Shown here piece by piece: positions 1-64,000 of a stretch of 64,000 bases of DNA. Origin of the DNA: Pseudooceanicola nanhaiensis DSM 18065 (lineage in GTDB: Bacteria; Pseudomonadota; Alphaproteobacteria; Rhodobacterales; Rhodobacteraceae); contig NZ_JHZF01000011.1 of assembly GCF_000688295.1 (NCBI RefSeq), positions 62,001-126,000 on the forward strand, in the 5' to 3' direction. The notes beneath the pieces were generated by a model that was given only the letters and a program-made list of their open reading frames with translations, made no database searches and was not told where the DNA came from. Numbering within the stretch: position 1 is the first letter of the stretch; each line of letters starts with the position of its first letter. The position numbers were made by a program, and so were the translations under genes.

Positions 1-569
1 ACCGCTCCGACACGACGGCCGCGCTCCTTTCCGCCCGGCTCGCGCCGCTCGGCCTGCATGTCCCGCCCGCGCGCATCCTGCTGGCGGGGGAGGTCGCGCT
101 CGAGCAGCTCGCCCATGCCGGGGTGGAGCGCCTGCGCCTCTGGGCCGACCCCGCGCTTCAGGCGCGGGCAAGGACGCTGGGCCTCGACATCGACGCGCCG
201 CGGCCCGAGGCGGTCCTGCTCTGCCGCGACGCCGCCGTGACGGTCGAGACGATGGGCCCGCTGCTGGCCGAGGTCGCAAGCGGCGCCGCGCTCTGGGTCG
301 CGAACGAGGACCTCTCCCATCCCGGCCATGACGGCGCGCCGGTCGCGGAGACCGGCGCCCTGCTGGCCGCCCTCCGCGCGATCCGCCCGGAGCTCGGCTG
401 GCGCAGCCTCGGCAAGCCCGATCCGCTGATGCTGACCACCGCGCTCGCCCGCAGCGGCATGGCCGCGGCCGAGGCGGTCTTCGTCGGCGACAACGCCGCG
501 ACCGACGGGCGCGCCGCCGCCGCGGCCGGCATCCCCTTCCTGCACCTGCAACGGAGCGTCACGCGATGA
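1..569 (+). CDS. HAD-superfamily phosphatase, class IIA (NagD-like), 5' end missing
   Basis: The frame is open from base 3 to the stop at 569, so the N-terminus and the first HAD motif (DxDG) lie outside the window. The visible C-terminal part has NEDLSHPG, then a GKPDP lysine motif and VFVGDNAATDG, followed by AAAAAGIPFL. This is the motif III/IV arrangement of class IIA HAD phosphatases such as NagD and PGP-type enzymes, where the last motif binds Mg2+. The family removes phosphate from small sugar or nucleotide phosphates. The stop overlaps the next start (ATGA at 566-569), so the gene is translationally coupled to the ABC permease genes and probably acts on an imported or derived phosphorylated compound. 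The substrate is unknown. Confidence 0.75.
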   Translation, partial: RSDTTAALLSARLAPLGLHVPPARILLAGEVALEQLAHAGVERLRLWADPALQARARTLGLDIDAPRPEAVLLCRDAAVTVETMGPLLAEVASGAALWVANEDLSHPGHDGAPVAETGALLAALRAIRPELGWRSLGKPDPLMLTTALARSGMAAAEAVFVGDNAATDGRAAAAAGIPFLHLQRSVTR

Positions 570-1492
570 TCGCCTACCTCGCCCGCGTCCTCGTCCGCTC
601 GGTGGTGACGCTCTTCGCCATCGTCAGCGTGACCTTCATCGCCACAAGGCTTTCCGGCAATCCGATCGACACCTTCCTGGGCGAGGGGCTGACCACGGAG
701 GGACGGGAGGAGCTGATCCGCTACTTCCAGCTCGACCGGACGCTCTGGGAGCAATACCTCGCCTTCCTGCGCGGCGTCGTGTCCGGCGAATTCGGGCTGT
801 CCTTCGTCGACCGCCGCCCGGTGACGCAGGTGGTGGCCGAGAGGCTCTGGCCCTCGGGACAGCTTCTGCTCTGCGCGGTGGCGCTGACCATCGCCGTCTC
901 GATCCCGCTGGGCGTGCTGGGCGCCATCTTCCGGAAAAGCTGGATCGGCTCGGCGGTGATGACGGTGGCCTTCGCGGGCTACGCGGTGCCGTCCTTCATC
1001 CTCGCGATCCTGATGATCCTCACCTTTTCCTACTGGCTGAACTGGCTGCCGGTGGTCGGGAACGCGACCCCGCTGCATTACATCATGCCGACCATCGCCA
1101 TGTCCGGCGTGCTGGTCGCGGCGCTGACCCGGTTCACCCGCAACGCGATGCTCGACGTGCTGGGGCAGGACTTCATCCGCACCGCCCGCGCCAAGGGCCT
1201 GTCCGAGGCCCGCGTGGTCCTGCGGCACGGTCTGGGCAACGCCGGCGTCACCGTGATCTCGGTCATCGGCCTGCAGATCGCGGGTCTGGCCGCCGCCGGC
1301 AGCGTGGTGGTCGAGACGATCTTCTCCTGGCCGGGGATCGGCCAGCTGCTCGTCACCTCCGCCATCACCCGCGATTACCCGGTGCTGCAGTTCGGCGTGA
1401 TCGCCGTCGCCGTCGCCGTGGTCGCGATCAACGCCCTCACCGACATCGCCTATGCGCTGGCCGACCCGCGCATCCGCCTGGCCCGGAGCTGA
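566..1492 (+). CDS. ABC transporter permease, DppB/OppB type
   Basis: This 308-residue inner-membrane protein has the family's N-terminal segment (MIAYLARVLVRSVVTLFAIV), a periplasmic region ending near VDRRPV, and about six membrane segments. The cytoplasmic coupling loop is visible as RTARAKGLSEARVVLRHGLGNA, the EAA motif that contacts the ATPase, and the C-terminus has DPRIR. Length is usual for DppB-like proteins. It overlaps the upstream HAD gene by 4 bp and lies 3 bp before the partner permease. With the next permease it should form the channel for a peptide/nickel/opine-class importer. The ligand cannot be deduced from the permease. Confidence 0.9.
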   Translation: MIAYLARVLVRSVVTLFAIVSVTFIATRLSGNPIDTFLGEGLTTEGREELIRYFQLDRTLWEQYLAFLRGVVSGEFGLSFVDRRPVTQVVAERLWPSGQLLLCAVALTIAVSIPLGVLGAIFRKSWIGSAVMTVAFAGYAVPSFILAILMILTFSYWLNWLPVVGNATPLHYIMPTIAMSGVLVAALTRFTRNAMLDVLGQDFIRTARAKGLSEARVVLRHGLGNAGVTVISVIGLQIAGLAAAGSVVVETIFSWPGIGQLLVTSAITRDYPVLQFGVIAVAVAVVAINALTDIAYALADPRIRLARS

Positions 1493-1495
1493 GAG

Positions 1496-2365
1496 ATGAC
1501 CACCTTCGCCGACCCGATCCCCGCCAAGCGCCGCAGCCGGTCCGACGCGATCCAGAAGGCGGCCATCGCCATTGCCGTCGTGCTCTTTGCCGCGGCGCTG
1601 CTGGCCCCGCTGATCGTGCCATACGACCCGCTGGCGCAGAGCCTGCTGAGCCGCCTGCGCCCGCCGCTCGGCTTCGAGCGCTACGCCCCCCTCCACCTGG
1701 CGGGCACCGACGAACTGGGACGCGACGTCCTCTCCCGCGCGCTCTACGGGTTGCGCCTGACCCTGGCGCTGGCCGTCGCGGGGGCGGTCATCGGCCTGCT
1801 GATCGGCGGCACGCTGGGGCTGATCGCCGGGCTCCGCCGCGGCTGGGTCGAGGACACGATCATGGCGCTTGTCGACATGCAGATCGCGATCCCCTTCACG
1901 CTCGTGGCGCTGCTGATCCTCTCGCTCATGGGCTCGAGCCTCACGGTCCTGGTCCTCGTCCTCGGCATCGCGGGGTGGGAGCAATACGCCCGCATCGTCC
2001 GGGCCGAGGTCCGCAAGCTCTCGGCGCTGCCGTTCCTCGAGGCCGCCCGGACCGCCGGCGCCGGCCCGCTCTACACCGCACGGCGCCACATCCTGCCGAA
2101 CCTCGTCTCGCCGCTGGTGGTGCAGTTCACCCTGGCGCTGTCGAACATCGTCATCCTCGAAAGCACGCTCTCGTTCCTGGGGCTCGGCGTCCAGCCGCCG
2201 CAGCCCTCCCTCGGCTCGATGGTGGGCCTGGGCCGGGACTACATGCCGACGGCGCCCTGGATCGTGCTCACCCCCGCCGCGCTGATCGTGGCGCTCACCT
2301 TCTCCGTGCAGACCCTGGGCGACTGGCTGCGTGACCGCGCCGATGTCCGCCTGCGCGACCGCTAA
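1496..2365 (+). CDS. ABC transporter permease, DppC/OppC type
   Basis: This 289-residue permease carries the N-terminal oligopeptide-permease segment (one membrane helix, then PYDPLAQS), the LAGTDELGRDVLSRALYG signature just before the membrane core, the coupling loop EAARTAGAGPLYTARRHILPN, and the C-terminal LGDWLRDRADVRLR. These are standard DppC features. It begins 3 bp after its partner permease, and the binding-protein gene follows after a gap of about 60 bp containing a GGAG ribosome-binding site. Confidence 0.9.
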   Translation: MTTFADPIPAKRRSRSDAIQKAAIAIAVVLFAAALLAPLIVPYDPLAQSLLSRLRPPLGFERYAPLHLAGTDELGRDVLSRALYGLRLTLALAVAGAVIGLLIGGTLGLIAGLRRGWVEDTIMALVDMQIAIPFTLVALLILSLMGSSLTVLVLVLGIAGWEQYARIVRAEVRKLSALPFLEAARTAGAGPLYTARRHILPNLVSPLVVQFTLALSNIVILESTLSFLGLGVQPPQPSLGSMVGLGRDYMPTAPWIVLTPAALIVALTFSVQTLGDWLRDRADVRLRDR

Positions 2366-2426
2366 TCAAGACCAAGAGCCGCACGACCGGCCTTTCCTCA
2401 CACCAACCGAACCCCGGAGACCCGAC

Positions 2427-3977
2427 ATGATCCGACTGATGCTGACCACCGCCCTTGCCGCGCTGCCCTTCGCAGCCAGCGCGCAGGAGATCACCGTGGG
2501 CGCCGCCAACATGGCCCCCTACCTCGACCCCGGCCGCGACCATTCCAACGTGGGCTCGCAGTTCTACTACAACAGCTTCGACACGCTGATCGACCGCGAC
2601 CACACCAAGCTTGAGCCCGAATGGACCCCCGCGCTCGCCACCTCATGGGAGCTGATCGAGCCGAAGGTCATGGAGCTGAAGCTCCGCGAGGGCGTCACGT
2701 TCCACAACGGCGACCCGATGACCGCCGATGACGTGGTCTTCTCGCTCAACCGCATGTTCCAGGCGACCTTCCCGCCCTACGTGGTGCGCGCCAAGGACCG
2801 GCTGGGCAACTTCACCGGAGCCGAGAAGGTGGACGACACCACCATCCGCATCCACGCCGAGCGCGAGGAACCGCTCTGGGAGACGCTGATCTCGCTCCAG
2901 CAGATCATGATCATCCCCGAGGCCTACACCAAGGCCCTGACCGGCGATCCGGACGTGGCCGAGGACAGCGATTTCGAGGCCTTCGCGCTCGCCCCGGTCG
3001 GCACCGGCCCCTACGCGATCGAAAGCTTCCAGCCCGGCGAGAAGCTCGTCTGGACCCGGTTCGACGATTTCTGGGGCGACAAGGCGCCGCTGGAAAAGGT
3101 GAACGTCGTCCAGATCGCCGAGACCGCGTCGCGCGTGACCGCGCTGAAGACCGGCGAGGCCGACATCATCACCAACCTCGCGCCCGACCAGCTCTCGCTG
3201 GTGGAGAGCGACCCGAACCTGAAGACCGAAGGCTCGGCCACCGCGCTCTTCCACGTGATGATCATGAACCAGAACCACCCCAAGCTTCAGGACCCGCGGA
3301 TCCGGCAGGCGATGAGCCTCGCCATCGACCGCGACGCCCTGAACGAGGCGCTCTGGGCCGGCAAGGCCGTGGTGCCGTCGTCGCACACGATGGTCGAGAT
3401 GGGCGCGCTGCACCAGCCCGACCTCGTGACCTTCGAATACGACCCCGAGCGGGCGAAGCAACTGCTCGACGAAGCCGGCTACGACGGGTTCGAGATCACC
3501 TACGACACCGCGCCGACCTATTACACCAACGGCCTGCTCGCCGCGCAGGCGATCATGGAGATGTGGGCCGCGGTCGGCATCAACGGCAAGGTGCAGGTGC
3601 AGGACCAGTGGTCGGGCAACGACCCCGAGATGATGGCGCGCAACTGGTCGAACCCGATGTATTTCGCGGACCCCTTCGGCAGCTTCGGCGTGATGTGGGC
3701 GCCGGGTGGCCCCTCGCAGAGCGAAGGGCGCTTCAACACGGACGAGGATTACGCCGAGAAATGGGAGCGCTTCCGCTTCTCGACCGACGTCGAGACCCGG
3801 AAGGAGGCCTATGCCGAGCTGATGGAAGAGGTGAAGGAGGACCCGGCCGTCCTGCCGCTCTACCGCCCGTTCGAAAGCTGGGGGATGAAGACCTCGGTCA
3901 ACTGGGCGCCGCTGCCCGGCCATATCCCCTACGTGCTCGACTTCCGCGCCGGCAGCATCTCGCTCGCCGACAGCTGA
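2427..3977 (+). CDS. ABC transporter periplasmic substrate-binding protein (SBP_bac_5 family)
   Basis: The protein is 516 residues from the chosen ATG at 2427; an upstream in-frame ATG would precede the signal peptide and lacks a good ribosome-binding site. Residues 1-19 form a Sec signal ending ASA, cleaved before QEITVG. The mature part has the family pattern of the DppA/OppA/NikA group, including LREGVTFHNGDPMTADDVVFSLNR and VGTGPYAIESFQPGEKLVW, written here only in pieces: LREGVTFHNGDPMTADDV and GTGPYAIESF. It delivers the ligand to the adjacent permeases. A perfect hairpin lies just after the stop (3990-4010), as often seen behind highly expressed binding-protein genes. Confidence 0.9.
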   Translation: MIRLMLTTALAALPFAASAQEITVGAANMAPYLDPGRDHSNVGSQFYYNSFDTLIDRDHTKLEPEWTPALATSWELIEPKVMELKLREGVTFHNGDPMTADDVVFSLNRMFQATFPPYVVRAKDRLGNFTGAEKVDDTTIRIHAEREEPLWETLISLQQIMIIPEAYTKALTGDPDVAEDSDFEAFALAPVGTGPYAIESFQPGEKLVWTRFDDFWGDKAPLEKVNVVQIAETASRVTALKTGEADIITNLAPDQLSLVESDPNLKTEGSATALFHVMIMNQNHPKLQDPRIRQAMSLAIDRDALNEALWAGKAVVPSSHTMVEMGALHQPDLVTFEYDPERAKQLLDEAGYDGFEITYDTAPTYYTNGLLAAQAIMEMWAAVGINGKVQVQDQWSGNDPEMMARNWSNPMYFADPFGSFGVMWAPGGPSQSEGRFNTDEDYAEKWERFRFSTDVETRKEAYAELMEEVKEDPAVLPLYRPFESWGMKTSVNWAPLPGHIPYVLDFRAGSISLADS

Positions 3978-3989
3978 CGACACCCCGGG

Positions 3990-4010
3990 CCGGGCGCATG
4001 GGGCGCCCGG
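3990..4010 (+). other. Intercistronic hairpin after the binding-protein gene
   Basis: CCGGGCGC and GCGCCCGG form a perfect 8-bp stem around a 5-nt loop, 12 nt after the binding-protein stop. No T-run follows, so it is not an intrinsic terminator. Hairpins here typically protect the upstream message and raise binding-protein levels relative to the membrane subunits; that role is inferred. Confidence 0.6.
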
Positions 4011-4035
4011 TCCACCCCCATCAGGAGCCAGACCC

Positions 4036-4877
4036 ATGACCCGGATCGCCATCGTCACCGACATTCACCACGGCGCGCCCTCCCACACCAAGCGCGGGGA
4101 CACCGCGCTCGCGCTTCTGGCCGAGTTCGTCGCCTGGGCCAACGCGGCGCGGCCCGATCTGGTGCTCGACCTCGGCGACCGCATCTCGGACGTGGATGCC
4201 GAGACCGACGCGCAGCTCGAACGCGAGGTCGCCTCGGTCCTCTCGGGGCTGGAGGCGCCGCTGCACCATGTCTGCGGCAACCACGACCGGGATCACCTGA
4301 GCGTGGCCGAGAACGCCTCCATCCTCGGCGCGTCGCTCGAGAGCGAGGTGCTCGACCTCGGCCACTGGCAGCTCGCCCTCTGGCGGGCGGATGCGAAGAT
4401 CCGCCGGAACGTCCCGCGCCCCGGGTTCGACCTGCCCGAGCGCGATCTCCTGTGGCTCTCCCAGACGATGCAGCGGGCCGGGAAGCCCACGCTCGTCGCC
4501 AGCCACGTCCCGGTCTCGGGCCACAGCCAGATCGGGAACTACTACTTCCAGCGCAACGCCTCCGTCTCGACCTACCCGCAGGCCGACCGCGCCCGCGCCG
4601 CGCTGGCGCAGGCCCGCGTGCCCGTCGCCTGCGTCGCGGGGCATGTGCACTGGAACACCGTCACCACCGTCGACGGCATTCCGCACATCACCCAGCAGAG
4701 CCTGACCGAGAGCTTCACCACCGGCGGCGAACCCGCCCGTGCCTGGGGGATGCTGGAGCTTTCCGACACCGTCCACTGGCAGGTCTTCGGCGACGATCCC
4801 TACGAGGCACGCCTGACCCCGGCGCGCCACCGCTGGACCCCGCCGCTCGCCCCCTTCGTGACGGAGCTCGCCGCGGA

Positions 4878-4881
<4 letters not shown>
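4036..4881 (+). CDS. Calcineurin-like metallophosphoesterase
   Basis: This 281-residue protein has the metallophosphoesterase motif set: DIHHG near residue 9, LDLGDR, CGNHDRD, SHVPVSGH and GHVHWN. These supply the two-metal centre that hydrolyses phosphomono- or diesters. No signal peptide is visible, so it should be cytoplasmic. The start has a GGAG site 8 nt upstream, and the stop overlaps the start of the ATPase gene (ATGA at 4878-4881). Its place inside an importer operon that begins with a HAD phosphatase suggests the imported compound, or a product of it, is a phosphate ester. The exact substrate is unknown. Confidence 0.85.
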
Positions 4882-6536
<1,655 letters not shown>

Positions 6537-6554
6537 TCCTGCGGTCGGGGCCGC

Positions 6555-7304
6555 TCAGTCCTCGGCCCTGCTGAACCGGATGGTGGGGACGCCGTAGGCG
6601 TTCACCAGCGTCAGCAGATCGCCGTTCAGCACGTAGCCGGCGGTGTTGCCGAGCGCGTCGATCACCACGGCCTCGAGCTCCATCACCGGCGGCGGGCAGG
6701 CCTTGCGGGTCCCGGCCATGGGCTGGCTGACGACGAAGCCGCCCTCGGTCATCTCGGCCTGCCCGGTGAACTGGTTGCAGCCCGCGAAGACCGAGACCGT
6801 GCCGTCCTCCGTCACGGTCAGCGTCGGCGGGGTGTCGACGATCAGCATGCGGCCGCCCACCTCGAAGGCGTTCCAGGTCACGCTTGCGGGGATCGGTTCG
6901 GGGGTGGTCGTCTGGCGCGTCTGCATCGGCTCCAGCGCGATCTCGACGCTGTCACCGGCGTCCCGGGTCAGCACCATGTTGGAGGTCGTGGTCCGGGCGA
7001 CGACGGTATCGCCCGACAGCAGCCTGGCCGCGACGGCATAGGTCATCCGGTCGTCGATCAGCGTGTCCTCGTAGGGCAGGGCGACCGTCACCGGCATGCC
7101 CGCCACGGTCAGCATCTGGAGCGACAGCGTGACCGAGGGCGCATCGGCCTTCGAGACGTCCCGGAGCTCGACCGCGAGGATCGCACCCTCGGGGATCGGC
7201 GCCTCTCCGGCATAGGTGGCGGTGACTTCGACGGTCGCGATCTCGGCCAGCGCCGGGGCGGCGGGCAGAGCGAGGGCGAGCGCTGCGGCTAGGCATGTCT
7301 TCAT
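6555..7304 (-). CDS. YbaY-domain and META-domain exported protein
   Basis: The start at 7304 is preceded by a strong GGAGGAG site and begins the signal peptide (MKTCLAAALALALPAAPALA); longer starts upstream do not. After the signal, residues about 22-125 resemble the YbaY/YscW lipoprotein domain (PF09619), with IPEGAILAVELRDVS and ALPYEDTLID. Residues about 140-245 form a META/HslJ-type domain, seen in FAGCNQFTGQ and the GTRKACPPPVMELE segment. Such proteins are periplasmic, linked to envelope stress and heat-shock lipoproteins. There is no lipobox cysteine, so it is probably soluble in the periplasm. It is 249 residues and converges on the ABC operon. Its function is not established. Confidence 0.75.
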   Translation of the reverse strand: MKTCLAAALALALPAAPALAEIATVEVTATYAGEAPIPEGAILAVELRDVSKADAPSVTLSLQMLTVAGMPVTVALPYEDTLIDDRMTYAVAARLLSGDTVVARTTTSNMVLTRDAGDSVEIALEPMQTRQTTTPEPIPASVTWNAFEVGGRMLIVDTPPTLTVTEDGTVSVFAGCNQFTGQAEMTEGGFVVSQPMAGTRKACPPPVMELEAVVIDALGNTAGYVLNGDLLTLVNAYGVPTIRFSRAED

Positions 7305-7506
7305 GGAATTCTCCTCCGGAAACCACGTCGGCCGGCGCGGGGCCGGACAGGCTGAACCTGTGTGCCCGGCTCCCGCACTGCGGGTAAGTATGAGCGCCCA
7401 GGATGGCCTATGGTAGAGGAAAGCACGCCCGCGCGCCACAGCTTCGGTGGCCCGGTCGAGGCGGGGTCGGGCGGGGCGTCCTGCACCCCGCCAGGATGGT
7501 CCGGGA

Positions 7507-8103
7507 TCAGCCGGCCTGCATGCGGCGGATCTTGTCCATCACGCGGTCATAGTCTTCCTGGTAGCCGACCGGTTCGAAGAAGACGCCGTCCTCGTCGAAG
7601 AGCAGCACGTTGGCCGAATGGTCCATCGTGTAATCCCCGTCGCCGAGCGGCACCTTGCGGGCGTAGATCCGGAAGGCCCTGAGCGCCTTCTCGACCTCTT
7701 CGGGCGTGCCGGACACGCCCTCCACGCCCGGCGCCCAGGAGACGTAGTCGCGCAGGGTGTCGATGTCGTCCCGTTCGGGGTCCACCGTCACGAAGTAGAC
7801 GCGCAGCTTCTCGTCCGGGCCAAGCTCTTCCTGCCAGGTCGCGATGTCGCCGAGCGTGGTCGGGCAGACCTCGGGGCAATGGGTGAAGCCGAAGAAGACG
7901 GCCGAGGGCCCGCCCTCCAGGCTGGCCTCGGTGAAGGTCCCGCCGGAGGTCGTCTCGAGCCGGTAGTCGCCCGGCCCGATGGTGTCGGCGATGCTCTGTT
8001 CGAAGGTCGGCGCGATCAGGCGCGCCCAGGCGAACCAGCCGAGCGCCACCAGGGCGACGCCCCAGAGCACCCCGATGGCGATGTGTTTTCCGGAGAGCCT
8101 CAT
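7507..8103 (-). CDS. Sco1/SenC family copper chaperone
   Basis: This 198-residue protein has an N-terminal membrane anchor (residues about 8-27) and a thioredoxin-like domain with the copper-binding CPEVC motif (Cys76 and Cys80) and the third ligand His162 in MDHSANVLL. Sco proteins deliver Cu to the CuA site of cytochrome c oxidase or reduce its thiols, on the periplasmic side of the inner membrane. The gene follows the YcnI-PCuAC gene by 4 bp on the same strand, so both copper proteins are likely co-transcribed. Confidence 0.92.
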   Translation of the reverse strand: MRLSGKHIAIGVLWGVALVALGWFAWARLIAPTFEQSIADTIGPGDYRLETTSGGTFTEASLEGGPSAVFFGFTHCPEVCPTTLGDIATWQEELGPDEKLRVYFVTVDPERDDIDTLRDYVSWAPGVEGVSGTPEEVEKALRAFRIYARKVPLGDGDYTMDHSANVLLFDEDGVFFEPVGYQEDYDRVMDKIRRMQAG

Positions 8104-8107
8104 CAGT

Positions 8108-9088
8108 TCAGTCCTTCTTCATGTGGCCGGAATGGTCCGTCGCGCCCCTGGCATTCGGCGCGCCGATGGCCAGCGGGACGACGACCTCTCCGGCGGTCTC
8201 GAATGTCAGCGTGACCTCGACCGTCTCGCCCTCGACGAGGGCCTCCTTCAGGTCCATCAGCATCAGGTGATGGCCGCCGGGCCTGAGTTCAACGGTCCCG
8301 CCTGCGGGAATCGGCAGGCCGTCGGGCAGGGGGCGCATCTGCATCACGCCGTCGGCCATCGTCATCTCGTGGACCTCGGCGCGGCCCGCGACCGCAGCGC
8401 TGGCCGAAACGAGGCGGTCGTCCTCGGTGCCGGTGTTGACGATGGTGAGGAAGCCGCCGCCGACAGGCGCGTTCGGCAGGGTGGCGCGCGAGAAGCCGCC
8501 GGTGATCTCGAGCGCACCTGCGGTCTGCGCCGCGCCATCCGTCGCGCCGTGACCGCCATGCCCGGCATGTTCCTCCGCCGAATCGGTGGCCGCGACGAGG
8601 GTGACGCTCGGCGCCGGGTTCGGCACGTCGTGCGAGCCGCTGGTGTCGGTCCAGTCGGCGGTCCCGTTGGCACAGGTCTGAACCGCCGGGAAGACCATCA
8701 CGCTCTCGGGCGCGAGGTCACGGCCGAAGGTGCCGCGGACGGTGAATTCGTCGTACCAGCCGTCCTCGAGATGGCCGTTCGACCAGGTGACGCTGCGCAG
8801 GCCCGAGGTCATCTCGGTCCCGTGGTTGTCGTAGGGCGTGGCGTAGGGGCCGTCCTCGGTCGAGAGATCCCAGCCGGGCTTGGGCATCGGCTTCGCGGCG
8901 TAGAACCCGTCGGGCAGGGTCAGGCGGACCGTGTGGGTCGCCTCGCCGTCGCAGCCATGCGGCACGCGCAGGGTGATCTTGGTGGTTTCGCCGGGGGCCG
9001 CGGTCTTCTGTTCCAGCGTGGCATGGGCGAGGGCCGAGGTGGCGGCGGCGGCGGCCAGCAGGGCCGAGGTAAGGGTGATGCGGATCAT
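8108..9088 (-). CDS. YcnI (DUF1775) - PCu(A)C fusion, periplasmic copper chaperone
   Basis: The chosen start at 9088 opens a signal peptide (residues 1-21, ending SALA) and leaves His22 as the mature N-terminus, as in YcnI proteins where this histidine binds copper. Residues about 22-165 are the YcnI/DUF1775 domain. A linker with EEHAGHGGHG follows, and residues about 200-315 form a PCu(A)C domain with methionine/histidine copper ligands seen in EVHEMTMADGVMQMRPL and PGGHHLMLM. PCu(A)C delivers Cu(I) to the oxidase CuA centre together with Sco. Fusing two copper-binding domains in one 326-residue chain suggests direct copper hand-over. Confidence 0.88.
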   Translation of the reverse strand: MIRITLTSALLAAAAATSALAHATLEQKTAAPGETTKITLRVPHGCDGEATHTVRLTLPDGFYAAKPMPKPGWDLSTEDGPYATPYDNHGTEMTSGLRSVTWSNGHLEDGWYDEFTVRGTFGRDLAPESVMVFPAVQTCANGTADWTDTSGSHDVPNPAPSVTLVAATDSAEEHAGHGGHGATDGAAQTAGALEITGGFSRATLPNAPVGGGFLTIVNTGTEDDRLVSASAAVAGRAEVHEMTMADGVMQMRPLPDGLPIPAGGTVELRPGGHHLMLMDLKEALVEGETVEVTLTFETAGEVVVPLAIGAPNARGATDHSGHMKKD

Positions 9089-9191
9089 GGGTTTTCTCCG
9101 GTGCGAACGCGCGCGGACCTGCCGCTGCCTGCGCTCTGAATGGGGTGGCCCCGCGGGGCCGGTCTGATCGGGTGCCTTGCGGCGAAGCGGA

Positions 9192-9542
9192 TCAGGCCCG
9201 TGCCGGAGGGGCGCGTGGAGCATGGCCGGGGTTGCCGGGCAGGGGGCGCGCGGTGCGGTCCGCGAGCGCGCGCCAGCCCTGGCCCGGGCGGAGATCCCGC
9301 GCGACGGATGCGGGCGTCATGTCGGGCGGGTCGGCGACCAGGCGGCAGAACGGGCAGCGGTGATCGTCATGCCCCTCGTCGCCGCAGATCTCGGCGACGT
9401 CCAGGCCGAACAGCAGCGCCTGGTCGAAGGCGGCCTCGTCCGAACGGTCCGGCGCCATCATCGACGCGGACGCGATGCTGACCGTGGCGATCAGCAGTGC
9501 GGCAAGGGCCGCAACGATGGTCCGGGCGAACTGGCGCGTCAT
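9192..9542 (-). CDS. Small exported Cys/His-rich protein, probably copper-related (DUF2946-like)
   Basis: This 116-residue protein has an N-terminal hydrophobic segment (about residues 10-27) that may be a signal peptide or anchor, then an acidic stretch and a Cys/His cluster CGDEGHDDHRCPFC near residues 55-70. The C-terminal 40 residues are Arg/Pro rich. Similar small proteins (DUF2946 type) accompany copper import and oxidase genes, and this one lies 103 bp upstream of the YcnI-PCuAC gene on the same strand. Metal binding is inferred from the cysteines and histidines; I cannot assign a precise role. Confidence 0.55.
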   Translation of the reverse strand: MTRQFARTIVAALAALLIATVSIASASMMAPDRSDEAAFDQALLFGLDVAEICGDEGHDDHRCPFCRLVADPPDMTPASVARDLRPGQGWRALADRTARPLPGNPGHAPRAPPARA

Positions 9543-9614
9543 GGGACGAGTCCTAGACCGCCCGGCGGGAAGAGGGAAGTGCGCCCGATGGTCGCTCGGG
9601 GCCGGCGGCGGGCG

Positions 9615-10247
9615 TCAGATGCTCCGCGGCAAAGCGGCGAGATCGGCGGTGCCGATGCAGGGCAGGTCGTGCGCCTCGGCCAGCGCGCGGGCGTCCCGCG
9701 GCGTGGCGGCCGCACCGCTGGCTGTCAGGAGCGAGCAGGTCACGGCGACAGGCGGGCAGCCGGCGGCCCGCAGAAGGGCGACGGCCAGCTCGGCGCAGGA
9801 GGGCGCCTCGTCGGTTTCGGAGCCGAGGGCGATCTGCGGGAAGATGTGGCCGGGGGTTACGAGGTCCCCGCCCTGCGCGCGCGGATCCGCGAGGACGCGG
9901 ATCGTCAGCGCCCGGTCGGCCGCCGAGATGCCGGTCGAGACGCCGACGCGGGCCTCGACCGAATAGGTATAGGCCGGGCCCGCGCGGTCGTGGTTGCGGC
10001 GGGGCTGGAGCGTCAGTCCCATCCGTGCCGCGCGGCCCGGCGTGACGGCGACGCCGATCAGCCCGCGTCCGTGCGTGGCCATGAAGTTGATCGCGGCGTC
10101 ACTGACCTGCGCCGCGTCCATGATCATCGTCGCGCCGACGTCGGGCGTGTCCGAGATCACGACGAAACCGCCGGTGGCCAGCGCGTGGAGCGCGGCGTCG
10201 AGCGGGGCGCTCTCGGCGCGGTCGGGGTAGAAACCGTCCTCCATCAC
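9615..10247 (-). CDS. RibB-like protein lacking catalytic residues
   Basis: This 210-residue protein aligns over its length with 3,4-dihydroxy-2-butanone-4-phosphate synthase (RibB). Shared landmarks are HGRGLIGVAVT, VSTGISAADRA and TPGHIFP. The acidic DDEDRENEGD loop of RibB, which holds substrate and Mg2+, is replaced by SDTPDVGATM. The GGHTEA histidine motif is EAPSCAE, and the catalytic CE near the C-terminus is CS. Ordinary RibB activity is therefore unlikely. It overlaps the flavin reductase gene (GTGA at 10247-10244, or ATG at 10244), so the two are coupled. It may bind a flavin, a sugar phosphate or a new substrate; its role is unknown. The island context suggests a part in the flavin-dependent pathway. 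Confidence 0.7.
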   Translation of the reverse strand: MMEDGFYPDRAESAPLDAALHALATGGFVVISDTPDVGATMIMDAAQVSDAAINFMATHGRGLIGVAVTPGRAARMGLTLQPRRNHDRAGPAYTYSVEARVGVSTGISAADRALTIRVLADPRAQGGDLVTPGHIFPQIALGSETDEAPSCAELAVALLRAAGCPPVAVTCSLLTASGAAATPRDARALAEAHDLPCIGTADLAALPRSI

Positions 10248-10747
10248 AGGGAGACCGCGTGGAAGGCGCGCGCGTAATAGACGCTCGCGGGTTCGCCCGG
10301 CGCGACGACCACGTCGACGACCTCGCAGAACAGGACCGTGTGGGTGCCGACGTCGTGGCGGTGCGTGACGCGGCAGTCGAAGGAGACGACGCTTTCGCTC
10401 AGCACCGGCGCGCCCGAGGGGCCCTGCGTCCAGGCGGCGCGGGCGAAGCGGTCGTTCATCGGGGTCTTGCCGCCGAAGAGCATCGCGAGGTCCTGATGCC
10501 GCGGGCCGACGGTGTTCACGCAGACCGCGCAGTTCTCGCGGAAGGCGCCCCCGGCCGAGGAGGTGCGGTTGACGCAGACGAGCAGGGTCGGCGGCTCGTC
10601 GGTGACCGAGCAGACGGCCGAGGCGGTGAGCCCCGCGCGGCCGCCGGGGCCGTCGGTGGTGACGATGTTCACGGCGCCGGGCAGATGCGCCATCCCCTCG
10701 CGGAAGGCCTCGCGGGTGACGTGCTCAAGGGGCGAGAGGTCGTTCAT
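10244..10747 (-). CDS. Flavin reductase family protein (RutF/HpaC-like)
   Basis: This 167-residue protein fits the short-chain flavin reductase fold (PF01613): HLPGAVNIVTTDGPGG, LTASAVCSVTDEPPTLLVCV, SSAGGAFRENCAVCVNTV and the C-terminal region with FDCRVTHRHDVGTH. Such proteins use NAD(P)H to supply reduced FMN to a separate monooxygenase. It is the first gene of a two-gene unit with the RibB-like protein. The three RutA-like oxygenases further along are its likely clients. A putative LysR operator lies 85 bp upstream (10832-10844). Confidence 0.88.
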   Translation of the reverse strand: MNDLSPLEHVTREAFREGMAHLPGAVNIVTTDGPGGRAGLTASAVCSVTDEPPTLLVCVNRTSSAGGAFRENCAVCVNTVGPRHQDLAMLFGGKTPMNDRFARAAWTQGPSGAPVLSESVVSFDCRVTHRHDVGTHTVLFCEVVDVVVAPGEPASVYYARAFHAVSL

Positions 10748-10831
10748 GGCTGCGTCTTTCGGGTCTGGGTCACGGATCAGGTTAGGGTGCTTGCCCGGGC
10801 GCTTCCAATGACGAAGCGTCCCGGGGGGGCA

Positions 10832-10844
10832 TGAGGTTTTCTCA
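10832..10844 (-). promoter_or_regulatory. Putative LysR-type operator upstream of flavin reductase gene
   Basis: TGAGGTTTTCTCA is a T-N11-A dyad with perfect TGAG/CTCA arms. It lies 85 bp upstream of the flavin reductase start, a usual place for a LysR recognition site. Related sites occur upstream of the other operons of the island. Confidence 0.55.
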
Positions 10845-10849
10845 GCCGC

Positions 10850-12130
10850 TCAGGCGACGGGTTCCAGTGCGCCGGCGAAGGCCTTCGCGGCCAGTTTCGC
10901 CACCGCGATGGCACGCCGGTCCTCGTAGCGGCGAGCGACGAAGGAGACGCCGATCGGCATTCCGTTCGGGCCGGTGAGGCCGGGGGCGGAGACCACGGGA
11001 ACCTGCAGGAGCGTCCACATCGAATTCATCGCGGCGTTGCCGGTGAGATCGAGCCCCTCGGGCGCCTCGCCGGTGGCGGAGGGCGTCATGACGATGTCGT
11101 AGCCGGTGGCGATGTCGTCGTAGAGCCCGCGGCATTCGTCGGCGAGGCGATAGGCGGAGCGCAGGCTCGCCGGGGTCTCGCCGCGCCGGTTCTCGGTCTT
11201 GGCGACGAACTCGTCGTGGATGCCGGGGGTGTTCATCACCTCGGACAGGAAGGCCGAACGCCCCTCGCAATCGAGGATCGCGCGGTGCGCCTCGTGGATG
11301 TCGTCGAAGAGGGGCGGGAGGGTCAGTTCGCTCACCTCGGCCCCCGCGTCCTTCATGCGGGCGACGGCCTCTTCCATCGCCTGCACGCCGCCCGGCTCCA
11401 TCTGGTCCCAGGTGGGGGTGCGGGCGAAGCCGATCCTGAGACCCGGGAGGGTGGCCGGAAGATCGGGCATCTCGAAGAAGCCGAAGACGTCGGCCAGCAG
11501 CTCGAAATCATCCGCATCGCGGGCGTAGAGGCCCAGCGTGTCGCAGGTGGCCGAATACATCTTGAGTCCCTCGCGGCTGATCGCGTTCCAGGTGGGTTTC
11601 CAGCCGAAGATGCCGTTGAACGAAGCCGGGCGGATCGTGGAGCCCCCGGTCTGGGTGCCGAGCGCAAGGCTCGCCATTTCCGCGGCCACCGCGGCGCCCG
11701 ACCCGGAGGAGGAGCCGCCGGGGGTGCGCGTGGGGTCATGCGGGTTGCGCGTCTTGCCGCCCCGGTTGGTCGCGGCGAATTCGGTCGTGACGGTCTTGCC
11801 GACGATCAGCGCGCCCGCCGCGCGGAGCGTGTCCACGCAGGCGGCGTCGATCCCCGGACGGCTGCCCAAATAACGGGCGCTGTTGTGGCCCGTCGGCATA
11901 TCCTTCGTCAGGATCACGTCCTTCACGCCCACGGGAACGCCATGCAGCGGGCCGCGCTCCGGGCGGGCGTCGATCCCGGCCGCCTGGGCGCGAAGCTCGG
12001 CCGCGTCGAAATACGCCCACGCCTGCACCTCGGGCTCGCGCGTCTCGATCATGGAAATAACGGTTTCCGCGGTCTCGGCGGCGGAGAGCCCGGCGCGGCG
12101 GATGGCGGTGGCGGTCATGGGGTCGGACAT
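10850..12130 (-). CDS. Amidase signature family hydrolase
   Basis: This 426-residue enzyme shows the Ser-cisSer-Lys triad of the amidase signature family: Lys70 in VGVKDVI, the serine-rich loop PGGSSSGSGAA near 138-147, and the nucleophile Ser164 in GTQTGGSTIRPA. It has no signal peptide and should be cytoplasmic. The start at 12130 has a GAGGAG site. The frame stays open upstream for about 2 kb, but that part is only the shadow of the binding-protein gene. It is divergent from the ABC transporter operon and shares with it the operator at 12210-12222. In the island it could hydrolyse an amide released by ring opening. Confidence 0.9.
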   Translation of the reverse strand: MSDPMTATAIRRAGLSAAETAETVISMIETREPEVQAWAYFDAAELRAQAAGIDARPERGPLHGVPVGVKDVILTKDMPTGHNSARYLGSRPGIDAACVDTLRAAGALIVGKTVTTEFAATNRGGKTRNPHDPTRTPGGSSSGSGAAVAAEMASLALGTQTGGSTIRPASFNGIFGWKPTWNAISREGLKMYSATCDTLGLYARDADDFELLADVFGFFEMPDLPATLPGLRIGFARTPTWDQMEPGGVQAMEEAVARMKDAGAEVSELTLPPLFDDIHEAHRAILDCEGRSAFLSEVMNTPGIHDEFVAKTENRRGETPASLRSAYRLADECRGLYDDIATGYDIVMTPSATGEAPEGLDLTGNAAMNSMWTLLQVPVVSAPGLTGPNGMPIGVSFVARRYEDRRAIAVAKLAAKAFAGALEPVA

Positions 12131-12209
12131 CGGATGCTCCTCTGGCATGAGACCCCCACGATGGCACGTCCGGAAAGATGCTGCGCCGCAGCTTTCTTCA
12201 GGATCGGTG

Positions 12210-12222
12210 TGAGATTTCCTCA
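12210..12222. promoter_or_regulatory. Putative LysR-type operator between amidase and ABC operon
   Basis: TGAGATTTCCTCA is a dyad with perfect TGAG/CTCA arms. It is centred in the divergent gap, 80 bp from each start (12130 and 12302), and could control both directions. Confidence 0.6.
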
Positions 12223-12301
12223 TTTGTTGGAAACGGCGCGGTTCCGGAAGCTGAACCCAGTCGAACACCCAAGAACGCGTCGCATTCCGAAGGATAGACC
12301 G

Positions 12302-13597
12302 ATGACCCAGACCGACAAGACAAAGCCGAAGGCGGGCGGCCTCAGCCGGCGCTCCGTGCTCAAGAGCGGTGCCGCGGCGGCCGCGGCCTCCGCCTTCCCG
12401 GCGCCCATGCTCTGGGCGCAGAACATCAAGGACATCAAGATCGTGCATGTGGGACAATCCTACTCCACGATCCCGAACATCGCCGAGAAGGCCAACGAGG
12501 ACCTCGATTTCACCGTCGAGATGCAGACCGCGCCGGATCTGACCACGCAGGTCAACCGGATGCTCTCGCAGCCGAAATCGCTCGACGTGACCGATGTGGG
12601 AAACACCACGCTGAAGTACTACGTCGGCCGCGGTTTCCTTCAGCCGCTCAACGTCAGCGAATACAAGTACTGGGACAAGACGGTCCCGCTCTTCACCTCG
12701 GGCACCTACCCGAGCGGCGAGAAGGCCTCGATGCAGGGCTACGCGCCGATCAAGGCGCAGTACTACACCGGCCCCGATGCGATGGAATATTCGCTCGAGC
12801 CGACCGAGTGGCTCGTCGGGATGCCGCTCTATTACAACGCGGACACGCTGGGCATCCGACCGGACCTGATCGGGCGTCCGATCGACAGCTGGGCCGAGCT
12901 GCTGAACCCCGAGTTCTCGGGCAAGGTCGCGCTGCAGGACGGCACCGGGGTCGGCGTGCCGGATGCGGCCATGGCGCTCGAGGCCATGGGCGATGTCTCC
13001 TATGTCGACAAGGGCAACATGACCCGCGAGGAGATCGACAAGACCATCGAGAAGCTCATCGAATACAAGCGCGACGGCCATTTCCGCAGCTTCTGGACCA
13101 ACTTCGACCAGTCCGTGCAGCTGATGGCGTCGGGCGAGGTGGTGCTCCAGTCCATGTGGTCGCCGGCCGTGACCGAGGTCCGGACCCGCGGTGTCGAATG
13201 CGTCTACAACGGCATGAAGGAAGGCTACCGAGGCTGGTACATCATGATGATGCCGATGGCGCATCTCGAGGGCCTGAAGCGCGAATGCGCCATCGAGTAC
13301 ATGAACTGGTACAACTCGGGCTGGGCCGGCGCCTTCATCTCGCGGCAGGGCTTCTACAACTCGGTCCCCGAGAACGTGAAGTCCCACATGACCGAGAACG
13401 AATACGGCTACTGGTACGAGGGCAAGCCCGCGACCGAGGCCGTCCTGAACCCCTTCGGCAAGGTCATGGAAGAGGCCGGCGTCGTGCGCGACGGCGGCGC
13501 GCTCTGGGACCGGATGGGCAATATCGGCATCTGGAACACGCTGATGGACGAGGACCGCTACCTCGTGCGCCGCTGGCAGGACTTCCTCGCCGCCTGA
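12302..13597 (+). CDS. ABC transporter substrate-binding protein, PotD-like, Tat-exported
   Basis: The 431-residue protein starts at the ATG at 12302; the longer open frame upstream is antisense to the amidase. Its N-terminus has a twin-arginine signal (LSRRSVLKSG followed by an alanine-rich stretch ending PMLWAQ), so it folds before export. The mature part has features of the spermidine/putrescine or iron-type extracellular solute-binding families, such as WLVGMPLYYNADTLGI, NPEFSGKVALQD and the C-terminal MGNIGIWNTLM. It is the first gene of a complete SBP-permease-permease-ATPase operon. The ligand is unknown; the surrounding catabolic genes suggest it imports the growth substrate of the island. 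Confidence 0.88.
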   Translation: MTQTDKTKPKAGGLSRRSVLKSGAAAAAASAFPAPMLWAQNIKDIKIVHVGQSYSTIPNIAEKANEDLDFTVEMQTAPDLTTQVNRMLSQPKSLDVTDVGNTTLKYYVGRGFLQPLNVSEYKYWDKTVPLFTSGTYPSGEKASMQGYAPIKAQYYTGPDAMEYSLEPTEWLVGMPLYYNADTLGIRPDLIGRPIDSWAELLNPEFSGKVALQDGTGVGVPDAAMALEAMGDVSYVDKGNMTREEIDKTIEKLIEYKRDGHFRSFWTNFDQSVQLMASGEVVLQSMWSPAVTEVRTRGVECVYNGMKEGYRGWYIMMMPMAHLEGLKRECAIEYMNWYNSGWAGAFISRQGFYNSVPENVKSHMTENEYGYWYEGKPATEAVLNPFGKVMEEAGVVRDGGALWDRMGNIGIWNTLMDEDRYLVRRWQDFLAA

Positions 13598-13605
13598 CGA
13601 CATGC

Positions 13606-13630
13606 GCGGCCGCGCCGGATGCGCGGCCGC
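13606..13630 (+). other. Strong intercistronic hairpin after PotD-like gene
   Basis: GCGGCCGCGC and GCGCGGCCGC form a perfect 10-bp stem around a 5-nt loop, 9 nt after the binding-protein stop. No T-run follows and the operon continues, so it probably stabilises the upstream message, as at 3990-4010. Confidence 0.65.
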
Positions 13631-13657
13631 CGTCCCCTCTCGCCCCACGGGAAGAAC

Positions 13658-14518
13658 ATGACAGTTTCGCCGAAAGTTGCCTCCTGGCTGCAGGTCGCCC
13701 CCATGGCCTTCGTCTTCACCGCGATGGTGCTGATCCCGCTGGGGATCATCTTCGTGGTCAGTTTCCTGGACTACAATTTCGCCCAGGTCTTTCCCGAGAT
13801 CTACATGGGGAGCTGGCAGGATGCGCTCTATTCCCGGCTGACGGTCGACCTCTACCTGACCGTCTTCAAGTTCCTGTTGATCACGCTGACGATCACCTTC
13901 GCCATCGGCTTCTCGCTGGCCTATTTCCTCGTCTTCCATGTCCGCTCGAACGGGATGCGCCTTGCGCTGCTCGCGGCCGCCGCGATCCCGTTCTGGACGC
14001 CGGGCCCGATCCGGATGGTCAGCTGGGTGCCGCTGCTCGGCAAGGAGGGGCTGGTGAACCAGGCGCTTCTGGGCCTGGGCCTGATCGACGCGCCGCTCGA
14101 CTGGCTGCTCTATTCGCAATTCGCCGTGGTGCTGGCCTACATCAACCTGCTGACCCTCGCCATGCTGGGGCCGATCACCCATTCGATGGCCAAGATCCCG
14201 CGCTCGCTGATCCAGGCGGCGCAGGACCAGGGCGCGAGCGAATGGCAGATCATCCGCGAGGTGATCCTGCCGCTCTGCAAGCCCGGCATCGCCATCGGCA
14301 CGATCTTCATCTGCACCGCCGTGCTGGGGGACTTCTTCATCGTCAAGATCATGTCCGGCGGCCAGACCAACACGCCCGCCAACGCGATCGCGACCGAGCT
14401 TGCCGCCTTCCAGTACCCGCCCGCCGCCGCCAAGTCGGTGATGCTGCTGGTGGTCGTCGTGATCCTGGTGTCGGTGCTGCTGCGCTTCGTCGACATCCGC
14501 AAGGAGCTTCAGAGGTAA
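13658..14518 (+). CDS. ABC transporter permease, PotB-like
   Basis: This 286-residue permease starts at the ATG at 13658, which has a GGGAAG site. A longer start at 13619 lies in the hairpin region and adds a basic leader not typical of the family. Six membrane segments are visible, with the coupling loop SLIQAAQDQGASEWQIIREV matching the EAA motif, near residues 185-205, and the family's IPFWTPGPIRMVSW segment. It should pair with the next permease. Confidence 0.9.
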   Translation: MTVSPKVASWLQVAPMAFVFTAMVLIPLGIIFVVSFLDYNFAQVFPEIYMGSWQDALYSRLTVDLYLTVFKFLLITLTITFAIGFSLAYFLVFHVRSNGMRLALLAAAAIPFWTPGPIRMVSWVPLLGKEGLVNQALLGLGLIDAPLDWLLYSQFAVVLAYINLLTLAMLGPITHSMAKIPRSLIQAAQDQGASEWQIIREVILPLCKPGIAIGTIFICTAVLGDFFIVKIMSGGQTNTPANAIATELAAFQYPPAAAKSVMLLVVVVILVSVLLRFVDIRKELQR

Positions 14519-14523
14519 CCGCC

Positions 14524-15366
14524 ATGATGATGACCGCCCGGGGCCGCCCGCTTTCGTTCTACGTCCTCGCGGGGCTGATGGCGCTCCTGCTGATCTTCCT
14601 CTACGCGCCGATGCTCTGCGTCTACATCCTGTCCTTCCAGGGACCGGACGGGGGGATGAGCTTCCCGATGGTCGGCTGGTCCTTCCACTGGTTCGAGGTG
14701 CTCTTCGAGGGCACCGGCGGCCACGGGATCGGCGACGTGCCGAACAGCTTCCGCCGCTCGGTCCGGCTCGCCGCCTTCGTATCGGTGCTGTCCACGGTGA
14801 TCGCGCTCTCGGCGGGGATGGCCTATCGCCGGAAGTTCCCGGGGTCGAACTTCGTGTTCTACTCGGCCATCGCCGCGATGGTGCTGCCCGGCATCTTCAT
14901 CGGCTTCGGCATCGCGCTGACCTTCAACCTGATGGGCTGGACGATCAACTGGTGGTCCTCTGGGATCGGCGCGCAGCTGACGTGGTCGCTGCCCTTCGGG
15001 CTGCTGATCATGTTCATCGTGCTGGGCCGCTTCAACCCGGCCTACGAGGAGGCCGCGACGGACCTGGGCGCCAATGCCCGGCAGCGGTTCCAGATGATCA
15101 TCCTGCCGATCATCCTGCCCGGGATCGTGGGGATCTTCGTCTCCTCCATCACCTCCTCCTACGAGGAGAACGCCCGCACCCAGCTCAACGTGGGCCTGGG
15201 CAACACGATGCCGATGGAGGTCACGGGCCTTCTGACCGGATCCTCCACGCCGGTGCTCTTCGCCATCGGCACGCTGACCTCTCTCTTCATGTTCGCGCTG
15301 ATCCTCGGATCGGTCCTGCTGATGGGCTGGATGGCCCGCCGCCGGGCCGCTCGGTCCGAGCTGTGA
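14524..15366 (+). CDS. ABC transporter permease, PotC-like
   Basis: This 280-residue permease has six membrane segments, the N-terminal pattern LLIFLYAPMLCVYILSFQG and the coupling loop EEAATDLGANARQRFQMI near residue 180. It begins 5 bp after the PotB-like gene. The longer open frame before it is a shadow of the upstream genes. Together with the PotB-like subunit it forms the membrane channel. Confidence 0.9.
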   Translation: MMMTARGRPLSFYVLAGLMALLLIFLYAPMLCVYILSFQGPDGGMSFPMVGWSFHWFEVLFEGTGGHGIGDVPNSFRRSVRLAAFVSVLSTVIALSAGMAYRRKFPGSNFVFYSAIAAMVLPGIFIGFGIALTFNLMGWTINWWSSGIGAQLTWSLPFGLLIMFIVLGRFNPAYEEAATDLGANARQRFQMIILPIILPGIVGIFVSSITSSYEENARTQLNVGLGNTMPMEVTGLLTGSSTPVLFAIGTLTSLFMFALILGSVLLMGWMARRRAARSEL

Positions 15367-15401
15367 GCGCCCCCTCTTTCCCCTCGCCGGAGCCTGACGC
15401 C

Positions 15402-16466
15402 ATGCACCTCAAGAAGATCGCCGAGACGCCCGACGCACCGACCATCCCCGCGCAGCCCACGGTGCGGCAGGCCACCAAGGGCCACCGCTTCGACGTGGAG
15501 CTCGTCGCGGTCACCAAGCGCTACAGCGCGACCACGACGGCGGTGGACGACATCTCTCTGCGCATCCCGCGCGGGTCCTATTGCTGCCTGCTGGGGCCCT
15601 CGGGCTGCGGCAAGTCCACGACGCTGCGGATGCTCGCGGGGCACGAGAGCGTCAGCGAGGGCGCGATCCTCGTGCAGGATGTCGAGATCACGACCCTGCC
15701 GCCGATCCAGCGCGGCACCTCGATGATGTTCCAGGACTACGCGCTCTTCCCGCACCTGACGGCGCTCGAGAACGTGGCCTTCTCGCTCAAGGTCCGCAAG
15801 GTGCCGAAGGAGGAGCGGCTGAAACGGGCGCGGGAATATCTGGAGCTCGTGCAGATGGACAATCTCGCCAACCGGCTGCCGAACCAGCTCTCGGGCGGGC
15901 AGCAGCAGCGGGTGGCGCTGGCGCGTTCGCTCATCACCCGGCCCAAGGTCCTGCTGCTGGACGAGCCGCTCTCGGCGCTCGATCCGTTCCTCAGAACCCG
16001 GATGCGGGCCGAGCTGAAGCGGATCCAGAAGGAGCTGGGGATCACCTTCGTGCATGTCACGCACTCGCAGGAGGAGGCGATGGCGCTGTCGGACATGATG
16101 GTGGTGATGAACGACGCGAAGATCATGCAGGCGGCGCCCGCGCGCGAGATCTTCGAGACGCCCGAGAACGCCTTCGTCGCGAAATTCATTGGCGGGCACA
16201 ACGTGCTGGTGAGCGAGGGGCGCGCGGTTTCCGTCCGGGCCGACCGCTGCCGGATCGGCGCGCAGCCCGGGATGCGCACGGCGAAGGGCGAGATCACGAT
16301 GATCGAGTATCACGGGCCCTTCGTGCAGATCTCGCTGGCCGGGGACAGCGGCGACGACCTGACGGCGGTGATGAGCGATGCGGAATATTTCGCGCAGGAG
16401 CCCCGGATCGGGGATCGCGCGGCGATCTCGTGGGAGGCGTCCTCGGAGCACGAGCTGGTGGCCTGA
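15402..16466 (+). CDS. ABC transporter ATPase, PotA-like with TOBE-type tail
   Basis: The 354-residue protein has Walker A LGPSGCGKST near residue 64, Q-loop FQDYALFP, signature LSGGQQQRVALARS, Walker B LLLDEPLSALD and the switch VTHSQEEAMALSD. The C-terminal hundred residues form the regulatory TOBE-like region of the polyamine/iron/sulfate group. The chosen ATG has a GGAG site 10 nt upstream. A GTG at 15363 that overlaps the stop of the PotC-like gene would add 13 residues and cannot be excluded. This gene ends the operon, followed by the terminator at 16487-16514. Confidence 0.92.
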   Translation: MHLKKIAETPDAPTIPAQPTVRQATKGHRFDVELVAVTKRYSATTTAVDDISLRIPRGSYCCLLGPSGCGKSTTLRMLAGHESVSEGAILVQDVEITTLPPIQRGTSMMFQDYALFPHLTALENVAFSLKVRKVPKEERLKRAREYLELVQMDNLANRLPNQLSGGQQQRVALARSLITRPKVLLLDEPLSALDPFLRTRMRAELKRIQKELGITFVHVTHSQEEAMALSDMMVVMNDAKIMQAAPAREIFETPENAFVAKFIGGHNVLVSEGRAVSVRADRCRIGAQPGMRTAKGEITMIEYHGPFVQISLAGDSGDDLTAVMSDAEYFAQEPRIGDRAAISWEASSEHELVA

Positions 16467-16486
16467 CGCCAGCGGAAAGCCAGCCA

Positions 16487-16514
16487 AGGGGGCCGGGCAT
16501 CGTTCCGGCCCTTT
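16487..16514. terminator. Probable bidirectional terminator between PotA-like and LysR genes
   Basis: GGCCGG and CCGGCC, extended outward by G-C, two G-T and an A-T pair, form a 10-bp stem around an 8-nt loop, with a pyrimidine-rich tail CTTTCCTTCC on the plus strand and CTTGG on the other. It lies between two convergent stops (16466 and 16532). Confidence 0.6.
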
Positions 16515-16531
16515 CCTTCCGGGCGGTGGCG

Positions 16532-17452
16532 TCAGGTCGGGTGCACGCGCGCCGCCGGGCCGACCTTGTCGAAGAGCCAGTCCTTGAAACGGTTGATGAC
16601 CCGGGCCCGGTCCGCCTTCCATGGCGAGAGCAGGTAGTAGGGGCTGCGGATCGGGTAGCTTTCGCCGACCGCCACCAGTTCGCCCCGTTCCATCGCGCGT
16701 TCGATCAGGATCGACCGGCCGAGGATCACACCGAAGCTCGAGCGGGCGGCCTCGATCGAGGGGCTGGCCTGGTTGAAGCGCGGCCCGTGGGTGACGTCGT
16801 CGCGGCTGACACCGTATTCGCGCAGGTAGCGTGCCCAGTCGGGATAGGTGCCCTCCAGCCCGTCCTGCATCCGGTCGACGTGGATCAGCGGAGCGTGGGC
16901 GAGGATCTCCTTCGCATCGTTGCCGTATTGGGCGGCAAGCTCCGGGGTGGCGACCGGGATGATCTCTTCCTCCAGGAGCGGCTCGACCTGCATGTCGAGA
17001 TGCGAGCGCCAGTTGCAGATGCGCAGCTCGGCCTCCAGCGTCTCGCCCTCGCGGCGGTTCATGAAGGCACGGACGTTCACGTCGACCTCGGGCTCGAGCT
17101 TGAAGAACTCCGACAGGCGCGGCATCAGCCAGAGCGAGGCGACCGAGGCCGAGGCGGCGACGGAGAGCTTGGTGCGCGCCTCCTCCTGTGCCTGAAGGGT
17201 CAGGACGGCGTCGTTGATCAGATCGAGGGCGCTGGTGATGTTGGCGACCGTGGCGCTGGATTCGGGCGTCAGCTCGATCCGGCTGTTCTTCCGGTTGAAA
17301 AGGCGGGTCTGAAGGAAATCCTCCAGCAGCCGGATCTGGTGGCTGACCGCCGTCGGGGTGACGCATAGCTCATCCGCAGCCTTCGCGACGCTGCCGTTTC
17401 GTGCTGTCGCTTCGAAAGCCCGGATTGCGTTGAGAGGGACTCTTTTTCTCAT
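16532..17452 (-). CDS. LysR-family transcriptional regulator
   Basis: The 306-residue protein starts at 17452 with MRKRVPLNAIRAFEA. Residues 1-60 form the winged helix-turn-helix (ARNGSVAKAADELCVTPTAV, then SHQIRLLE), closest in style to the GcvA/TrpI group. The rest is the periplasmic-binding-protein-like effector domain. It is the only regulator inside the 9.6-28.1 kb island and lies between the ABC operon and the hydrolase/MFS operon. The repeated T-N11-A dyads upstream of the island's operons (see the operator entries) are of LysR type, so this protein is the obvious candidate to bind them. The effector is unknown. Confidence 0.9.
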   Translation of the reverse strand: MRKRVPLNAIRAFEATARNGSVAKAADELCVTPTAVSHQIRLLEDFLQTRLFNRKNSRIELTPESSATVANITSALDLINDAVLTLQAQEEARTKLSVAASASVASLWLMPRLSEFFKLEPEVDVNVRAFMNRREGETLEAELRICNWRSHLDMQVEPLLEEEIIPVATPELAAQYGNDAKEILAHAPLIHVDRMQDGLEGTYPDWARYLREYGVSRDDVTHGPRFNQASPSIEAARSSFGVILGRSILIERAMERGELVAVGESYPIRSPYYLLSPWKADRARVINRFKDWLFDKVGPAARVHPT

Positions 17453-17612
17453 CACTGTCTCCGCAGACCTTCCTCCCCTCCGTCCATAGTGCGGGCGAAG
17501 CGCGAGACCGCGCAAACCCGGCCGGGGCCCGGGCGGGCAGTAAGTTGCCATTGTCCATTAATGCGGCAAAGCGTCATGCGCTTGTCATCTTTCGCGCCGG
17601 TTTGCCGGGCGT

Positions 17613-18866
17613 TCAGATGGCGGGAAGGCGCCGGTTCACGGCCAGACCCCATGCCTTGCGGGTCGCAAGGGCGATTCCCGCGATGCACATGACGCCATTG
17701 AGCGCCACCGCCGCCCAGACCGCCTGTTCCGCCATGATGCCGGTCAGGATGGCCCCGATCGGCGAGGAGCCCACGATCAGCAGCGTCACCATCGAGGCGA
17801 GGCGGCCCCGCATGTGCACGGGGGTCAGGAGCTGGAAGGAGGTCTGGATCGAGGTCGAGAAGGTCACCGCCGCCGCGCCCACGCAGAAGAAGAGCGCACA
17901 GGAGAGCCAGAGCCTTTCGGTCAGGGCGATGGCGATCAGGAGGATCCCGAAGGCCAGACCCGCGAACAGGATGCGCCCCATCGTCGGCCGGCCCGAGCGC
18001 GAGACGGTGAAGGCCGCGCAGAGCGAGCCGAGGCCGAGGCAGGAGTTCAGCAGCCCGAACTGCGCCCTGGTGGCATGCACGATGAGCTCGGCCACCATCG
18101 GCACCATGGTCGAGAAGTTCTGCCCGAAGAGCCCGATGAAGCCGGTCGCCACCAGCAGGACCTGGATCATCGGGGAATTCAGCGCAAATCCCAGCCCCTC
18201 GCGGACATCGGCGAGGAGGGTGGTCCGCCCGGTGCGGCCGACCCGGGCGAGGTGCCCGGGCCGGATCGTGCCGAGGCAGATCGCGAAGAGGACGAAGGTG
18301 ATCGCGTTCAGCGTGAAGGCGGCGGCGGGCCCCGTGGCGGCGAGGACGAGGCCCCCGAGGGCCGGGCCGATCACCCGCCCGATGTTCATCGCCAGCGCGC
18401 CGAGGGCGATGCCGTTCGGCAGCGCCTCCTGCGGGACAAGGTCGGCGACGAAGGCCTGGCGCAGCGGCTGGTCGATCGCGCTCACCGTGCCGAGGAGGGC
18501 GGCGAGGGCGAGGATGTGCCACATCTCGACCGCGCCCGAGGCGACGATCAGGGCGAGGGCGGCCGCCTGCACCGCGCCGATGCACTGGGTCCAGATCAGG
18601 AGCTCGCGGCGCCTGAACCGATCCGCCACCGCGCCCCCGATCAGCGAGAAGAGCATGATCGGCAGGAATTGCATCGTCGTGACCCAGGCCAGCATCAGCG
18701 GCGAGCCGGTCATGTCGAGCACCAGCCACGCCTGCGCCGTCATCTGCATCCAGTTGCCCGGGACCGAGATGACGGAGCCTGCGAAGTAAAGCCGGAAGGC
18801 GGGGATCTTGAGCGCCCTGTCGGTGCGCGCCGCGCGCCGCAGGCTCCCGGGACTCGGGGCGTCCAT
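17613..18866 (-). CDS. MFS transporter (EntS/enterobactin-exporter-like fold)
   Basis: This 417-residue protein has about 12 membrane segments and MFS loop motifs, such as GGAVADRFRRRELL between helices 2 and 3 and NIGRVIGPALGGL in helix 5. The N-terminal pattern AFRLYFAGSVISVPGNWMQM is typical of the PF05977/MFS_3 group of exporters. It begins 6 bp after the nitrilase-family gene on the same strand, so it belongs to the isochorismatase-nitrilase-MFS operon. It could export a product or protect from a toxic intermediate. Confidence 0.85.
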   Translation of the reverse strand: MDAPSPGSLRRAARTDRALKIPAFRLYFAGSVISVPGNWMQMTAQAWLVLDMTGSPLMLAWVTTMQFLPIMLFSLIGGAVADRFRRRELLIWTQCIGAVQAAALALIVASGAVEMWHILALAALLGTVSAIDQPLRQAFVADLVPQEALPNGIALGALAMNIGRVIGPALGGLVLAATGPAAAFTLNAITFVLFAICLGTIRPGHLARVGRTGRTTLLADVREGLGFALNSPMIQVLLVATGFIGLFGQNFSTMVPMVAELIVHATRAQFGLLNSCLGLGSLCAAFTVSRSGRPTMGRILFAGLAFGILLIAIALTERLWLSCALFFCVGAAAVTFSTSIQTSFQLLTPVHMRGRLASMVTLLIVGSSPIGAILTGIMAEQAVWAAVALNGVMCIAGIALATRKAWGLAVNRRLPAI

Positions 18867-18872
18867 GAGCGC

Positions 18873-19754
18873 TCAGGCGGTCAGGGCAGGGGCATAGGCG
18901 TCGGGGCGCCGGTTGGTGGCGAAATCCCATCTCTCGCGCAGCCGGGCCTGTGCGGCCATGTCGAGATCGGCCGCGACGACCTCGTCGCCCTGGCTTTTCG
19001 CGCGGGTCAGGATCGCGCCGTCCGGCCCGCAGATGAACGACCCGCCGATGAACCGCGTGCCACCCTCGACGCCTGCCTTGCCGGCGGCGATCGCATGGGT
19101 CGCGGTGGAATAGGCGCCGCCGCAGATGGCGAGTTCCGAGGCGCGGCGGGCGCCCTTCAGCGTGCCGCCGGGCATGACGGGGGTGTTGTAGCCGACGCAG
19201 ATCAGATCGGCCCCGTTCAGGCTGAGCGAACGATAGCTCTCGGGGAAGCGCCGGTCGTAGCAGATCAGCCCGCCCGCCTTCACCGCGCCCATGTCGAAGG
19301 CCGCGAAGGGCAGGTCGCCCGGGGTGAAGTAGCGCTTCTCGAGGATGTTGAGCGGCTTGTCGGGGTCGGGCGCGACCTTGCCGGGGATGTGGATCTTCCG
19401 GAAGGTGCCCTGGCAGGCGCCTTTGTCATCATAGAAGACCATCGCGTTGAAGAGCCCCTCGTTCGTCTGCTCGGCGAAGGGGATTACGATGGCCATGCCG
19501 TGGCCCGCGGCGCGTTCCGCGATGGCCTCGACCGCCTGCTTGTTCTCGGGGACCGAGGTGAAGGGCGTGAGGTCCTGCCGGACGGCGGCCGCGAAATAGG
19601 GGGTGAGCGCCAGTTCAGGCAGGACGGCCAGCGTGACCTTGTCCCGCGCGGCCGCGTCGATCAGGTCGAGGATGCGCGCGGCCGTCGTCGCGATGGTGGC
19701 GGAGGCGGGGCCGAGTTGCAGGGCCGCCGCGCGGATCGGGGAGGGGCTGGTCAT
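18873..19754 (-). CDS. Carbon-nitrogen hydrolase (nitrilase superfamily)
   Basis: This 293-residue enzyme carries the Glu-Lys-Cys triad of the superfamily: Glu47 in LPELAL, Lys120 in FRKIHIPG and Cys165 in GLICYDRRFPE. The last motif (CYDxRFPE) is usual in N-carbamoylamino acid amidohydrolase and omega-amidase branches. No signal peptide is seen. It starts 9 bp after the isochorismatase-family gene. In the island it could remove a carbamoyl or amide group produced after ring cleavage. Specificity cannot be read from the sequence. Confidence 0.88.
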   Translation of the reverse strand: MTSPSPIRAAALQLGPASATIATTAARILDLIDAAARDKVTLAVLPELALTPYFAAAVRQDLTPFTSVPENKQAVEAIAERAAGHGMAIVIPFAEQTNEGLFNAMVFYDDKGACQGTFRKIHIPGKVAPDPDKPLNILEKRYFTPGDLPFAAFDMGAVKAGGLICYDRRFPESYRSLSLNGADLICVGYNTPVMPGGTLKGARRASELAICGGAYSTATHAIAAGKAGVEGGTRFIGGSFICGPDGAILTRAKSQGDEVVAADLDMAAQARLRERWDFATNRRPDAYAPALTA

Positions 19755-19763
19755 GGCGGCCGC

Positions 19764-20453
19764 TCAGGCGGTGGCGAGCTTGGCGGGCGCGGGCGCGCCG
19801 ATGATCGAGAGCGCCTCGGCCTCGTCGATCACGTTGCAGATCTTGAACTGCATGTCGAAGAGGGCGGCGGCGTGGCTCATCTCGATCCGGTCGAAGACGC
19901 CCTCCTCGACGACGCTCATCCTGAAGCCCGCGCCCGCGCCGTCGACGCAGGTGGCGCGCACGCAGCCCGAGGTGGAATTGCCGACGACGATCAGCCCGTC
20001 GATTTGCAGTTCGTTCAGGATGAGGGGCAGGTTCGTGTAGGCGAAGCAGCTCGGGGTCTGTTTCTCGACCAGGATGTCGCCCGCTTGCATGGCGACCTCG
20101 GCCGGGACCTCGGAACGGGGGTCGGTCTCGGAGAAGACGCCTTCCTTCGCGCGCGCCATGCCGGTGTATCCATGGAAGATGTGCTTGGAGTAGATCACCG
20201 GCATCCCGACCTCGCGCGCGGCGGCGAGGAGGCGTTGCTGCACCGGGATCGCCTTCCAGGCATGGGGCCCGCAGGCGCCGGGATAGCGGTCGAGCTGCTC
20301 GTGGATCGGCATGTCCTCGCCGCAGGCGGTGACCTGCATGTCGATGACGAGGAGGGCGATGTTCTCGCCCGGGCCTGACGGCTCGCGGAGGTTGCGTTTC
20401 GCGATGACCTTCTTGTCGTCCTCGGTGAGGAATTTGTCCCAGACGCGCGCCAT
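19764..20453 (-). CDS. Isochorismatase-family cysteine hydrolase
   Basis: The 229-residue protein starts at 20453, behind an AAGGAG site; an in-frame ATG at 20480 has none. The Asp-Lys-Cys triad is Asp38 in LLVIDMQ, Lys131 in EKQTPSCF and Cys164 in NSTSGCVRATCVDG, with the TSGCVR nucleophile loop of N-carbamoylsarcosine amidase, maleamate amidase and RutB-type (ureidoacrylate) amidohydrolases. It heads an operon with the nitrilase-family and MFS genes. An operator-like dyad lies 85 bp upstream. Given the RutA-like enzymes nearby, a RutB-like role is plausible, though the substrate may differ from uracil products. Confidence 0.88.
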   Translation of the reverse strand: MARVWDKFLTEDDKKVIAKRNLREPSGPGENIALLVIDMQVTACGEDMPIHEQLDRYPGACGPHAWKAIPVQQRLLAAAREVGMPVIYSKHIFHGYTGMARAKEGVFSETDPRSEVPAEVAMQAGDILVEKQTPSCFAYTNLPLILNELQIDGLIVVGNSTSGCVRATCVDGAGAGFRMSVVEEGVFDRIEMSHAAALFDMQFKICNVIDEAEALSIIGAPAPAKLATA

Positions 20454-20537
20454 GGTGGTCTCCTTTTTGAAAGGTTTCACGGGGAGCGTAGGGGGTGGGG
20501 CCGCGGCGTGCCTAATGCAGAAAATTCGGATGGGGGG

Positions 20538-20550
20538 TGAGAAAAGGTCA
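20538..20550 (-). promoter_or_regulatory. Putative LysR-type operator upstream of isochorismatase operon
   Basis: TGAGAAAAGGTCA is a T-N11-A dyad with TGA/TCA arms, 85 bp upstream of the isochorismatase-family start, the same distance as at the flavin reductase gene. Confidence 0.5.
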
Positions 20551-20645
20551 CCTCGGGCGGTGGGTTTGACGTGGCGCCGGGCCCTCCGCGCGAGGCGTCC
20601 TTCCGATTGAGCTTGTTGCCATGTCCGGAATCAAGCCCGAAGGGC

Positions 20646-20790
20646 GCCGGACAAGCGCCGGCCCGTCCGCACGGGCTGGCGCTTCGGTGACGTCGGCGCC
20701 GAGTGTCGGCATGAGAGCTGCCACGGCTGGCATAAAGCGCGAGGCTCGGAGATCCGGCCGCGCCATCCCACGGGCCGGCGCTTGTCCGGC
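20646..20790. repeat. 20-bp perfect inverted repeat with 105-bp spacer
   Basis: The sequence at 20646-20665 (GCCGGACAAGCGCCGGCCCG) is repeated as its exact reverse complement at 20771-20790. A related sequence with GGGCCGGCGCTT occurs at 27477-27494. This may be a dispersed intergenic palindromic element; no transposase is near. Confidence 0.6.
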
Positions 20791-20983
20791 TTGCGCCCGT
20801 GGGGAGGGGGCATGGTGTGCGCGAGCACGCTGCCAAGGGAAACGCTGCGCGCGATGCCACTGCCATGCGCCGCCCGCCAGTCCGGGACGGTAGGCCGGTC
20901 CTGAGCCCGGCCCACGGAAGGGGGAGGGGCCGAAGCGGCGGGGCGGTCGAGCGTCTTTCCCCCATGACCACCCCGCGGGGCGC

Positions 20984-20996
20984 TGAAATTTCCTCC
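20984..20996 (+). promoter_or_regulatory. Weak LysR-type operator upstream of DHA2 transporter
   Basis: TGAAATTTCCTCC differs at two positions from the site at 12210-12222 (TGAGATTTCCTCA). It lies 94 bp upstream of the MFS start at 21090. The right arm is broken, so this call is weaker than the others. Confidence 0.35.
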
Positions 20997-21089
20997 TGCC
21001 CGGCCAAAACCTTTCTCTTTTGACCCTCGCCTCCTCGCCCGAGCAAACAGGCGCTGCCGGATACCCCCGGTGACAGCGACGGAGAGCCC

Positions 21090-22508
21090 ATGTCCCAGGA
21101 CCTCACCGGCGGACGCCAGATCGCCATTGCCTGCGTGATCGCCTGCGCCTTTCTCATGCAGGGGATCGACACGACCCTCCTGACCATCGCCATTCCGACC
21201 ATCGCGCCGGATCTCGGGGTCTCCTCGCTCATGATGCATTTCGCGGTAACGGCCTACCTGCTGGGCCTCGCCGTCTTCATGCCGGTCTCGGGCTGGTTCG
21301 CCGACCGGTTCGGATCCCGCCGGGTCTTCGCCGCGGCGATCACCGTCTTCGTCCTGGGCTCGGTGCTCGCGGGCCTCTCGCCGACCCTGTCGGCCATGGT
21401 CGCGGCCCGCCTGTTGCAGGGGTTCGGGGGCGCGCTGATGACCCCGGTGGGCCGGCTCATCGTGCTCAGGACCTTCGGACCGGATCGGGTGCTCGACGGG
21501 ATGACGTGGCTCACGATCCCGGTGCTGATCGGCCCGCTCCTCGGGCCCCTGATGGGCGCGATCATCGTCACCTCCTTCGACTGGCGCTGGATCTTCTTCG
21601 TCAACGTCCCGCTCTGCGCCCTGACCCTCGCGCTGACCCGCTGGCTGATCCCCTACGAGCCCGCGCCGGGCGCCGGGCGCTTCGACTGGGGCGGTTTCGC
21701 GCTCGCGGGCCTCGCGCTTGTCCTCTTCCAGCTCGCGGTCGAACACCTGGGCCACCCGCTCTTCGCCGGGGCCTTCGGTACGCTCTTCCTGCTGGGCGCG
21801 GCGCTGGCGGTCTTCCAGCTCTACCGCCGCCATGCCCGCCGCCATCCGTCCCCGGCCCTGGACCTGAGGCTCTTCCGGCTGCGCCCCTTCGCGACCGGCG
21901 TGATCGCGGGCGGGATCGGCCGGGTGGGGCTCAACTCGCTCGCCTTCCTGCTGCCGGTGATGTTCCAGCTCGGCATGGGCATGTCGCCGATCCGGGCGGG
22001 GGTCTATGCCTCGGCGGCGGCCCTCGGCGCCTTCGCGGCGAAGCCGCTCCTGCGGCGGATGATCCGGACCTTCGGCTATGCCGCCGTGATCTCCTGCCTC
22101 GCGGTGGCGGGCTCGCTCCTGCTGGCGGGCTTCGCGCTGTTCGATCCGGCGATGGCGGGGCTGATCGTTGCGCCCTACGTCGTGGCCTCGGGCGCGGTCA
22201 AAACGATGCATTTCAATGCAGTCAACACGCTGACCTATTCCGGCGTCCCGGCGCCCGAGCTCAGCCGGTCGGTGGCCACGGCGGGGGTGTTCCAGCAGCT
22301 TTCCATGGGGCTCGGCATCTCGCTCGGGGCGGCCTTCCTGGCGCTTGTCTCGGGCGGGGCGGAAGCCCTGACCATGCGCGATTTCTCCTTGGTTTTCCTG
22401 ATCATGGCGGTGATCCCGCTGCTCTCTCTCCCGGTGCTCGCGCGGCTTGGGCAGGAGGCGGGGCGCGTGGCGGCGAAGGCGCCCGAGCCCGAGCCCGCCC
22501 GGGCCTGA
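21090..22508 (+). CDS. MFS transporter, DHA2 (EmrB-like, about 14 helices)
   Basis: This 472-residue protein has the DHA2 pattern: FLMQGIDTTLLTIAIPTIA in helix 1, the SGWFADRFGSRRVF loop between helices 2 and 3, and LLQGFGGALMTPVGR plus IGPLLGPLMGAII in helices 4-5. Length and spacing fit about 14 membrane segments. Family members export drugs or toxic organic anions with proton antiport. The gene lies 178 bp upstream of the RutA-like operon on the same strand, with an operator-like site both before it and before the next gene. A role in export of an intermediate, or uptake of the substrate, is inferred. Confidence 0.88.
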   Translation: MSQDLTGGRQIAIACVIACAFLMQGIDTTLLTIAIPTIAPDLGVSSLMMHFAVTAYLLGLAVFMPVSGWFADRFGSRRVFAAAITVFVLGSVLAGLSPTLSAMVAARLLQGFGGALMTPVGRLIVLRTFGPDRVLDGMTWLTIPVLIGPLLGPLMGAIIVTSFDWRWIFFVNVPLCALTLALTRWLIPYEPAPGAGRFDWGGFALAGLALVLFQLAVEHLGHPLFAGAFGTLFLLGAALAVFQLYRRHARRHPSPALDLRLFRLRPFATGVIAGGIGRVGLNSLAFLLPVMFQLGMGMSPIRAGVYASAAALGAFAAKPLLRRMIRTFGYAAVISCLAVAGSLLLAGFALFDPAMAGLIVAPYVVASGAVKTMHFNAVNTLTYSGVPAPELSRSVATAGVFQQLSMGLGISLGAAFLALVSGGAEALTMRDFSLVFLIMAVIPLLSLPVLARLGQEAGRVAAKAPEPEPARA

Positions 22509-22529
22509 GCGTGCCGCGCCGCGGCGAGA

Positions 22530-22542
22530 TGAGAAAAACTCA
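22530..22542 (+). promoter_or_regulatory. Putative LysR-type operator upstream of RutA-like operon
   Basis: TGAGAAAAACTCA has perfect TGAG/CTCA arms around an A5 core, 145 bp upstream of the first RutA-like gene and just after the DHA2 transporter stop. Confidence 0.6.
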
Positions 22543-22686
22543 CCCCGGCGTCAGGAATTAGTCTTTTGCCACGCGCCGCCGACCTGCCGAGACTGAAGCG
22601 GCAAGAACTGCGGCACGACCTCCGGGACGCGCATGCGTCTGATCCCTCGGCGCGACCCGGACCGCCCCCTCAAGGAGACCTATCCC

Positions 22687-23790
22687 ATGACCCAGATCGG
22701 CGTTTTCATTCCCATCGGAAGCCGGGGCTGGCTGATTTCGACCACCTCGCCGAAGACCATGCCGAGCTTCGATCTCAACCGGACCATCGTCCAGCGCGCC
22801 GAGCATTACGGGCTCGATTTCGCGCTCTCGATGATCAAGCTGCGCGGCTACAACGGCCCGTCGGAATACTGGGTCCACAATCTCGAGAGCTTCACGCTGA
22901 TGGCCGGCATCGCCGCCGTCACCAAGCGGATCCAGCTCTTCGCCTCCACCGCGATCCTGACCCTGCCGCCGGCGCTGACCGCCCGGATGGCGACGACGAT
23001 CGACTCGATCGCGCCGGGCCGCTTCGGGGTGAACATCGTGACCGGCTGGCAGCCGAAGGAATACCAGCAGATGGGGATCGAGCTCACCCAGGAGCATTTC
23101 GCCAACCGCTACGATTACGCCGCCGAATACGTGACCGTGATGCAGGACCTCTGGACGAAGGGCGTGTCGGACTTCCAGGGCAGGTACTTCCAGATGGACG
23201 ATTGCAAGCTCTCGCCGCAGCCCTCGGCGCATATCCCGATCGTGGGGGCGGGGCAGTCCGAGAAGGGGATGGAGTTCGTCGCCAAGCACGGGGATTTCAA
23301 CTTCGTGGGCGCGGGCGGTCCGGGCAAGGACATCAACGTGACGGACGGGCTGCGCGAGACCGTCGGCCGGGTCGAGGCCGCGGCGCAGAAGTTCGGCCGC
23401 GATACGGGGGCCTTCACGCTCCTGATGGTGATCGCCGACCGGACCGAGGAGATGGCCTGGGCCAAGTGGGAGCACTACAAGACCGGCACCGATATCGAGG
23501 CGTTGGAATGGCAGGCCATGCAGGCCGGTGCCGATACGGTCGCCAAGGAGGGCTCCACCGCCGCGGGGCTCAAGCGCGGTATCCAGAACCCGCAGCCGAC
23601 GGGGCTTTTGAAGCTGATCGGCTCCTACGAACAGGTCGCCCAGATGCTGGACGAGATCGCGGGCACCCCGGGGCTCAAGGGCATCATGCTGACCTTCGAC
23701 GATTTCGTCGTCGGCATCGAGCAGTTCGGCGAACACATCCAGCCGCTGATGAGATCGCGCCAGCCGAAGCTGCTGGCGGCGGCCGAGTGA
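22687..23790 (+). CDS. RutA-like flavin-dependent monooxygenase 1
   Basis: This 367-residue protein starts at 22687 behind AAGGAGA; a longer frame from 22633 lacks such a site. It matches the RutA branch of the bacterial luciferase-like family throughout: [56 protein letters not shown] and the C-terminal FGEHIQPLM. Asn116, in the FGVN(I/L)VTGW motif, is the conserved residue linked in RutA to O2 activation and the flavin-N5-peroxide. RutA opens the uracil ring between N3 and C4 using reduced FMN from RutF. Here the segment after KEYQQMG reads IELTQEHF rather than the WPGDDYF of RutA, so a different substrate is likely. It is first of three tandem paralogues. Confidence 0.88.
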   Translation: MTQIGVFIPIGSRGWLISTTSPKTMPSFDLNRTIVQRAEHYGLDFALSMIKLRGYNGPSEYWVHNLESFTLMAGIAAVTKRIQLFASTAILTLPPALTARMATTIDSIAPGRFGVNIVTGWQPKEYQQMGIELTQEHFANRYDYAAEYVTVMQDLWTKGVSDFQGRYFQMDDCKLSPQPSAHIPIVGAGQSEKGMEFVAKHGDFNFVGAGGPGKDINVTDGLRETVGRVEAAAQKFGRDTGAFTLLMVIADRTEEMAWAKWEHYKTGTDIEALEWQAMQAGADTVAKEGSTAAGLKRGIQNPQPTGLLKLIGSYEQVAQMLDEIAGTPGLKGIMLTFDDFVVGIEQFGEHIQPLMRSRQPKLLAAAE

Positions 23791-23796
23791 CCCCCG

Positions 23797-23815
23797 CCGC
23801 CCGGACCCCGGGCGG
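23797..23815 (+). other. Hairpin between RutA-like genes 1 and 2
   Basis: CCGCCCGG and CCGGGCGG form a perfect 8-bp stem around a 3-nt loop, 6 nt after the stop of the first paralogue. No T-run follows. Confidence 0.55.
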
Positions 23816-23845
23816 TCCCTCCCATGCCATGGAAGGCAGAGACAG

Positions 23846-24964
23846 ATGACCAAGATCGGTGTTTTCGTTCCCATCGGGTCGCGCGGGTGGTTCATGTCGA
23901 CCACCGCGCCCAAGACCGAACCCACCTTCGACCTGAACAAGACCATCGTGCAGCGGGCCGAGCATTACGGCATGGATTTCGCGCTGGCGATGGTGAAGTT
24001 CCGCGGCTTCGACGGGCCCTCGGAATACTGGGTCCGCAACCTCGAGCCCTTCACCCTGATGGCGGGCATCGCGGCGGTGACCTCGAAGATCAAGCTCTAT
24101 GCCTCGATCCCGCTGCTGATCACGCCCCCGGCGCTCGCCGCGCGAATGGCGACGACCATCGATTCCATCGCGCCGGGCCGCTTCGGGGTGAACATCGTCA
24201 CCGGCTGGCAGCCCAAGGAATACCAGCAGATGGGTCTCTGGCCCGGCGATGAGTGGTTCGCCAAGCGCTACGAATACGCGACCGAATACGTCACCGTCAT
24301 GAAGGAGCTCTGGGAGACCGGCGTCTCGAACTTCAGGGGAGAATTCTTCCAGATGGACGATTGCAAGCTCAGCCCGCAACCGTCGAGCAAGATCGAGATC
24401 GTCTCGGCCAACTCCTCGGACCGCGGCATGCAGTTCGTGGCCGAGCACGCCGATTACAATTTCGTCGGCGCCGGGCAGGGGATCAACCAGGTCGACCTTT
24501 CGGGCGATCCCGCCGCCCGCCTGATGGCCGCGGCCGACAAGACCGGCCGGGACGTGGGGGCCTATACCCTCGTCACCGTGATCGCCGCGCCGACCGACGA
24601 GATGGCCTTTGCCAAGTGGGACCATTACCGCGCGGGCACCGATATGGAGGCCATCGCCTGGGCCAAGGGCCAGTCCGGCGCGGACACCAAGGCCGCCGAG
24701 AATTCGACCGCCGGGCGCATCGCGCGCAATGCCGAGGCGCAGCTGAAGGACCCGTCGAAGGCGATGCCGAACGGCGGCTTCAAGCTGATCGGCTCCTACG
24801 AGAAGGTCGCCGAGATGCTCGACCAGATCGGCTCCACCCCCGGCATCAAGGGCATCATGCTGATCTTCGACGATTTCATCGCCGGGATCGAACAATTCGG
24901 CGAGCATATCCAGCCGCTGATGAAGACCCGCAACGCACCCGCGCTTGCCACCGCCGCCGCGTAG
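23846..24964 (+). CDS. RutA-like flavin-dependent monooxygenase 2
   Basis: This 372-residue paralogue keeps the RutA frame (IGVFVPIGSRGWFMS, RFGVNIVTGWQPKEYQQMG with Asn116, FGEHIQPLM) and has WPGDEWF as in RutA. The strand that lines the pocket differs: ASIPLLITPPA replaces [11 protein letters not shown] of the two other copies, and NLEPFTLM replaces NLESFTLM. These changes suggest another substrate or a different step. It follows gene 1 by 55 bp, with a hairpin in the gap. Confidence 0.87.
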   Translation: MTKIGVFVPIGSRGWFMSTTAPKTEPTFDLNKTIVQRAEHYGMDFALAMVKFRGFDGPSEYWVRNLEPFTLMAGIAAVTSKIKLYASIPLLITPPALAARMATTIDSIAPGRFGVNIVTGWQPKEYQQMGLWPGDEWFAKRYEYATEYVTVMKELWETGVSNFRGEFFQMDDCKLSPQPSSKIEIVSANSSDRGMQFVAEHADYNFVGAGQGINQVDLSGDPAARLMAAADKTGRDVGAYTLVTVIAAPTDEMAFAKWDHYRAGTDMEAIAWAKGQSGADTKAAENSTAGRIARNAEAQLKDPSKAMPNGGFKLIGSYEKVAEMLDQIGSTPGIKGIMLIFDDFIAGIEQFGEHIQPLMKTRNAPALATAAA

Positions 24965-24976
24965 GCGCCATCGCCA

Positions 24977-24998
24977 CGGCCGCCCCTGAGAGCGGCCG
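24977..24998 (+). other. Hairpin between RutA-like genes 2 and 3
   Basis: CGGCCGC and GCGGCCG form a 7-bp stem around an 8-nt loop in the 63-bp gap. No T-run follows. Confidence 0.45.
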
Positions 24999-25027
24999 GG
25001 CCCATCCACACAAGGGGAGTTCCACAG

Positions 25028-26113
25028 ATGCAAATGGGCGTATTCATCCCGATCGGGAACAACGGCTGGCTGATCTCGAAATCCAGCCCGCAATACATGC
25101 CGAGCTTCGAGCTCAACAAGCTGATCGTGCAGAAGGCCGAGGGCTACGGGCTCGACTTCGCGCTCTCGATGATCAAGCTGCGCGGCTTCGGCGGCGAGAC
25201 GGAGTTCTGGGACCACAACCTCGAGAGCTTCACGCTGATGTCGGCGCTGGCCGCGGTGACGACGAAGATCAAGCTCTTCGCCTCGACCGCGATCCTGACC
25301 CTGCCGCCGGCGATCGTCGCGCGGATGGCCTCGACCATCTCCTCGGTCGCGCCGGGGCGCTTCGGGATCAACGTCGTGACCGGCTGGGCCAAGGGGGAAT
25401 ACACCCAGATGGGGATCTGGCCCGGCGACGATTACTTCGGCCACCGCTACGATTACGCCAGCGAATACGTGCAGGTGATGAAGGAGCTCTGGGCGGACGG
25501 CGCGTCCGACTTCAAGGGCGAGTTCTTCCGGATGGAGGATTGCAGGCTCTCCCCCGCGCCCGAGGGCAAGGTCGAGATCGTGGCCGCCGGCCAGTCCGAC
25601 CGGGGGATGGAATTCGCCGCCGCCTACACGGATTATTCCTTCGTTCTGGGCTCGGGCGTCAACACGCCCAAGGCCTTCGCGCCGACCTGCGAGCGGCTGG
25701 TCGCGGCGGCCGAGACGACCGGGCGGGACGTGGGGGCCTATGTCCTCTTCATGGTCATCGCGGACGAGACCGACGAGGCGGCCATGGCGAAATGGCACGA
25801 TTACCACGACAATGCCGACCAGGAGGCGCTCTCCTACATGGGGGTCGAGGGCTCGGCGGATACATCGGCGGGCGAGAACTCCACCGCAAAGTCGATCAAT
25901 CTTCCCGAGGGGGCGGTGAACTTCAACATGGGGACCATCGTCGGCTCCTACGAGAGCGTCGCGAAGATGCTCGACGAGGCGGCGAGCGTGCCGGGCGTGA
26001 AGGGCATCATGATGACCTTCGACGATTTCGTGATCGGGATGGACCAGTTCGGCCAGCGCATCCAGCCGCTGATGCAAAGCCGCGCCGAGGCCGCGGCCTC
26101 CGTCGCCGCCTGA
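25028..26113 (+). CDS. RutA-like flavin-dependent monooxygenase 3 (closest to RutA)
   Basis: This 361-residue protein is the copy most like E. coli Rut[56 protein letters not shown], and [10 protein letters not shown], all as in RutA, with the conserved Asn115 in [10 protein letters not shown]. It may be a true pyrimidine-type amide monooxygenase, but rutC, rutD and rutE are not seen in the window. The gene is third in the tandem row, begins behind an AAGGGGAG site, and is followed after a hairpin by an amidase gene. Confidence 0.88.
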
Positions 26114-26120
26114 AGGGCAG

Positions 26121-26141
26121 GGCCGGGCATTGCGCCCGGCC
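26121..26141 (+). other. Hairpin between RutA-like gene 3 and amidase
   Basis: GGCCGGGC and GCCCGGCC form a perfect 8-bp stem around a 5-nt loop, filling most of the 30-bp gap. The stem ends 2 nt before the amidase ATG and could occlude its ribosome-binding site. Confidence 0.55.
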
Positions 26142-26143
26142 GT

Positions 26144-27457
26144 ATGAGCATGGACATCGCCGCCTCCCCGTCGCCCGCCACGCTGACCGCCAGCGAGGCG
26201 CGCCGCCAGATCCGCGCCGGGGGGCTGACGCCTCTGGCCCTGACGCAGGCCTGCCTCGCCCGGATCGCCGGGCGCGACCGGGCGGTCCGCGCCTGGATCA
26301 CCGTGAACCCCGCCGTGGAAGCGCAGGCGGCGGCGGTCGTCGCGGAGGACCCGCGCCCGCTCGCCGGGATCCCGGTGGGGATCAAGGACATGATCGAGAC
26401 GGCGGAGCTGCCGACCACGCACAACTCGCCGCTCTACGGGACCAACCGCCCCGCCAACGATGCGCCCTGCGTCGAGATCCTCAAGGCCGCGGGGGCGCTG
26501 GTGCTGGGCAAGCTCGACACCTCCGAATTCGCCGCCGGGGGGCGGCACGCGGCGACGGTGAACCCGCATGACCTGACGCGGATCCCCGGGGGCTCGTCCT
26601 CGGGCTCCGCCGCGGCGGTGGCGGACGGGCATGTGCCCCTGGCCCTGGGGACGCAGACCGGAGGCTCGACGATCCGCCCTGCCGCCTATTGCGGGGTGAC
26701 GGCGCTGAAACCCTCATGGGGGTTGATCTCGACCGAAGGGGTGAAACGCTACGCGGTGAGCTTCGACACGGTGGGTCTGTTCGCCCGCGCGGTGGAGGAC
26801 CTCCAGCTGCTGGCCGACGTCTTCAACCTGCCCGAGGCGCCCGCGGCCGCGCCGGGGCGGCTGCGGCTGGGGCTTTGCCGGACACCCTATTTCGACCGGG
26901 CGGAGCCCGAGACGGTGGCGATGTTCGACCAACTCGAGGGTCTGCTGGCCCCCGTGGCCGACCTCGTGCCCTTCGAGGCGCCGGAGGGATTCGGGGAGGC
27001 CGACGAGCTCCACCGCTGCGTGATGCATTGCGAGGGGGCGGCGGCGTTCCTGAACCTCGTCCGGACGCGGGGCACCCTGCTGCATGACGATTTCCACGAC
27101 CGGGTGGAGCTTCGGAACGGCTATACCCAGCGTCAGCACTACGAAGCCTACGACCGGCTCGCCCTGATGCGGATCGCGCTGGAGAAACGGATGGCGGGAG
27201 TGGACGCGGTGCTCGCGCCCTCCGCGCCCGGCTACGCGCCGCAATATGTCGAAGGGGTCCGGCCGCGCGAGAACCCGCTCTTCAACGCCTGCTGGACGGC
27301 GATGCAGGTGCCGGTGCTGAACCTGCCGGTGATGGGTCCGGGGGACCACCTGCCTCTGGGCGTCTCGGTGATCGGCCCGCGGGCCGAGGACCGGCGGGTG
27401 CTGGCGATCGGCGCACGGCTCGCGGGGCTGCTGGACCGGCGGGGCGCGGCGGGATGA
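26144..27457 (+). CDS. Amidase signature family hydrolase (second copy)
   Basis: This 437-residue enzyme has the amidase triad: Lys81 in VGIKDMI, the loop PGGSSSGSAAA near 148-157 and nucleophile Ser175 in GTQTGGSTIRPAA. It resembles the amidase at 10850-12130 in order and motifs, so the two are paralogues. It is the last gene of the RutA-like operon. No strong ribosome-binding site precedes the ATG at 26144; the in-frame ATG at 26150 is an alternative. It may act on the ring-opened amide. Confidence 0.9.
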   Translation: MSMDIAASPSPATLTASEARRQIRAGGLTPLALTQACLARIAGRDRAVRAWITVNPAVEAQAAAVVAEDPRPLAGIPVGIKDMIETAELPTTHNSPLYGTNRPANDAPCVEILKAAGALVLGKLDTSEFAAGGRHAATVNPHDLTRIPGGSSSGSAAAVADGHVPLALGTQTGGSTIRPAAYCGVTALKPSWGLISTEGVKRYAVSFDTVGLFARAVEDLQLLADVFNLPEAPAAAPGRLRLGLCRTPYFDRAEPETVAMFDQLEGLLAPVADLVPFEAPEGFGEADELHRCVMHCEGAAAFLNLVRTRGTLLHDDFHDRVELRNGYTQRQHYEAYDRLALMRIALEKRMAGVDAVLAPSAPGYAPQYVEGVRPRENPLFNACWTAMQVPVLNLPVMGPGDHLPLGVSVIGPRAEDRRVLAIGARLAGLLDRRGAAG

Positions 27458-27477
27458 CCCTCACCCCGGGTCGCCGG

Positions 27478-27494
27478 GCCGGCGCTTCGCCGGC
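27478..27494. other. Perfect 7-bp hairpin after amidase gene
   Basis: GCCGGCG-CTT-CGCCGGC lies 20 bp after the amidase stop, between convergent genes. It has only TTT downstream, so termination is possible but weak. The sequence resembles the repeat at 20771-20790. Confidence 0.45.
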
Positions 27495-27583
27495 TTTGCG
27501 GGGAGGATGGTGGGCCAATGGCGCATCCTGCGGCAGGTATCGCCGTGGAAGGGGATGCGAACTGGTGCGGGGCCCGGCTGACC

Positions 27584-28087
27584 TCAATCGCTCAGGAACT
27601 TGCCCCGGAAGAACACCAGCGGCGCGCCGTCGCCGGCGGCCTTCACGCCCTTCACGGTCCCGATCACCAGCGCCACGTTGCCGCGGTCGACGACCTGGTC
27701 GACCTCGCAATCGAACACGCCGAGCGCCGCGCCGTAGACCGGCGCCCCGGTCGCGAGCGTGTCCCATTCACCCTCGACGAACCGCGCCGCGCGGTCCTCG
27801 TCGGTCTTGCCGCCGAAGGCCCGTGCCAGCGCCGCCGTCCCTTCGGGCAGGAAATTCACCGCGAAGCCGCCGCTCTCGAGGATGCCCTCGAGCGCCGAGG
27901 TCTTCTTGTCGACCGAGACCACCATCGTGGGAGGGGACGCGCAGACATGGGCCGCCGAGAGGCCGAGGAAGCCGTTCGGCCCCTCGGCGCCCGCGGTGGT
28001 GACCACGGTCGCCCCGATCGCGCGCTCGCCGAGCGTGCGCCAGAAGGCTCCGATGTCGATGGCGTCTCCGGTGGCGTCCAGGCTCAT
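27584..28087 (-). CDS. Flavin reductase family protein (second copy, RutF-like)
   Basis: This 167-residue protein has the flavin reductase fold motifs: GATVVTTAGAEGPNGFLGL, SAAHVCASPPTMVVSVDKK, TSALEGILESGGFAVNFLP and the C-terminal GTVKGVKA. It should supply FMNH2 to the RutA-like enzymes and converges on their operon. It is similar in size to the first reductase (10244-10747) but divergent in sequence, so each may serve a different oxygenase. A weak operator-like site lies 80 bp upstream. Confidence 0.87.
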   Translation of the reverse strand: MSLDATGDAIDIGAFWRTLGERAIGATVVTTAGAEGPNGFLGLSAAHVCASPPTMVVSVDKKTSALEGILESGGFAVNFLPEGTAALARAFGGKTDEDRAARFVEGEWDTLATGAPVYGAALGVFDCEVDQVVDRGNVALVIGTVKGVKAAGDGAPLVFFRGKFLSD

Positions 28088-28166
28088 GGCGGGTCTCCTT
28101 CTGCGACGCCCCAGATCTAGCAGAGCGCCCCGCGCCCCGCACGAAAGGAAAGCTCAGGCCGGGGCG

Positions 28167-28179
28167 GTAGTTTTCCTCC
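28167..28179 (-). promoter_or_regulatory. Weak operator-like site upstream of second flavin reductase
   Basis: GTAGTTTTCCTCC matches the site at 12210-12222 at nine of 13 positions and lies 80 bp from the reductase start. A second half-site, GCTCA preceded by GGAAA, is at 28148-28156. Both are degenerate, so the call is tentative. Confidence 0.25.
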
Positions 28180-28276
28180 TGTCATCAAAGCTTCGCAGGA
28201 GCCGTCGCGGTTTCCGCTCGACCTTCCGCCGCCGGAGCGCGATGGTGCGGCCCGTGCCGGACAAGGAGACGTCGCG

Positions 28277-29458
28277 ATGTGGTTCAGCAATTTCCGCGTG
28301 GTGCGCGCCGATCGCGTGATCCCGAACGGTGCCCTCCGCGTCGAGGGCGGCCGGATCGCCGAGATCCGCGAGACGCCCGTCGCGGGCGCGGAGATCGAGG
28401 GCGACGGCCTGCTTCTGATGCCCGGTTTCGTCGACATGCACGGCGACATGATCGAGCGCGAGGTCGAGCCGCGGCCGGGGGTGAAGATGCCGATGGAGCT
28501 CGGGCTCCGCGATCTCGACCGGCGGCTCAAGGTGGCGGGCGTGACGACAGGCTACGCCGCGGTGAGCTTCAACCCGCAATCGCTGCATGGCCACCTGCGC
28601 TCGCACGCCCATTCGAGCGAGATGCTCCGCGCGCTCAAGCGGATGGGGGGCGAGCTTAAGGTCGATCACCGGGTCCATGCGCGGTTCGAGGTCAATTATC
28701 CCAACGGCCTTTCCGTGGTCGAGGCGTTGATCGCGGAAGGGACGGTGGACCTTCTGTCGCTCACCGACCACACGCCGGGGCAGGGGCAATACCGCGACAT
28801 CGAGGCGCTGGCGGCAAAGATCGCCACCTCCGAAGGCCTTGCGCCCGACGACGCCGCGCATCGCGTGCAGGAGCGGATTGCCGAGAGGCGCGCGGCGGGC
28901 GGCGATACGGAGGCGACCATCGCGCAGATCGCGGAAGTCTGCGCGCGGCACGGGATCGCGCTGGCCAGCCATGACGACGATACGGCGGAAAAGGTCGCGT
29001 TGATGCAGGCCATGGGCGCGGTGATCTCGGAATTCCCGGTGACGCTCGAGGCCGCGGCGGCCGCGAAGGAGGCGGGCCTCCTGACCGCCATGGGCGCGCC
29101 GAACGCGCTGCGGGGAGAGAGCTATTCCGGCAACCTCTCGGCGCGCGAGGCCCATGCGGCGGGGCTGCTCGACATCCTCGCCTCCGATTACCACCCCTCG
29201 GCCATCCTGCCGGCGGTGCTGATCCTGGGGCGCACGGATCCGGGCGGTCTGGCCGGCGCGGTGCGGCTGGCCAGCGCGAACCCGGCGCGGGCGCTCGGGC
29301 TCCTCGACCGGGGCGAGATCGCGCCGGGCCTGCGGGCGGATCTGGTGGTGGCGGATGACACCGGCGTCGGGCATGTGCGCGCGACGTTCCGGGAGGGCCG
29401 GGCGATCTTCTCCGACGGCTCGGTGGCCGAACGGGTTCGGACCGAAGGCGCCGTCTGA
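28277..29458 (+). CDS. phnM: PhnM, alpha-D-ribose 1-methylphosphonate 5-triphosphate diphosphatase
   Basis: This 393-residue amidohydrolase has the PhnM-type metal motif GFVDMHGDMIEREVEPRPG, then the central TDHTPGQGQYRD and the late ASDYHPSAILPA. PhnM removes diphosphate from the ribosyl-methylphosphonate triphosphate in the C-P lyase pathway. Its start has an AAGGAG site 8 nt upstream. No other phn gene is in the window, so the rest of the pathway must lie elsewhere. It is transcribed divergently from the second flavin reductase gene. Confidence 0.9.
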   Translation: MWFSNFRVVRADRVIPNGALRVEGGRIAEIRETPVAGAEIEGDGLLLMPGFVDMHGDMIEREVEPRPGVKMPMELGLRDLDRRLKVAGVTTGYAAVSFNPQSLHGHLRSHAHSSEMLRALKRMGGELKVDHRVHARFEVNYPNGLSVVEALIAEGTVDLLSLTDHTPGQGQYRDIEALAAKIATSEGLAPDDAAHRVQERIAERRAAGGDTEATIAQIAEVCARHGIALASHDDDTAEKVALMQAMGAVISEFPVTLEAAAAAKEAGLLTAMGAPNALRGESYSGNLSAREAHAAGLLDILASDYHPSAILPAVLILGRTDPGGLAGAVRLASANPARALGLLDRGEIAPGLRADLVVADDTGVGHVRATFREGRAIFSDGSVAERVRTEGAV

Positions 29459-29559
29459 CCGCGCCGCCGACGGCACACACTTAACCATGACGACGATGAC
29501 CGTCGCGCCGCCCGCGGGACGCGCGCGCGCGCCTCTGCGCATCGCAAACTCATGTCCGG

Positions 29560-29604
29560 AAAAGAAAAAACGGCGACGCCAGGGAGGAGGAGAGGCGCCG
29601 CCGT
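29560..29604 (-). terminator. Intrinsic terminator formed by the last CcsR-like hairpin
   Basis: On the minus strand the hairpin with arms at 29594-29604 and 29570-29580 (11 bp, one mismatch) is followed directly by TTTTTTCTTTT. It therefore ends the transcript that starts upstream of the DUF1127 gene, while its loop still shows the CCTCCTCCC motif. Confidence 0.75.
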
Positions 29605-29643
29605 TCATTTCACGACCGCCCAGGGAGGAGGAGAGGGCGACCG
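29570..29643 (-). ncRNA. CcsR-like small RNA unit 6
   Basis: Two hairpins at 29613-29643 (imperfect) and 29570-29604 display CTCTCCTCCTCCCT in the loop. The unit is spaced more closely to unit 5 than the others are to each other, and its second hairpin is the terminator. Confidence 0.75.
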
Positions 29644-29658
29644 ATTGTCTGCAAGTGT

Positions 29659-29733
29659 CCGGCGGTGCCAGGGAGGAGGAGAGGCACCGCCGGTCTTGCA
29701 ATCGCCGGCCCAGGGAGGAGGAGAGGACCGGCG
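29659..29733 (-). ncRNA. CcsR-like small RNA unit 5
   Basis: Hairpins at 29703-29733 (9 bp, one mismatch) and 29659-29693 (11 bp, perfect) flank the constant CTCTCCTCCTCCCT loop. The stem of the second reads CCGGCGGTGCC against GGCACCGCCGG. Confidence 0.8.
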
Positions 29734-29775
29734 AAACTCGTGCGGCATGACCCGGCCGCTCGGGAGGGAAAGCAC

Positions 29776-29850
29776 CCGGCGGCGCCAGGGAGGAGGAGAG
29801 GCGCCGCCGGACTTTCATCCATCGGCCCAGGGAGGAGGAGAGGACCGATG
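29776..29850 (-). ncRNA. CcsR-like small RNA unit 4
   Basis: Hairpins at 29820-29850 (9 bp, one mismatch) and 29776-29810 (11 bp, perfect) carry the constant loop. The link between them reads GATGAAAGT on the minus strand, as in unit 2. Confidence 0.8.
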
Positions 29851-29888
29851 AAACTCTGCGGGGCGTGACCCTGCCCCGGGGATGAGGT

Positions 29889-29962
29889 GCCGACGACGCC
29901 AGGGAGGAGGAGAGGCGTCGTCGGCGATAATCACCGGCCCAGGGAGGAGGAGAGGGCCGGCG
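29889..29962 (-). ncRNA. CcsR-like small RNA unit 3
   Basis: Hairpins at 29932-29962 (9 bp, one mismatch) and 29889-29925 (12 bp, perfect) carry the constant loop. The second stem, GCCGACGACGCC against GGCGTCGTCGGC, differs from the other units on both arms together, showing compensatory change. Confidence 0.8.
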
Positions 29963-30003
29963 AAACTGGTGCGGCCTGACCCGGCCGCCGGGGTCGAAAG
30001 TCT

Positions 30004-30078
30004 CCGGCGGTGCCAGGGAGGAGGAGAGGCACCGCCGGACTTTCATCCGCCGGCCCAGGGAGGAGGAGAGGACCGGCG
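30004..30078 (-). ncRNA. CcsR-like small RNA unit 2
   Basis: Hairpins at 30048-30078 (9 bp, one mismatch) and 30004-30038 (11 bp, perfect) carry the constant loop. The unit is nearly the same as unit 5 in stem sequence, suggesting duplication within the array. Confidence 0.8.
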
Positions 30079-30116
30079 AAACTTCGGAGCATTAACCCCG
30101 CTTCGGGGAGAAGGTT

Positions 30117-30191
30117 GCGGCGACACCAGGGAGGAGGAGAGGTGTCGCCGCGAAGTCACAGATGGCCCAGGGAGGAGGAGAGGGCCATCTG
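30117..30191 (-). ncRNA. CcsR-like small RNA unit 1
   Basis: Hairpins at 30159-30191 (10 bp, perfect) and 30117-30151 (11 bp, perfect; GCGGCGACACC against GGTGTCGCCGC) carry the constant CTCTCCTCCTCCCT loop. It begins 9 nt after the DUF1127 stop, so it must come from the same transcript by processing. CcsR RNAs of R. sphaeroides have the same two-hairpin build with CCUCCUCCC loops and are processed from a stress-induced transcript behind a DUF1127 gene. Confidence 0.82.
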
Positions 30192-30200
30192 ATCCCGTAA

Positions 30201-30419
30201 TCACATCGAGCGGTAAGCCTGCTCGTAGGCGAGCGAACGGATCATGGTCCGGTTCGCGCCGAAGTCGCGCAGTTCACGGTCGGAGAGCATGGAGAGCTCG
30301 GAAACCGTCTTGCGGTAGGCGGCGTAGCGGGTGAAGCGTTCGCCGATGGTATCTGCGAGCCGGGCGAAGAAACCGCGGGTTTCGGTTGCGCCGGCGTGGG
30401 TGTCGGTCATCATGGCCAT
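30201..30419 (-). CDS. ccaF1: DUF1127 small protein (CcaF1-like)
   Basis: This 72-residue basic protein has the DUF1127 segment at its C-terminal half: YRKTVSELSMLSDRELRDFG followed by ANRTMIRS. In R. sphaeroides the DUF1127 protein CcaF1, encoded just upstream of the CcsR RNAs, is an RNA-binding factor affecting their maturation. The same order is seen here: the stop is 9 nt from the first small RNA hairpin. The first ATG (30419) is used; ATGs at 30413 and 30410 are possible. A sigma70-like pair TTGTGC (30516-30511), 16 bp and TAAATT (30494-30489) precedes it on the minus strand, as a tentative promoter; a heat-shock sigma promoter was not recognised. Confidence 0.85.
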   Translation of the reverse strand: MAMMTDTHAGATETRGFFARLADTIGERFTRYAAYRKTVSELSMLSDRELRDFGANRTMIRSLAYEQAYRSM

Positions 30420-30503
30420 TGTCGTCGTGCCTTTCGTCGTCTTGCGATGCCGCGGCGGTCCGTGTCATCGCTTCGTCTGTTGGGTCTAATTTACGCTTAT
30501 GCT

Positions 30504-30546
30504 GCAGCTGCACAATGGCCGCCTTGGCAATGCTGCTATGCAGCAA
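30504..30546. promoter_or_regulatory. Two palindromes in the ccaF1/mrp divergent gap
   Basis: TGCAGCTGCA (30504-30513) and TGCTGC-TAT-GCAGCA (30532-30546) share the TGC/GCA arms and lie 27 bp apart near the tentative ccaF1 promoter. They could be operators, but no regulator is known for them. Confidence 0.3.
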
Positions 30547-30665
30547 GTGCATATGAAATGTTGACCTAACGGTAGTTGAAAACATTGGATTTTTCCGATT
30601 TCGTTCGGAAACCGCCCGGTGTTTGACCACCTGAACCGCAAAACGCCCACTGAGGATGCATGACA

Positions 30666-31739
30666 ATGGAAGCCGACAGAATTTACGCCGCGTTACGGAA
30701 TCTGAAGCTTCCCGATGGGGGCGACCTGGTCGCGCGCGACATGGTCCGGGCGATGCGAGTCGAGGGCGGTGACGTGAGATTCGTCATCGAGGCCCCGAAT
30801 CCCGACATCGCCAGACAGATGGAACCGCTGCGCCAGGCCGCCGAGGCCGTGGTGAAGCAGATCGAGGGTGTGAGTTCGGTGCAGGTCGCGCTCACCGCCC
30901 ATGGCCCCGCCGCGGCCCCGCCGAAGGCGCCGCCCCAGGGCATGAAGTTCGGCGGCCATCCGACGCCGCAGGCCGGACCGATGCGCCCCGCGGGTGTCGA
31001 CAGGATTCTCGCCGTGGCCTCCGGCAAGGGCGGGGTCGGCAAATCCACCGTCTCGGCCAACCTCGCGGTGGCGCTGGCGAAGCAGGGCCGGCGGGTCGGC
31101 CTGCTCGACGCCGACATATACGGACCCTCCCAGCCCCGGATGATGGGCGTCTCCAAACGCCCCGCCTCGCCGGACGGCAAGACGATCGAGCCGCTGCATG
31201 CGCATGGCGTCACCATGATGTCCGTGGGGCTCATGGTCGACGAGGGCAAGGCGGTGATCTGGCGCGGGCCGATGCTCATGGGCGCGCTCCAGCAGATGCT
31301 GGGGCAGGTCGCCTGGGGCGAGCTCGACGTGCTGATCGTCGACCTGCCGCCGGGGACGGGGGACGTGCAGCTCACGCTCTGCCAGCGGGCGGCGATGACG
31401 GGCGCGCTCGTCGTCTCCACCCCGCAGGACGTGGCGCTTCTGGATGCGCGCAAGGCGATCGACATGTTCAACACGCTCAAGACCCCGGTGCTGGGGCTGA
31501 TCGAGAACATGTCGACCTTCATCTGCCCGAACTGCGGTCACGAGAGCCACCCCTTCGGCCATGGCGGTGTCGCGAAGGAAGCGGAGGCGATCGGCGTGCC
31601 CTTCCTGGGCGAACTGCCCCTCGACCTCGACACGCGGCTCGCCGGGGACAGCGGCACGCCGATCGCCACGGGCGACGGGCCGATGGCGCAGGCCTATGCC
31701 GCGCTGGCCGACCGGCTGGTGAAAGGCGGGATGGCCTGA
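30666..31739 (+). CDS. Mrp/ApbC-type P-loop ATPase, Fe-S cluster carrier
   Basis: Residues 1-85 are a MIP18/DUF59 domain. After a Pro-rich linker comes the Mrp ATPase with deviant Walker A GKGGVGKST near residue 122, switch motif LLDADIYGPSQPRM, VDLPPGTGD, and the CPNCG motif that binds a bridging [4Fe-4S] cluster. Such proteins help load Fe-S clusters onto target enzymes in the cytoplasm. The ATG at 30666 has GAGGA 9 nt upstream; the ATG at 30660 is only 3 nt from it, so 30666 is preferred. The protein is 357 residues. Confidence 0.92.
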   Translation: MEADRIYAALRNLKLPDGGDLVARDMVRAMRVEGGDVRFVIEAPNPDIARQMEPLRQAAEAVVKQIEGVSSVQVALTAHGPAAAPPKAPPQGMKFGGHPTPQAGPMRPAGVDRILAVASGKGGVGKSTVSANLAVALAKQGRRVGLLDADIYGPSQPRMMGVSKRPASPDGKTIEPLHAHGVTMMSVGLMVDEGKAVIWRGPMLMGALQQMLGQVAWGELDVLIVDLPPGTGDVQLTLCQRAAMTGALVVSTPQDVALLDARKAIDMFNTLKTPVLGLIENMSTFICPNCGHESHPFGHGGVAKEAEAIGVPFLGELPLDLDTRLAGDSGTPIATGDGPMAQAYAALADRLVKGGMA

Positions 31740-32282
31740 TGGCCCTGGTCCTCCGCCGCGCCGTGGCGGGGGACCAGTCCGCTCTCTCTATACTATAGCT
31801 CCGCTCGAAGGCGCATCGGCGCCGCCGACGCAGGCGAGGCGGGACACTGCCTCTCCTTCGGTGCCCGCCGGGGTGGGAGAGGTCCCCGCCGGCGACATCC
31901 GGGCCGCGTCCTGACGTTTCTCCTGACGGATCCTGCCGGAACCGGCGCTCTGCCGGGATTTCATGGGACCGGGGCCGGGAATTTGGCCCGCGCATGGGAA
32001 TTTGCACCACTCAGGGCGCGGTGCGCCCTGTGCAGGTTCCCGCCGACGGCTTCAAAACCGAATCAACACACCGTGATTCTGGGGGTCGGGCCCCGAAATC
32101 GGCCTCCCGCGCCCCTTTGCTGGGTGCTATTTTTGCCCCAGCCGGGAACCGATGCCACTTTTTGGGACGGAAAGCTGGGGCGCAGGTCTGTCTACATCTA
32201 GTGGGGCAAGCCTGACGTAGCGCAAATTGGGCTAAAATGCCGGCCATTGTGGCCTTTGGCAGGCAGCGCTCGACCGTGCTGA
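31740..32282. other. Gap between mrp and the dcw promoter region, no gene seen
   Basis: No convincing coding frame is present. The second half is less GC-rich than the rest of the window. It holds the hairpin at 31746-31776, a perfect 8-bp hairpin CAGGGCGC-GGT-GCGCCCTG at 32012-32030, and the repeated word GGGAATTTG at 31977 and 31996, also found inverted at 32318-32326. RNase P RNA, which sits near mraZ in some bacteria, is not here: its conserved core was looked for and not seen. Confidence 0.5.
31746..31776 (+). terminator. Possible terminator after mrp
   Basis: TGGTCCTCCGCC and GGCGGGGGACCA form a 12-bp stem with one G-T pair and a 7-nt loop, 6 nt after the mrp stop. The tail is only moderately T-rich (GTCCGCTCTCTCT), so efficiency is uncertain. 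Confidence 0.5.
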
Positions 32283-32344
32283 GCCCAGTCTTTCCCAAAA
32301 ATAACCGTTGCCTCCCACAAATTCCCATGAGATACCTGATCCCA
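32283..32344 (-). promoter_or_regulatory. MraZ-box-like array upstream of the dcw cluster
   Basis: NCCCA units recur at 32283-32287, 32293-32297, 32313-32317 and 32323-32327, i.e. at a strict 10-bp period with one degenerate position (32303). An out-of-phase TCCCA lies at 32340-32344. On the minus strand these read TGGGN with 5-bp spacers, the box bound by the MraZ regulator in E. coli. They sit about 290 bp before mraZ, beside the likely start of the leader RNA. Confidence 0.6.
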
Positions 32345-32562
32345 GAGATGAGGACGGGAACACGGGGCACCAAACGACCCCAAACAAAACTTCCCACGAG
32401 GCAGTGTTTCATACAGGCAACCCCTCTTCATCCAAGAAAAGATCCGTGGCGCGGGGCGAGCAGACATCCCCCCAGGTGGCACCGCGCAGAACGGACCAAA
32501 ACCCGGACACGGGACGAGGGCGGCGGATAGGGCAGTGGCAGCAGCACCTATCCGCCGTTTTC
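32343..32562 (+). ncRNA. UpsM-like leader RNA of the dcw cluster
   Basis: In R. sphaeroides the abundant small RNA UpsM is the prematurely terminated 5' leader of mraZ, about 200 nt long. Here a strong intrinsic terminator (32521-32561) lies before mraZ in a leader without genes. A weak promoter (TTGCCT at 32308-32313, then GATACC at 32331-32336, 17-bp spacer) would start RNA near 32343, giving about 220 nt. Position, length and terminator fit UpsM; sequence identity was not checked. The 5' end is approximate. Confidence 0.5.
32521..32561 (+). terminator. Intrinsic terminator inside the mraZ leader
   Basis: CGGCGGATAGG and CCTATCCGCCG form a perfect 11-bp stem (32521-32531, 32547-32557) around a 15-nt loop, followed by TTTTCC. 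It lies 54 bp before the mraZ start, so read-through is needed to express the cluster. Confidence 0.75.
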
Positions 32563-32614
32563 CGTTTCAGGGACGGGCAGACAGCAACATGGGGGGAGAG
32601 GGACGGACCAGACG

Positions 32615-33154
32615 GTGAGCCGCGCGAGGTTCAGAGGCGAACACCATCTGAAGATGGACAGCAAGGGTCGTGTCTCGATCCCTGCCGAGTTCCGCCGTGC
32701 CCTCGAAGCGAACGATCCGGACTGGACCGACGGCGCCAATCCCCGGATGTACATCCACTACGGCGACAACCTGAAGGGCGGCCTCGCCGTCTATACGGTC
32801 AAGGCGCAGGAAGAGATCGAGGATATCGTTCTCGACATGGATTACGGCCCCGAGCGCGAGCTCTCCGAAGACTACTTCCTGACCTCCACGCAAGAGATCA
32901 AGCTCGACGATACCGGCCGGGCCGTGCTGCCGCAGATGCTGCGCCAGAAACTCGCGCTGGAGGACGGCATGGAGATCCTGGCCCGCGGCCGCGGCGACAC
33001 CTTCGAGATGTGGAACCCCGAAACGCATCGCGCGGTCCGCTCCGCGCGCACGTCGGAATTCCTTGCCTCGCAGCCGGCCAACTTCGATCCGAAATCCCTG
33101 CTCAACGACGCGCGACGCAAGCGGGAAGAGCAGCGGATGCAGGGCAGGGACTGA
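32615..33154 (+). CDS. mraZ: MraZ, transcriptional regulator of the dcw cluster
   Basis: This 179-residue protein has two AbrB-like MraZ domains: FRGEHHLKMDSKGRVSIPAE near the N-terminus and TQEIKLDDTGRAVLPQMLRQ in the second half. It starts with GTG at 32615. MraZ forms rings that bind TGGGN repeats near its own promoter and dampen dcw expression. It is longer than E. coli MraZ (152 residues) by a charged tail. Confidence 0.95.
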   Translation: MSRARFRGEHHLKMDSKGRVSIPAEFRRALEANDPDWTDGANPRMYIHYGDNLKGGLAVYTVKAQEEIEDIVLDMDYGPERELSEDYFLTSTQEIKLDDTGRAVLPQMLRQKLALEDGMEILARGRGDTFEMWNPETHRAVRSARTSEFLASQPANFDPKSLLNDARRKREEQRMQGRD

Positions 33155-33171
33155 GCCATGGGGCAGGGTGA

Positions 33172-34149
33172 ATGAGCGCCGATCAGCCCCATATCCCGGT
33201 TCTGCTGAACCCCCTTCTCCGGGCGGTCGCGCCGGTGGAGGGTGTCTGGCTGGACGGGACCTTCGGCGCGGGCGGCTACACCCGCGGCCTGCTCGGGGCC
33301 GGCGCCGCGAAGGTGATCGGGGTGGACCGCGATCCGATGGTCTTCGACATGGCGCAGGGCTGGGCCGGTGACTACGGCGACCGGCTGGAGCTGGTCGAGG
33401 GCGTCTTCTCGAAGCTGGACGACTATTCCGACGCGCCGCTCGACGGCGTGGTTCTGGACCTCGGCGTCTCCTCCATGCAGCTCGACCTTGCCGAGCGCGG
33501 CTTCTCCTTCATGCGCGACGGGCCGCTCGACATGCGGATGAGCTCTCACGGGCCTTCGGCCGCCGACCTCGTCGCGGAGACCTCGGAAGAGGATCTGGCC
33601 GACATCATCTTCCTCTACGGCGAGGACCGGGCCAGCCGCCGCATCGCGCGCGCCATCGGCAAGGCGCGGGCGGAGGCGCCGATCACCTCGACCCTGCAGC
33701 TGGCGGGGATCGTGGAATCGGTCCTGCCGCGCCAGAAGCCGGGACAGTCCCATCCGGCGACGCGCACCTTCCAGGCGCTCCGCATCGCGGTGAACGACGA
33801 ATACGGCGAGCTTGCCGCGGGGCTCGAGGCCGCCGAACGCGCGCTGAAGCCCGGAGGGCTGCTCGCCGTCGTCACCTTCCATTCGGTCGAGGACCGGATG
33901 GTGAAGCGCTTCCTCCAGCTCCGCTCGGGCGGGGCGGGGCGGGCGAACCGTTACGCGCCCGCGACCGAGGAAGACGCGCCGCGCTTCGAGATCGTGACCC
34001 GGAAGGCCGTCGGACCGGACGAGGACGAGCTGGACGTGAACCCGCGCGCCCGCTCCTCGCGCCTGCGTGTCGGACGCAGGACGGACGCGCCGGCCGGGCC
34101 GGTGGACAGGAAGGCACTGGGAATGCCGCAACTCAGGGGAAAGACATGA
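33172..34149 (+). CDS. rsmH: RsmH, 16S rRNA m4C1402 methyltransferase
   Basis: The 325-residue protein has the S-adenosylmethionine site [18 protein letters not shown], the motif [18 protein letters not shown], and [15 protein letters not shown] plus the C-terminal RSSRLRV. It methylates N4 of C1402 in 16S rRNA. It begins 17 bp after mraZ and its stop overlaps ftsL by 4 bp. Confidence 0.96.
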
Positions 34150-34517
34150 AGAGCCTGCTCTATGTCCTGTCGGCGATGGCCGTCATCGGCCTCGCCTTCT
34201 GGGCCTACCGCGAGAATTACGAGACGCAGCACGTGCTGAACCAGGCCGAGCGCCTGCAGCGCGATATCGGCGACGCCCGCTCGCGGCTCGCCATGCTGCG
34301 CGCGGAATGGGCCTACCTGAACCGCCCGGACCGGCTGCGCGATCTGGCCGAGATCAACTTCGGCGGGCTGGCCCTGCTGCCGCTGCGTCCCGACCAGTTC
34401 GGCCGGATCGACCAGGTGGCCTATCCGACCGAGGAGAAGATGGTCATCTCGCAGACGGTGGAAGTGTCCAGCGACGGCGCCGGTGAGCCCGACCTTCAGG
34501 CGAGGGACGAGGAATGA
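34146..34517 (+). CDS. ftsL: FtsL, divisome membrane protein
   Basis: This 123-residue protein has one N-terminal membrane helix (residues about 4-20) and a periplasmic coiled coil with a leucine-zipper-like spacing ([20 protein letters not shown]) ahead of [12 protein letters not shown]. Gene position between rsmH and ftsI is the usual one. FtsL joins FtsQ and FtsB to activate septal synthesis. It overlaps both neighbours by 4 bp. Confidence 0.88.
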
Positions 34518-36295
34518 TCCGCAAGCCGCTCCGCCCGCTGGCCCGTGTCATCGACGCCCGTGCCAAGGGCGAGAACCCCGACGCGATCGAGCGCGAGAAC
34601 TTGCGCCTGCGCCACGAGGAGATGCGCGACCGCGACCGCAACCGCGCCGAGGGGCGGCTTCTGGTGCTGGGGGCGATGTTCTTCTGCGCCTTCACCGTGA
34701 TCGGCTTCCGGATGGGCGCGATGGCCGGATCCGAGCCGGCCGAGCCGCGTGCCTCGGCCGCCGGCTCCGCGATCATCGCCGACCGGGCCGACATCGTGGA
34801 CCGCAACGGGCGCATCCTCGCGACCAACCTGGAGACCCATGCGCTCTACGCCCACCCCCAGCAGATGATCGACCCGCTGCACGCGGTCGACAGCCTGATG
34901 GAGATCTTCCCCGATCTCGACCGGGACCGTCTGCTCCGCGATTTCACCGGCAAGCGGAAGTTCCTGTGGATCAAGAAGCGCCTCTCGCCCGAGCAGCAGC
35001 AGGCGGTGATGGACATCGGCGAGCCCGGGCTGCTCTTCGGCCCGCGCGAGATGCGGCTTTATCCCAACGGTCGGATCGCCGCCCACGTGCTGGGCGGGGC
35101 GGGCTACGGGCAGGAGGGCGTCGCCTCGGCCGAGGTGATCGGCGTCGCCGGCGTCGAGCGCCAGTTCGACAGCCACCTGCGCGACCCGGCCTTCAGCGAC
35201 AAGCCGCTGGAGCTGTCGCTCGACCTGTCGGTCCAGGCCGCGACCGAGCGCGTGCTCTACGGCGGCATGAAGCTGATGAACGCCAAGGGTGCCGCGGCGG
35301 TGCTGATGGACATCCACACCGGCGAGGTGATCTCGCTCGTGTCGCTGCCCGACTTCGATCCGAACGACCGGCCCGCCCTGCCGACGAAGGGACATCCCGA
35401 TGACAGCCCGCTGTTCAACCGTGCGGCGCAGGGGCTCTACGAACTGGGCTCGACCTTCAAGATCTTCGCCGTCGCGCAGGCCATGGACCTCGGCCTCGTC
35501 GCGCCGCAGACCGAGATCGACATTCGCGGCCCGATCCGCTTCGGCCGGCACCTGATCCGCGATTTCCACTATTACGGCAAGGAGCTCACGGTCGAGAAGA
35601 TCATCGTGAAATCCTCCAACATCGGCACGGCGCGCATCGCGCAGATGCTGGGCGTCGAGCGCCAGAAGGAATTCCTCGGCAACCTCGGGCTGACCGCGCC
35701 TTCGCCGATCGAGCTGCCGGAGGCGCGGCAGGCGTCTCCGCTGCTGCCGTCGAAATGGACCGAATTGTCCGCGATGACGATCTCCTACGGTCACGGCATG
35801 TCGGCCAGCCCGCTGCATCTGGCCGCGGCCTATGCCACCATCGCCAACGACGGGCTCGAGGTCCGGCCGACGCTGCTCAAGCAGAGCGCGCCGCAGCCGG
35901 GGCGGCGGGTGATGTCCTCGACGACCGCGGAACGCTCGCAGGCGATGCTGCGCAAGGTGGTGACCGAGGGCACCGCGAGCTTCGGCGAGGTCGAAGGCTA
36001 CGCGGTTGCCGGCAAGACCGGCACGGCCGACAAGCCCAAGCCCACGGGCGGGTATTATGACGACAAGGTGATCACCACCTTCGCCTCGATGTTCCCGGCC
36101 TACGATCCGCAATACGTGCTCGTCGTCTCGCTCGACGAGCCGGTGGAAACCTCGGGCAAGGAGCCCCGGCGCACCGCCGGCTGGACCGCCGTTCCGGTCG
36201 CGGCCGAGATGATCCGTCGCGTCGCACCGCTGCTCGGGCTCAGGCCCCAGATTGAACCCGCAATGCTGGCTGATATAACGCTGACATCGCAGTAG
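34514..36295 (+). CDS. ftsI: FtsI, septal peptidoglycan transpeptidase (PBP3)
   Basis: The 593-residue protein has a short cytoplasmic part, one membrane helix near residues 51-70, a dimerisation domain, and the transpeptidase domain with Ser313-Thr-Phe-Lys316, Ser367-Ser-Asn and Lys501-Thr-Gly. These are the three catalytic motifs of class B PBPs. It crosslinks septal peptidoglycan with FtsW. Confidence 0.96.
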   Translation: MIRKPLRPLARVIDARAKGENPDAIERENLRLRHEEMRDRDRNRAEGRLLVLGAMFFCAFTVIGFRMGAMAGSEPAEPRASAAGSAIIADRADIVDRNGRILATNLETHALYAHPQQMIDPLHAVDSLMEIFPDLDRDRLLRDFTGKRKFLWIKKRLSPEQQQAVMDIGEPGLLFGPREMRLYPNGRIAAHVLGGAGYGQEGVASAEVIGVAGVERQFDSHLRDPAFSDKPLELSLDLSVQAATERVLYGGMKLMNAKGAAAVLMDIHTGEVISLVSLPDFDPNDRPALPTKGHPDDSPLFNRAAQGLYELGSTFKIFAVAQAMDLGLVAPQTEIDIRGPIRFGRHLIRDFHYYGKELTVEKIIVKSSNIGTARIAQMLGVERQKEFLGNLGLTAPSPIELPEARQASPLLPSKWTELSAMTISYGHGMSASPLHLAAAYATIANDGLEVRPTLLKQSAPQPGRRVMSSTTAERSQAMLRKVVTEGTASFGEVEGYAVAGKTGTADKPKPTGGYYDDKVITTFASMFPAYDPQYVLVVSLDEPVETSGKEPRRTAGWTAVPVAAEMIRRVAPLLGLRPQIEPAMLADITLTSQ

Positions 36296-36312
36296 CGGAT
36301 GGAGGCGGCGGC

Positions 36313-37812
36313 ATGGCGGCAGCAAGGGCATCGGGCAAGACGGCGACCCTGAACGAGCTTGGACTGACCGCCGCGGGCGGTGCATCGGCGCGGGTCACGG
36401 GTCTGACCGTCGACAGCCGGTATGTGGAAAACGGCAATCTTTTCGCGGCCTTGCCGGGCAGCAAGGTGCATGGCGGGCGCTTCATCCCGCAGGCGCTGGA
36501 GGCCGGGGCCGGGGCGATCCTGACCGATTCCGAGGGCGCCCGGATGCACGCACAGCTTCTGCGAGAAAGCTCTGCCGCGGTGATCGTGGCAGAGGATCCG
36601 CGGCAGGTTCTCGCCTATGCCGCGGCGCTCTGGTGGGGCGCGCAGCCCGAGGTGATGGCGGCGGTGACCGGCACCAACGGCAAGACCTCGGTCGCGACCT
36701 TCACCCGCCAGATCTGGGCCCGGCTCGGCCATGATGCCTGCAATTTCGGCACCACCGGCGTCGAGGGGGCCTGGGAAGCGCCGCTCTCCCACACCACGCC
36801 CGAGCCGATCACGCTCCACCGTGTCCTGGCCGAGGCGGCGCGCGCCGGCGTCACCCATGGCTGCATGGAGGCGTCGAGCCACGGGCTCGCGCAGCGGCGG
36901 CTGGACGGGGTGCAGCTGCGCGCCGCGGGCTTCACCAACTTCACCCAGGACCATCTCGATTACCACGCGACGTTCGAGGAGTATTTTGAGGCCAAGGCCG
37001 GGCTCTTCAGGCGCCTGCTGTCGCCCGAGGGCGTGGCCGTGGTGAACCTCGACGGCCATCGCGGCGGCGACATGGCGCAGATCGCGGTCGACCGCGGCAT
37101 CCAGGTGCTGGGCGTCGGCCGTTCGGACCGCGCGCAGCTCCGGATGAAAAGCCACCGCTACGAATCCGACGGCCAGATCCTGCGCTTCGGCTGGGACGGG
37201 CGCGACTACCAGGTCCACCTGCCGCTGATCGGGGGCTTCCAGGCCGAGAACGTGCTGGTCGCCGCGGGCCTTGCCATCGGCACCGGCGAAAGCCCCGAGG
37301 CGGTGTTCGAGACGCTCTCCGACCTCGACACGGTGCGCGGCCGGATGCAGCTGGTCGCGCAGCGCGAGAACGGGGCGGCGGTCTTCGTCGATTACGCCCA
37401 TACGCCCGACGCCGTCTCGACCGCGCTCAAGGCGCTGCGCCCGCATGTGATGGGCCGCCTCGTGGCCATCGTCGGCGCGGGCGGCGACCGCGACGCCACC
37501 AAGCGGCCCCTGATGGGGCAGGCGGCGGCCGAGAACGCGGACCTCGTCTTCGTCACCGACGACAACCCCCGGACGGAGGATCCGGCGACGATCCGGCAGG
37601 CCGTCCTGATGGGTGCGCCCGAGGCGATCGAGGTCGGCGACCGGGCCGAGGCGATCCTGCGCGGCGTCGACGCGCTCGGGCCGGGGGATGCGCTGCTGAT
37701 CGCCGGCAAGGGGCACGAGACCGGGCAGATCGTGGGCACCGCCGTCTATCCCTTCGATGACGCGGAACAGGCCTCGGTCGCGGTCGCCGCGCTCGACGGG
37801 AGGCTCGCGTGA
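36313..37812 (+). CDS. murE: MurE, UDP-MurNAc-tripeptide synthetase (meso-DAP adding)
   Basis: The 499-residue ligase has the ATP loop TGTNGKTS with Lys124, the middle-domain segment FTQDHLDYH, and the DNPR motif (Asp417-Arg420) that selects meso-diaminopimelate. It adds the third residue of the stem peptide in the cytoplasm. It starts 17 bp after ftsI and overlaps murF by 4 bp. Confidence 0.96.
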   Translation: MAAARASGKTATLNELGLTAAGGASARVTGLTVDSRYVENGNLFAALPGSKVHGGRFIPQALEAGAGAILTDSEGARMHAQLLRESSAAVIVAEDPRQVLAYAAALWWGAQPEVMAAVTGTNGKTSVATFTRQIWARLGHDACNFGTTGVEGAWEAPLSHTTPEPITLHRVLAEAARAGVTHGCMEASSHGLAQRRLDGVQLRAAGFTNFTQDHLDYHATFEEYFEAKAGLFRRLLSPEGVAVVNLDGHRGGDMAQIAVDRGIQVLGVGRSDRAQLRMKSHRYESDGQILRFGWDGRDYQVHLPLIGGFQAENVLVAAGLAIGTGESPEAVFETLSDLDTVRGRMQLVAQRENGAAVFVDYAHTPDAVSTALKALRPHVMGRLVAIVGAGGDRDATKRPLMGQAAAENADLVFVTDDNPRTEDPATIRQAVLMGAPEAIEVGDRAEAILRGVDALGPGDALLIAGKGHETGQIVGTAVYPFDDAEQASVAVAALDGRLA

Positions 37813-39236
37813 GCCTCTGGACCGCGGCGGATGCCGCGAAGGCCACCGGCGGCACCCTGCAGGGCGACTGGTCCGTAAACGGCGTCTCCATCGACACCCG
37901 CACCCTCGCGCCGGGCGATCTCTTCGTCGCGCTGAAGGCGGCGCGGGACGGGCACGACTTCGTGGCACAGGCGCTCGAGAAGGGCGCCGGGGCGGCCATG
38001 GTCACCCATGTCCCCGACGGCGTCGCGCAGGACGCGCCGCTTCTGATCGTGCCCGACGTGCTCGAGGCGCTCGGCGCGCTCGGCCGGGCCGGGCGGGCGC
38101 GGATGAAGGGCAAGGTCGTCGCGGTGACGGGCTCGGTCGGCAAGACCTCGACCAAGGAGATGCTGCGCATCGTCTGCGAACACCGGCACCGGACCCACGC
38201 GGCCGAGGCAAGCTACAACAACCATTGGGGCGTGCCCCTGACGCTGGCGCGGATGCCCGCGGACACCGAGCTTGCCGTGATCGAGATCGGGATGAGCAAT
38301 CCGGGCGAGATCTCTCCCCTGAGCATGATGGCCCGCCCGCATGTCGCGATGATCACCACGGTCGCCGCCGTGCATCTCGAGGCGTTCGAGGACGTGGCCG
38401 GCATCGCCCGCGAGAAGGCCGCGATCTTCGACGGGCTGGAGCCCGGCGGCGTGGCCGTGCTCAACGGCGATCTCGAGACCACCCCGATCCTGCTGGAGGC
38501 CGCGCGAGCAAGGGCCGCCAAGACGCTGACATTCGGTGAGAAACCGGGCAGCCACCATCGCCTGACGGGCCTCCGCCTGGGCGACGAGACGACCATCGTC
38601 GAGGCGCGGGCCTGGCGCACGCCGGTCCTGTTCAAGATCGGCGCCCCGGGCCGGCACTTCGCGCTGAACGCGCTCGGCGTGCTGGCGGTGGCGCATGTGC
38701 TGGGGCTCGACCGGGCGATGGCCGTGGCGGACCTCGGCCGCTGGACGCCGCCCGCGGGGCGGGGCATGCGCGAGACGCTGCTGCTCGACCGGCTCGACGA
38801 GAAGCTGAGCTTCGAACTGATCGACGACGCCTTCAACGCCAACCCGACCTCGATGGCCGCCGCGCTCGAGGTGCTGGCCGCCGCGCAGCCGCGCGACAAT
38901 GTCGGGCGCCATGCCCATGGCCGCCGCGTCGCGGTGCTGGGCGAGATGCTCGAACTGGGCCCGGACGAGGAAGAGATGCACCTCGGCCTCGCCAGCCTGC
39001 CGTCGATGGCCTCCCTTGACGTCATCCACTGCGTCGGAGAGCGCATGCAGGTGCTCTACGAGGCGCTGCCCGAGGCCAAGCGCGGCCGCTTCGCGCGCTC
39101 CGCCGGCAAGCTCGCCGACCGCGCCGCCCGGCTGGTGGATGCGGGCGACGTCATACTCGTGAAGGGCTCCAAGGCGAGCCGCGTGAGCCTTGTCGTTGAC
39201 GCGCTCAGGAAATTGGGCCATCCGGCGACGAAATGA
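37809..39236 (+). CDS. murF: MurF, UDP-MurNAc-pentapeptide synthetase
   Basis: This 475-residue ligase has the ATP loop TGSVGKTSTKEM, IEIGMSNPGEIS in the middle domain and DDAFNANPTSM in the C-terminal domain. It adds D-Ala-D-Ala to the tripeptide. The start overlaps the murE stop (GTGA at 37809-37812). Confidence 0.96.
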   Translation: MSLWTAADAAKATGGTLQGDWSVNGVSIDTRTLAPGDLFVALKAARDGHDFVAQALEKGAGAAMVTHVPDGVAQDAPLLIVPDVLEALGALGRAGRARMKGKVVAVTGSVGKTSTKEMLRIVCEHRHRTHAAEASYNNHWGVPLTLARMPADTELAVIEIGMSNPGEISPLSMMARPHVAMITTVAAVHLEAFEDVAGIAREKAAIFDGLEPGGVAVLNGDLETTPILLEAARARAAKTLTFGEKPGSHHRLTGLRLGDETTIVEARAWRTPVLFKIGAPGRHFALNALGVLAVAHVLGLDRAMAVADLGRWTPPAGRGMRETLLLDRLDEKLSFELIDDAFNANPTSMAAALEVLAAAQPRDNVGRHAHGRRVAVLGEMLELGPDEEEMHLGLASLPSMASLDVIHCVGERMQVLYEALPEAKRGRFARSAGKLADRAARLVDAGDVILVKGSKASRVSLVVDALRKLGHPATK

Positions 39237-39249
39237 ACAGGACTAGACC

Positions 39250-40332
39250 ATGCTCTACTGGCTGACCGCCTTGTCGGATGGCGGGGATTTCTTCAACCTT
39301 TTCCGCTATATCACCTTCCGAGCCGGCGGCGCTTTCATGACCGCGCTGATCTTCGGATTCTTCTTCGGACGCCCGCTGATCGACGTCCTGCGCCGCACGC
39401 AGGGCAAGGGCCAGCCGATCCGCAACGACGGGCCCGAGGGCCATCTGGCGAAGGCCGGCACGCCCACGATGGGCGGGCTGCTGATCGTCGGCGCGCTCGT
39501 CACCTCCACCCTGCTCTGGGCGCGGCTCGACAACGCCTACGTGCTGCTCGTGCTCTTCGTGACGCTCGCCTTCGGGCTGATCGGCTTCGCCGACGATTAC
39601 GCCAAGGTCTCCAAGCAGAACGTGGCCGGGGTCTCGGGCAAGATCCGGCTCCTGCTGGGGTTCTGCATCGCGGCCCTCGCCTCGGCCTGGGCGACGTGGT
39701 TCCACCCGCCCGAGCTTCAGCTGCAACTTGCGTTCCCCGTGTTCAAGGACGCGCTGGTGAACATGAGCTTCCTGTTCATCCCCTTCGCGATGATCGTCAT
39801 CGTGGGCTCCGCCAATGCGGTGAACCTGACCGACGGTCTGGACGGGCTGGCGATCATGCCGGTGATGATCGCGGCCTCCGCGCTGGCGGTGATCGCCTAT
39901 ACCGTGGGCCGGGTCGACTTCACCGAATATCTCGACGTGCATTACGTTCCCGGCACCGGCGAGATCGCGGTCTTCGTCGCGGGGCTCGTGGGCGGGGGGC
40001 TCGGCTTCCTGTGGTACAACGCGCCGCCCGCGGCGGTCTTCATGGGCGATACCGGCTCGCTCGCGCTCGGCGGCGCGCTCGGCGCGATCGCGGTGGCCAC
40101 CAAGCACGAGATCGTGCTGGCGATCATCGGCGGGCTCTTCGTGGTCGAGGCGCTCTCGGTCATCATCCAGGTCGGCTATTTCAAGCGCACCGGCAAGCGG
40201 GTCTTCCTGATGGCGCCGATCCACCATCACTACGAGAAGAAGGGCTGGTCCGAGCCGCAGATCGTCATCCGGTTCTGGATCATTTCCCTCATTCTGGCCA
40301 TGGTCGGCCTTGCGACGCTGAAACTGCGCTGA
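39250..40332 (+). CDS. mraY: MraY, phospho-MurNAc-pentapeptide transferase
   Basis: The 360-residue protein has about ten membrane helices with the catalytic Asp pair in GFADDYAKV, the [10 protein letters not shown] loop and the cytoplasmic [13 protein letters not shown] motif. It makes lipid I on the inner face of the membrane. It begins 13 bp after murF. Confidence 0.97.
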
Positions 40333-40340
40333 GGGCGGAA

Positions 40341-40760
40341 ATGCCGAAGACGATAAGCGACACACGGGCCATGATCGCCGCGATGGCGCCGGAACTGGTG
40401 CCGGGCACGTGGCATTTCTGCGCCTGCGATGCCCGCCGCGAGGCAGCGTTCCTGCCCCGTGCGCTCGCCACCTTCCGCGAGAAGGAGGGCGTCTCGATGA
40501 TCCTCGACGCGGCCGCGGCCAATGCGCTCGGTGCGCCGATGGACCAGCCGATGCGGCAGATCACGCTGAACGTGAACTCCGCGCTCGATGGGATCGGGCT
40601 GACCGCCGCGGTGGCGCAGGCCCTGACCGAGAAGGCGATCCCCTGCAACGTCGTGGCCGCGCTGCGTCACGACCACGTCTTCGTTCCCGCCGACATGGCC
40701 GAGACGGCGCTGCGCACGCTGCAGGCGCTTTCGGCGACAGCCAAGTGGACCAAGCCATGA
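40341..40760 (+). CDS. ACT-domain protein inside the dcw cluster
   Basis: This 139-residue protein shows two ACT-like halves of the COG3602/ACT_7 type, with [16 protein letters not shown] and the second part [20 protein letters not shown] followed by [17 protein letters not shown] domains bind small ligands, often amino acids. It lies between mraY and murD, overlapping murD by 4 bp, so it is coupled to cell-wall synthesis. Its function is unknown; ligand sensing for MurD is only a guess. Confidence 0.78.
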
Positions 40761-42160
40761 TACCCGTGACCGGATTCGGCGGGGCCAGGATCGGGGTGCT
40801 CGGGCTCGGGCGGTCCGGCCTGTCGACCGCCCGTGCGCTCAAGGCCGGGGGCGCCGTGCCCGTGTGCTGGGACGACAACCCCGACGCCCGCGCCCGGGCC
40901 GAGGCCGAGGGCTTCGACTGCGCCGACCTCGGGCGGCAGGGCGCGATGGACGATCTTGCCCGGCTGGTGGTGAGCCCGGGGATCCCGCATCTCTATCCCG
41001 CGCCGAACCCGGTCATCGCGGCCGCCTACGAGGCGGGCGTGCCGGTCGACAACGACATCGGGCTCTTCTTCCGCTCGCTCGCCGCCGGAGGGTGGGAGCA
41101 GTTCGACACCCCGCCCAAGGTCTTCGCGATCACCGGGTCGAACGGGAAGTCGACGACCTCGGCGCTGATCCATCACTGCCTTGTCGCGGCGGGGCGCGAG
41201 GCGCAGCTGGCCGGCAACATCGGACGCGGCGTGCTGGACATCGACCCGCCGGGCGACGGCGGCGTCGTGGTGCTCGAGCTCTCGTCCTACCAGACCGACC
41301 TGGCCCGGGCGCTGACGCCGGACGTGGCGGTCTTCACGAACTTCTCGCCCGACCACCTCGACCGTCACGGCGGCATCGGAGGCTATTTCGCCGCCAAGCG
41401 CAGGCTCTTCGCCGAAGGCGGACCGGACCGCGCGGTGATCGGCATCGACGAGCCGGAGGGGCGCTACATTGCCGACCAGCTGGGCGAGGGGGCCGCGGAC
41501 GACCGCGTGATCCGCATCTCGGCCAGCCGCAAGCCCACGGGGCCCGGCTGGCAGGTGATGGCGCGCAAGGGCTTCCTGTCGGAATGGCGCAAGGGGCGTC
41601 AGGTCGGCTCGATCGACCTGCGCGCGGTCGCCGGGCTGCCGGGGGCGCACAACCACCAGAACGCCTGCGCGGCCTATGCCGCGCTGCGCACGCTCGGCAT
41701 CGCGCCCCGGACCATCGAACAGGCGTTCCACAGCTTCGCCGGCCTGCCGCATCGCAGCCAGCTGATCGCCGAGGCGGACGGCGTGCGCTACGTGAACGAC
41801 AGCAAGGCCACCAACGTCGACAGCGCGGCCAAGGCGCTCTCGGCCTTTCCGAACATCCGCTGGATCTGCGGCGGGCTCGAGAAGGAGGGCGGGCTCGACG
41901 CCGTGATCGAGGCCGCGGGCTCGGTGGTGAAGGCCTATGTGATCGGGCGCGAGGCGGCGGCCTTCGCCGTCAAGCTGCGCGGCATCGAGGCCGAGGTCTG
42001 CACCGACATGGAGACGGCGGTCCGCCGCGCCATCGAGGATGCGCAGCCGGGCGACACCGTGCTGCTCGCACCCGCAGCCGCCAGCTTCGACCAGTACGAC
42101 AGCTTCGAACGCCGGGGCGAGGATTTCACCGCGCGGGTGACCGCCGCGCTCGGGCTCTAG
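40757..42160 (+). CDS. murD: MurD, UDP-MurNAc-L-Ala:D-Glu ligase
   Basis: The 467-residue ligase starts at 40757, coupled to the ACT gene; the longer frame is a shadow. It has the N-terminal [13 protein letters not shown], the ATP loop [22 protein letters not shown] and NDSKATNVD. It adds D-Glu to UDP-MurNAc-L-Ala. Its stop TAG overlaps the stop of the antisense TRIC-type gene in the palindrome CTAG at 42157-42160. Confidence 0.96.
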
Positions 42161-42774
42161 TCCCGGCCCGCGCGCGGCAGCGTCCAGCCGTAGCGGACGC
42201 TCGCCACGCGGATCGCGAAGGCCAGCAGCACGGCGCCCCCGGCGGCCCATGCCCCCGTCAGGCCGAAGGCGACGCAGGTGGCATAGGCGGCGGCCCCGGC
42301 GAGCGCGGCGAGGGCATAGACCTCCTCGTGCAGGACGCGCGGCACCTCGGCGGCCATGATGTCGCGCAGCACGCCGCCACCGATCGCGGTGATCATCCCC
42401 AGAAGCACCGCGCCCGGCCACTCGAGCCCTGCCGCCAGCGCCTTGTTGCATCCCGCCACGGCGAAGACGCCGAGCCCGGCGGCATCCAGCAGCATCACCG
42501 GGCGCGTCAGCCGGTCGATCACCGGCCCGAAGAAGAAGGCGCAGAGGCCGGCGAGGCTGGTCACCGCCAGCGGCCAGATCGTGCGCAGCACCTCGGGCGG
42601 CACGTCGCCGAGCAGAAGGTCGCGGACGATCCCGCCCGCGGTGCCGGTCGCGGCGGCGAGGACAAGGATGCCGAAGATGTCGAGCCTGCGGCGGATCGCG
42701 ACAAGGGCGCCGCTGAGCCCGAAGGCGAAGGTGCCCAGCACGTCGAGCAGGCTGAAGAAGGTGGTGGCGGTCAT
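42157..42774 (-). CDS. TRIC/YicG family membrane protein (UPF0126)
   Basis: This 205-residue protein has about seven membrane helices with two repeats of the family motif: [18 protein letters not shown] and [16 protein letters not shown]. These glycine-rich repeats mark the bacterial TRIC cation channels. The start at 42774 was chosen by the family N-terminus; a longer open frame runs upstream on this strand but is a shadow of ftsW. It is the only minus-strand gene in the dcw cluster, between murD and ftsW. Confidence 0.85.
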
Positions 42775-43014
42775 CGGGCCCTCGTCACGCGGCGTGGCGC
42801 ATCCTATACGCTCGCGGGCAGGCGCCAAGACGAAAGCCGGGCGCGTGTCCTGCGGGCAACGCGGTGCAATCGAAACGCCACGGCGGGAACCTTTCGCGGT
42901 TGACGATTCCGTCTTCCCTGGTCTGCTTTCCGGCTGGTCACATCGCCCGAAAACCGCTAGAGTTGTCGTAGACCCCGAAAAGGGGCGAGGCAGAGGCAAT
43001 ATCGGCGGTACTCC
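42775..43014 (+). promoter_or_regulatory. ftsW upstream region
   Basis: The antisense gene breaks the row before ftsW, so a promoter is needed in this 240-bp gap. A possible pair is TGGTCA (42935-42940), 17 bp, TAGAGT (42958-42963). A GATTC (GANTC, CcrM methylation type) lies at 42905-42909. A second, less likely -35 TTGACG is at 42900-42905. Confidence 0.4.
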
Positions 43015-44178
43015 ATGACTGATATGGTGCATGGCGCGGTTCCCGTTTCGACGGGTGAACCGGTTCTTCCCAAATGGTGGCGCACGCTGGACAAGTGGAC
43101 GATGTCCTGCGTGCTCATTCTCTTCGGGGTGGGTCTTCTTCTGGGGCTCGCGGCCTCGCCGCCGCTGGCGGCGCGCAACGGCTTCGCTCCCTTCCATTAC
43201 GTGCAGCGGCAGGCCTTCTTCGGCGGGCTCGCGATCGTGGCGATGTTCGCGGTGTCGATGATGACGCCGCAGATGGTGCGGCGCCTTGCGGTGCTGGGCT
43301 TTCTCGGGGCCTTCGTGGCGCTCTGCCTGCTGCCGTTCCTCGGCACCGATTTCGGCAAGGGGGCGACGCGCTGGTTCTCGCTGGGCTTCGCGAGCGTTCA
43401 GCCCTCGGAGTTCCTGAAGCCGGTCTTCGTGGTCACCGCCGCCTGGATGATGGCGGCGAGCCAGGACCTGAACGGCCCGCCGGGCCGGGCGTGGAGCTTC
43501 CTGCTGACCTTCATCCTGGTGATCCTGCTCGCCATGCAGCCCGACTTCGGCCAGGCCTGCCTCGTGCTCTTCGGCTGGGGCGTGATGTATTTCGTCGCCG
43601 GCGCGCCGATGGTCCTGATGGTGGGCATGGCGGGGCTGGTGACGCTGGGCGGGATGCTGGCCTACAACGCCTCGGAACACTTCGCGCGCCGCATCGACGG
43701 CTTCCTCAATGCCGAGGTCGATCCGACGACCCAGCTGGGTTATGCCACCAACGCGATACGCGAGGGCGGCTTCTTCGGGGTCGGCGTGGGCGAGGGGCAG
43801 GTCAAGATGAACCTGCCGGACGCGCATACCGACTTCATCATCGCCGTGGCGGCCGAGGAATACGGGCTGTTCCTCGTGCTCTGCATCATCGCGCTCTACA
43901 CCGTCGTGGTGGTGCGTTCCCTGACCCGGCTGATGCGCGAGCGCGATCCGTTCATCCGCCTCGCGGGCACCGGGCTGGTCGCCACCTTCGGCGTGCAGGC
44001 GATGATCAACATGGGTGTCGCGGTGCGCCTTCTGCCCGCCAAGGGCATGACGCTGCCCTTCGTGAGCTACGGCGGCTCCTCGGTCATCGCGAGCGGCATC
44101 GCCATCGGGATGCTGCTGGCGTTCACCCGGACCCGGCCGCAGGGCGGGATCGGCGACATCCTCGGGCGCGGCCGATGA
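43015..44178 (+). CDS. ftsW: FtsW, septal peptidoglycan polymerase
   Basis: This 387-residue SEDS-family protein has about ten membrane helices, with [20 protein letters not shown] in the middle, [14 protein letters not shown], and [12 protein letters not shown] near the C-terminus, all typical of FtsW. It polymerises glycan from lipid II with FtsI. The stop overlaps murG by 4 bp. Confidence 0.96.
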
Positions 44179-45278
44179 ACGACAACGCGCCTCTCCTCAT
44201 CATCGCGGCGGGCGGCACGGGCGGGCACATGTTCCCGGCGCAGGCGCTGGCCGAGGTCATGCTCCGCCGCGGCTGGCGGGTGAAGCTGTCGACCGATGCG
44301 CGCGGCGCGCGCTACACGAGCGGCTTTCCCCATTCGGTCGAGATCGAGCAGGTCTCGAGCGCCACGCCGGCGCGCGGCGGCGCGATGGCGAAGCTGGCCG
44401 CGCCCTTTCGGATCGGCGGGGGCGTGATGTCGATGATCCTGAGGATGCGGCGCGACCGGCCGAAGGTGGTCGTCGGCTTCGGCGGCTACCCGGCGATCCC
44501 GGCGATGGCGGCGGCGACGGTGCTCAAGCTGCCGCGGATGATCCATGAACAGAACGGCGTTCTGGGGCGGGTGAACCAGAAATTCGCCAACCGCGTCTGC
44601 CGGGTGGCCTGCGGCACATGGCCGACCGAGTTGCCCGAGGGCGTCGAGGCGGTCCACACCGGCAATCCCGTCCGCATGGCGGTCGGCGAGCGCGCGGGCG
44701 CGGGCTACATCCCGCCGGGCGACTACCCGATGTCGATCCTCGTCATGGGCGGATCGCAGGGCGCGCGGATCCTGTCGGACGTGGTGCCCGGCGCCGTCGC
44801 GCGCCTGCCCGAGGCCATCCGCCGCAACCTCCGCGTGAGCCACCAGGCGCGCGAGGAGGACATCACCCGTGTCGCGGAACATTACGCCGGACAGGGCATT
44901 GACGCGGACGTAGAGACCTTCTTCCACGACGTGCCGCGCCGGATGAGCGAGGCGCAGCTGGTCATCACCCGCTCCGGGGCCTCGACTGTCGCCGATCTGA
45001 CGGTTATCGGTCGCCCTTCGATTCTGGTGCCGCTCGCGGCGTCGATCCGGGACGAGCAGACGGTGAACGCCCGCGGCCTCGTCGAGGCGGGGGCGGCGAT
45101 CCTGATGCCCGAGAGCCAGTTCTCGGAAGAAAGCCTCGCGGAGCAGATCGCGCTCGTGCTGGAGGATCCGGCCGGGGCGGAACAGATGGCGCGCGCCGCG
45201 CTGTCGCTGGGCAAGCCCGAGGCGGCGCAGACACTGGCGGACATGGTTGACGGTCTGGCAGGCAAAGGGAAAGAATAA
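44175..45278 (+). CDS. murG: MurG, lipid II synthase
   Basis: The 367-residue glycosyltransferase has the N-terminal [38 protein letters not shown], and in the C-terminal domain MGGSQGAR and [11 protein letters not shown]. It adds GlcNAc to lipid I. The start at 44175 overlaps the ftsW stop; a longer frame is a shadow of ftsW. Confidence 0.96.
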
Positions 45279-45281
45279 GAG

Positions 45282-46715
45282 ATGAACGCAGCAGCGACGA
45301 AGCTTCCGCAGGACGTTGGCCCGATCCATTTCGTGGGCATCGGCGGCATCGGCATGTCCGGCATCGCCGAGGTGCTCCTGAACCACGGCTACATCGTGCA
45401 GGGCAGCGACCTGAAGGCCTCCAAGATCACCGACCGGCTGAAATCGCTCGGCGCGCAAGTCTTCGAGGGGCAGCGCGCCGAGAACCTCGAGAACGCGCAG
45501 GTCGTGGTGATCTCCTCGGCGATCAAGCCCGGCAACCCCGAGCTCGACGAGGCGCGCAAGCGCGGCCTGCCGGTCGTGCGCCGGGCCGAGATGCTGGCCG
45601 AGCTGATGCGGCTGAAGTCCAACGTCGCCGTCGCCGGGACCCACGGCAAGACGACCACGACCACGATGGTCGCGACGCTGCTCGACGCGGGCGATTTCGA
45701 CCCGACGGTCGTCAATGGCGGGATCATCCACGCCTACGGCTCGAACGCGCGCGTGGGTCTGGGCGAATGGATGGTGGTCGAGGCCGACGAGAGCGACGGC
45801 ACCTTCAACCGTCTGCCCGCCACGATCGCCATCGTGACCAACATCGACCCCGAGCACATGGATCACTGGGGCGATTTCGACAAGCTGCGGCAGGGCTTCC
45901 TCGATTTCGTGTCGAACATCCCGTTCTACGGCGTCGCGGTCTGCTGCACCGACCATGCCGAGGTTCAGGCGCTGGTCGGCAAGATCACCGACCGCCGCGT
46001 CCTGACCTACGGGTTCAACGCCCAGGCCGACATCCGCGCGGTGAACCTGCGCTACGAAGCCGGGATCGCGCATTTCGACGTGCTGCTCCAGACCGAGGAC
46101 CGGGTGATCAAGGATTGCACCCTGCCGATGCCGGGGGACCACAACGTCTCGAACGCGCTCTCGGCCGTGGCCGTGGCCCGTCACCTCGGCATGAAGAGCG
46201 AGGAGATTCGCGAGGCGCTGGCCAATTTCGGCGGCGTGAACCGGCGCTTCACCCGGGTGGGCGAGGTCAACGGTGTCGCCATCATCGACGATTACGGCCA
46301 CCACCCGGTCGAGATCACGGCGGTCCTGAAGGCCGCGCGTCAGGCGACATCGGGCCGGGTGATCGCGGTGCACCAGCCGCACCGCTATTCGCGGCTGCAT
46401 TCGCTGTTCGATGATTTCTGCGCCTGCTTCAACGAAGCCGACGTGGTCGCCATCGCCGAGGTCTATTCCGCGGGCGAGGACCCGATCGAGGGCGCGAGCC
46501 GCGACGACCTCGTCGCAGGGCTGATCGCCCATGGCCACCGCCATGCCCGCGCGATCGTCTCGGAAGACGATCTCGAGCGGCTGGTGCGCGAACAGGCAAA
46601 GCCGGGCGACATGGTGGTCTGCCTCGGCGCGGGGACGATCTCGGGCTGGGCCAATGGCCTGCCCGCGCGGCTGGCGGACTGGGAGAAACAGCAGGTGGCC
46701 CTGCGCTCGGTCTGA
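45282..46715 (+). CDS. murC: MurC, UDP-MurNAc:L-Ala ligase
   Basis: This 477-residue ligase has the N-terminal [16 protein letters not shown], the ATP loop [23 protein letters not shown] and the C-terminal QPHRYSR motif with [10 protein letters not shown]. It adds the first amino acid to UDP-MurNAc. It starts 3 bp after murG. Confidence 0.97.
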
Positions 46716-46849
46716 CAGTCAACGAAGACGAACGGCAACGGGGCGGCACAAGATCGCCCGCAGGGACAGCGTGACGACATGAGCGGTGACATCTTCTCCG
46801 GTCGCTCCGGCGACTGCGGACGGCATCGGCGCAAGCCGGGGATGGCGGC

Positions 46850-47104
46850 ATGAGCACCGCGCTGGTCCTCGGCTGCGTCTGGGTTCTGGCGGCGACACTC
46901 GTGGCGATGCTGCCGATGCGGCGCCAGCTCCTCCCGGGCCTCGCGCTCTTGCTGGCCGCGCCGGTGCTGGTGGCCTTCATCGGCTGGCAGCACGGATGGG
47001 GCTGGGCCGGGCTGGCGCTCGCGGGTGTCCTGTCGATGTTCCGCAAACCGCTCGCCCATGTCTGGCTCCGCCTGCGCGGCGCCCCGGAGGAACGCGTCGA
47101 ATGA
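46850..47104 (+). CDS. DUF2484 small membrane protein 1
   Basis: This 84-residue protein has two or three membrane helices (LVLGCVWVLAATLVAMLP, then LLLAAPVLVAFIGWQ). It matches the DUF2484 family found in Rhodobacterales between murC and murB. Its stop overlaps the next gene by 4 bp. Role unknown; envelope-related by context. Confidence 0.75.
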   Translation: MSTALVLGCVWVLAATLVAMLPMRRQLLPGLALLLAAPVLVAFIGWQHGWGWAGLALAGVLSMFRKPLAHVWLRLRGAPEERVE

Positions 47105-47364
47105 GCACCTCTCTGATCCTCGCCTGCCTCTGGGGCCTTGCCGCCAACCTGGCCGCCATGATCCCCAGCCGGGACGATCACTGGACGCGGGCCTACATCC
47201 TGATCGTCTTCGGGGTGCCGATCCTCGGCTTCGTGACGCTCCAGCACGGCGCATTGGTCGGGCTGCTCGTCCTCGCCGCGGGTTGCTCTGTCCTGCGCTG
47301 GCCTGTGATCTATGTTGGGCGGTGGATGCGGCGGAAGACCGGGCCCCGCAAGGCGGCCGACTAG
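47101..47364 (+). CDS. DUF2484 small membrane protein 2
   Basis: This 87-residue protein is similar in layout to the preceding gene (LILACLWGLAANLAAMIPSR, then ILIVFGVPILGFVTLQ), pointing to tandem duplication. The start at 47101 is coupled to the previous stop; a longer frame from 46786 is a shadow. Role unknown. Confidence 0.75.
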   Translation: MSTSLILACLWGLAANLAAMIPSRDDHWTRAYILIVFGVPILGFVTLQHGALVGLLVLAAGCSVLRWPVIYVGRWMRRKTGPRKAAD

Positions 47365-47400
47365 CCGCCTGCGACCCGCGACACCACAGAGAGGACCCCC

Positions 47401-48327
47401 ATGCCCAGACCCGACGCCATCGAGATCCGCGGCCGCCTGACCGCCGGCCGGGACCTTTCAGAGCTGACATGGCTGCGTGTCGGCGGCCCGGCGGACTGGC
47501 TGTTCCAGCCCGCGGATGTCGAGGACCTGTCGGCCTTCCTCGCGGCGCTCGACCCCGAGGTGCCGGTCTTTCCGATGGGCGTCGGCTCCAACCTCATCGT
47601 GCGCGACGGCGGCATCCGGGGCGTCGTCGTCCGGCTGGGCCGGGGCTTCAACGGGATCGCCTGCGTGGACGGGCAGGTGACGGCCGGGGCTGCGGCGCTT
47701 GATGCGCATGTGGCGCGCAAGGCGGCCGAGGCGGGGATCGACCTGACCTTCCTGCGCACCATCCCCGGCTCCATCGGCGGCGCGGTGCGGATGAACGCGG
47801 GCTGCTACGGCAGCTACACGGCGGACCATTTCGTCGCGGCCCGCGGCGTCACGCGGGCAGGGGAGGTGATCGAACTGACCCCCGACGACATGGCCTTCGC
47901 CTATCGTCAGACCGGGATCGCGCCGGACACGATCGTCACCGAGGTGGTGCTCGAAGGGCCCGCGGGCGACCCGGAGGAGCTGGCGGCCCGGATGCAGGAC
48001 CAGCTCGACAAGCGCGACCGGACCCAGCCGGTCAAGGACCGCACCGCAGGCTCCACCTTCCGCAACCCGGCGGGCTATTCCAGCACCGGCCGGGCCGACG
48101 ACACGCACGAACTGAAGGCGTGGAAGCTGATCCAGGACGCCGGGATGCAGGGCGTTCCGATGGGCGGCGCGGTGATGAACGAGAAACACGCCAATTTCCT
48201 GACCAACACCGGCGCGGCGACCGCGGCCGAGCTGGAGGGATTGGGCGAGGAAGTCCGAAAAAGGGTTTTTCAAAGCTCTGGAATAGAGTTACAATGGGAA
48301 ATCATGCGCGTCGGTGAACCGGGCTAA
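47401..48327 (+). CDS. murB: MurB, UDP-N-acetylenolpyruvoylglucosamine reductase
   Basis: The 308-residue flavoprotein has the FAD-binding [13 protein letters not shown] and [31 protein letters not shown] and the catalytic-serine segment AGSTFRNP. It reduces the enolpyruvyl group to form UDP-MurNAc, the first substrate of MurC. It lies 36 bp after the DUF2484 pair. Confidence 0.95.
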
Positions 48328-48413
48328 AACCGGGACGGCATGACCGCGGCCGCAGGCACGGCCGGATTTAACGAAAAAGGGCCAGAGAATAGGCCCGGGA
48401 AACGAGGCACGAA

Positions 48414-49334
48414 GTGGGTTCGTCGAGCAGGACAACCCCGACAGTTGCGGTGTTATTGGGCGGGCCTTCGGCAGAACGCGAGGTCTCCCTGTCGACAGGA
48501 CGCGAATGCGCGGCCGCGCTGCGGGATGAAGGCTACGAGGTGGTCGAGGTCGATGCAGGCCCCGATCTGCCCGCGCGCCTTGCCGAAATCAGACCGGATG
48601 TCGTCTTCAACGGGCTCCACGGCCGATGGGGCGAGGACGGCTGCGTGCAGGGCCTGCTGGAATGGCTCCGCATTCCCTACACCCATTCCGGGGTGCTGGC
48701 CTCGGCCCTTGCGATGGACAAGGCCCGGGCGAAGGAAACCTTCGCCGCGGCCGGCCTGCCCGTCGTCCGGAGCGTTCTGGCCGAACGCCACGAGGTCGAG
48801 GCACGGCACCTGCTCGAGCCGCCGTATGTGGTGAAGCCCAACAACGAAGGCTCCTCGGTCGGCATCTACATCGTTCAGGAGGGTGCGAACACGCCGCCGA
48901 AGCTGGCCGAGACGATGCCGGACACGGTGATGGTCGAGCAATACGTGAAGGGCCGCGAACTGACGACCTCGGTCGTCGGAGACCGCGCGCTCGGCGTGAC
49001 CGACATCATCACCGACGGCTGGTACGATTACGACGCGAAGTACAAGCCCGGCGGCTCCCGCCACGAGATCCCCGCCAAGGTCCCACAGGAGATCACCGAC
49101 GCCTGCCTCGACTACGCGCTCCGCGCCCATCGTGCGCTCGGTTGCCGGGGTGTCAGCCGGACCGATTTCCGCTGGGACGAGGAGAAGGGGCTGGACGGTC
49201 TCATCCTGCTCGAGACCAACACCCAGCCGGGCATGACGCCGACGTCGCTGATCCCCGAACAGGCGCAGGCCCTCGGCATCTCCTTCGGGGAACTCTGCCG
49301 GATCCTCGTGGAGGACGCCTCATGCGGAAGGTGA
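48414..49334 (+). CDS. ddl: Ddl, D-alanine-D-alanine ligase
   Basis: This 306-residue ATP-grasp enzyme has [27 protein letters not shown], the [11 protein letters not shown] loop and [15 protein letters not shown]. It makes the D-Ala-D-Ala used by MurF. It starts with GTG at 48414. Its 3' end overlaps ftsQ by 13 bp. Confidence 0.96.
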
Positions 49335-50194
49335 CCCGTTCCGACCCGGCGCCCTCGCGCTGGTCGTACCGGATGCAGCGGATCCTGCTGACGCCGACCT
49401 ACCGCCTTGCCGTCCGCATCGGGGTGCCGTTCGTCCTCTCTGCCGGGCTCACCTACGGCTATCTCGCCAGCGATGCGCGCCGCGACGCGGTGATCGACCA
49501 GCTTGTCGCCTGGCGCGAGGCCTTCGAGACCCGGCCGCAGTTCATGGTCAACCTGATGGCGGTCGAGGGCGCGTCCCCGGGCGTCGAGGAGGACATCCGC
49601 GAGGTCGCCCAGATCGACTTCCCGGTCTCGTCCTTCGACCTCGACCTGGCCGGGCTGCAGGCCACGATCACCGACATTCCCGCCGTCGCCTCGGCCAGCC
49701 TGCGGGTGCGCACCGGCGGCGTCCTCGACGTGCTGGTCCGCGAACGCCGCCCGGTGGTGCTGTGGCGCACCGCGACCGGGCTGGCCCTGGTGGACCGCGA
49801 AGGCGTTGTCGTCGGCGGCGTGACCGAACGCAGCAGCCGGGCCGACCTGCCGCTGGTGGTGGGCAAGGGGGCCGACACGGTCGTGCCCGAGGCGCAGGAG
49901 ATCTTCTCGGCCGCGCGGCCGATCTCGGACCGCGTGCGCGGGCTGGTCCGGGTGGGCGAGCGTCGCTGGGACCTCGTGCTCGACCGCGACCAGCGGATCA
50001 TGCTGCCGGAAGACGAGCCGGCGCTGGCGCTGGAACGGGTCATCGCGCTGGACCAGGCGCAGGAGATGCTCGACCGCGATCTCGTGACGGTGGACATGCG
50101 GCTCGCGCAGCGGCCCACCATCCGGATGAACGAGGGCGCGGTGAAGACCTGGTGGAAGATCAAGGATTTTGTGGCGGAGGCGAACGGGCAATGA
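49322..50194 (+). CDS. ftsQ: FtsQ, divisome scaffold protein
   Basis: The 290-residue protein has a short cytoplasmic part, one membrane helix near residues 30-47, a POTRA domain ([18 protein letters not shown], then [11 protein letters not shown]) and a beta domain. It recruits FtsL, FtsB and later proteins. The start overlaps ddl; the longer frame is a ddl shadow. It overlaps ftsA by 4 bp. Confidence 0.93.
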
Positions 50195-51525
50195 GAGATC
50201 TATACGAGACGCAGCGGGCGATGCGGAACCTGCGCAAGGCGGCGATGCAGCGCGGCGTGGTGGCGGTGCTGGACGTCGGCAGTTCCAAGATCGCCTGCCT
50301 CGTGCTCCGGTTCGACACCTCGGCGCAGCGCATCGGCGGCGACGGCGTCGGCTCGCTTGCCGGGCAGGCCGCCTTCCGGGTGATCGGCGCCGCCACGACC
50401 CGGTCGCGGGGCGTGAAATTCGGTGAGATCGAGGCGATGCAGGAGACCGAGCGCGCGATCCGCACCGCCGTTCAGGCCGCGCAGAAGATGGCCAACATCC
50501 GCGTCGACCACGTGATCGCCTGCTTCTCGGGCGCAGGTCCCCGCTCCTACGGCCTGTCGGGCCAGGTGGAGGTCGAGGGCCCCGTCGTCAACGAACAGGA
50601 CGTGAGCCGCGTGCTCGCCGCCTGCGACGTGCCGGATTACGGCGATGGCCGCGAGGTGCTGCACGCCCAGCCGGTGAACTTCGCGCTCGATCATCGTTCG
50701 GGCATGAACGATCCGCGCGGCCAGATCGGCACCGAGCTGTCGACCGACATGCACATGCTGACCGTGGACGCGACCGCGATCCAGAACCTTGCCCATTGCG
50801 TGAAGCGCTGCGACCTCGAACTCGCGGGTGTCGCCAACTCCGCCTATGTCTCGGGCACCTCGGCGCTGGTCGAGGACGAGCAGGAACTGGGCTCGGCCTG
50901 CATCGACATGGGCGGCGGCACGACCGGCATCTCGGTCTTCTGGCGCAAGCACATGATCTATGCCGACGCGGTCCGGATGGGCGGCGACCACGTGACGGGC
51001 GACATCTCGATGGCGCTGCAGGTGCCGATGCAGACCGCCGAGCGGATCAAGACGATCTTCGGCGGCGTGCTGGCGACCGGCATGGACGACCGCGAGAAGA
51101 TCGAGATCGGCGGCGACACCGGCGATTGGGAACACGACCGCCGGACCGTGACGCGCTCCGAGCTGATCGGCATCATGCGGCCCCGGGTCGAGGAGATCCT
51201 CGAGGAGGTCCGCCACCGTCTGGATGCCGCGGGCTTCGACCACATGCCCAGCCAGCAGATCGTCCTGACCGGGGGCGCGAGCCAGATCCCCGGGCTCGAC
51301 GGTCTGGCCAGCCGCATCCTCGGCCAGCAGGTGCGTCTGGGCCGTCCGCTCCGGGTCCACGGCCTGCCGCAGGCCGCCACCGGGCCGGCCTTCGCCTCGG
51401 CCGTGGGCATGTGCCTCTTCGCCGCGCATCCGCAGGACGAATGGTGGGATTTCGACCTTCCCATGGACCGTTACCCGGCCCGGTCGCTGAAACGCGCCGT
51501 CCGCTGGTTCCGCGATAATTGGTGA
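50191..51525 (+). CDS. ftsA: FtsA, actin-like divisome anchor
   Basis: This 444-residue protein has the phosphate-1 motif AVLDVGSSKIACL, the 1C domain region, the phosphate-2 motif IDMGGGTTGISVF and LTGGASQIPGL. The C-terminus ends in a basic, aromatic stretch (RSLKRAVRWFRDNW), the amphipathic membrane-targeting helix. It tethers FtsZ to the membrane. Confidence 0.96.
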   Translation: MRDLYETQRAMRNLRKAAMQRGVVAVLDVGSSKIACLVLRFDTSAQRIGGDGVGSLAGQAAFRVIGAATTRSRGVKFGEIEAMQETERAIRTAVQAAQKMANIRVDHVIACFSGAGPRSYGLSGQVEVEGPVVNEQDVSRVLAACDVPDYGDGREVLHAQPVNFALDHRSGMNDPRGQIGTELSTDMHMLTVDATAIQNLAHCVKRCDLELAGVANSAYVSGTSALVEDEQELGSACIDMGGGTTGISVFWRKHMIYADAVRMGGDHVTGDISMALQVPMQTAERIKTIFGGVLATGMDDREKIEIGGDTGDWEHDRRTVTRSELIGIMRPRVEEILEEVRHRLDAAGFDHMPSQQIVLTGGASQIPGLDGLASRILGQQVRLGRPLRVHGLPQAATGPAFASAVGMCLFAAHPQDEWWDFDLPMDRYPARSLKRAVRWFRDNW

Positions 51526-51944
51526 GGACGGGGCAGGGCGTGTCCGCGGCCCTGTTACCTTCGCTTAATCCAATGAAAGACAGGCGGAATCCGGCTTGAA
51601 GCCGGACGCCGCTGGTGACAATGAGGCAGCGAATCTGTTAATTTATCCACAAGCCCGGAATAGGGCGTTCGGCAGGCGGAGCAGTCGCCCCTGATTTGAA
51701 AACGTCGTCCGCGGACAACCGTCGCGGCAACGTCTCGGCCCCCCGGGGACCTGAGCTGCCTCTGTCATGTCTTTGTCACGCCGCAATATCTTGTGGAGTC
51801 GCCGATATGACCCAAAAAACACGCAAGAATCCGCCATATATAGTGGTTTTCGGGGTGACGTAGCGCCCGTGCAACGGTATGCTCGGTGAAGTTTATGCGG
51901 AAAACCTGCCAACAAGGCCGGACGAGAAACAGGCGGAAACAACG
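51526..51944 (+). promoter_or_regulatory. ftsA-ftsZ intergenic control region
   Basis: This 419-bp gap holds no gene. It has a perfect DnaA box TTATCCACA (51643-51651) and four GANTC sites, the CcrM methylation target (51587-51591, 51631-51635, 51796-51800, 51827-51831). An AT-rich TATATA lies at 51837-51842. No full CtrA box (TTAA-N7-TTAA) was found. In Caulobacter, ftsZ timing depends on CtrA, DnaA and GANTC methylation, so cell-cycle control here is plausible. Confidence 0.5.
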
Positions 51945-53552
51945 ATGACATTGAATTTGACGATGCCGGGGGTCGAAGACCTCAAGCCGCGGATCACGGT
52001 GTTCGGCGTGGGCGGTGCAGGTGGAAACGCCGTCAACAACATGATTGAAAAGCAGCTCGACGGTGTCGACTTCGTTGTCGCCAACACCGACGCGCAGGCC
52101 CTGGCCCAGAGCCAGTCCCAAAGCCGCATCCAGCTCGGCGTCAAGGTGACCGAGGGTCTGGGCGCAGGGGCCAAGGCCTCGATCGGCGCCGCGGCGGCCG
52201 AGGAGAGCATCGAGCAGATCGTCGATCATCTCGCAGGCGCGCACATGTGCTTCATCACGGCCGGCATGGGCGGCGGCACCGGCACCGGAGCGGCCCCGAT
52301 CATCGCGCAGGCCGCGCGTGAGCTGGGCGTGCTGACCGTCGGCGTCGTGACGAAACCCTTCCAGTTCGAAGGCGCGAAGCGGATGCGCCAGGCGGAAGAG
52401 GGCGTCGAGACGCTGCAGCGGATGGTCGACACCCTGATCATCATTCCGAACCAGAACCTGTTCCGGCTCGCCAACGAGAAGACGACCTTCACCGAGGCCT
52501 TCTCGATGGCCGACGACGTGCTCTACCAGGGCGTCAAGGGCGTGACCGACCTGATGGTCCGCCCCGGCCTCATCAACCTCGACTTCGCCGACGTCCGCGC
52601 CGTGATGGACGAAATGGGCAAGGCGATGATGGGCACCGGCGAGGCCGATGGCGACAACCGCGCGATCCAGGCGGCCGAGAAGGCCATAGCGAACCCGCTG
52701 CTGGACGAGATCTCGCTCCGCGGCGCGAAGGGCGTGCTGATCAACATCACCGGCGGCCACGACCTGACGCTGTTCGAGCTCGACGAAGCCGCGAACCGCA
52801 TCCGCGAGGAAGTCGACCCGGATGCCAACATCATCGTGGGCTCGACGCTCGACACCAGCATGGAAGGCATGATGCGTGTCTCCGTGGTCGCGACCGGCAT
52901 CGACGCGACCGACAACACCCACGAGGTTCCGGTCCCGCGCCGCAAGCTCTCGCAGCCGCTGAAGCAGCCGGAAGAGGTCGCGCAGGAGGTCGAAGAGGCG
53001 CCCGCCATGGTCGCCCAGGTCGCCCCCGCGCCGGTGGAGGCCGCGCCGGTCGCCGCCCGCGCCGAAGAGCCGACCTTCTTCGAGGACCTCGAAGAGCAGG
53101 AAGCGACCGCCACCGGCGACATGTTCGCCCCGCGCGCCGTCGCGGGTGACGATCTGCCGCCGCCGGCCTACCAGCCGCGCCCCGAGCCCGACATGCGGGC
53201 CGAACCGGCGCCCGAGGAATTCGTCGCGCCGCGCGCGCCGAAACCCGGCACGCCCTCGCCCGAGGCGCTGGCCCGACTGCAGGCCGCCGTGAACCGCACC
53301 CCGCGTGCGGTCGAGCAGCCCGCGCCCGCGGCCAGCGAAGGCGAACGCTCGCGCTTCGGCATCAACTCCCTCATCAACCGGATGACCGGCCATGGTGAGG
53401 AGCGCGCCCCGGCGCAGGCGGCACGGGCCCAGCCCCGCGTGCAGCCGCCGGTGCAGGCCGCCGAACCGCGCCAGCAGCCCAAGGCCCGCGAGGTCGACCC
53501 CGATCAGGAGCGGATCGAGATCCCCGCATTCCTGCGCCGTCAGGCAAACTGA
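51945..53552 (+). CDS. ftsZ: FtsZ, tubulin-like division GTPase
   Basis: This 535-residue protein has [13 protein letters not shown], the tubulin signature GGGTGTG at residues 109-115, and [11 protein letters not shown]. The core ends near residue 320. A long Pro/Ala/Glu-rich linker of nearly 200 residues follows, then the C-terminal peptide [12 protein letters not shown] that binds FtsA. E. coli FtsZ is 383 residues; long linkers are usual in alphaproteobacteria. The ATG at 51945 is preferred over an upstream one at 51879. Confidence 0.97.
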
Positions 53553-53597
53553 GGGCTGACACGGAAATCGTGACGCTCCGTCACGAGTGAATGCAAG

Positions 53598-53622
53598 AGG
53601 CCGCCGGGCAGGCGGCCTTTTT
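53598..53622 (+). terminator. Intrinsic terminator after ftsZ
   Basis: AGGCCGCC and GGCGGCCT form an 8-bp perfect stem with a 5-nt loop, then TTTTG TTT. It lies 45 bp after the ftsZ stop, so lpxC needs its own promoter in the rest of the gap (to 53778). Confidence 0.85.
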
Positions 53623-53778
53623 GTTTCATTCCAAGGGCTTCGCGAATTTCACTCACTCTGCGGTCGGCACCGTTGCAACGTATTACAATCGGTTGCAAAG
53701 AGTGAGTTGAGACGAGATAGGCCCGGTCCTACCTAAGGCAAACCAGATTTTCGAAGAATTTGTGACAAGAGGCCAGCC

Positions 53779-54699
53779 GTGCAGAACACGCTGAAATCCG
53801 CAGTGACCTTCTCGGGCGTCGCGCTTCATTCCGGGCGCAACGTCAAGATGGTCGTGCGCCCGGCGGGTCCGCAGCATGGCATCTGGTTCCGCCGCACCGA
53901 CATCGACCTGGGCGACGTCATGATCCCCGCGCTCTGGGACGCCGTTTCGGACACCACGCTCTGCACCCGGCTCTCGAACGCCGCGGGCGCCAGCGTCAGC
54001 ACCGTCGAACACGTGATGGCCGCGCTTGCCGGCTGCGGCATCCACAACGCGCTGATCGACGTGGACGGGCCTGAGCTGCCGATCCTCGACGGCTCCTCCG
54101 CCCCCTTCGTGCGCGGCTTCCTCGCCCGCGGCGTCCAGGCGCAATCGGTCCCGGTCCGCGCGCTGCAGATCCTGCGGCCCGTCGAGGTTACCGTCGGCAG
54201 CGCCAGCGCCCGGCTCGAACCGGCGGCCGATCCCGAGATCGCCTTCCGGATCGAATTCGACGACGCGGCCATCGGCACGCAGGAAAAGTCGCTCGTCATG
54301 TCGAATGGCAGCTTCGTGCGCGAGCTTTGCGACAGCCGGACCTTCTGCCGGAATTCGGATGTCGAGGCGATGCGCGCCCGCGGGCTCGCCCTTGGCGGCA
54401 CCACCGAGAACGCGGTCGTCGTGGACGGCGAAAAGGTGCTCACGCCGGGCGGTCTGCGTCACGCGGATGAACCGGTGCGGCACAAGATGCTCGACGCGCT
54501 CGGCGATCTCGCACTGGCCGGGACGCCGATCCTTGGCCGCTATGTCGGCCTGCGCGCCGGTCACGGCGTCACCAACCGCCTGCTGCATGCGCTTTTCGCG
54601 GACCCGTCCGCCTATCGCATGGTGACCTGCACCGCGGACCTTTCCGCGCGTCTGCCCGGCAGCGGCATCAGCCGTGCCGAGATTTCCGCAGTCGCCTGA
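53779..54699 (+). CDS. lpxC: LpxC, UDP-3-O-acyl-GlcNAc deacetylase
   Basis: This 306-residue zinc enzyme has the motif TVEHVMAALAGCGIHNA with a zinc histidine, RHKMLDALGDLALAG and the GHGVTNRLLHAL segment with the catalytic histidine. It does the committed step of lipid A synthesis. It starts with GTG at 53779, behind AAGAGG. Confidence 0.95.
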   Translation: MQNTLKSAVTFSGVALHSGRNVKMVVRPAGPQHGIWFRRTDIDLGDVMIPALWDAVSDTTLCTRLSNAAGASVSTVEHVMAALAGCGIHNALIDVDGPELPILDGSSAPFVRGFLARGVQAQSVPVRALQILRPVEVTVGSASARLEPAADPEIAFRIEFDDAAIGTQEKSLVMSNGSFVRELCDSRTFCRNSDVEAMRARGLALGGTTENAVVVDGEKVLTPGGLRHADEPVRHKMLDALGDLALAGTPILGRYVGLRAGHGVTNRLLHALFADPSAYRMVTCTADLSARLPGSGISRAEISAVA

Positions 54700-54819
54700 A
54701 ACCATTCCGGGCATGGCGTTAAGGCGTTTTGCACCGGAATTTTCTGTGCTAGACCGAGCCTCAACGTCCCGCCCCCGTCGGCCGGGGCAGGGAAGAAACG
54801 GCAAGAGGTGAGGGTGAGC

Positions 54820-55662
54820 ATGGCAGGCGCTTTCCGGGTGAAGCTGGCAGCCCCTTTGGTCCTGACGATCGGTCTCGCGGCCTGCGGCGGCGTCGAGAAA
54901 TCGGCGCAGGATCTGCCTCTCGAGAGCTACACCGCAGAACAGATCTACGACCGCGGCGAATTCGAGGTGAATCGCAAACGCTACGAAGAGGCCGCCGGCT
55001 TCTTCGCCGAGGTCGAGCGGCTCTATCCCTATTCCGAATGGGCGCGGCGCGCGCTCATCATGACGGCCTTCGCCTATCACAGCGGCGGCATGTATGCCGA
55101 GAGCCGGGGCGCCGCGCAGCGGTTCCTCGATCTCTACCCGGCGGACGAGGATGCGGCCTATGCGCAATATCTCCTCGCGCTCAGCTATTACGACCAGATC
55201 GACGAGATCGGCCGCGACCAGGGGCTGACCTATCAGGCGCTGCAGGCGCTGCGCGAGGTGATCGAGCGCTATCCCGACAGCGAATATGCGCGGTCGGCGA
55301 TCCTGAAGTTCGACCTGGCCTTCGACCATCTCGCCGCGAAGGAGATGGAGATCGGGCGCTACTACCTGAAGCGCGAGAACTACGCCGCGGCGATCAACCG
55401 CTTCCGTGCCGTGGTCGAGGATTTCCAGACCACGAGCCACACCGCGGAGGCGCTGCACCGCCTGGTGGAGGCCTATCTGAGCCTTGGCCTGACGGACGAG
55501 GCGCAGACCGCGGGCGCGATCCTCGGCTACAACTTCCGCTCCACCTCCTGGTACGAGGACAGCTACAAGCTGCTGACCGGTCGCGGGCTGGAACTGAAGG
55601 CTGCGGGCGACAACTGGCTGAGCCAGGTCTACCGCCAGATGATTCAGGGCAAGTGGTTGTAA
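54820..55662 (+). CDS. bamD: BamD, outer-membrane assembly lipoprotein
   Basis: The 280-residue protein has a lipoprotein signal ending GLAACGG (lipid attached to the Cys) and TPR-like repeats: AEQIYDRGEFEVNRKRYEEA, AAGFFAEVERLYPYSEWAR and NYAAAINRFRAVVEDF. It is part of the BAM complex with BamA. GTG codons at 54808 and 54814 are alternative starts; the ATG at 54820 gives the best signal peptide. Confidence 0.93.
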   Translation: MAGAFRVKLAAPLVLTIGLAACGGVEKSAQDLPLESYTAEQIYDRGEFEVNRKRYEEAAGFFAEVERLYPYSEWARRALIMTAFAYHSGGMYAESRGAAQRFLDLYPADEDAAYAQYLLALSYYDQIDEIGRDQGLTYQALQALREVIERYPDSEYARSAILKFDLAFDHLAAKEMEIGRYYLKRENYAAAINRFRAVVEDFQTTSHTAEALHRLVEAYLSLGLTDEAQTAGAILGYNFRSTSWYEDSYKLLTGRGLELKAAGDNWLSQVYRQMIQGKWL

Positions 55663-55741
55663 CTCCTCGGCCGGGATGTAGGGTGCGTGCTTGCACGCAG
55701 CTTCGCGTGCGGGACTGACGATCAGGGGAGAGCGGGCGGCA

Positions 55742-57388
55742 ATGCTGCGCGGTCTGGAAATCCGGGACATGCTCATCATCGACCGGCTGGAGCTCGACTT
55801 CCGGCCGGGCCTGAACGCGCTCACGGGGGAAACCGGGGCGGGGAAGTCGATCCTGCTCGACTCGCTCGGCTTCGTGCTGGGCTGGCGCGGCCGCGCGGAG
55901 CTGGTGCGCCAGGGCGCGGAGCAGGGCGAGGTCACGGCGGAGTTCGAGCTCGCGGAGGGCCATCCGGCCTGGTCGGTCCTCGAAGAGGCGGGGATCCCCG
56001 CGGGGGACGAGCTGATCCTGCGCCGCGTGAACACCGCGGACGGGCGCAAGACGGCGTGGATCAACGACCGCCGCGTCTCGGGCGAGGTGCTGCGCACGCT
56101 GTCGGAGCACCTTGTCGAACTGCATGGCCAGCATGACGACCGCGGGCTGCTGAACCCCCGTGGCCACCGCGCGCTGCTCGACGCCTTCGCGGGCCATGAC
56201 GACCTGCGCGCCGCGGTCCGGTCCGCGTGGCGCGACCGTGCGGCGGCCGACAAGGCGCTGGCGGCGGCGACGGCGGCGCTTTCCGAAGTGCAGGCCGAAG
56301 AGGAATTTCTCCGCCATGCCGTCGGCGAGCTGGACAAGCTCGCCCCCGAGCCGGGCGAGGACGAGGCCCTCGACGCGCGCCGCCGCCTGATGCAGGGCGC
56401 CGAGAAGCTGCGCGCGGACGTGGCGCGGGCCCATGCCGCGCTCGGCCCGGAGGGGGCCGAGGGCCCCATGGGCGACGCGCTGCGCTGGCTGGAAGGCGCG
56501 GCGGACGGCGTCGAGGGGCGGCTCGATGCCGCGCTCGAGGCGCTCGGCCGGGCGCTGTCGGATCTGGGCGAGGCCGCGGACGAGGTGGAGCGCTGCCTCG
56601 AGGCGCTGGATTTCGACCCGATGGAACTGGAACGGACGGAGGAGCGGCTCTTCGCGATCCGCGGCCTGGCCCGCAAGCATGACGTGGCCCCAGACGAACT
56701 GGCGGAGTTCGCCGCGACACTGTCGGCCCGGCTCTCGGCGCTCGACAACGGTGCGCGCGACATCGCGGCGCTCGAGGCCGCGGCCAGGGCGGCGCGCGCG
56801 GCCTACGACACCGCGGCCGGCAGGCTCTCCGCCTCCCGCCGGGCCGCCGCCGGCGCGCTCGACGCCGCGGTGGAGGCGGAGCTCGCGCCCCTCAAGATGG
56901 AGCGCGCGCGCTTCGAGACGGCGGTGGTCGCGGCCGAGGCCGGGCCGGAGGGCACCGACGAGGTGTCCTTCACCGTCGCGACCAACCCCGGCGCGCCGGC
57001 CGGTCCGCTGGCCAAGATCGCCTCGGGCGGGGAGCTGTCGCGCTTCCTGCTGGCCCTCAAGGTCTGCCTGGCCGGAGACGCGCGCGACGTCACGATGATC
57101 TTCGACGAGATCGACCGCGGCGTCGGCGGGGCGACGGCGGATGCCGTCGGCCGCCGCCTGCGCGCCCTGGCCGAGGGCGGGCAGGTGCTGGTCGTCACCC
57201 ATTCCCCGCAGGTCGCCGCGCTGGCCGCACATCACTGGCGGGTCGAGAAGAGCGTCAGGCAAGACCAGACGCTGTCCACAGTGGTGCCGCTGGATACGGA
57301 TTCCCGCGTGGACGAGATCGCGCGGATGATTTCGGGTGACGAGGTGACGAAAGAGGCCCGGGCAGCGGCGCGCAGCCTGATCGGCTGA
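55742..57388 (+). CDS. recN: RecN, DNA repair ATPase
   Basis: This 548-residue SMC-like protein has Walker A GETGAGKS at residues 29-36 (start at 55742 fits the family N-terminus MLRGLEIRDMLII), coiled-coil arms, the signature ASGGELSRFLLAL and Walker B IFDEIDRGVGG. It acts in double-strand break repair. It follows bamD by 79 bp. Confidence 0.95.
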   Translation: MLRGLEIRDMLIIDRLELDFRPGLNALTGETGAGKSILLDSLGFVLGWRGRAELVRQGAEQGEVTAEFELAEGHPAWSVLEEAGIPAGDELILRRVNTADGRKTAWINDRRVSGEVLRTLSEHLVELHGQHDDRGLLNPRGHRALLDAFAGHDDLRAAVRSAWRDRAAADKALAAATAALSEVQAEEEFLRHAVGELDKLAPEPGEDEALDARRRLMQGAEKLRADVARAHAALGPEGAEGPMGDALRWLEGAADGVEGRLDAALEALGRALSDLGEAADEVERCLEALDFDPMELERTEERLFAIRGLARKHDVAPDELAEFAATLSARLSALDNGARDIAALEAAARAARAAYDTAAGRLSASRRAAAGALDAAVEAELAPLKMERARFETAVVAAEAGPEGTDEVSFTVATNPGAPAGPLAKIASGGELSRFLLALKVCLAGDARDVTMIFDEIDRGVGGATADAVGRRLRALAEGGQVLVVTHSPQVAALAAHHWRVEKSVRQDQTLSTVVPLDTDSRVDEIARMISGDEVTKEARAAARSLIG

Positions 57389-57605
57389 TCCCCATGTGCG
57401 CTGCCGCCCGGGCCTTGCGACACCAGATAATGTCCAGTGCCTATACCGTGAGCGGTTGGCACCGCCCTTGTCATTTTACGGTTTGAAAACTTGCGCCTCG
57501 CGGAGCCTTTCGGCCCTTCGCGATGAGGCGCGACCACTGTAACCGTTCACAGGTCCGAAGCTAGAATCCCTGCCGCTCGGGGGCATCACCCAAATGGGGG
57601 ACGGC

Positions 57606-59396
57606 TCACTTTTTCGTTAACACGGTTACAAGATCGAGCACCCTGTCCCAGTGCCGGAAGAGGACGAGACTGCCCGCGCCCTCGAGCTGCTCGAAACGGA
57701 CCCAGGGGTAATCCCTGGCCCGCTGCGCGACAGTTTCCGGACGGGAATGCAGGTCCTCGGCGCCGTGCAGCATGTGCACCGGGAAATTCCCGCGCAGGTT
57801 CTGCATCAGCCGGTCCGAACCGCGCTGGTATCGGAAGCGGAACTCGTCGGCGAGCGCGCGCGGGGTGGCGGGGCACTTCAGGATCTCCTCGGTTCCGGCC
57901 AGGATCGCCTCGAGCACCTCCGTCTCGCGCATCAAGGCCTGATCGCACGGGCTTTCGGCCAGCACCGTGCGCAGGAAATCCCCCTCGTCGGTGCGCCGCG
58001 CCATGGCGAGCGCCGCGCGGATCATGAAGGGGAGCAGGTTCGGCGTGTAGCGTGCGCTGGAATAGATGAAGCGGTGCCAGCGACCCATGCCCTCGAAATC
58101 GTTCGCGTAATCGACGGGCAGCGTGGCGGCGCAGCCGACGACGCCGGTGATCCGGCCGGGAAAGAGGCCGTTCAGCGTCGACGCGTAATTCGCATCCTGC
58201 CCCAGCACGACGATCGGGAAGCGCCGGGCGCCCTCGGCATCGGCGATCGCGGCGATGTCGGCCGCCACCGTCTCGAGCCGGGGGGCATCGACGGGCAGGG
58301 GGGTCGAGCCCATGTATCCGGGCCGGATGACCGAGATGATCTTCAGCCCCCGGCGGCCCGCCTCGGCCTCGGCCGCGGCAGGCCAGCGCAGCAGGTTGAG
58401 GAACGACCCGAGGTAGACCACCGGTTTGCCCTGCGGACAGCCGAGCAGCAGGTAATCCACCTGCCGTCCGTCCGGCCGGCGCAGCGTCCGGAAGGGGAGG
58501 CGCTTCAGGGTCGCGCCGCCGCCGCTCCAGCGGGTGCGCGGCACCGTTGCGGGCGTCTCGGAAATCGGGTCGGCCACGTCCATCGCCGACAGCGCGAGCC
58601 GCACCAGATCGCCCTGGCTTCGGGTCTCGGTCTTCTGCAGCAGCGACTTGATCTGCGCGCGCACCGTCTCGACCGACCGCTCCCGCCGGTCCGCGATCTC
58701 GCGCGGGGACTGGCTCTGCGTCAGGCCGCGGAGCACCTCGATCTCGGAGGCGGTCAGCCCGAAGCTGCGGGCCAACGCCTCGGACAGGCCGGCGGGCCAG
58801 CGCAGGTGCGAGGTGACGACAAGGACGAAGGGTTCGCCGATGTCGGGGGTGACGCGGCGGAGACGGAAGAGGATCGCCCGCGTCTCGTCGGGCGCGCCGC
58901 GTTCACCGACATGCAGGCGCAGCAGGCGGGACTCGTCCGTGGCTGCGCTGAAGAGCTCGAGAATGCGCTCGCGCAGCTCCTGCAGGTCTTCGGCCACCAT
59001 CGGCAGCCCGGCCAGTGCGACGCCCCGGTCCAGCCCGTAGATCTCGCGCGCGACGTCGTTCGCGGCGCTCGTCTGGAGAAGGCGGGTGACGCAGAACGCG
59101 GCCACCCGGCGATAGGGCGCAAGCGCCTCGTCCTCGGGCCGGGGCCGGTCGTCACGTTCGGCATGGTCGAGGAAATCGGCGAGACGGCGGAAATGCAGCC
59201 CCAGATCGGCCCGGGGCAGGCGCAGGGGGCCCTCGCGCCCGGTGCCTTGCCGCACCGGCGCGATGAGCTCTTCCCAGTCGTCGAGGAGATCGCCATAGCT
59301 CAATGGATCGAGGGCCACACCGTAGATGCGGCTGACGATCCTGTCTTCGATGCAATCCCCATCGGACGGCTGTCCCGTGACAGTCGCCTTGTTCAT
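57606..59396 (-). CDS. LuxR-type HTH regulator fused to alpha/beta hydrolase domain
   Basis: This 596-residue protein has an N-terminal region (about 1-200) without clear motifs, a LuxR/GerE helix-turn-helix near residues 214-270 (FGLTASEIEVLRGLTQSQSP, then REIADRRERSVETV), and an alpha/beta hydrolase-like domain to the end. The usual nucleophile position is G-Q-D401-A-N, so Asp stands where Ser is common; the late motifs are LHGAEDLH and RHWDRV. It may sense a small molecule with the hydrolase fold and regulate genes, or hydrolyse a signal. Target genes are unknown. The ATG at 59396 is chosen over one at 59429, which lacks a better ribosome site. Confidence 0.8.
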   Translation of the reverse strand: MNKATVTGQPSDGDCIEDRIVSRIYGVALDPLSYGDLLDDWEELIAPVRQGTGREGPLRLPRADLGLHFRRLADFLDHAERDDRPRPEDEALAPYRRVAAFCVTRLLQTSAANDVAREIYGLDRGVALAGLPMVAEDLQELRERILELFSAATDESRLLRLHVGERGAPDETRAILFRLRRVTPDIGEPFVLVVTSHLRWPAGLSEALARSFGLTASEIEVLRGLTQSQSPREIADRRERSVETVRAQIKSLLQKTETRSQGDLVRLALSAMDVADPISETPATVPRTRWSGGGATLKRLPFRTLRRPDGRQVDYLLLGCPQGKPVVYLGSFLNLLRWPAAAEAEAGRRGLKIISVIRPGYMGSTPLPVDAPRLETVAADIAAIADAEGARRFPIVVLGQDANYASTLNGLFPGRITGVVGCAATLPVDYANDFEGMGRWHRFIYSSARYTPNLLPFMIRAALAMARRTDEGDFLRTVLAESPCDQALMRETEVLEAILAGTEEILKCPATPRALADEFRFRYQRGSDRLMQNLRGNFPVHMLHGAEDLHSRPETVAQRARDYPWVRFEQLEGAGSLVLFRHWDRVLDLVTVLTKK

Positions 59397-59512
59397 TCTG
59401 ATGTACCCTTCGGGGGGCAATCTGCCCAACCCGACGGTTTGTTGGCAAGAAAAACTAGTTTCGCGTGGCGAAAATCATGCGTTGCCCAGGTCCCGCCGGT
59501 CCGGAAGGGGCG

Positions 59513-60889
59513 TCAGTCCGGCTCGGGCACCAGCTTGCCGGGGTTCATTATGTTGCCCGGATCCATGGCTTTCTTCAGTCGCCCCATCACCGACCAGGCG
59601 GCGCCGTGCTCCTGTTCCATGTAGCCGCGCTTGCCGATGCCGATGCCATGCTCGCCGGTCGACGTGCCGCCCAGTTTCAGCGCACGCTCGACCATGCGGG
59701 AGGCGGCGGCGGTCGCGCGGGCCTCCTCCTCGGGGTCATTCGGGTCGAACATGAGAATCGCGTGGAAGTTTCCGTCGCCCACATGGCCCAGGATCGGGCC
59801 GGTGACCCCGTGGGCCTCCAGATCGGCCGTGGTGGCTTCCACCGCCTCGGCCAGCCGCGAGATCGGGACGCAGACATCCGTCACCACCGACCGGCAGCCG
59901 GGGCGCAGCGCGAGGATCGCGTAGAAGGCGTTGTGTCGCATGGTCCAGAGCGCGGAGCGGTCCTCGGGCTTCTGCGCCCAGGCGTAGCCCGAGCCGCCGT
60001 GATCCTCGATGATCGCGCCGAAGGCCTCGGCCTGTTCCGCCACCGCGCTGTCCGAACCGTGGAACTCCACCAGCAGATGCGGCTTTTCGGGAAATTCCAT
60101 CCCGGCATAGGCGTTCACCGCCCGGACCGATGCGGTGTCGATGAACTCGATCCGCGCCATGGGGATGCCCATCTGGATCGTGTCGATCACCGCCGCGACC
60201 GCGTCGCCGATCCGCTCGAAGCCGCAGACCGCCGCGCTGATCGCCTCGGGCTGGCCCTGGAGGCGCAGGGTGATCTCGGTGATCAGGCCCAGCGTGCCCT
60301 CGGCGCCGACGAAGAGCCCCGTGAGGTCGTAGCCGGCCGAGCTCTTGCGCGCGCGCGTCCCGGTGCGGATCACCTCGCCGTCGGCCAGCACCACCTCGAG
60401 CCCCAGCACGTTGTCCCGCATCGTGCCGTAGCGCACCGCCGTGGTGCCCGAGGCCCGCGTCGCCGCCATCCCGCCGAGCGAGGCATTGGCGCCCGGATCG
60501 ACCGGGAAGAACAGCCCCGTGGCACGCAGCTCGCGGTTCAGTTCCTCGCGGGTGATGCCGGGCTGGATGCGCACGTCCATGTCGGCCTGGTTGACCTCGA
60601 GCACCCGGTTCATCCGGCTGAAGTCCACGACGACGCCGCCCCGCACCGCCTGGCTCTGCCCTTCGAGCGAGGTGCCCGTGCCCCAGGCGGTCACCGGGCA
60701 GCCGTGGCGCGCGCAGATGCGGACCAGTTCGGAGACCTGCCCGGTCGTCGTGGGGTAGGCGACCGCATCCGGGGGCGTCGGGGGAAAGTGGCTTTCGCTG
60801 CGCCCGTGCAGGTCGAGATCCGACTTGGACAGCGTCAGTGCATCGCCTAAGAGGGCGGAAAGTTCTTTCAGGGCGGCGTCATAGGCCAT
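59513..60889 (-). CDS. FAD-linked oxidase, GlcD/D-lactate dehydrogenase type
   Basis: This 458-residue protein has an FAD_binding_4 domain (TAWGTGTSLEGQSQ, DPGANASLGGMAATRASGTT, and GTRARKSSAGYDLTGLFVGA) and the FAD-oxidase C domain with GHVGDGNFHAILM and GEHGIGIGKRGYM. The family oxidises D-lactate, glycolate or other 2-hydroxy acids. The start at 60889 fits the family N-terminus. No glcE or glcF gene follows, so it more likely acts alone, as a D-lactate dehydrogenase (cytochrome). Confidence 0.88.
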   Translation of the reverse strand: MAYDAALKELSALLGDALTLSKSDLDLHGRSESHFPPTPPDAVAYPTTTGQVSELVRICARHGCPVTAWGTGTSLEGQSQAVRGGVVVDFSRMNRVLEVNQADMDVRIQPGITREELNRELRATGLFFPVDPGANASLGGMAATRASGTTAVRYGTMRDNVLGLEVVLADGEVIRTGTRARKSSAGYDLTGLFVGAEGTLGLITEITLRLQGQPEAISAAVCGFERIGDAVAAVIDTIQMGIPMARIEFIDTASVRAVNAYAGMEFPEKPHLLVEFHGSDSAVAEQAEAFGAIIEDHGGSGYAWAQKPEDRSALWTMRHNAFYAILALRPGCRSVVTDVCVPISRLAEAVEATTADLEAHGVTGPILGHVGDGNFHAILMFDPNDPEEEARATAAASRMVERALKLGGTSTGEHGIGIGKRGYMEQEHGAAWSVMGRLKKAMDPGNIMNPGKLVPEPD

Positions 60890-60932
60890 GTGGCGGTTCC
60901 CCGGGAGCGTTAAGATCGGGTATGTGTAAGGG

Positions 60933-62654
60933 ATGGCGCGTCCGGGCGAAAGAGCGGGTAAAGACTCGGCGGGAGCGGCCCGGGGCCTGATCCAGGCGCT
61001 GTCGGGCCATGCGCTCGCGCATGTGCGGCGCGCCTGGCAGACGCTCATGGAGCGCGGGCCGAGCCAGTTCCAGTTCTGGCTGATCGCGCTGGCCATCGGG
61101 ATCGCGGCGGGCTTTGCCGCGCTTCTCTTCCGCAAGGGCATCGACCTGCTCCAGCAGACGCTCTACGGGACCGAGGACGTGCACCTGCTGCATTCCTTCG
61201 CCGAAACCCTGCCGTGGTACCTGATCCTGCTGATCCCGATCGGCGGCGGGCTGATCGTCGGGCTGATCCTCGACCGCTTCACCCCGGACGGGCGCGTACG
61301 TTCCGTCGCCGACGTGATCGAGGGCGCCGCCCTGCGCGAGGGCCGGGTCGAGAGGCGGGCCGGTATCGCCTCGGCCGCGGCGTCCTTCATCACGCTCAGC
61401 TCGGGCGGCTCCTCGGGGCGGGAAGGGCCGGTCGTGCACCTGGCGGCGGTGATCTCGACCTGGGTGCTGAACCGGATCCGGGCGGACGGGGTGACCGGGC
61501 GCGACCTTCTGGGCTGCGCGGTGGCCGCGGCTGTGTCGGCCTCGTTCAACGCGCCGATTGCCGGGGCGCTCTTCGCGCTCGAGGTGGTGCTGCGGCATTT
61601 CGCGATCCATGCCTTCGCCCCCATCGTCATCGCCTCGGTCGCGGGCACGGTGATCAACCGGCTGGAGTTCGGCGGCGTGTCGGAATTCATCCTGCCGCCC
61701 GATTCCATGCTGCGCTTCTACGAGGAGCTGCCCGCCTTTCTTCTTCTCGGCCTGATCTGCGGCGTGGTGGCCGGGCTGGTGATGCTGGCGATCTTCGCGG
61801 CCGAGGATTTCGCCAGCGACGTCCAGCGGCGCACCCGCCTGCCGCGCTGGCTGCGGCCGACGGTGGCGGGTGCCATGCTGGGGACCATCGCCATCGCCTT
61901 CCCGCACATCATCGGCGTGGGCTACGAGACGACCTCGCGCGCGCTGACCGGGGACATGCTGCTGCACGAGGCCATCGTTTTCGCGGCGATCAAGACCGCG
62001 GCGGTGGCGATCACCATCGGCGGACGGATGGGCGGCGGGGTCTTCTCGCCCTCGCTGATGGTGGGCGCGCTCACCGGGCTTGCCTTCGGCCAGATCGCGA
62101 CGGGGCTGTTCCCCGAGGTCTCGGGCTCGGTCACGCTCTATGCGCTGGCGGGCATGGGCGGGGTCGCGGCGGCGGTGCTGGGCGCCCCGATCTCGACCAC
62201 GATGATCGTCTTCGAACTGACCGGAGACTGGGCGACCGGGCTTGCCGTGCTGGTGACCGTCTCGATCTCGACCGCCATCGGCACCCGGCTGGTCGACCGG
62301 AGCTTCTTCCTGACCCAGCTGGAACGGCGCGGCATCCACCTTGCCGCGGGGCCGCAGAAATACCTGCTGTCGATGTTCCGCGCCTCCTCGGTCATGCGTT
62401 CGGCCGGATCCGAGCGGGGCGCACCCGAGGCGCGGTGCTGGGAGATGATCGAGGCCGGGACCTACCTCGATGCCGCGGCCACGCTGGAGACCGCGATGCC
62501 CGTCTTCGACCGCTCGGGCGAGCCCTTCCTGCCGGTCGTCGGCCTGCAGGGCCCGGGAAAGCCGCCCGAGCTTCTGGGCGCGGTGTTCCTTGTCGACGCG
62601 CTGAAGGTCTACAACGGCGCGCTTGCGGCCACCGCGGCCGAGGAACATTCCTGA
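60933..62654 (+). CDS. ClC-family chloride channel/antiporter
   Basis: This 573-residue membrane protein has the ClC selectivity motifs GSSGREGPVVHLAA and GGRMGGGVFSPSLMVGA plus the FNAPIAGALFALEVVL helix. The Glu in GREGP is the gating/antiport glutamate. The C-terminal part is a partial CBS-like region (SGEPFLPVVGLQGPG). It exchanges or conducts Cl-. It is divergent from the FAD oxidase gene, with a gap of about 43 bp. Confidence 0.9.
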   Translation: MARPGERAGKDSAGAARGLIQALSGHALAHVRRAWQTLMERGPSQFQFWLIALAIGIAAGFAALLFRKGIDLLQQTLYGTEDVHLLHSFAETLPWYLILLIPIGGGLIVGLILDRFTPDGRVRSVADVIEGAALREGRVERRAGIASAAASFITLSSGGSSGREGPVVHLAAVISTWVLNRIRADGVTGRDLLGCAVAAAVSASFNAPIAGALFALEVVLRHFAIHAFAPIVIASVAGTVINRLEFGGVSEFILPPDSMLRFYEELPAFLLLGLICGVVAGLVMLAIFAAEDFASDVQRRTRLPRWLRPTVAGAMLGTIAIAFPHIIGVGYETTSRALTGDMLLHEAIVFAAIKTAAVAITIGGRMGGGVFSPSLMVGALTGLAFGQIATGLFPEVSGSVTLYALAGMGGVAAAVLGAPISTTMIVFELTGDWATGLAVLVTVSISTAIGTRLVDRSFFLTQLERRGIHLAAGPQKYLLSMFRASSVMRSAGSERGAPEARCWEMIEAGTYLDAAATLETAMPVFDRSGEPFLPVVGLQGPGKPPELLGAVFLVDALKVYNGALAATAAEEHS

Positions 62655-62768
62655 CCCCCGGTGCCGGGAAGGCGCGCCGCGGGCGCAGGGGCGCCGCCGC
62701 GATTGGCAGGGCGGACCGGCGCGGCTAGGCTGGCCGGCGACGCGACAGCCCGGAGCGCCGGAGGCGGC

Positions 62769-63914
62769 ATGAGCGACGAGACACCCGATCCGAACGATCC
62801 CGCCGGCCAGCCCCTTCCCGGGGGCGGCTGGTCCGAAGCGCTGCTGGAGCTGTCCGGCGCGCTGGTCGTGCCGCCCGTCGAAAGTGCCTTCGTGCAGGAG
62901 GCGGGCGTGCTGCATGCCGACGGGCGCTACTGCGCGGAAGGCGCGCTCTGGCGCAAGTGGCGGCCGCTGACCACCGCGCCGGCGGCGCCCACGGGCGATC
63001 TGCAGGACCTCGCCGGGACATGGATCTGGGGCGGCGTGCTCTGGCAGCATTTCGGGCATTTCCTGGCCGAAAGCACCGTGCGGTTCTGGGCGATCCCGCA
63101 GGTGCCCGGGGCGGCGGGCCTCCTCTTCGTTCCGAAGCGTCCCGGGGTGGGCGATCAGGTCGCAGGCTTCCAGCGCGCCTTCGTGGATCAGATGGCACCG
63201 AACATGGAGATCCGCGTGGCCACGGCGCCGGTGCGGGTCGAGCGGCTTGTCGTGCCGGGGCAGGGCTTCGGGCTGGGCCCGATCATCCGCGGCACCCGGG
63301 TCTTCCGCGGCGCGGTGCACGAAAGGTTCGGGGCCGGGATCGCAGCGGAGGGGCCCGGGCGGCTCTATGTCTCGCGCTCGGCGCTCGGCACCGGGCGGGG
63401 CGGGTTGATCGGCGAGAGCCGGCTCGAGGAGTATCTCGCCGCGGAGGGCTACGAGATATTCCACCCCCAGAAACACCCGATGAAGGTGCAGATCGCCCGC
63501 TACAAGGCCGCGCGGCAGGTGATCGGGGCCGAAGGCTCGGCGCTGCACCTGTTCGCCATGCTCGCCCGCCCGCACCAGCAGGTGGCCGTGATCCTGCGGC
63601 GCCGTTCGAGCGCGTCGAACTTCATCGAACAGCACATCGAGAGCTTCGGGGGACGGGCGCCGCACGCCGTGCAGGCGCTGCGCCGGATCTGGATGCCGGA
63701 GGGCACCACCGCCAAGCGCATGGGGCTGGGCGAGATCGACTTCCCGCAGGTCGAGGCCGAGCTCGCGGCCGCGGGCTTCGTTTCGGGCCGGGCCGGCTGG
63801 CGCGACATGACCGACGCGGAGGTCATGGCCCTGATCGGCCGCCGCGCGCAGAAGATGACGCCGCAGCTCACCCGCTCTCGCCGCCAGCGCCGCGCCGCGG
63901 CCTCAGTCGAGTAG
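62769..63914 (+). CDS. Glycosyltransferase family 61 (DUF563) protein
   Basis: The 381-residue protein has the DUF563 pattern: GGVLWQHFGHFLAESTVRFW, GRLYVSRSALG with a following E-R/EEYLAAEGYEIFHP segment, and IGAEGSALHLFAML. No membrane helix or signal is seen. GT61 proteins transfer sugars, often in cell-surface polysaccharide synthesis. The start at 62769 fits better than an Arg-rich extension from 62661. Its 3' end overlaps the convergent oxidoreductase gene by 12 bp. Confidence 0.8.
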   Translation: MSDETPDPNDPAGQPLPGGGWSEALLELSGALVVPPVESAFVQEAGVLHADGRYCAEGALWRKWRPLTTAPAAPTGDLQDLAGTWIWGGVLWQHFGHFLAESTVRFWAIPQVPGAAGLLFVPKRPGVGDQVAGFQRAFVDQMAPNMEIRVATAPVRVERLVVPGQGFGLGPIIRGTRVFRGAVHERFGAGIAAEGPGRLYVSRSALGTGRGGLIGESRLEEYLAAEGYEIFHPQKHPMKVQIARYKAARQVIGAEGSALHLFAMLARPHQQVAVILRRRSSASNFIEQHIESFGGRAPHAVQALRRIWMPEGTTAKRMGLGEIDFPQVEAELAAAGFVSGRAGWRDMTDAEVMALIGRRAQKMTPQLTRSRRQRRAAASVE

Positions 63915-64000
63915 GCCCGCGATCCGCTCCGCGATGACCGGGGCCAGCGCGACGCCGGGGTGCCCGCAGGCGAGGTAGAGCCCCTCGATCCCCCCGGCCG
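63903..64000 (-). CDS. FAD-dependent oxidoreductase (DAO family), 3' end only
   Basis: Only the last 31 codons are in the window: GGIEGLYLACGHPGVALAPV followed by IAERIAGLLD and the stop. The LACGHPG...LAP motif closes the FAD-binding domain of D-amino acid/glycine oxidase-like enzymes. The rest lies beyond position 64000. Confidence 0.7.
   Translation of the reverse strand, partial: AGGIEGLYLACGHPGVALAPVIAERIAGLLD

Follow-up and report, generated by a model that had tools for sequence, protein, structure and literature searches.

A putative ccaF1-CcsR operon with six two-hairpin RNA units in a Pseudooceanicola genome

In a marine bacterium of the genus Pseudooceanicola, the minus strand between positions 29560 and 30419 of a 64,000-nt stretch of DNA (hereafter the window, meaning the whole stretch analysed) carries a DUF1127 gene with six two-hairpin units behind it. 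Judged from its sequence, the locus is a ccaF1-CcsR operon, that is, the CIN1 locus of the cuckoo RNAs; it confirms a known system and reveals no new one. What is established here comprises the structures, the order of the genes, their linkage across the family, a conserved block upstream of the gene and the pattern of duplication, and the whole reading of the locus as such an operon (one transcript, units cut from it, action through anti-Shine-Dalgarno loops and a multiplied middle) is in our judgement probable. An earlier note on this DNA had identified the array as CcsR-type and its neighbour as a DUF1127 gene of the CcaF1 kind, and gene order, loops, covariation and family-wide linkage all agree with that description.

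The array lies right behind the gene, as the earlier note had it: both are on the same strand, and 9 nt separate the DUF1127 stop codon from the first stem. A search of the DUF1127 protein against NCBIfam gave no match. In the direction of the minus strand the features are:

30201..30419, minus strand: DUF1127 (CcaF1-like) gene, 72 aa (Pfam PF06568, 1.4e-8, 34.8 bits against a cut-off of 23.3)
30117..30191, minus strand: unit 1, first-type (hairpins 30159-30191 and 30117-30151); its best outside match is the first unit of L023, 91%
30081..30116, minus strand: linker 1-2, small hairpin without the loop motif, by folding
30003..30080, minus strand: unit 2, middle (hairpins 30046-30080 and 30003-30039)
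29964..30002, minus strand: linker 2-3, small hairpin without the loop motif, by folding
29889..29963, minus strand: unit 3, middle, more diverged than the other middle units (hairpins 29931-29963 and 29889-29925)
29853..29888, minus strand: linker 3-4, small hairpin without the loop motif, by folding
29774..29852, minus strand: unit 4, middle (hairpins 29818-29852 and 29774-29812)
29735..29773, minus strand: linker 4-5, small hairpin without the loop motif, by folding
29659..29734, minus strand: unit 5, middle (hairpins 29702-29734 and 29659-29693)
29644-29658, minus strand: linker 5-6, short
29560..29643, minus strand: unit 6, last-type (hairpins 29613-29643 and 29568-29606); shares 93% identity with the last units of L013 and L020

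The units are built around a 14-mer, CTCTCCTCCTCCCT, which occurs 12 times in the window, always on the minus strand and between 29581 and 30182, and not once in 100 dinucleotide shuffles of the window, bearing out the claim of twelve same-loop hairpins in six pairs on that strand. Exact copies number 13 in the whole 4.66-Mb genome, 12 of them within the array. The unpaired loop, 13 nt long (TCTCCTCCTCCCT) and closed by a C-G pair, is identical in all 12 hairpins, and the stem under each copy is unbroken over 9-13 pairs (G-U included). With stems taken at their maximal length the units measure 75-79 nt, so that the proposed number of six stands while the proposed size of 74-75 nt has to be corrected. 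Fold stability of the six units gives z values from -5.1 to -9.2, and for each unit none of 200 shuffles was as stable.

That pairing is kept across diverging stems, another claim of the earlier note, is confirmed by the alignment of the six units, in which 98.4% of the cells are paired and 11 of 21 pairs have changed on both sides with pairing kept, against a mean of 4.3 in shuffles and a maximum of 4 in slid controls. Across the genus, in an alignment that had been fitted to the structure (A2; 111 stretches, 100 distinct, including stand-alone units and two weak matches of model R1), the covariation score reaches 0.672, with 0.216 for shuffles and no more than 0.136 for slid controls. The contrast is weaker for pairs changed on both sides in the genus alignment, which number 19 of 21 against 16.1 in shuffles, with 3 of 500 shuffles reaching 19. 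For the linker hairpins, two of five pairs have changed on both sides in 15 of the 54 long linkers listed in the genus (one sequence class, picked by eye; two of the 54 stretches include a missed hairpin). The final hairpin of the array (29568-29606) runs into a U-run that extends to 29560, and together they form a putative intrinsic terminator; a terminator scan listed none at the array because it counts only loops of 3-8 nt.

Comparison with Rfam places the array close to two known families. In a 4-kb search, every one of the six units was matched by CcsR1 (RF02791), with scores of 47.9-52.8 bits and E values from 2.7e-11 to 7.9e-10, so that the units do score above background with this covariance model, as had been anticipated, but fall short of its gathering score of 65.3 bits, which none of the six reached. 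This cut-off looks strict for this branch, because the array loci of six relatives also lie under it (best 60.0). The second model, ar14 (RF02344; a three-hairpin RNA), overlaps the units on the minus strand below its curated score, the array's best being 57.8 bits, 1.0 short of the gathering score of 58.8; the same cut-off is passed by the array loci of two of six relatives (L101 with 61.0 and L051 with 60.3). At curated cut-offs Rfam has no match anywhere in the window, and an Rfam scan of the stretch upstream of mraZ led to nothing. We class the array by its operon type and do not count it as a curated Rfam match.

Linkage to the DUF1127 gene extends through the family. A DUF1127 homologue lies immediately 5' of the main array in 20 of 20 other genus loci with upstream sequence fetched, and in these 20 the distance from stop codon to first loop core is 21-28 nt. 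The 12-mer CTCCTCCTCCCT that surrounds the CCTCCTCCC cores is identical at 175 of 180 sites of these other main loci of the genus, a count that covers hairpins keeping the CCTCCTCCC core and leaves core-less hairpins out. When named genomes were scanned with the DUF1127 alignment alone, using no RNA, hairpins with the exact motif (1 to 16 of them) were found directly 3' of the gene in 77 of the best 80 loci among at least 384 DUF1127-encoding stretches; ten of these best 80 belong to genomes already in the genus set. Hairpins with a shortened motif lie downstream of the DUF1127 gene in L055 and L113, and L118, one of the same best 80 of at least 384, has no downstream motif hairpins. In L055 (2701-2910, a Planktotalea MAG) and L113 (2701-2910, HTCC2083) the loops have shrunk, at the shortest to TCTCCC or TCCTCCC, and the operon layout is kept.

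The gene is itself preceded by a conserved block of 80 nt that could be aligned in our genome and 20 genus loci, and within which we infer a -35 and a -10 element:

30474..30553, minus strand: upstream block, presumed promoter and activator site
30527-30553, minus strand: element TATGCACTTGCTGCATAGCAGCATTGC
30500-30517, minus strand: element CATTGTGCAGCTGCAGCA
30510-30515, minus strand: candidate -35, TTGTGC
30488-30493, minus strand: candidate -10, TAAATT
30474-30482, minus strand: element CAACAGACG

The core pattern of this block, which had been derived from the genus alignment, stands 5' of 70 of the 80 named DUF1127 loci (the best 80 of at least 384) and was found in none of the mononucleotide shuffles. 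A sigma-70 promoter scan gave nothing. By eye, CTGCATAGCAG is seen within the block (30527-30553), and a TTTTCTGCATAG-bearing stretch precedes the second DUF1127 gene in L118; since TTTTCTGCATAG also stands before that second gene, DUF1127 genes may have a common regulator. The arrangement CTGC-N3-GCAG presumably resembles a PhaR box, and a literature search for the PhaR box returned nothing relevant.

How the array came to have six units can be read from the similarities between them. Units 2 and 5 are 93.9% identical, as near to each other as had been noted before, and units 2, 4 and 5 are 84-94% identical among themselves. The middle units of the window have a mean mutual identity of 0.83, compared with 0.70 to the first unit and 0.72 to the last. 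Across genomes, first units have their best match in a first unit in 86% of 420 comparisons and last units theirs in a last unit in 89% of 420, whereas middle units match a middle unit best in 69% of 1100 comparisons and a last unit in 24%. Position decides the nearest match for first and last units; these keep their identity across species, and the middle units multiply. Homogenisation that makes units cluster by genome was considered and rejected, the nearest neighbour coming from the own genome in only 18 of 97 genus units. The array looks like a first-middle-last form with a multiplied middle, because units 2, 4 and 5 are alike, the two ends match those of other species and the relative G016 (L023), whose DUF1127 protein is the most similar of those aligned (68%), has three units. 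The mutual closeness of the middle units and the three-unit relative thus speak for the growth by duplication that the earlier note had proposed.

The same note had called the array enlarged, which is true only against the four units of R. sphaeroides. Units are present in 22 of 22 genus genomes searched (own included), and among the 21 main arrays compared (own included) nine have 3 units, five have 5, five have 6 (ours among them), one has 7 and one has 8, so that 7 of 21 have at least six; G015 (L029) was excluded because a contig end cuts its array, and two weak R1 matches (L022, on the opposite strand, and L016 at 3144) were left out of the array counts. Six units are an ordinary copy number for the genus. 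Six as an exceptional number was rejected, given 3-8 units in genus arrays and counts of 1-9 in the genomes of the family.

These family counts come from model R1, which at E 1e-4 matches 93 of 120 family genomes (own included) and leaves 27 without a match. The other 92 matching genomes have 1 to 9 matches each (median 3), with six or more in nine of them and 1 to 3 in 57; these counts are genome-wide, not per array, and are lower bounds (strict filters, few candidates per genome). At the level of the class, R1 found matches in 5 of 289 genomes, our own among them; all five belong to the same family, and since the model is narrow and few candidates were scored, this result is no argument against ar14 RNAs elsewhere. 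Among the best 80 of at least 384 named loci, P. nanhaiensis (L051) and an uncultured Pseudoruegeria (L073) have arrays of eight units.

Homologues provide a picture of how the array may be transcribed, processed, induced and targeted. A single transcript would start near 30480, encode the DUF1127 protein and run through the six units to the terminator at 29560. RNase E, aided by the DUF1127 protein, would cut it into units of ~80 nt as in R. sphaeroides, for which co-transcription from an RpoHI/HII promoter and a part for RNase E and CcaF1 in maturation are reported (PMC10253847, PMC7866481, PMC3320616). The two 13-nt anti-Shine-Dalgarno loops of each unit would then pair with GGGAGGAG-like ribosome-binding sites and, under stress, lower the translation of many mRNAs, among which those of uptake and catabolic genes are probably frequent, while tandem duplication of the middle unit would yield more RNA copies per promoter. 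That the array RNAs block the start sites of mRNAs by such pairing is likely by analogy with NfeR1, reported as an ordinary antisense RNA that uses its loops to silence ntrB where translation starts (PMC10746234). The two precedents differ, because NfeR1 is reported to be Hfq-independent and CcsR1-4 Hfq-dependent (PMC10746234, PMC7866481). Also against this picture, DUF1127 proteins are reported to act via proteins in other species, as CcaF1 itself can in A. tumefaciens (PMC12501420).

The loop is the complement of AGGGAGGAGGAGA. Sites with GGGAGGAG and an ATG 3-11 nt behind it number 57 in the own genome against 6 for the backward control, an unsurprising excess, because any Shine-Dalgarno sequence gives one (AAAGGAG upstream of ATG, 79 against 19 in the control). 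For a set of possible targets we started from the 57 matches of GGGAGGAGN{3,11}ATG. Without one within the array and one duplicate, 55 were fetched, and of these the 51 whose frame was 60 codons or longer were scanned, trimmed to about 200 codons. The control set came from AAAGGAGN{3,11}ATG (79 matches, 77 distinct); we fetched 60 of these, picked at random, and scanned 54. Solute-binding proteins make up 6 of the 51 targets and 1 of the 54 controls (Fisher p = 0.056, or 0.15 if the control number is 2; two comparisons), the control listing showing 25 of 58 families and ten target-set proteins having additionally been scanned singly. Neither this difference nor that for AMP-binding enzymes (4 of 51, with none in the control families shown, p = 0.052) is significant, and other transporter parts are not in excess, the permease family PF02653 having 1 in the 51 targets and 2 in the 54 controls. 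The excess of solute-binding proteins is suggestive and no proof; it agrees with the preference for transport mRNAs reported for NfeR1 (PMC10746234, PMC7143759).

A further idea, to which we give a low probability, is that the array is a device tuned by copy number, in which the first and terminator units are fixed and an interior varying by tandem duplication sets the strength of a stress-triggered translation brake. If this is true, a bacterium sets how strong a broad brake on translation is by how many identical anti-Shine-Dalgarno loops each transcript has. The genus, with the same operon, the same loops and 3 to 8 units, is a natural series for testing the effect of small-RNA copy number.

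An unlikely explanation, raised in the earlier note for GGAGG sites or a protein, is that the array works as a sponge, its loops titrating the DUF1127 protein or Hfq, or damping all strong Shine-Dalgarno sites, with the number of units setting its strength. The loops are nearly invariant while the stems drift, the genus shows multiplication of the middle units, with 3 to 8 units per array, and the DUF1127 protein is encoded on the same presumed transcript, all as such a dosage device would have it. But the loops with the same core in S. meliloti are reported to silence particular mRNAs at their translation starts (PMC10746234), and the 57 of 92 other family genomes that manage with 1 to 3 matches argue against it as well: high copy number is not required, because many relatives have three units or fewer.

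Quite improbable is that the array is a 3' untranslated region which stabilises or regulates the DUF1127 mRNA in cis and releases no free small RNAs, even though it begins 9 nt past the stop codon and lies close to the gene in other genus loci. The R. sphaeroides CcsR RNAs are reported as separate RNAs cut free from a precursor (PMC10253847, PMC7866481), a fixed loop would be superfluous for a mere stabiliser, and units stand alone without a DUF1127 gene. One such RNA is in the own genome, on contig C18 (L039 1985-2106, about C18:50943-51064), where ar14 scores 68.9 bits against its cut-off of 58.8 and no DUF1127 homologue was found in the 4 kb fetched. A stretch there, GCGCATAGCTGCATTGC, with two mismatches to the upstream pattern of the window, ends 44 nt before the RNA; taken by itself, the pattern shows no clear enrichment (9 matches, 5 in the control). 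Five other genus genomes add stand-alone units at 9 loci where no DUF1127 homologue lies within about 2 kb.

One genus member, G007 (L030-L034), has a three-unit array plus five single units dispersed to separate places on five contigs. Sequence like that of the array units is present on 5 Salipiger and Alloyangia plasmids, and L244 (plasmid of Salipiger sp. CCB-MM3) and L245 (plasmid of Alloyangia pacifica) have unit-like stretches without an annotated DUF1127 gene.

Inverted repeats can fold on either strand, but we give next to no credence to an active plus strand whose AGGGAGGAGGAGA loops would mimic Shine-Dalgarno sites and titrate ribosomes, since the orientation of the gene, the conserved upstream block and the U-run all suit the minus strand, on which the CcsR1 and ar14 matches also sit.

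The ccaF1-CcsR reading is thus the one that we retain. Most useful in this locus are the expansion of the middle between ends that stay fixed, the linker hairpins and the conserved upstream block, for which we claim no novelty in print; the first-middle-last pattern and the linker hairpins are concrete places to look for processing. Among the closest known systems is the CcaF1-CcsR1-4 operon of R. sphaeroides (RSP_6037), described, like the locus here, as a short DUF1127 gene (71 aa there, 72 here) with a homologous row of RNAs and a terminator. The row has four units there and six here, and the scores here stay under the Rfam cut-off, while two hairpins per unit with CCUCCUCCC loops are common to the Rfam CcsR1 model and the array of the window. 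The cuckoo RNAs (Reinkensmeier and Giegerich 2015; via PMC10253847, PMC4504443) are described with a conserved loop motif and variable stems, as here, and CIN1 is given as the name for the association of such hairpin RNAs with short DUF1127 genes (PMC10253847, PMC4504443); they are said to have 2-4 hairpins per RNA (PMC4504443), whereas twelve stand in one presumed transcript here. In S. meliloti, the loop core of ar14/NfeR1 is the same as here and is reported to serve as an anti-Shine-Dalgarno seed (PMC10746234), and that species is likewise multi-copy, with six NfeR1 copies (PMC7143759), but NfeR1 is a stand-alone three-hairpin RNA, unlike the DUF1127-linked array of the window.
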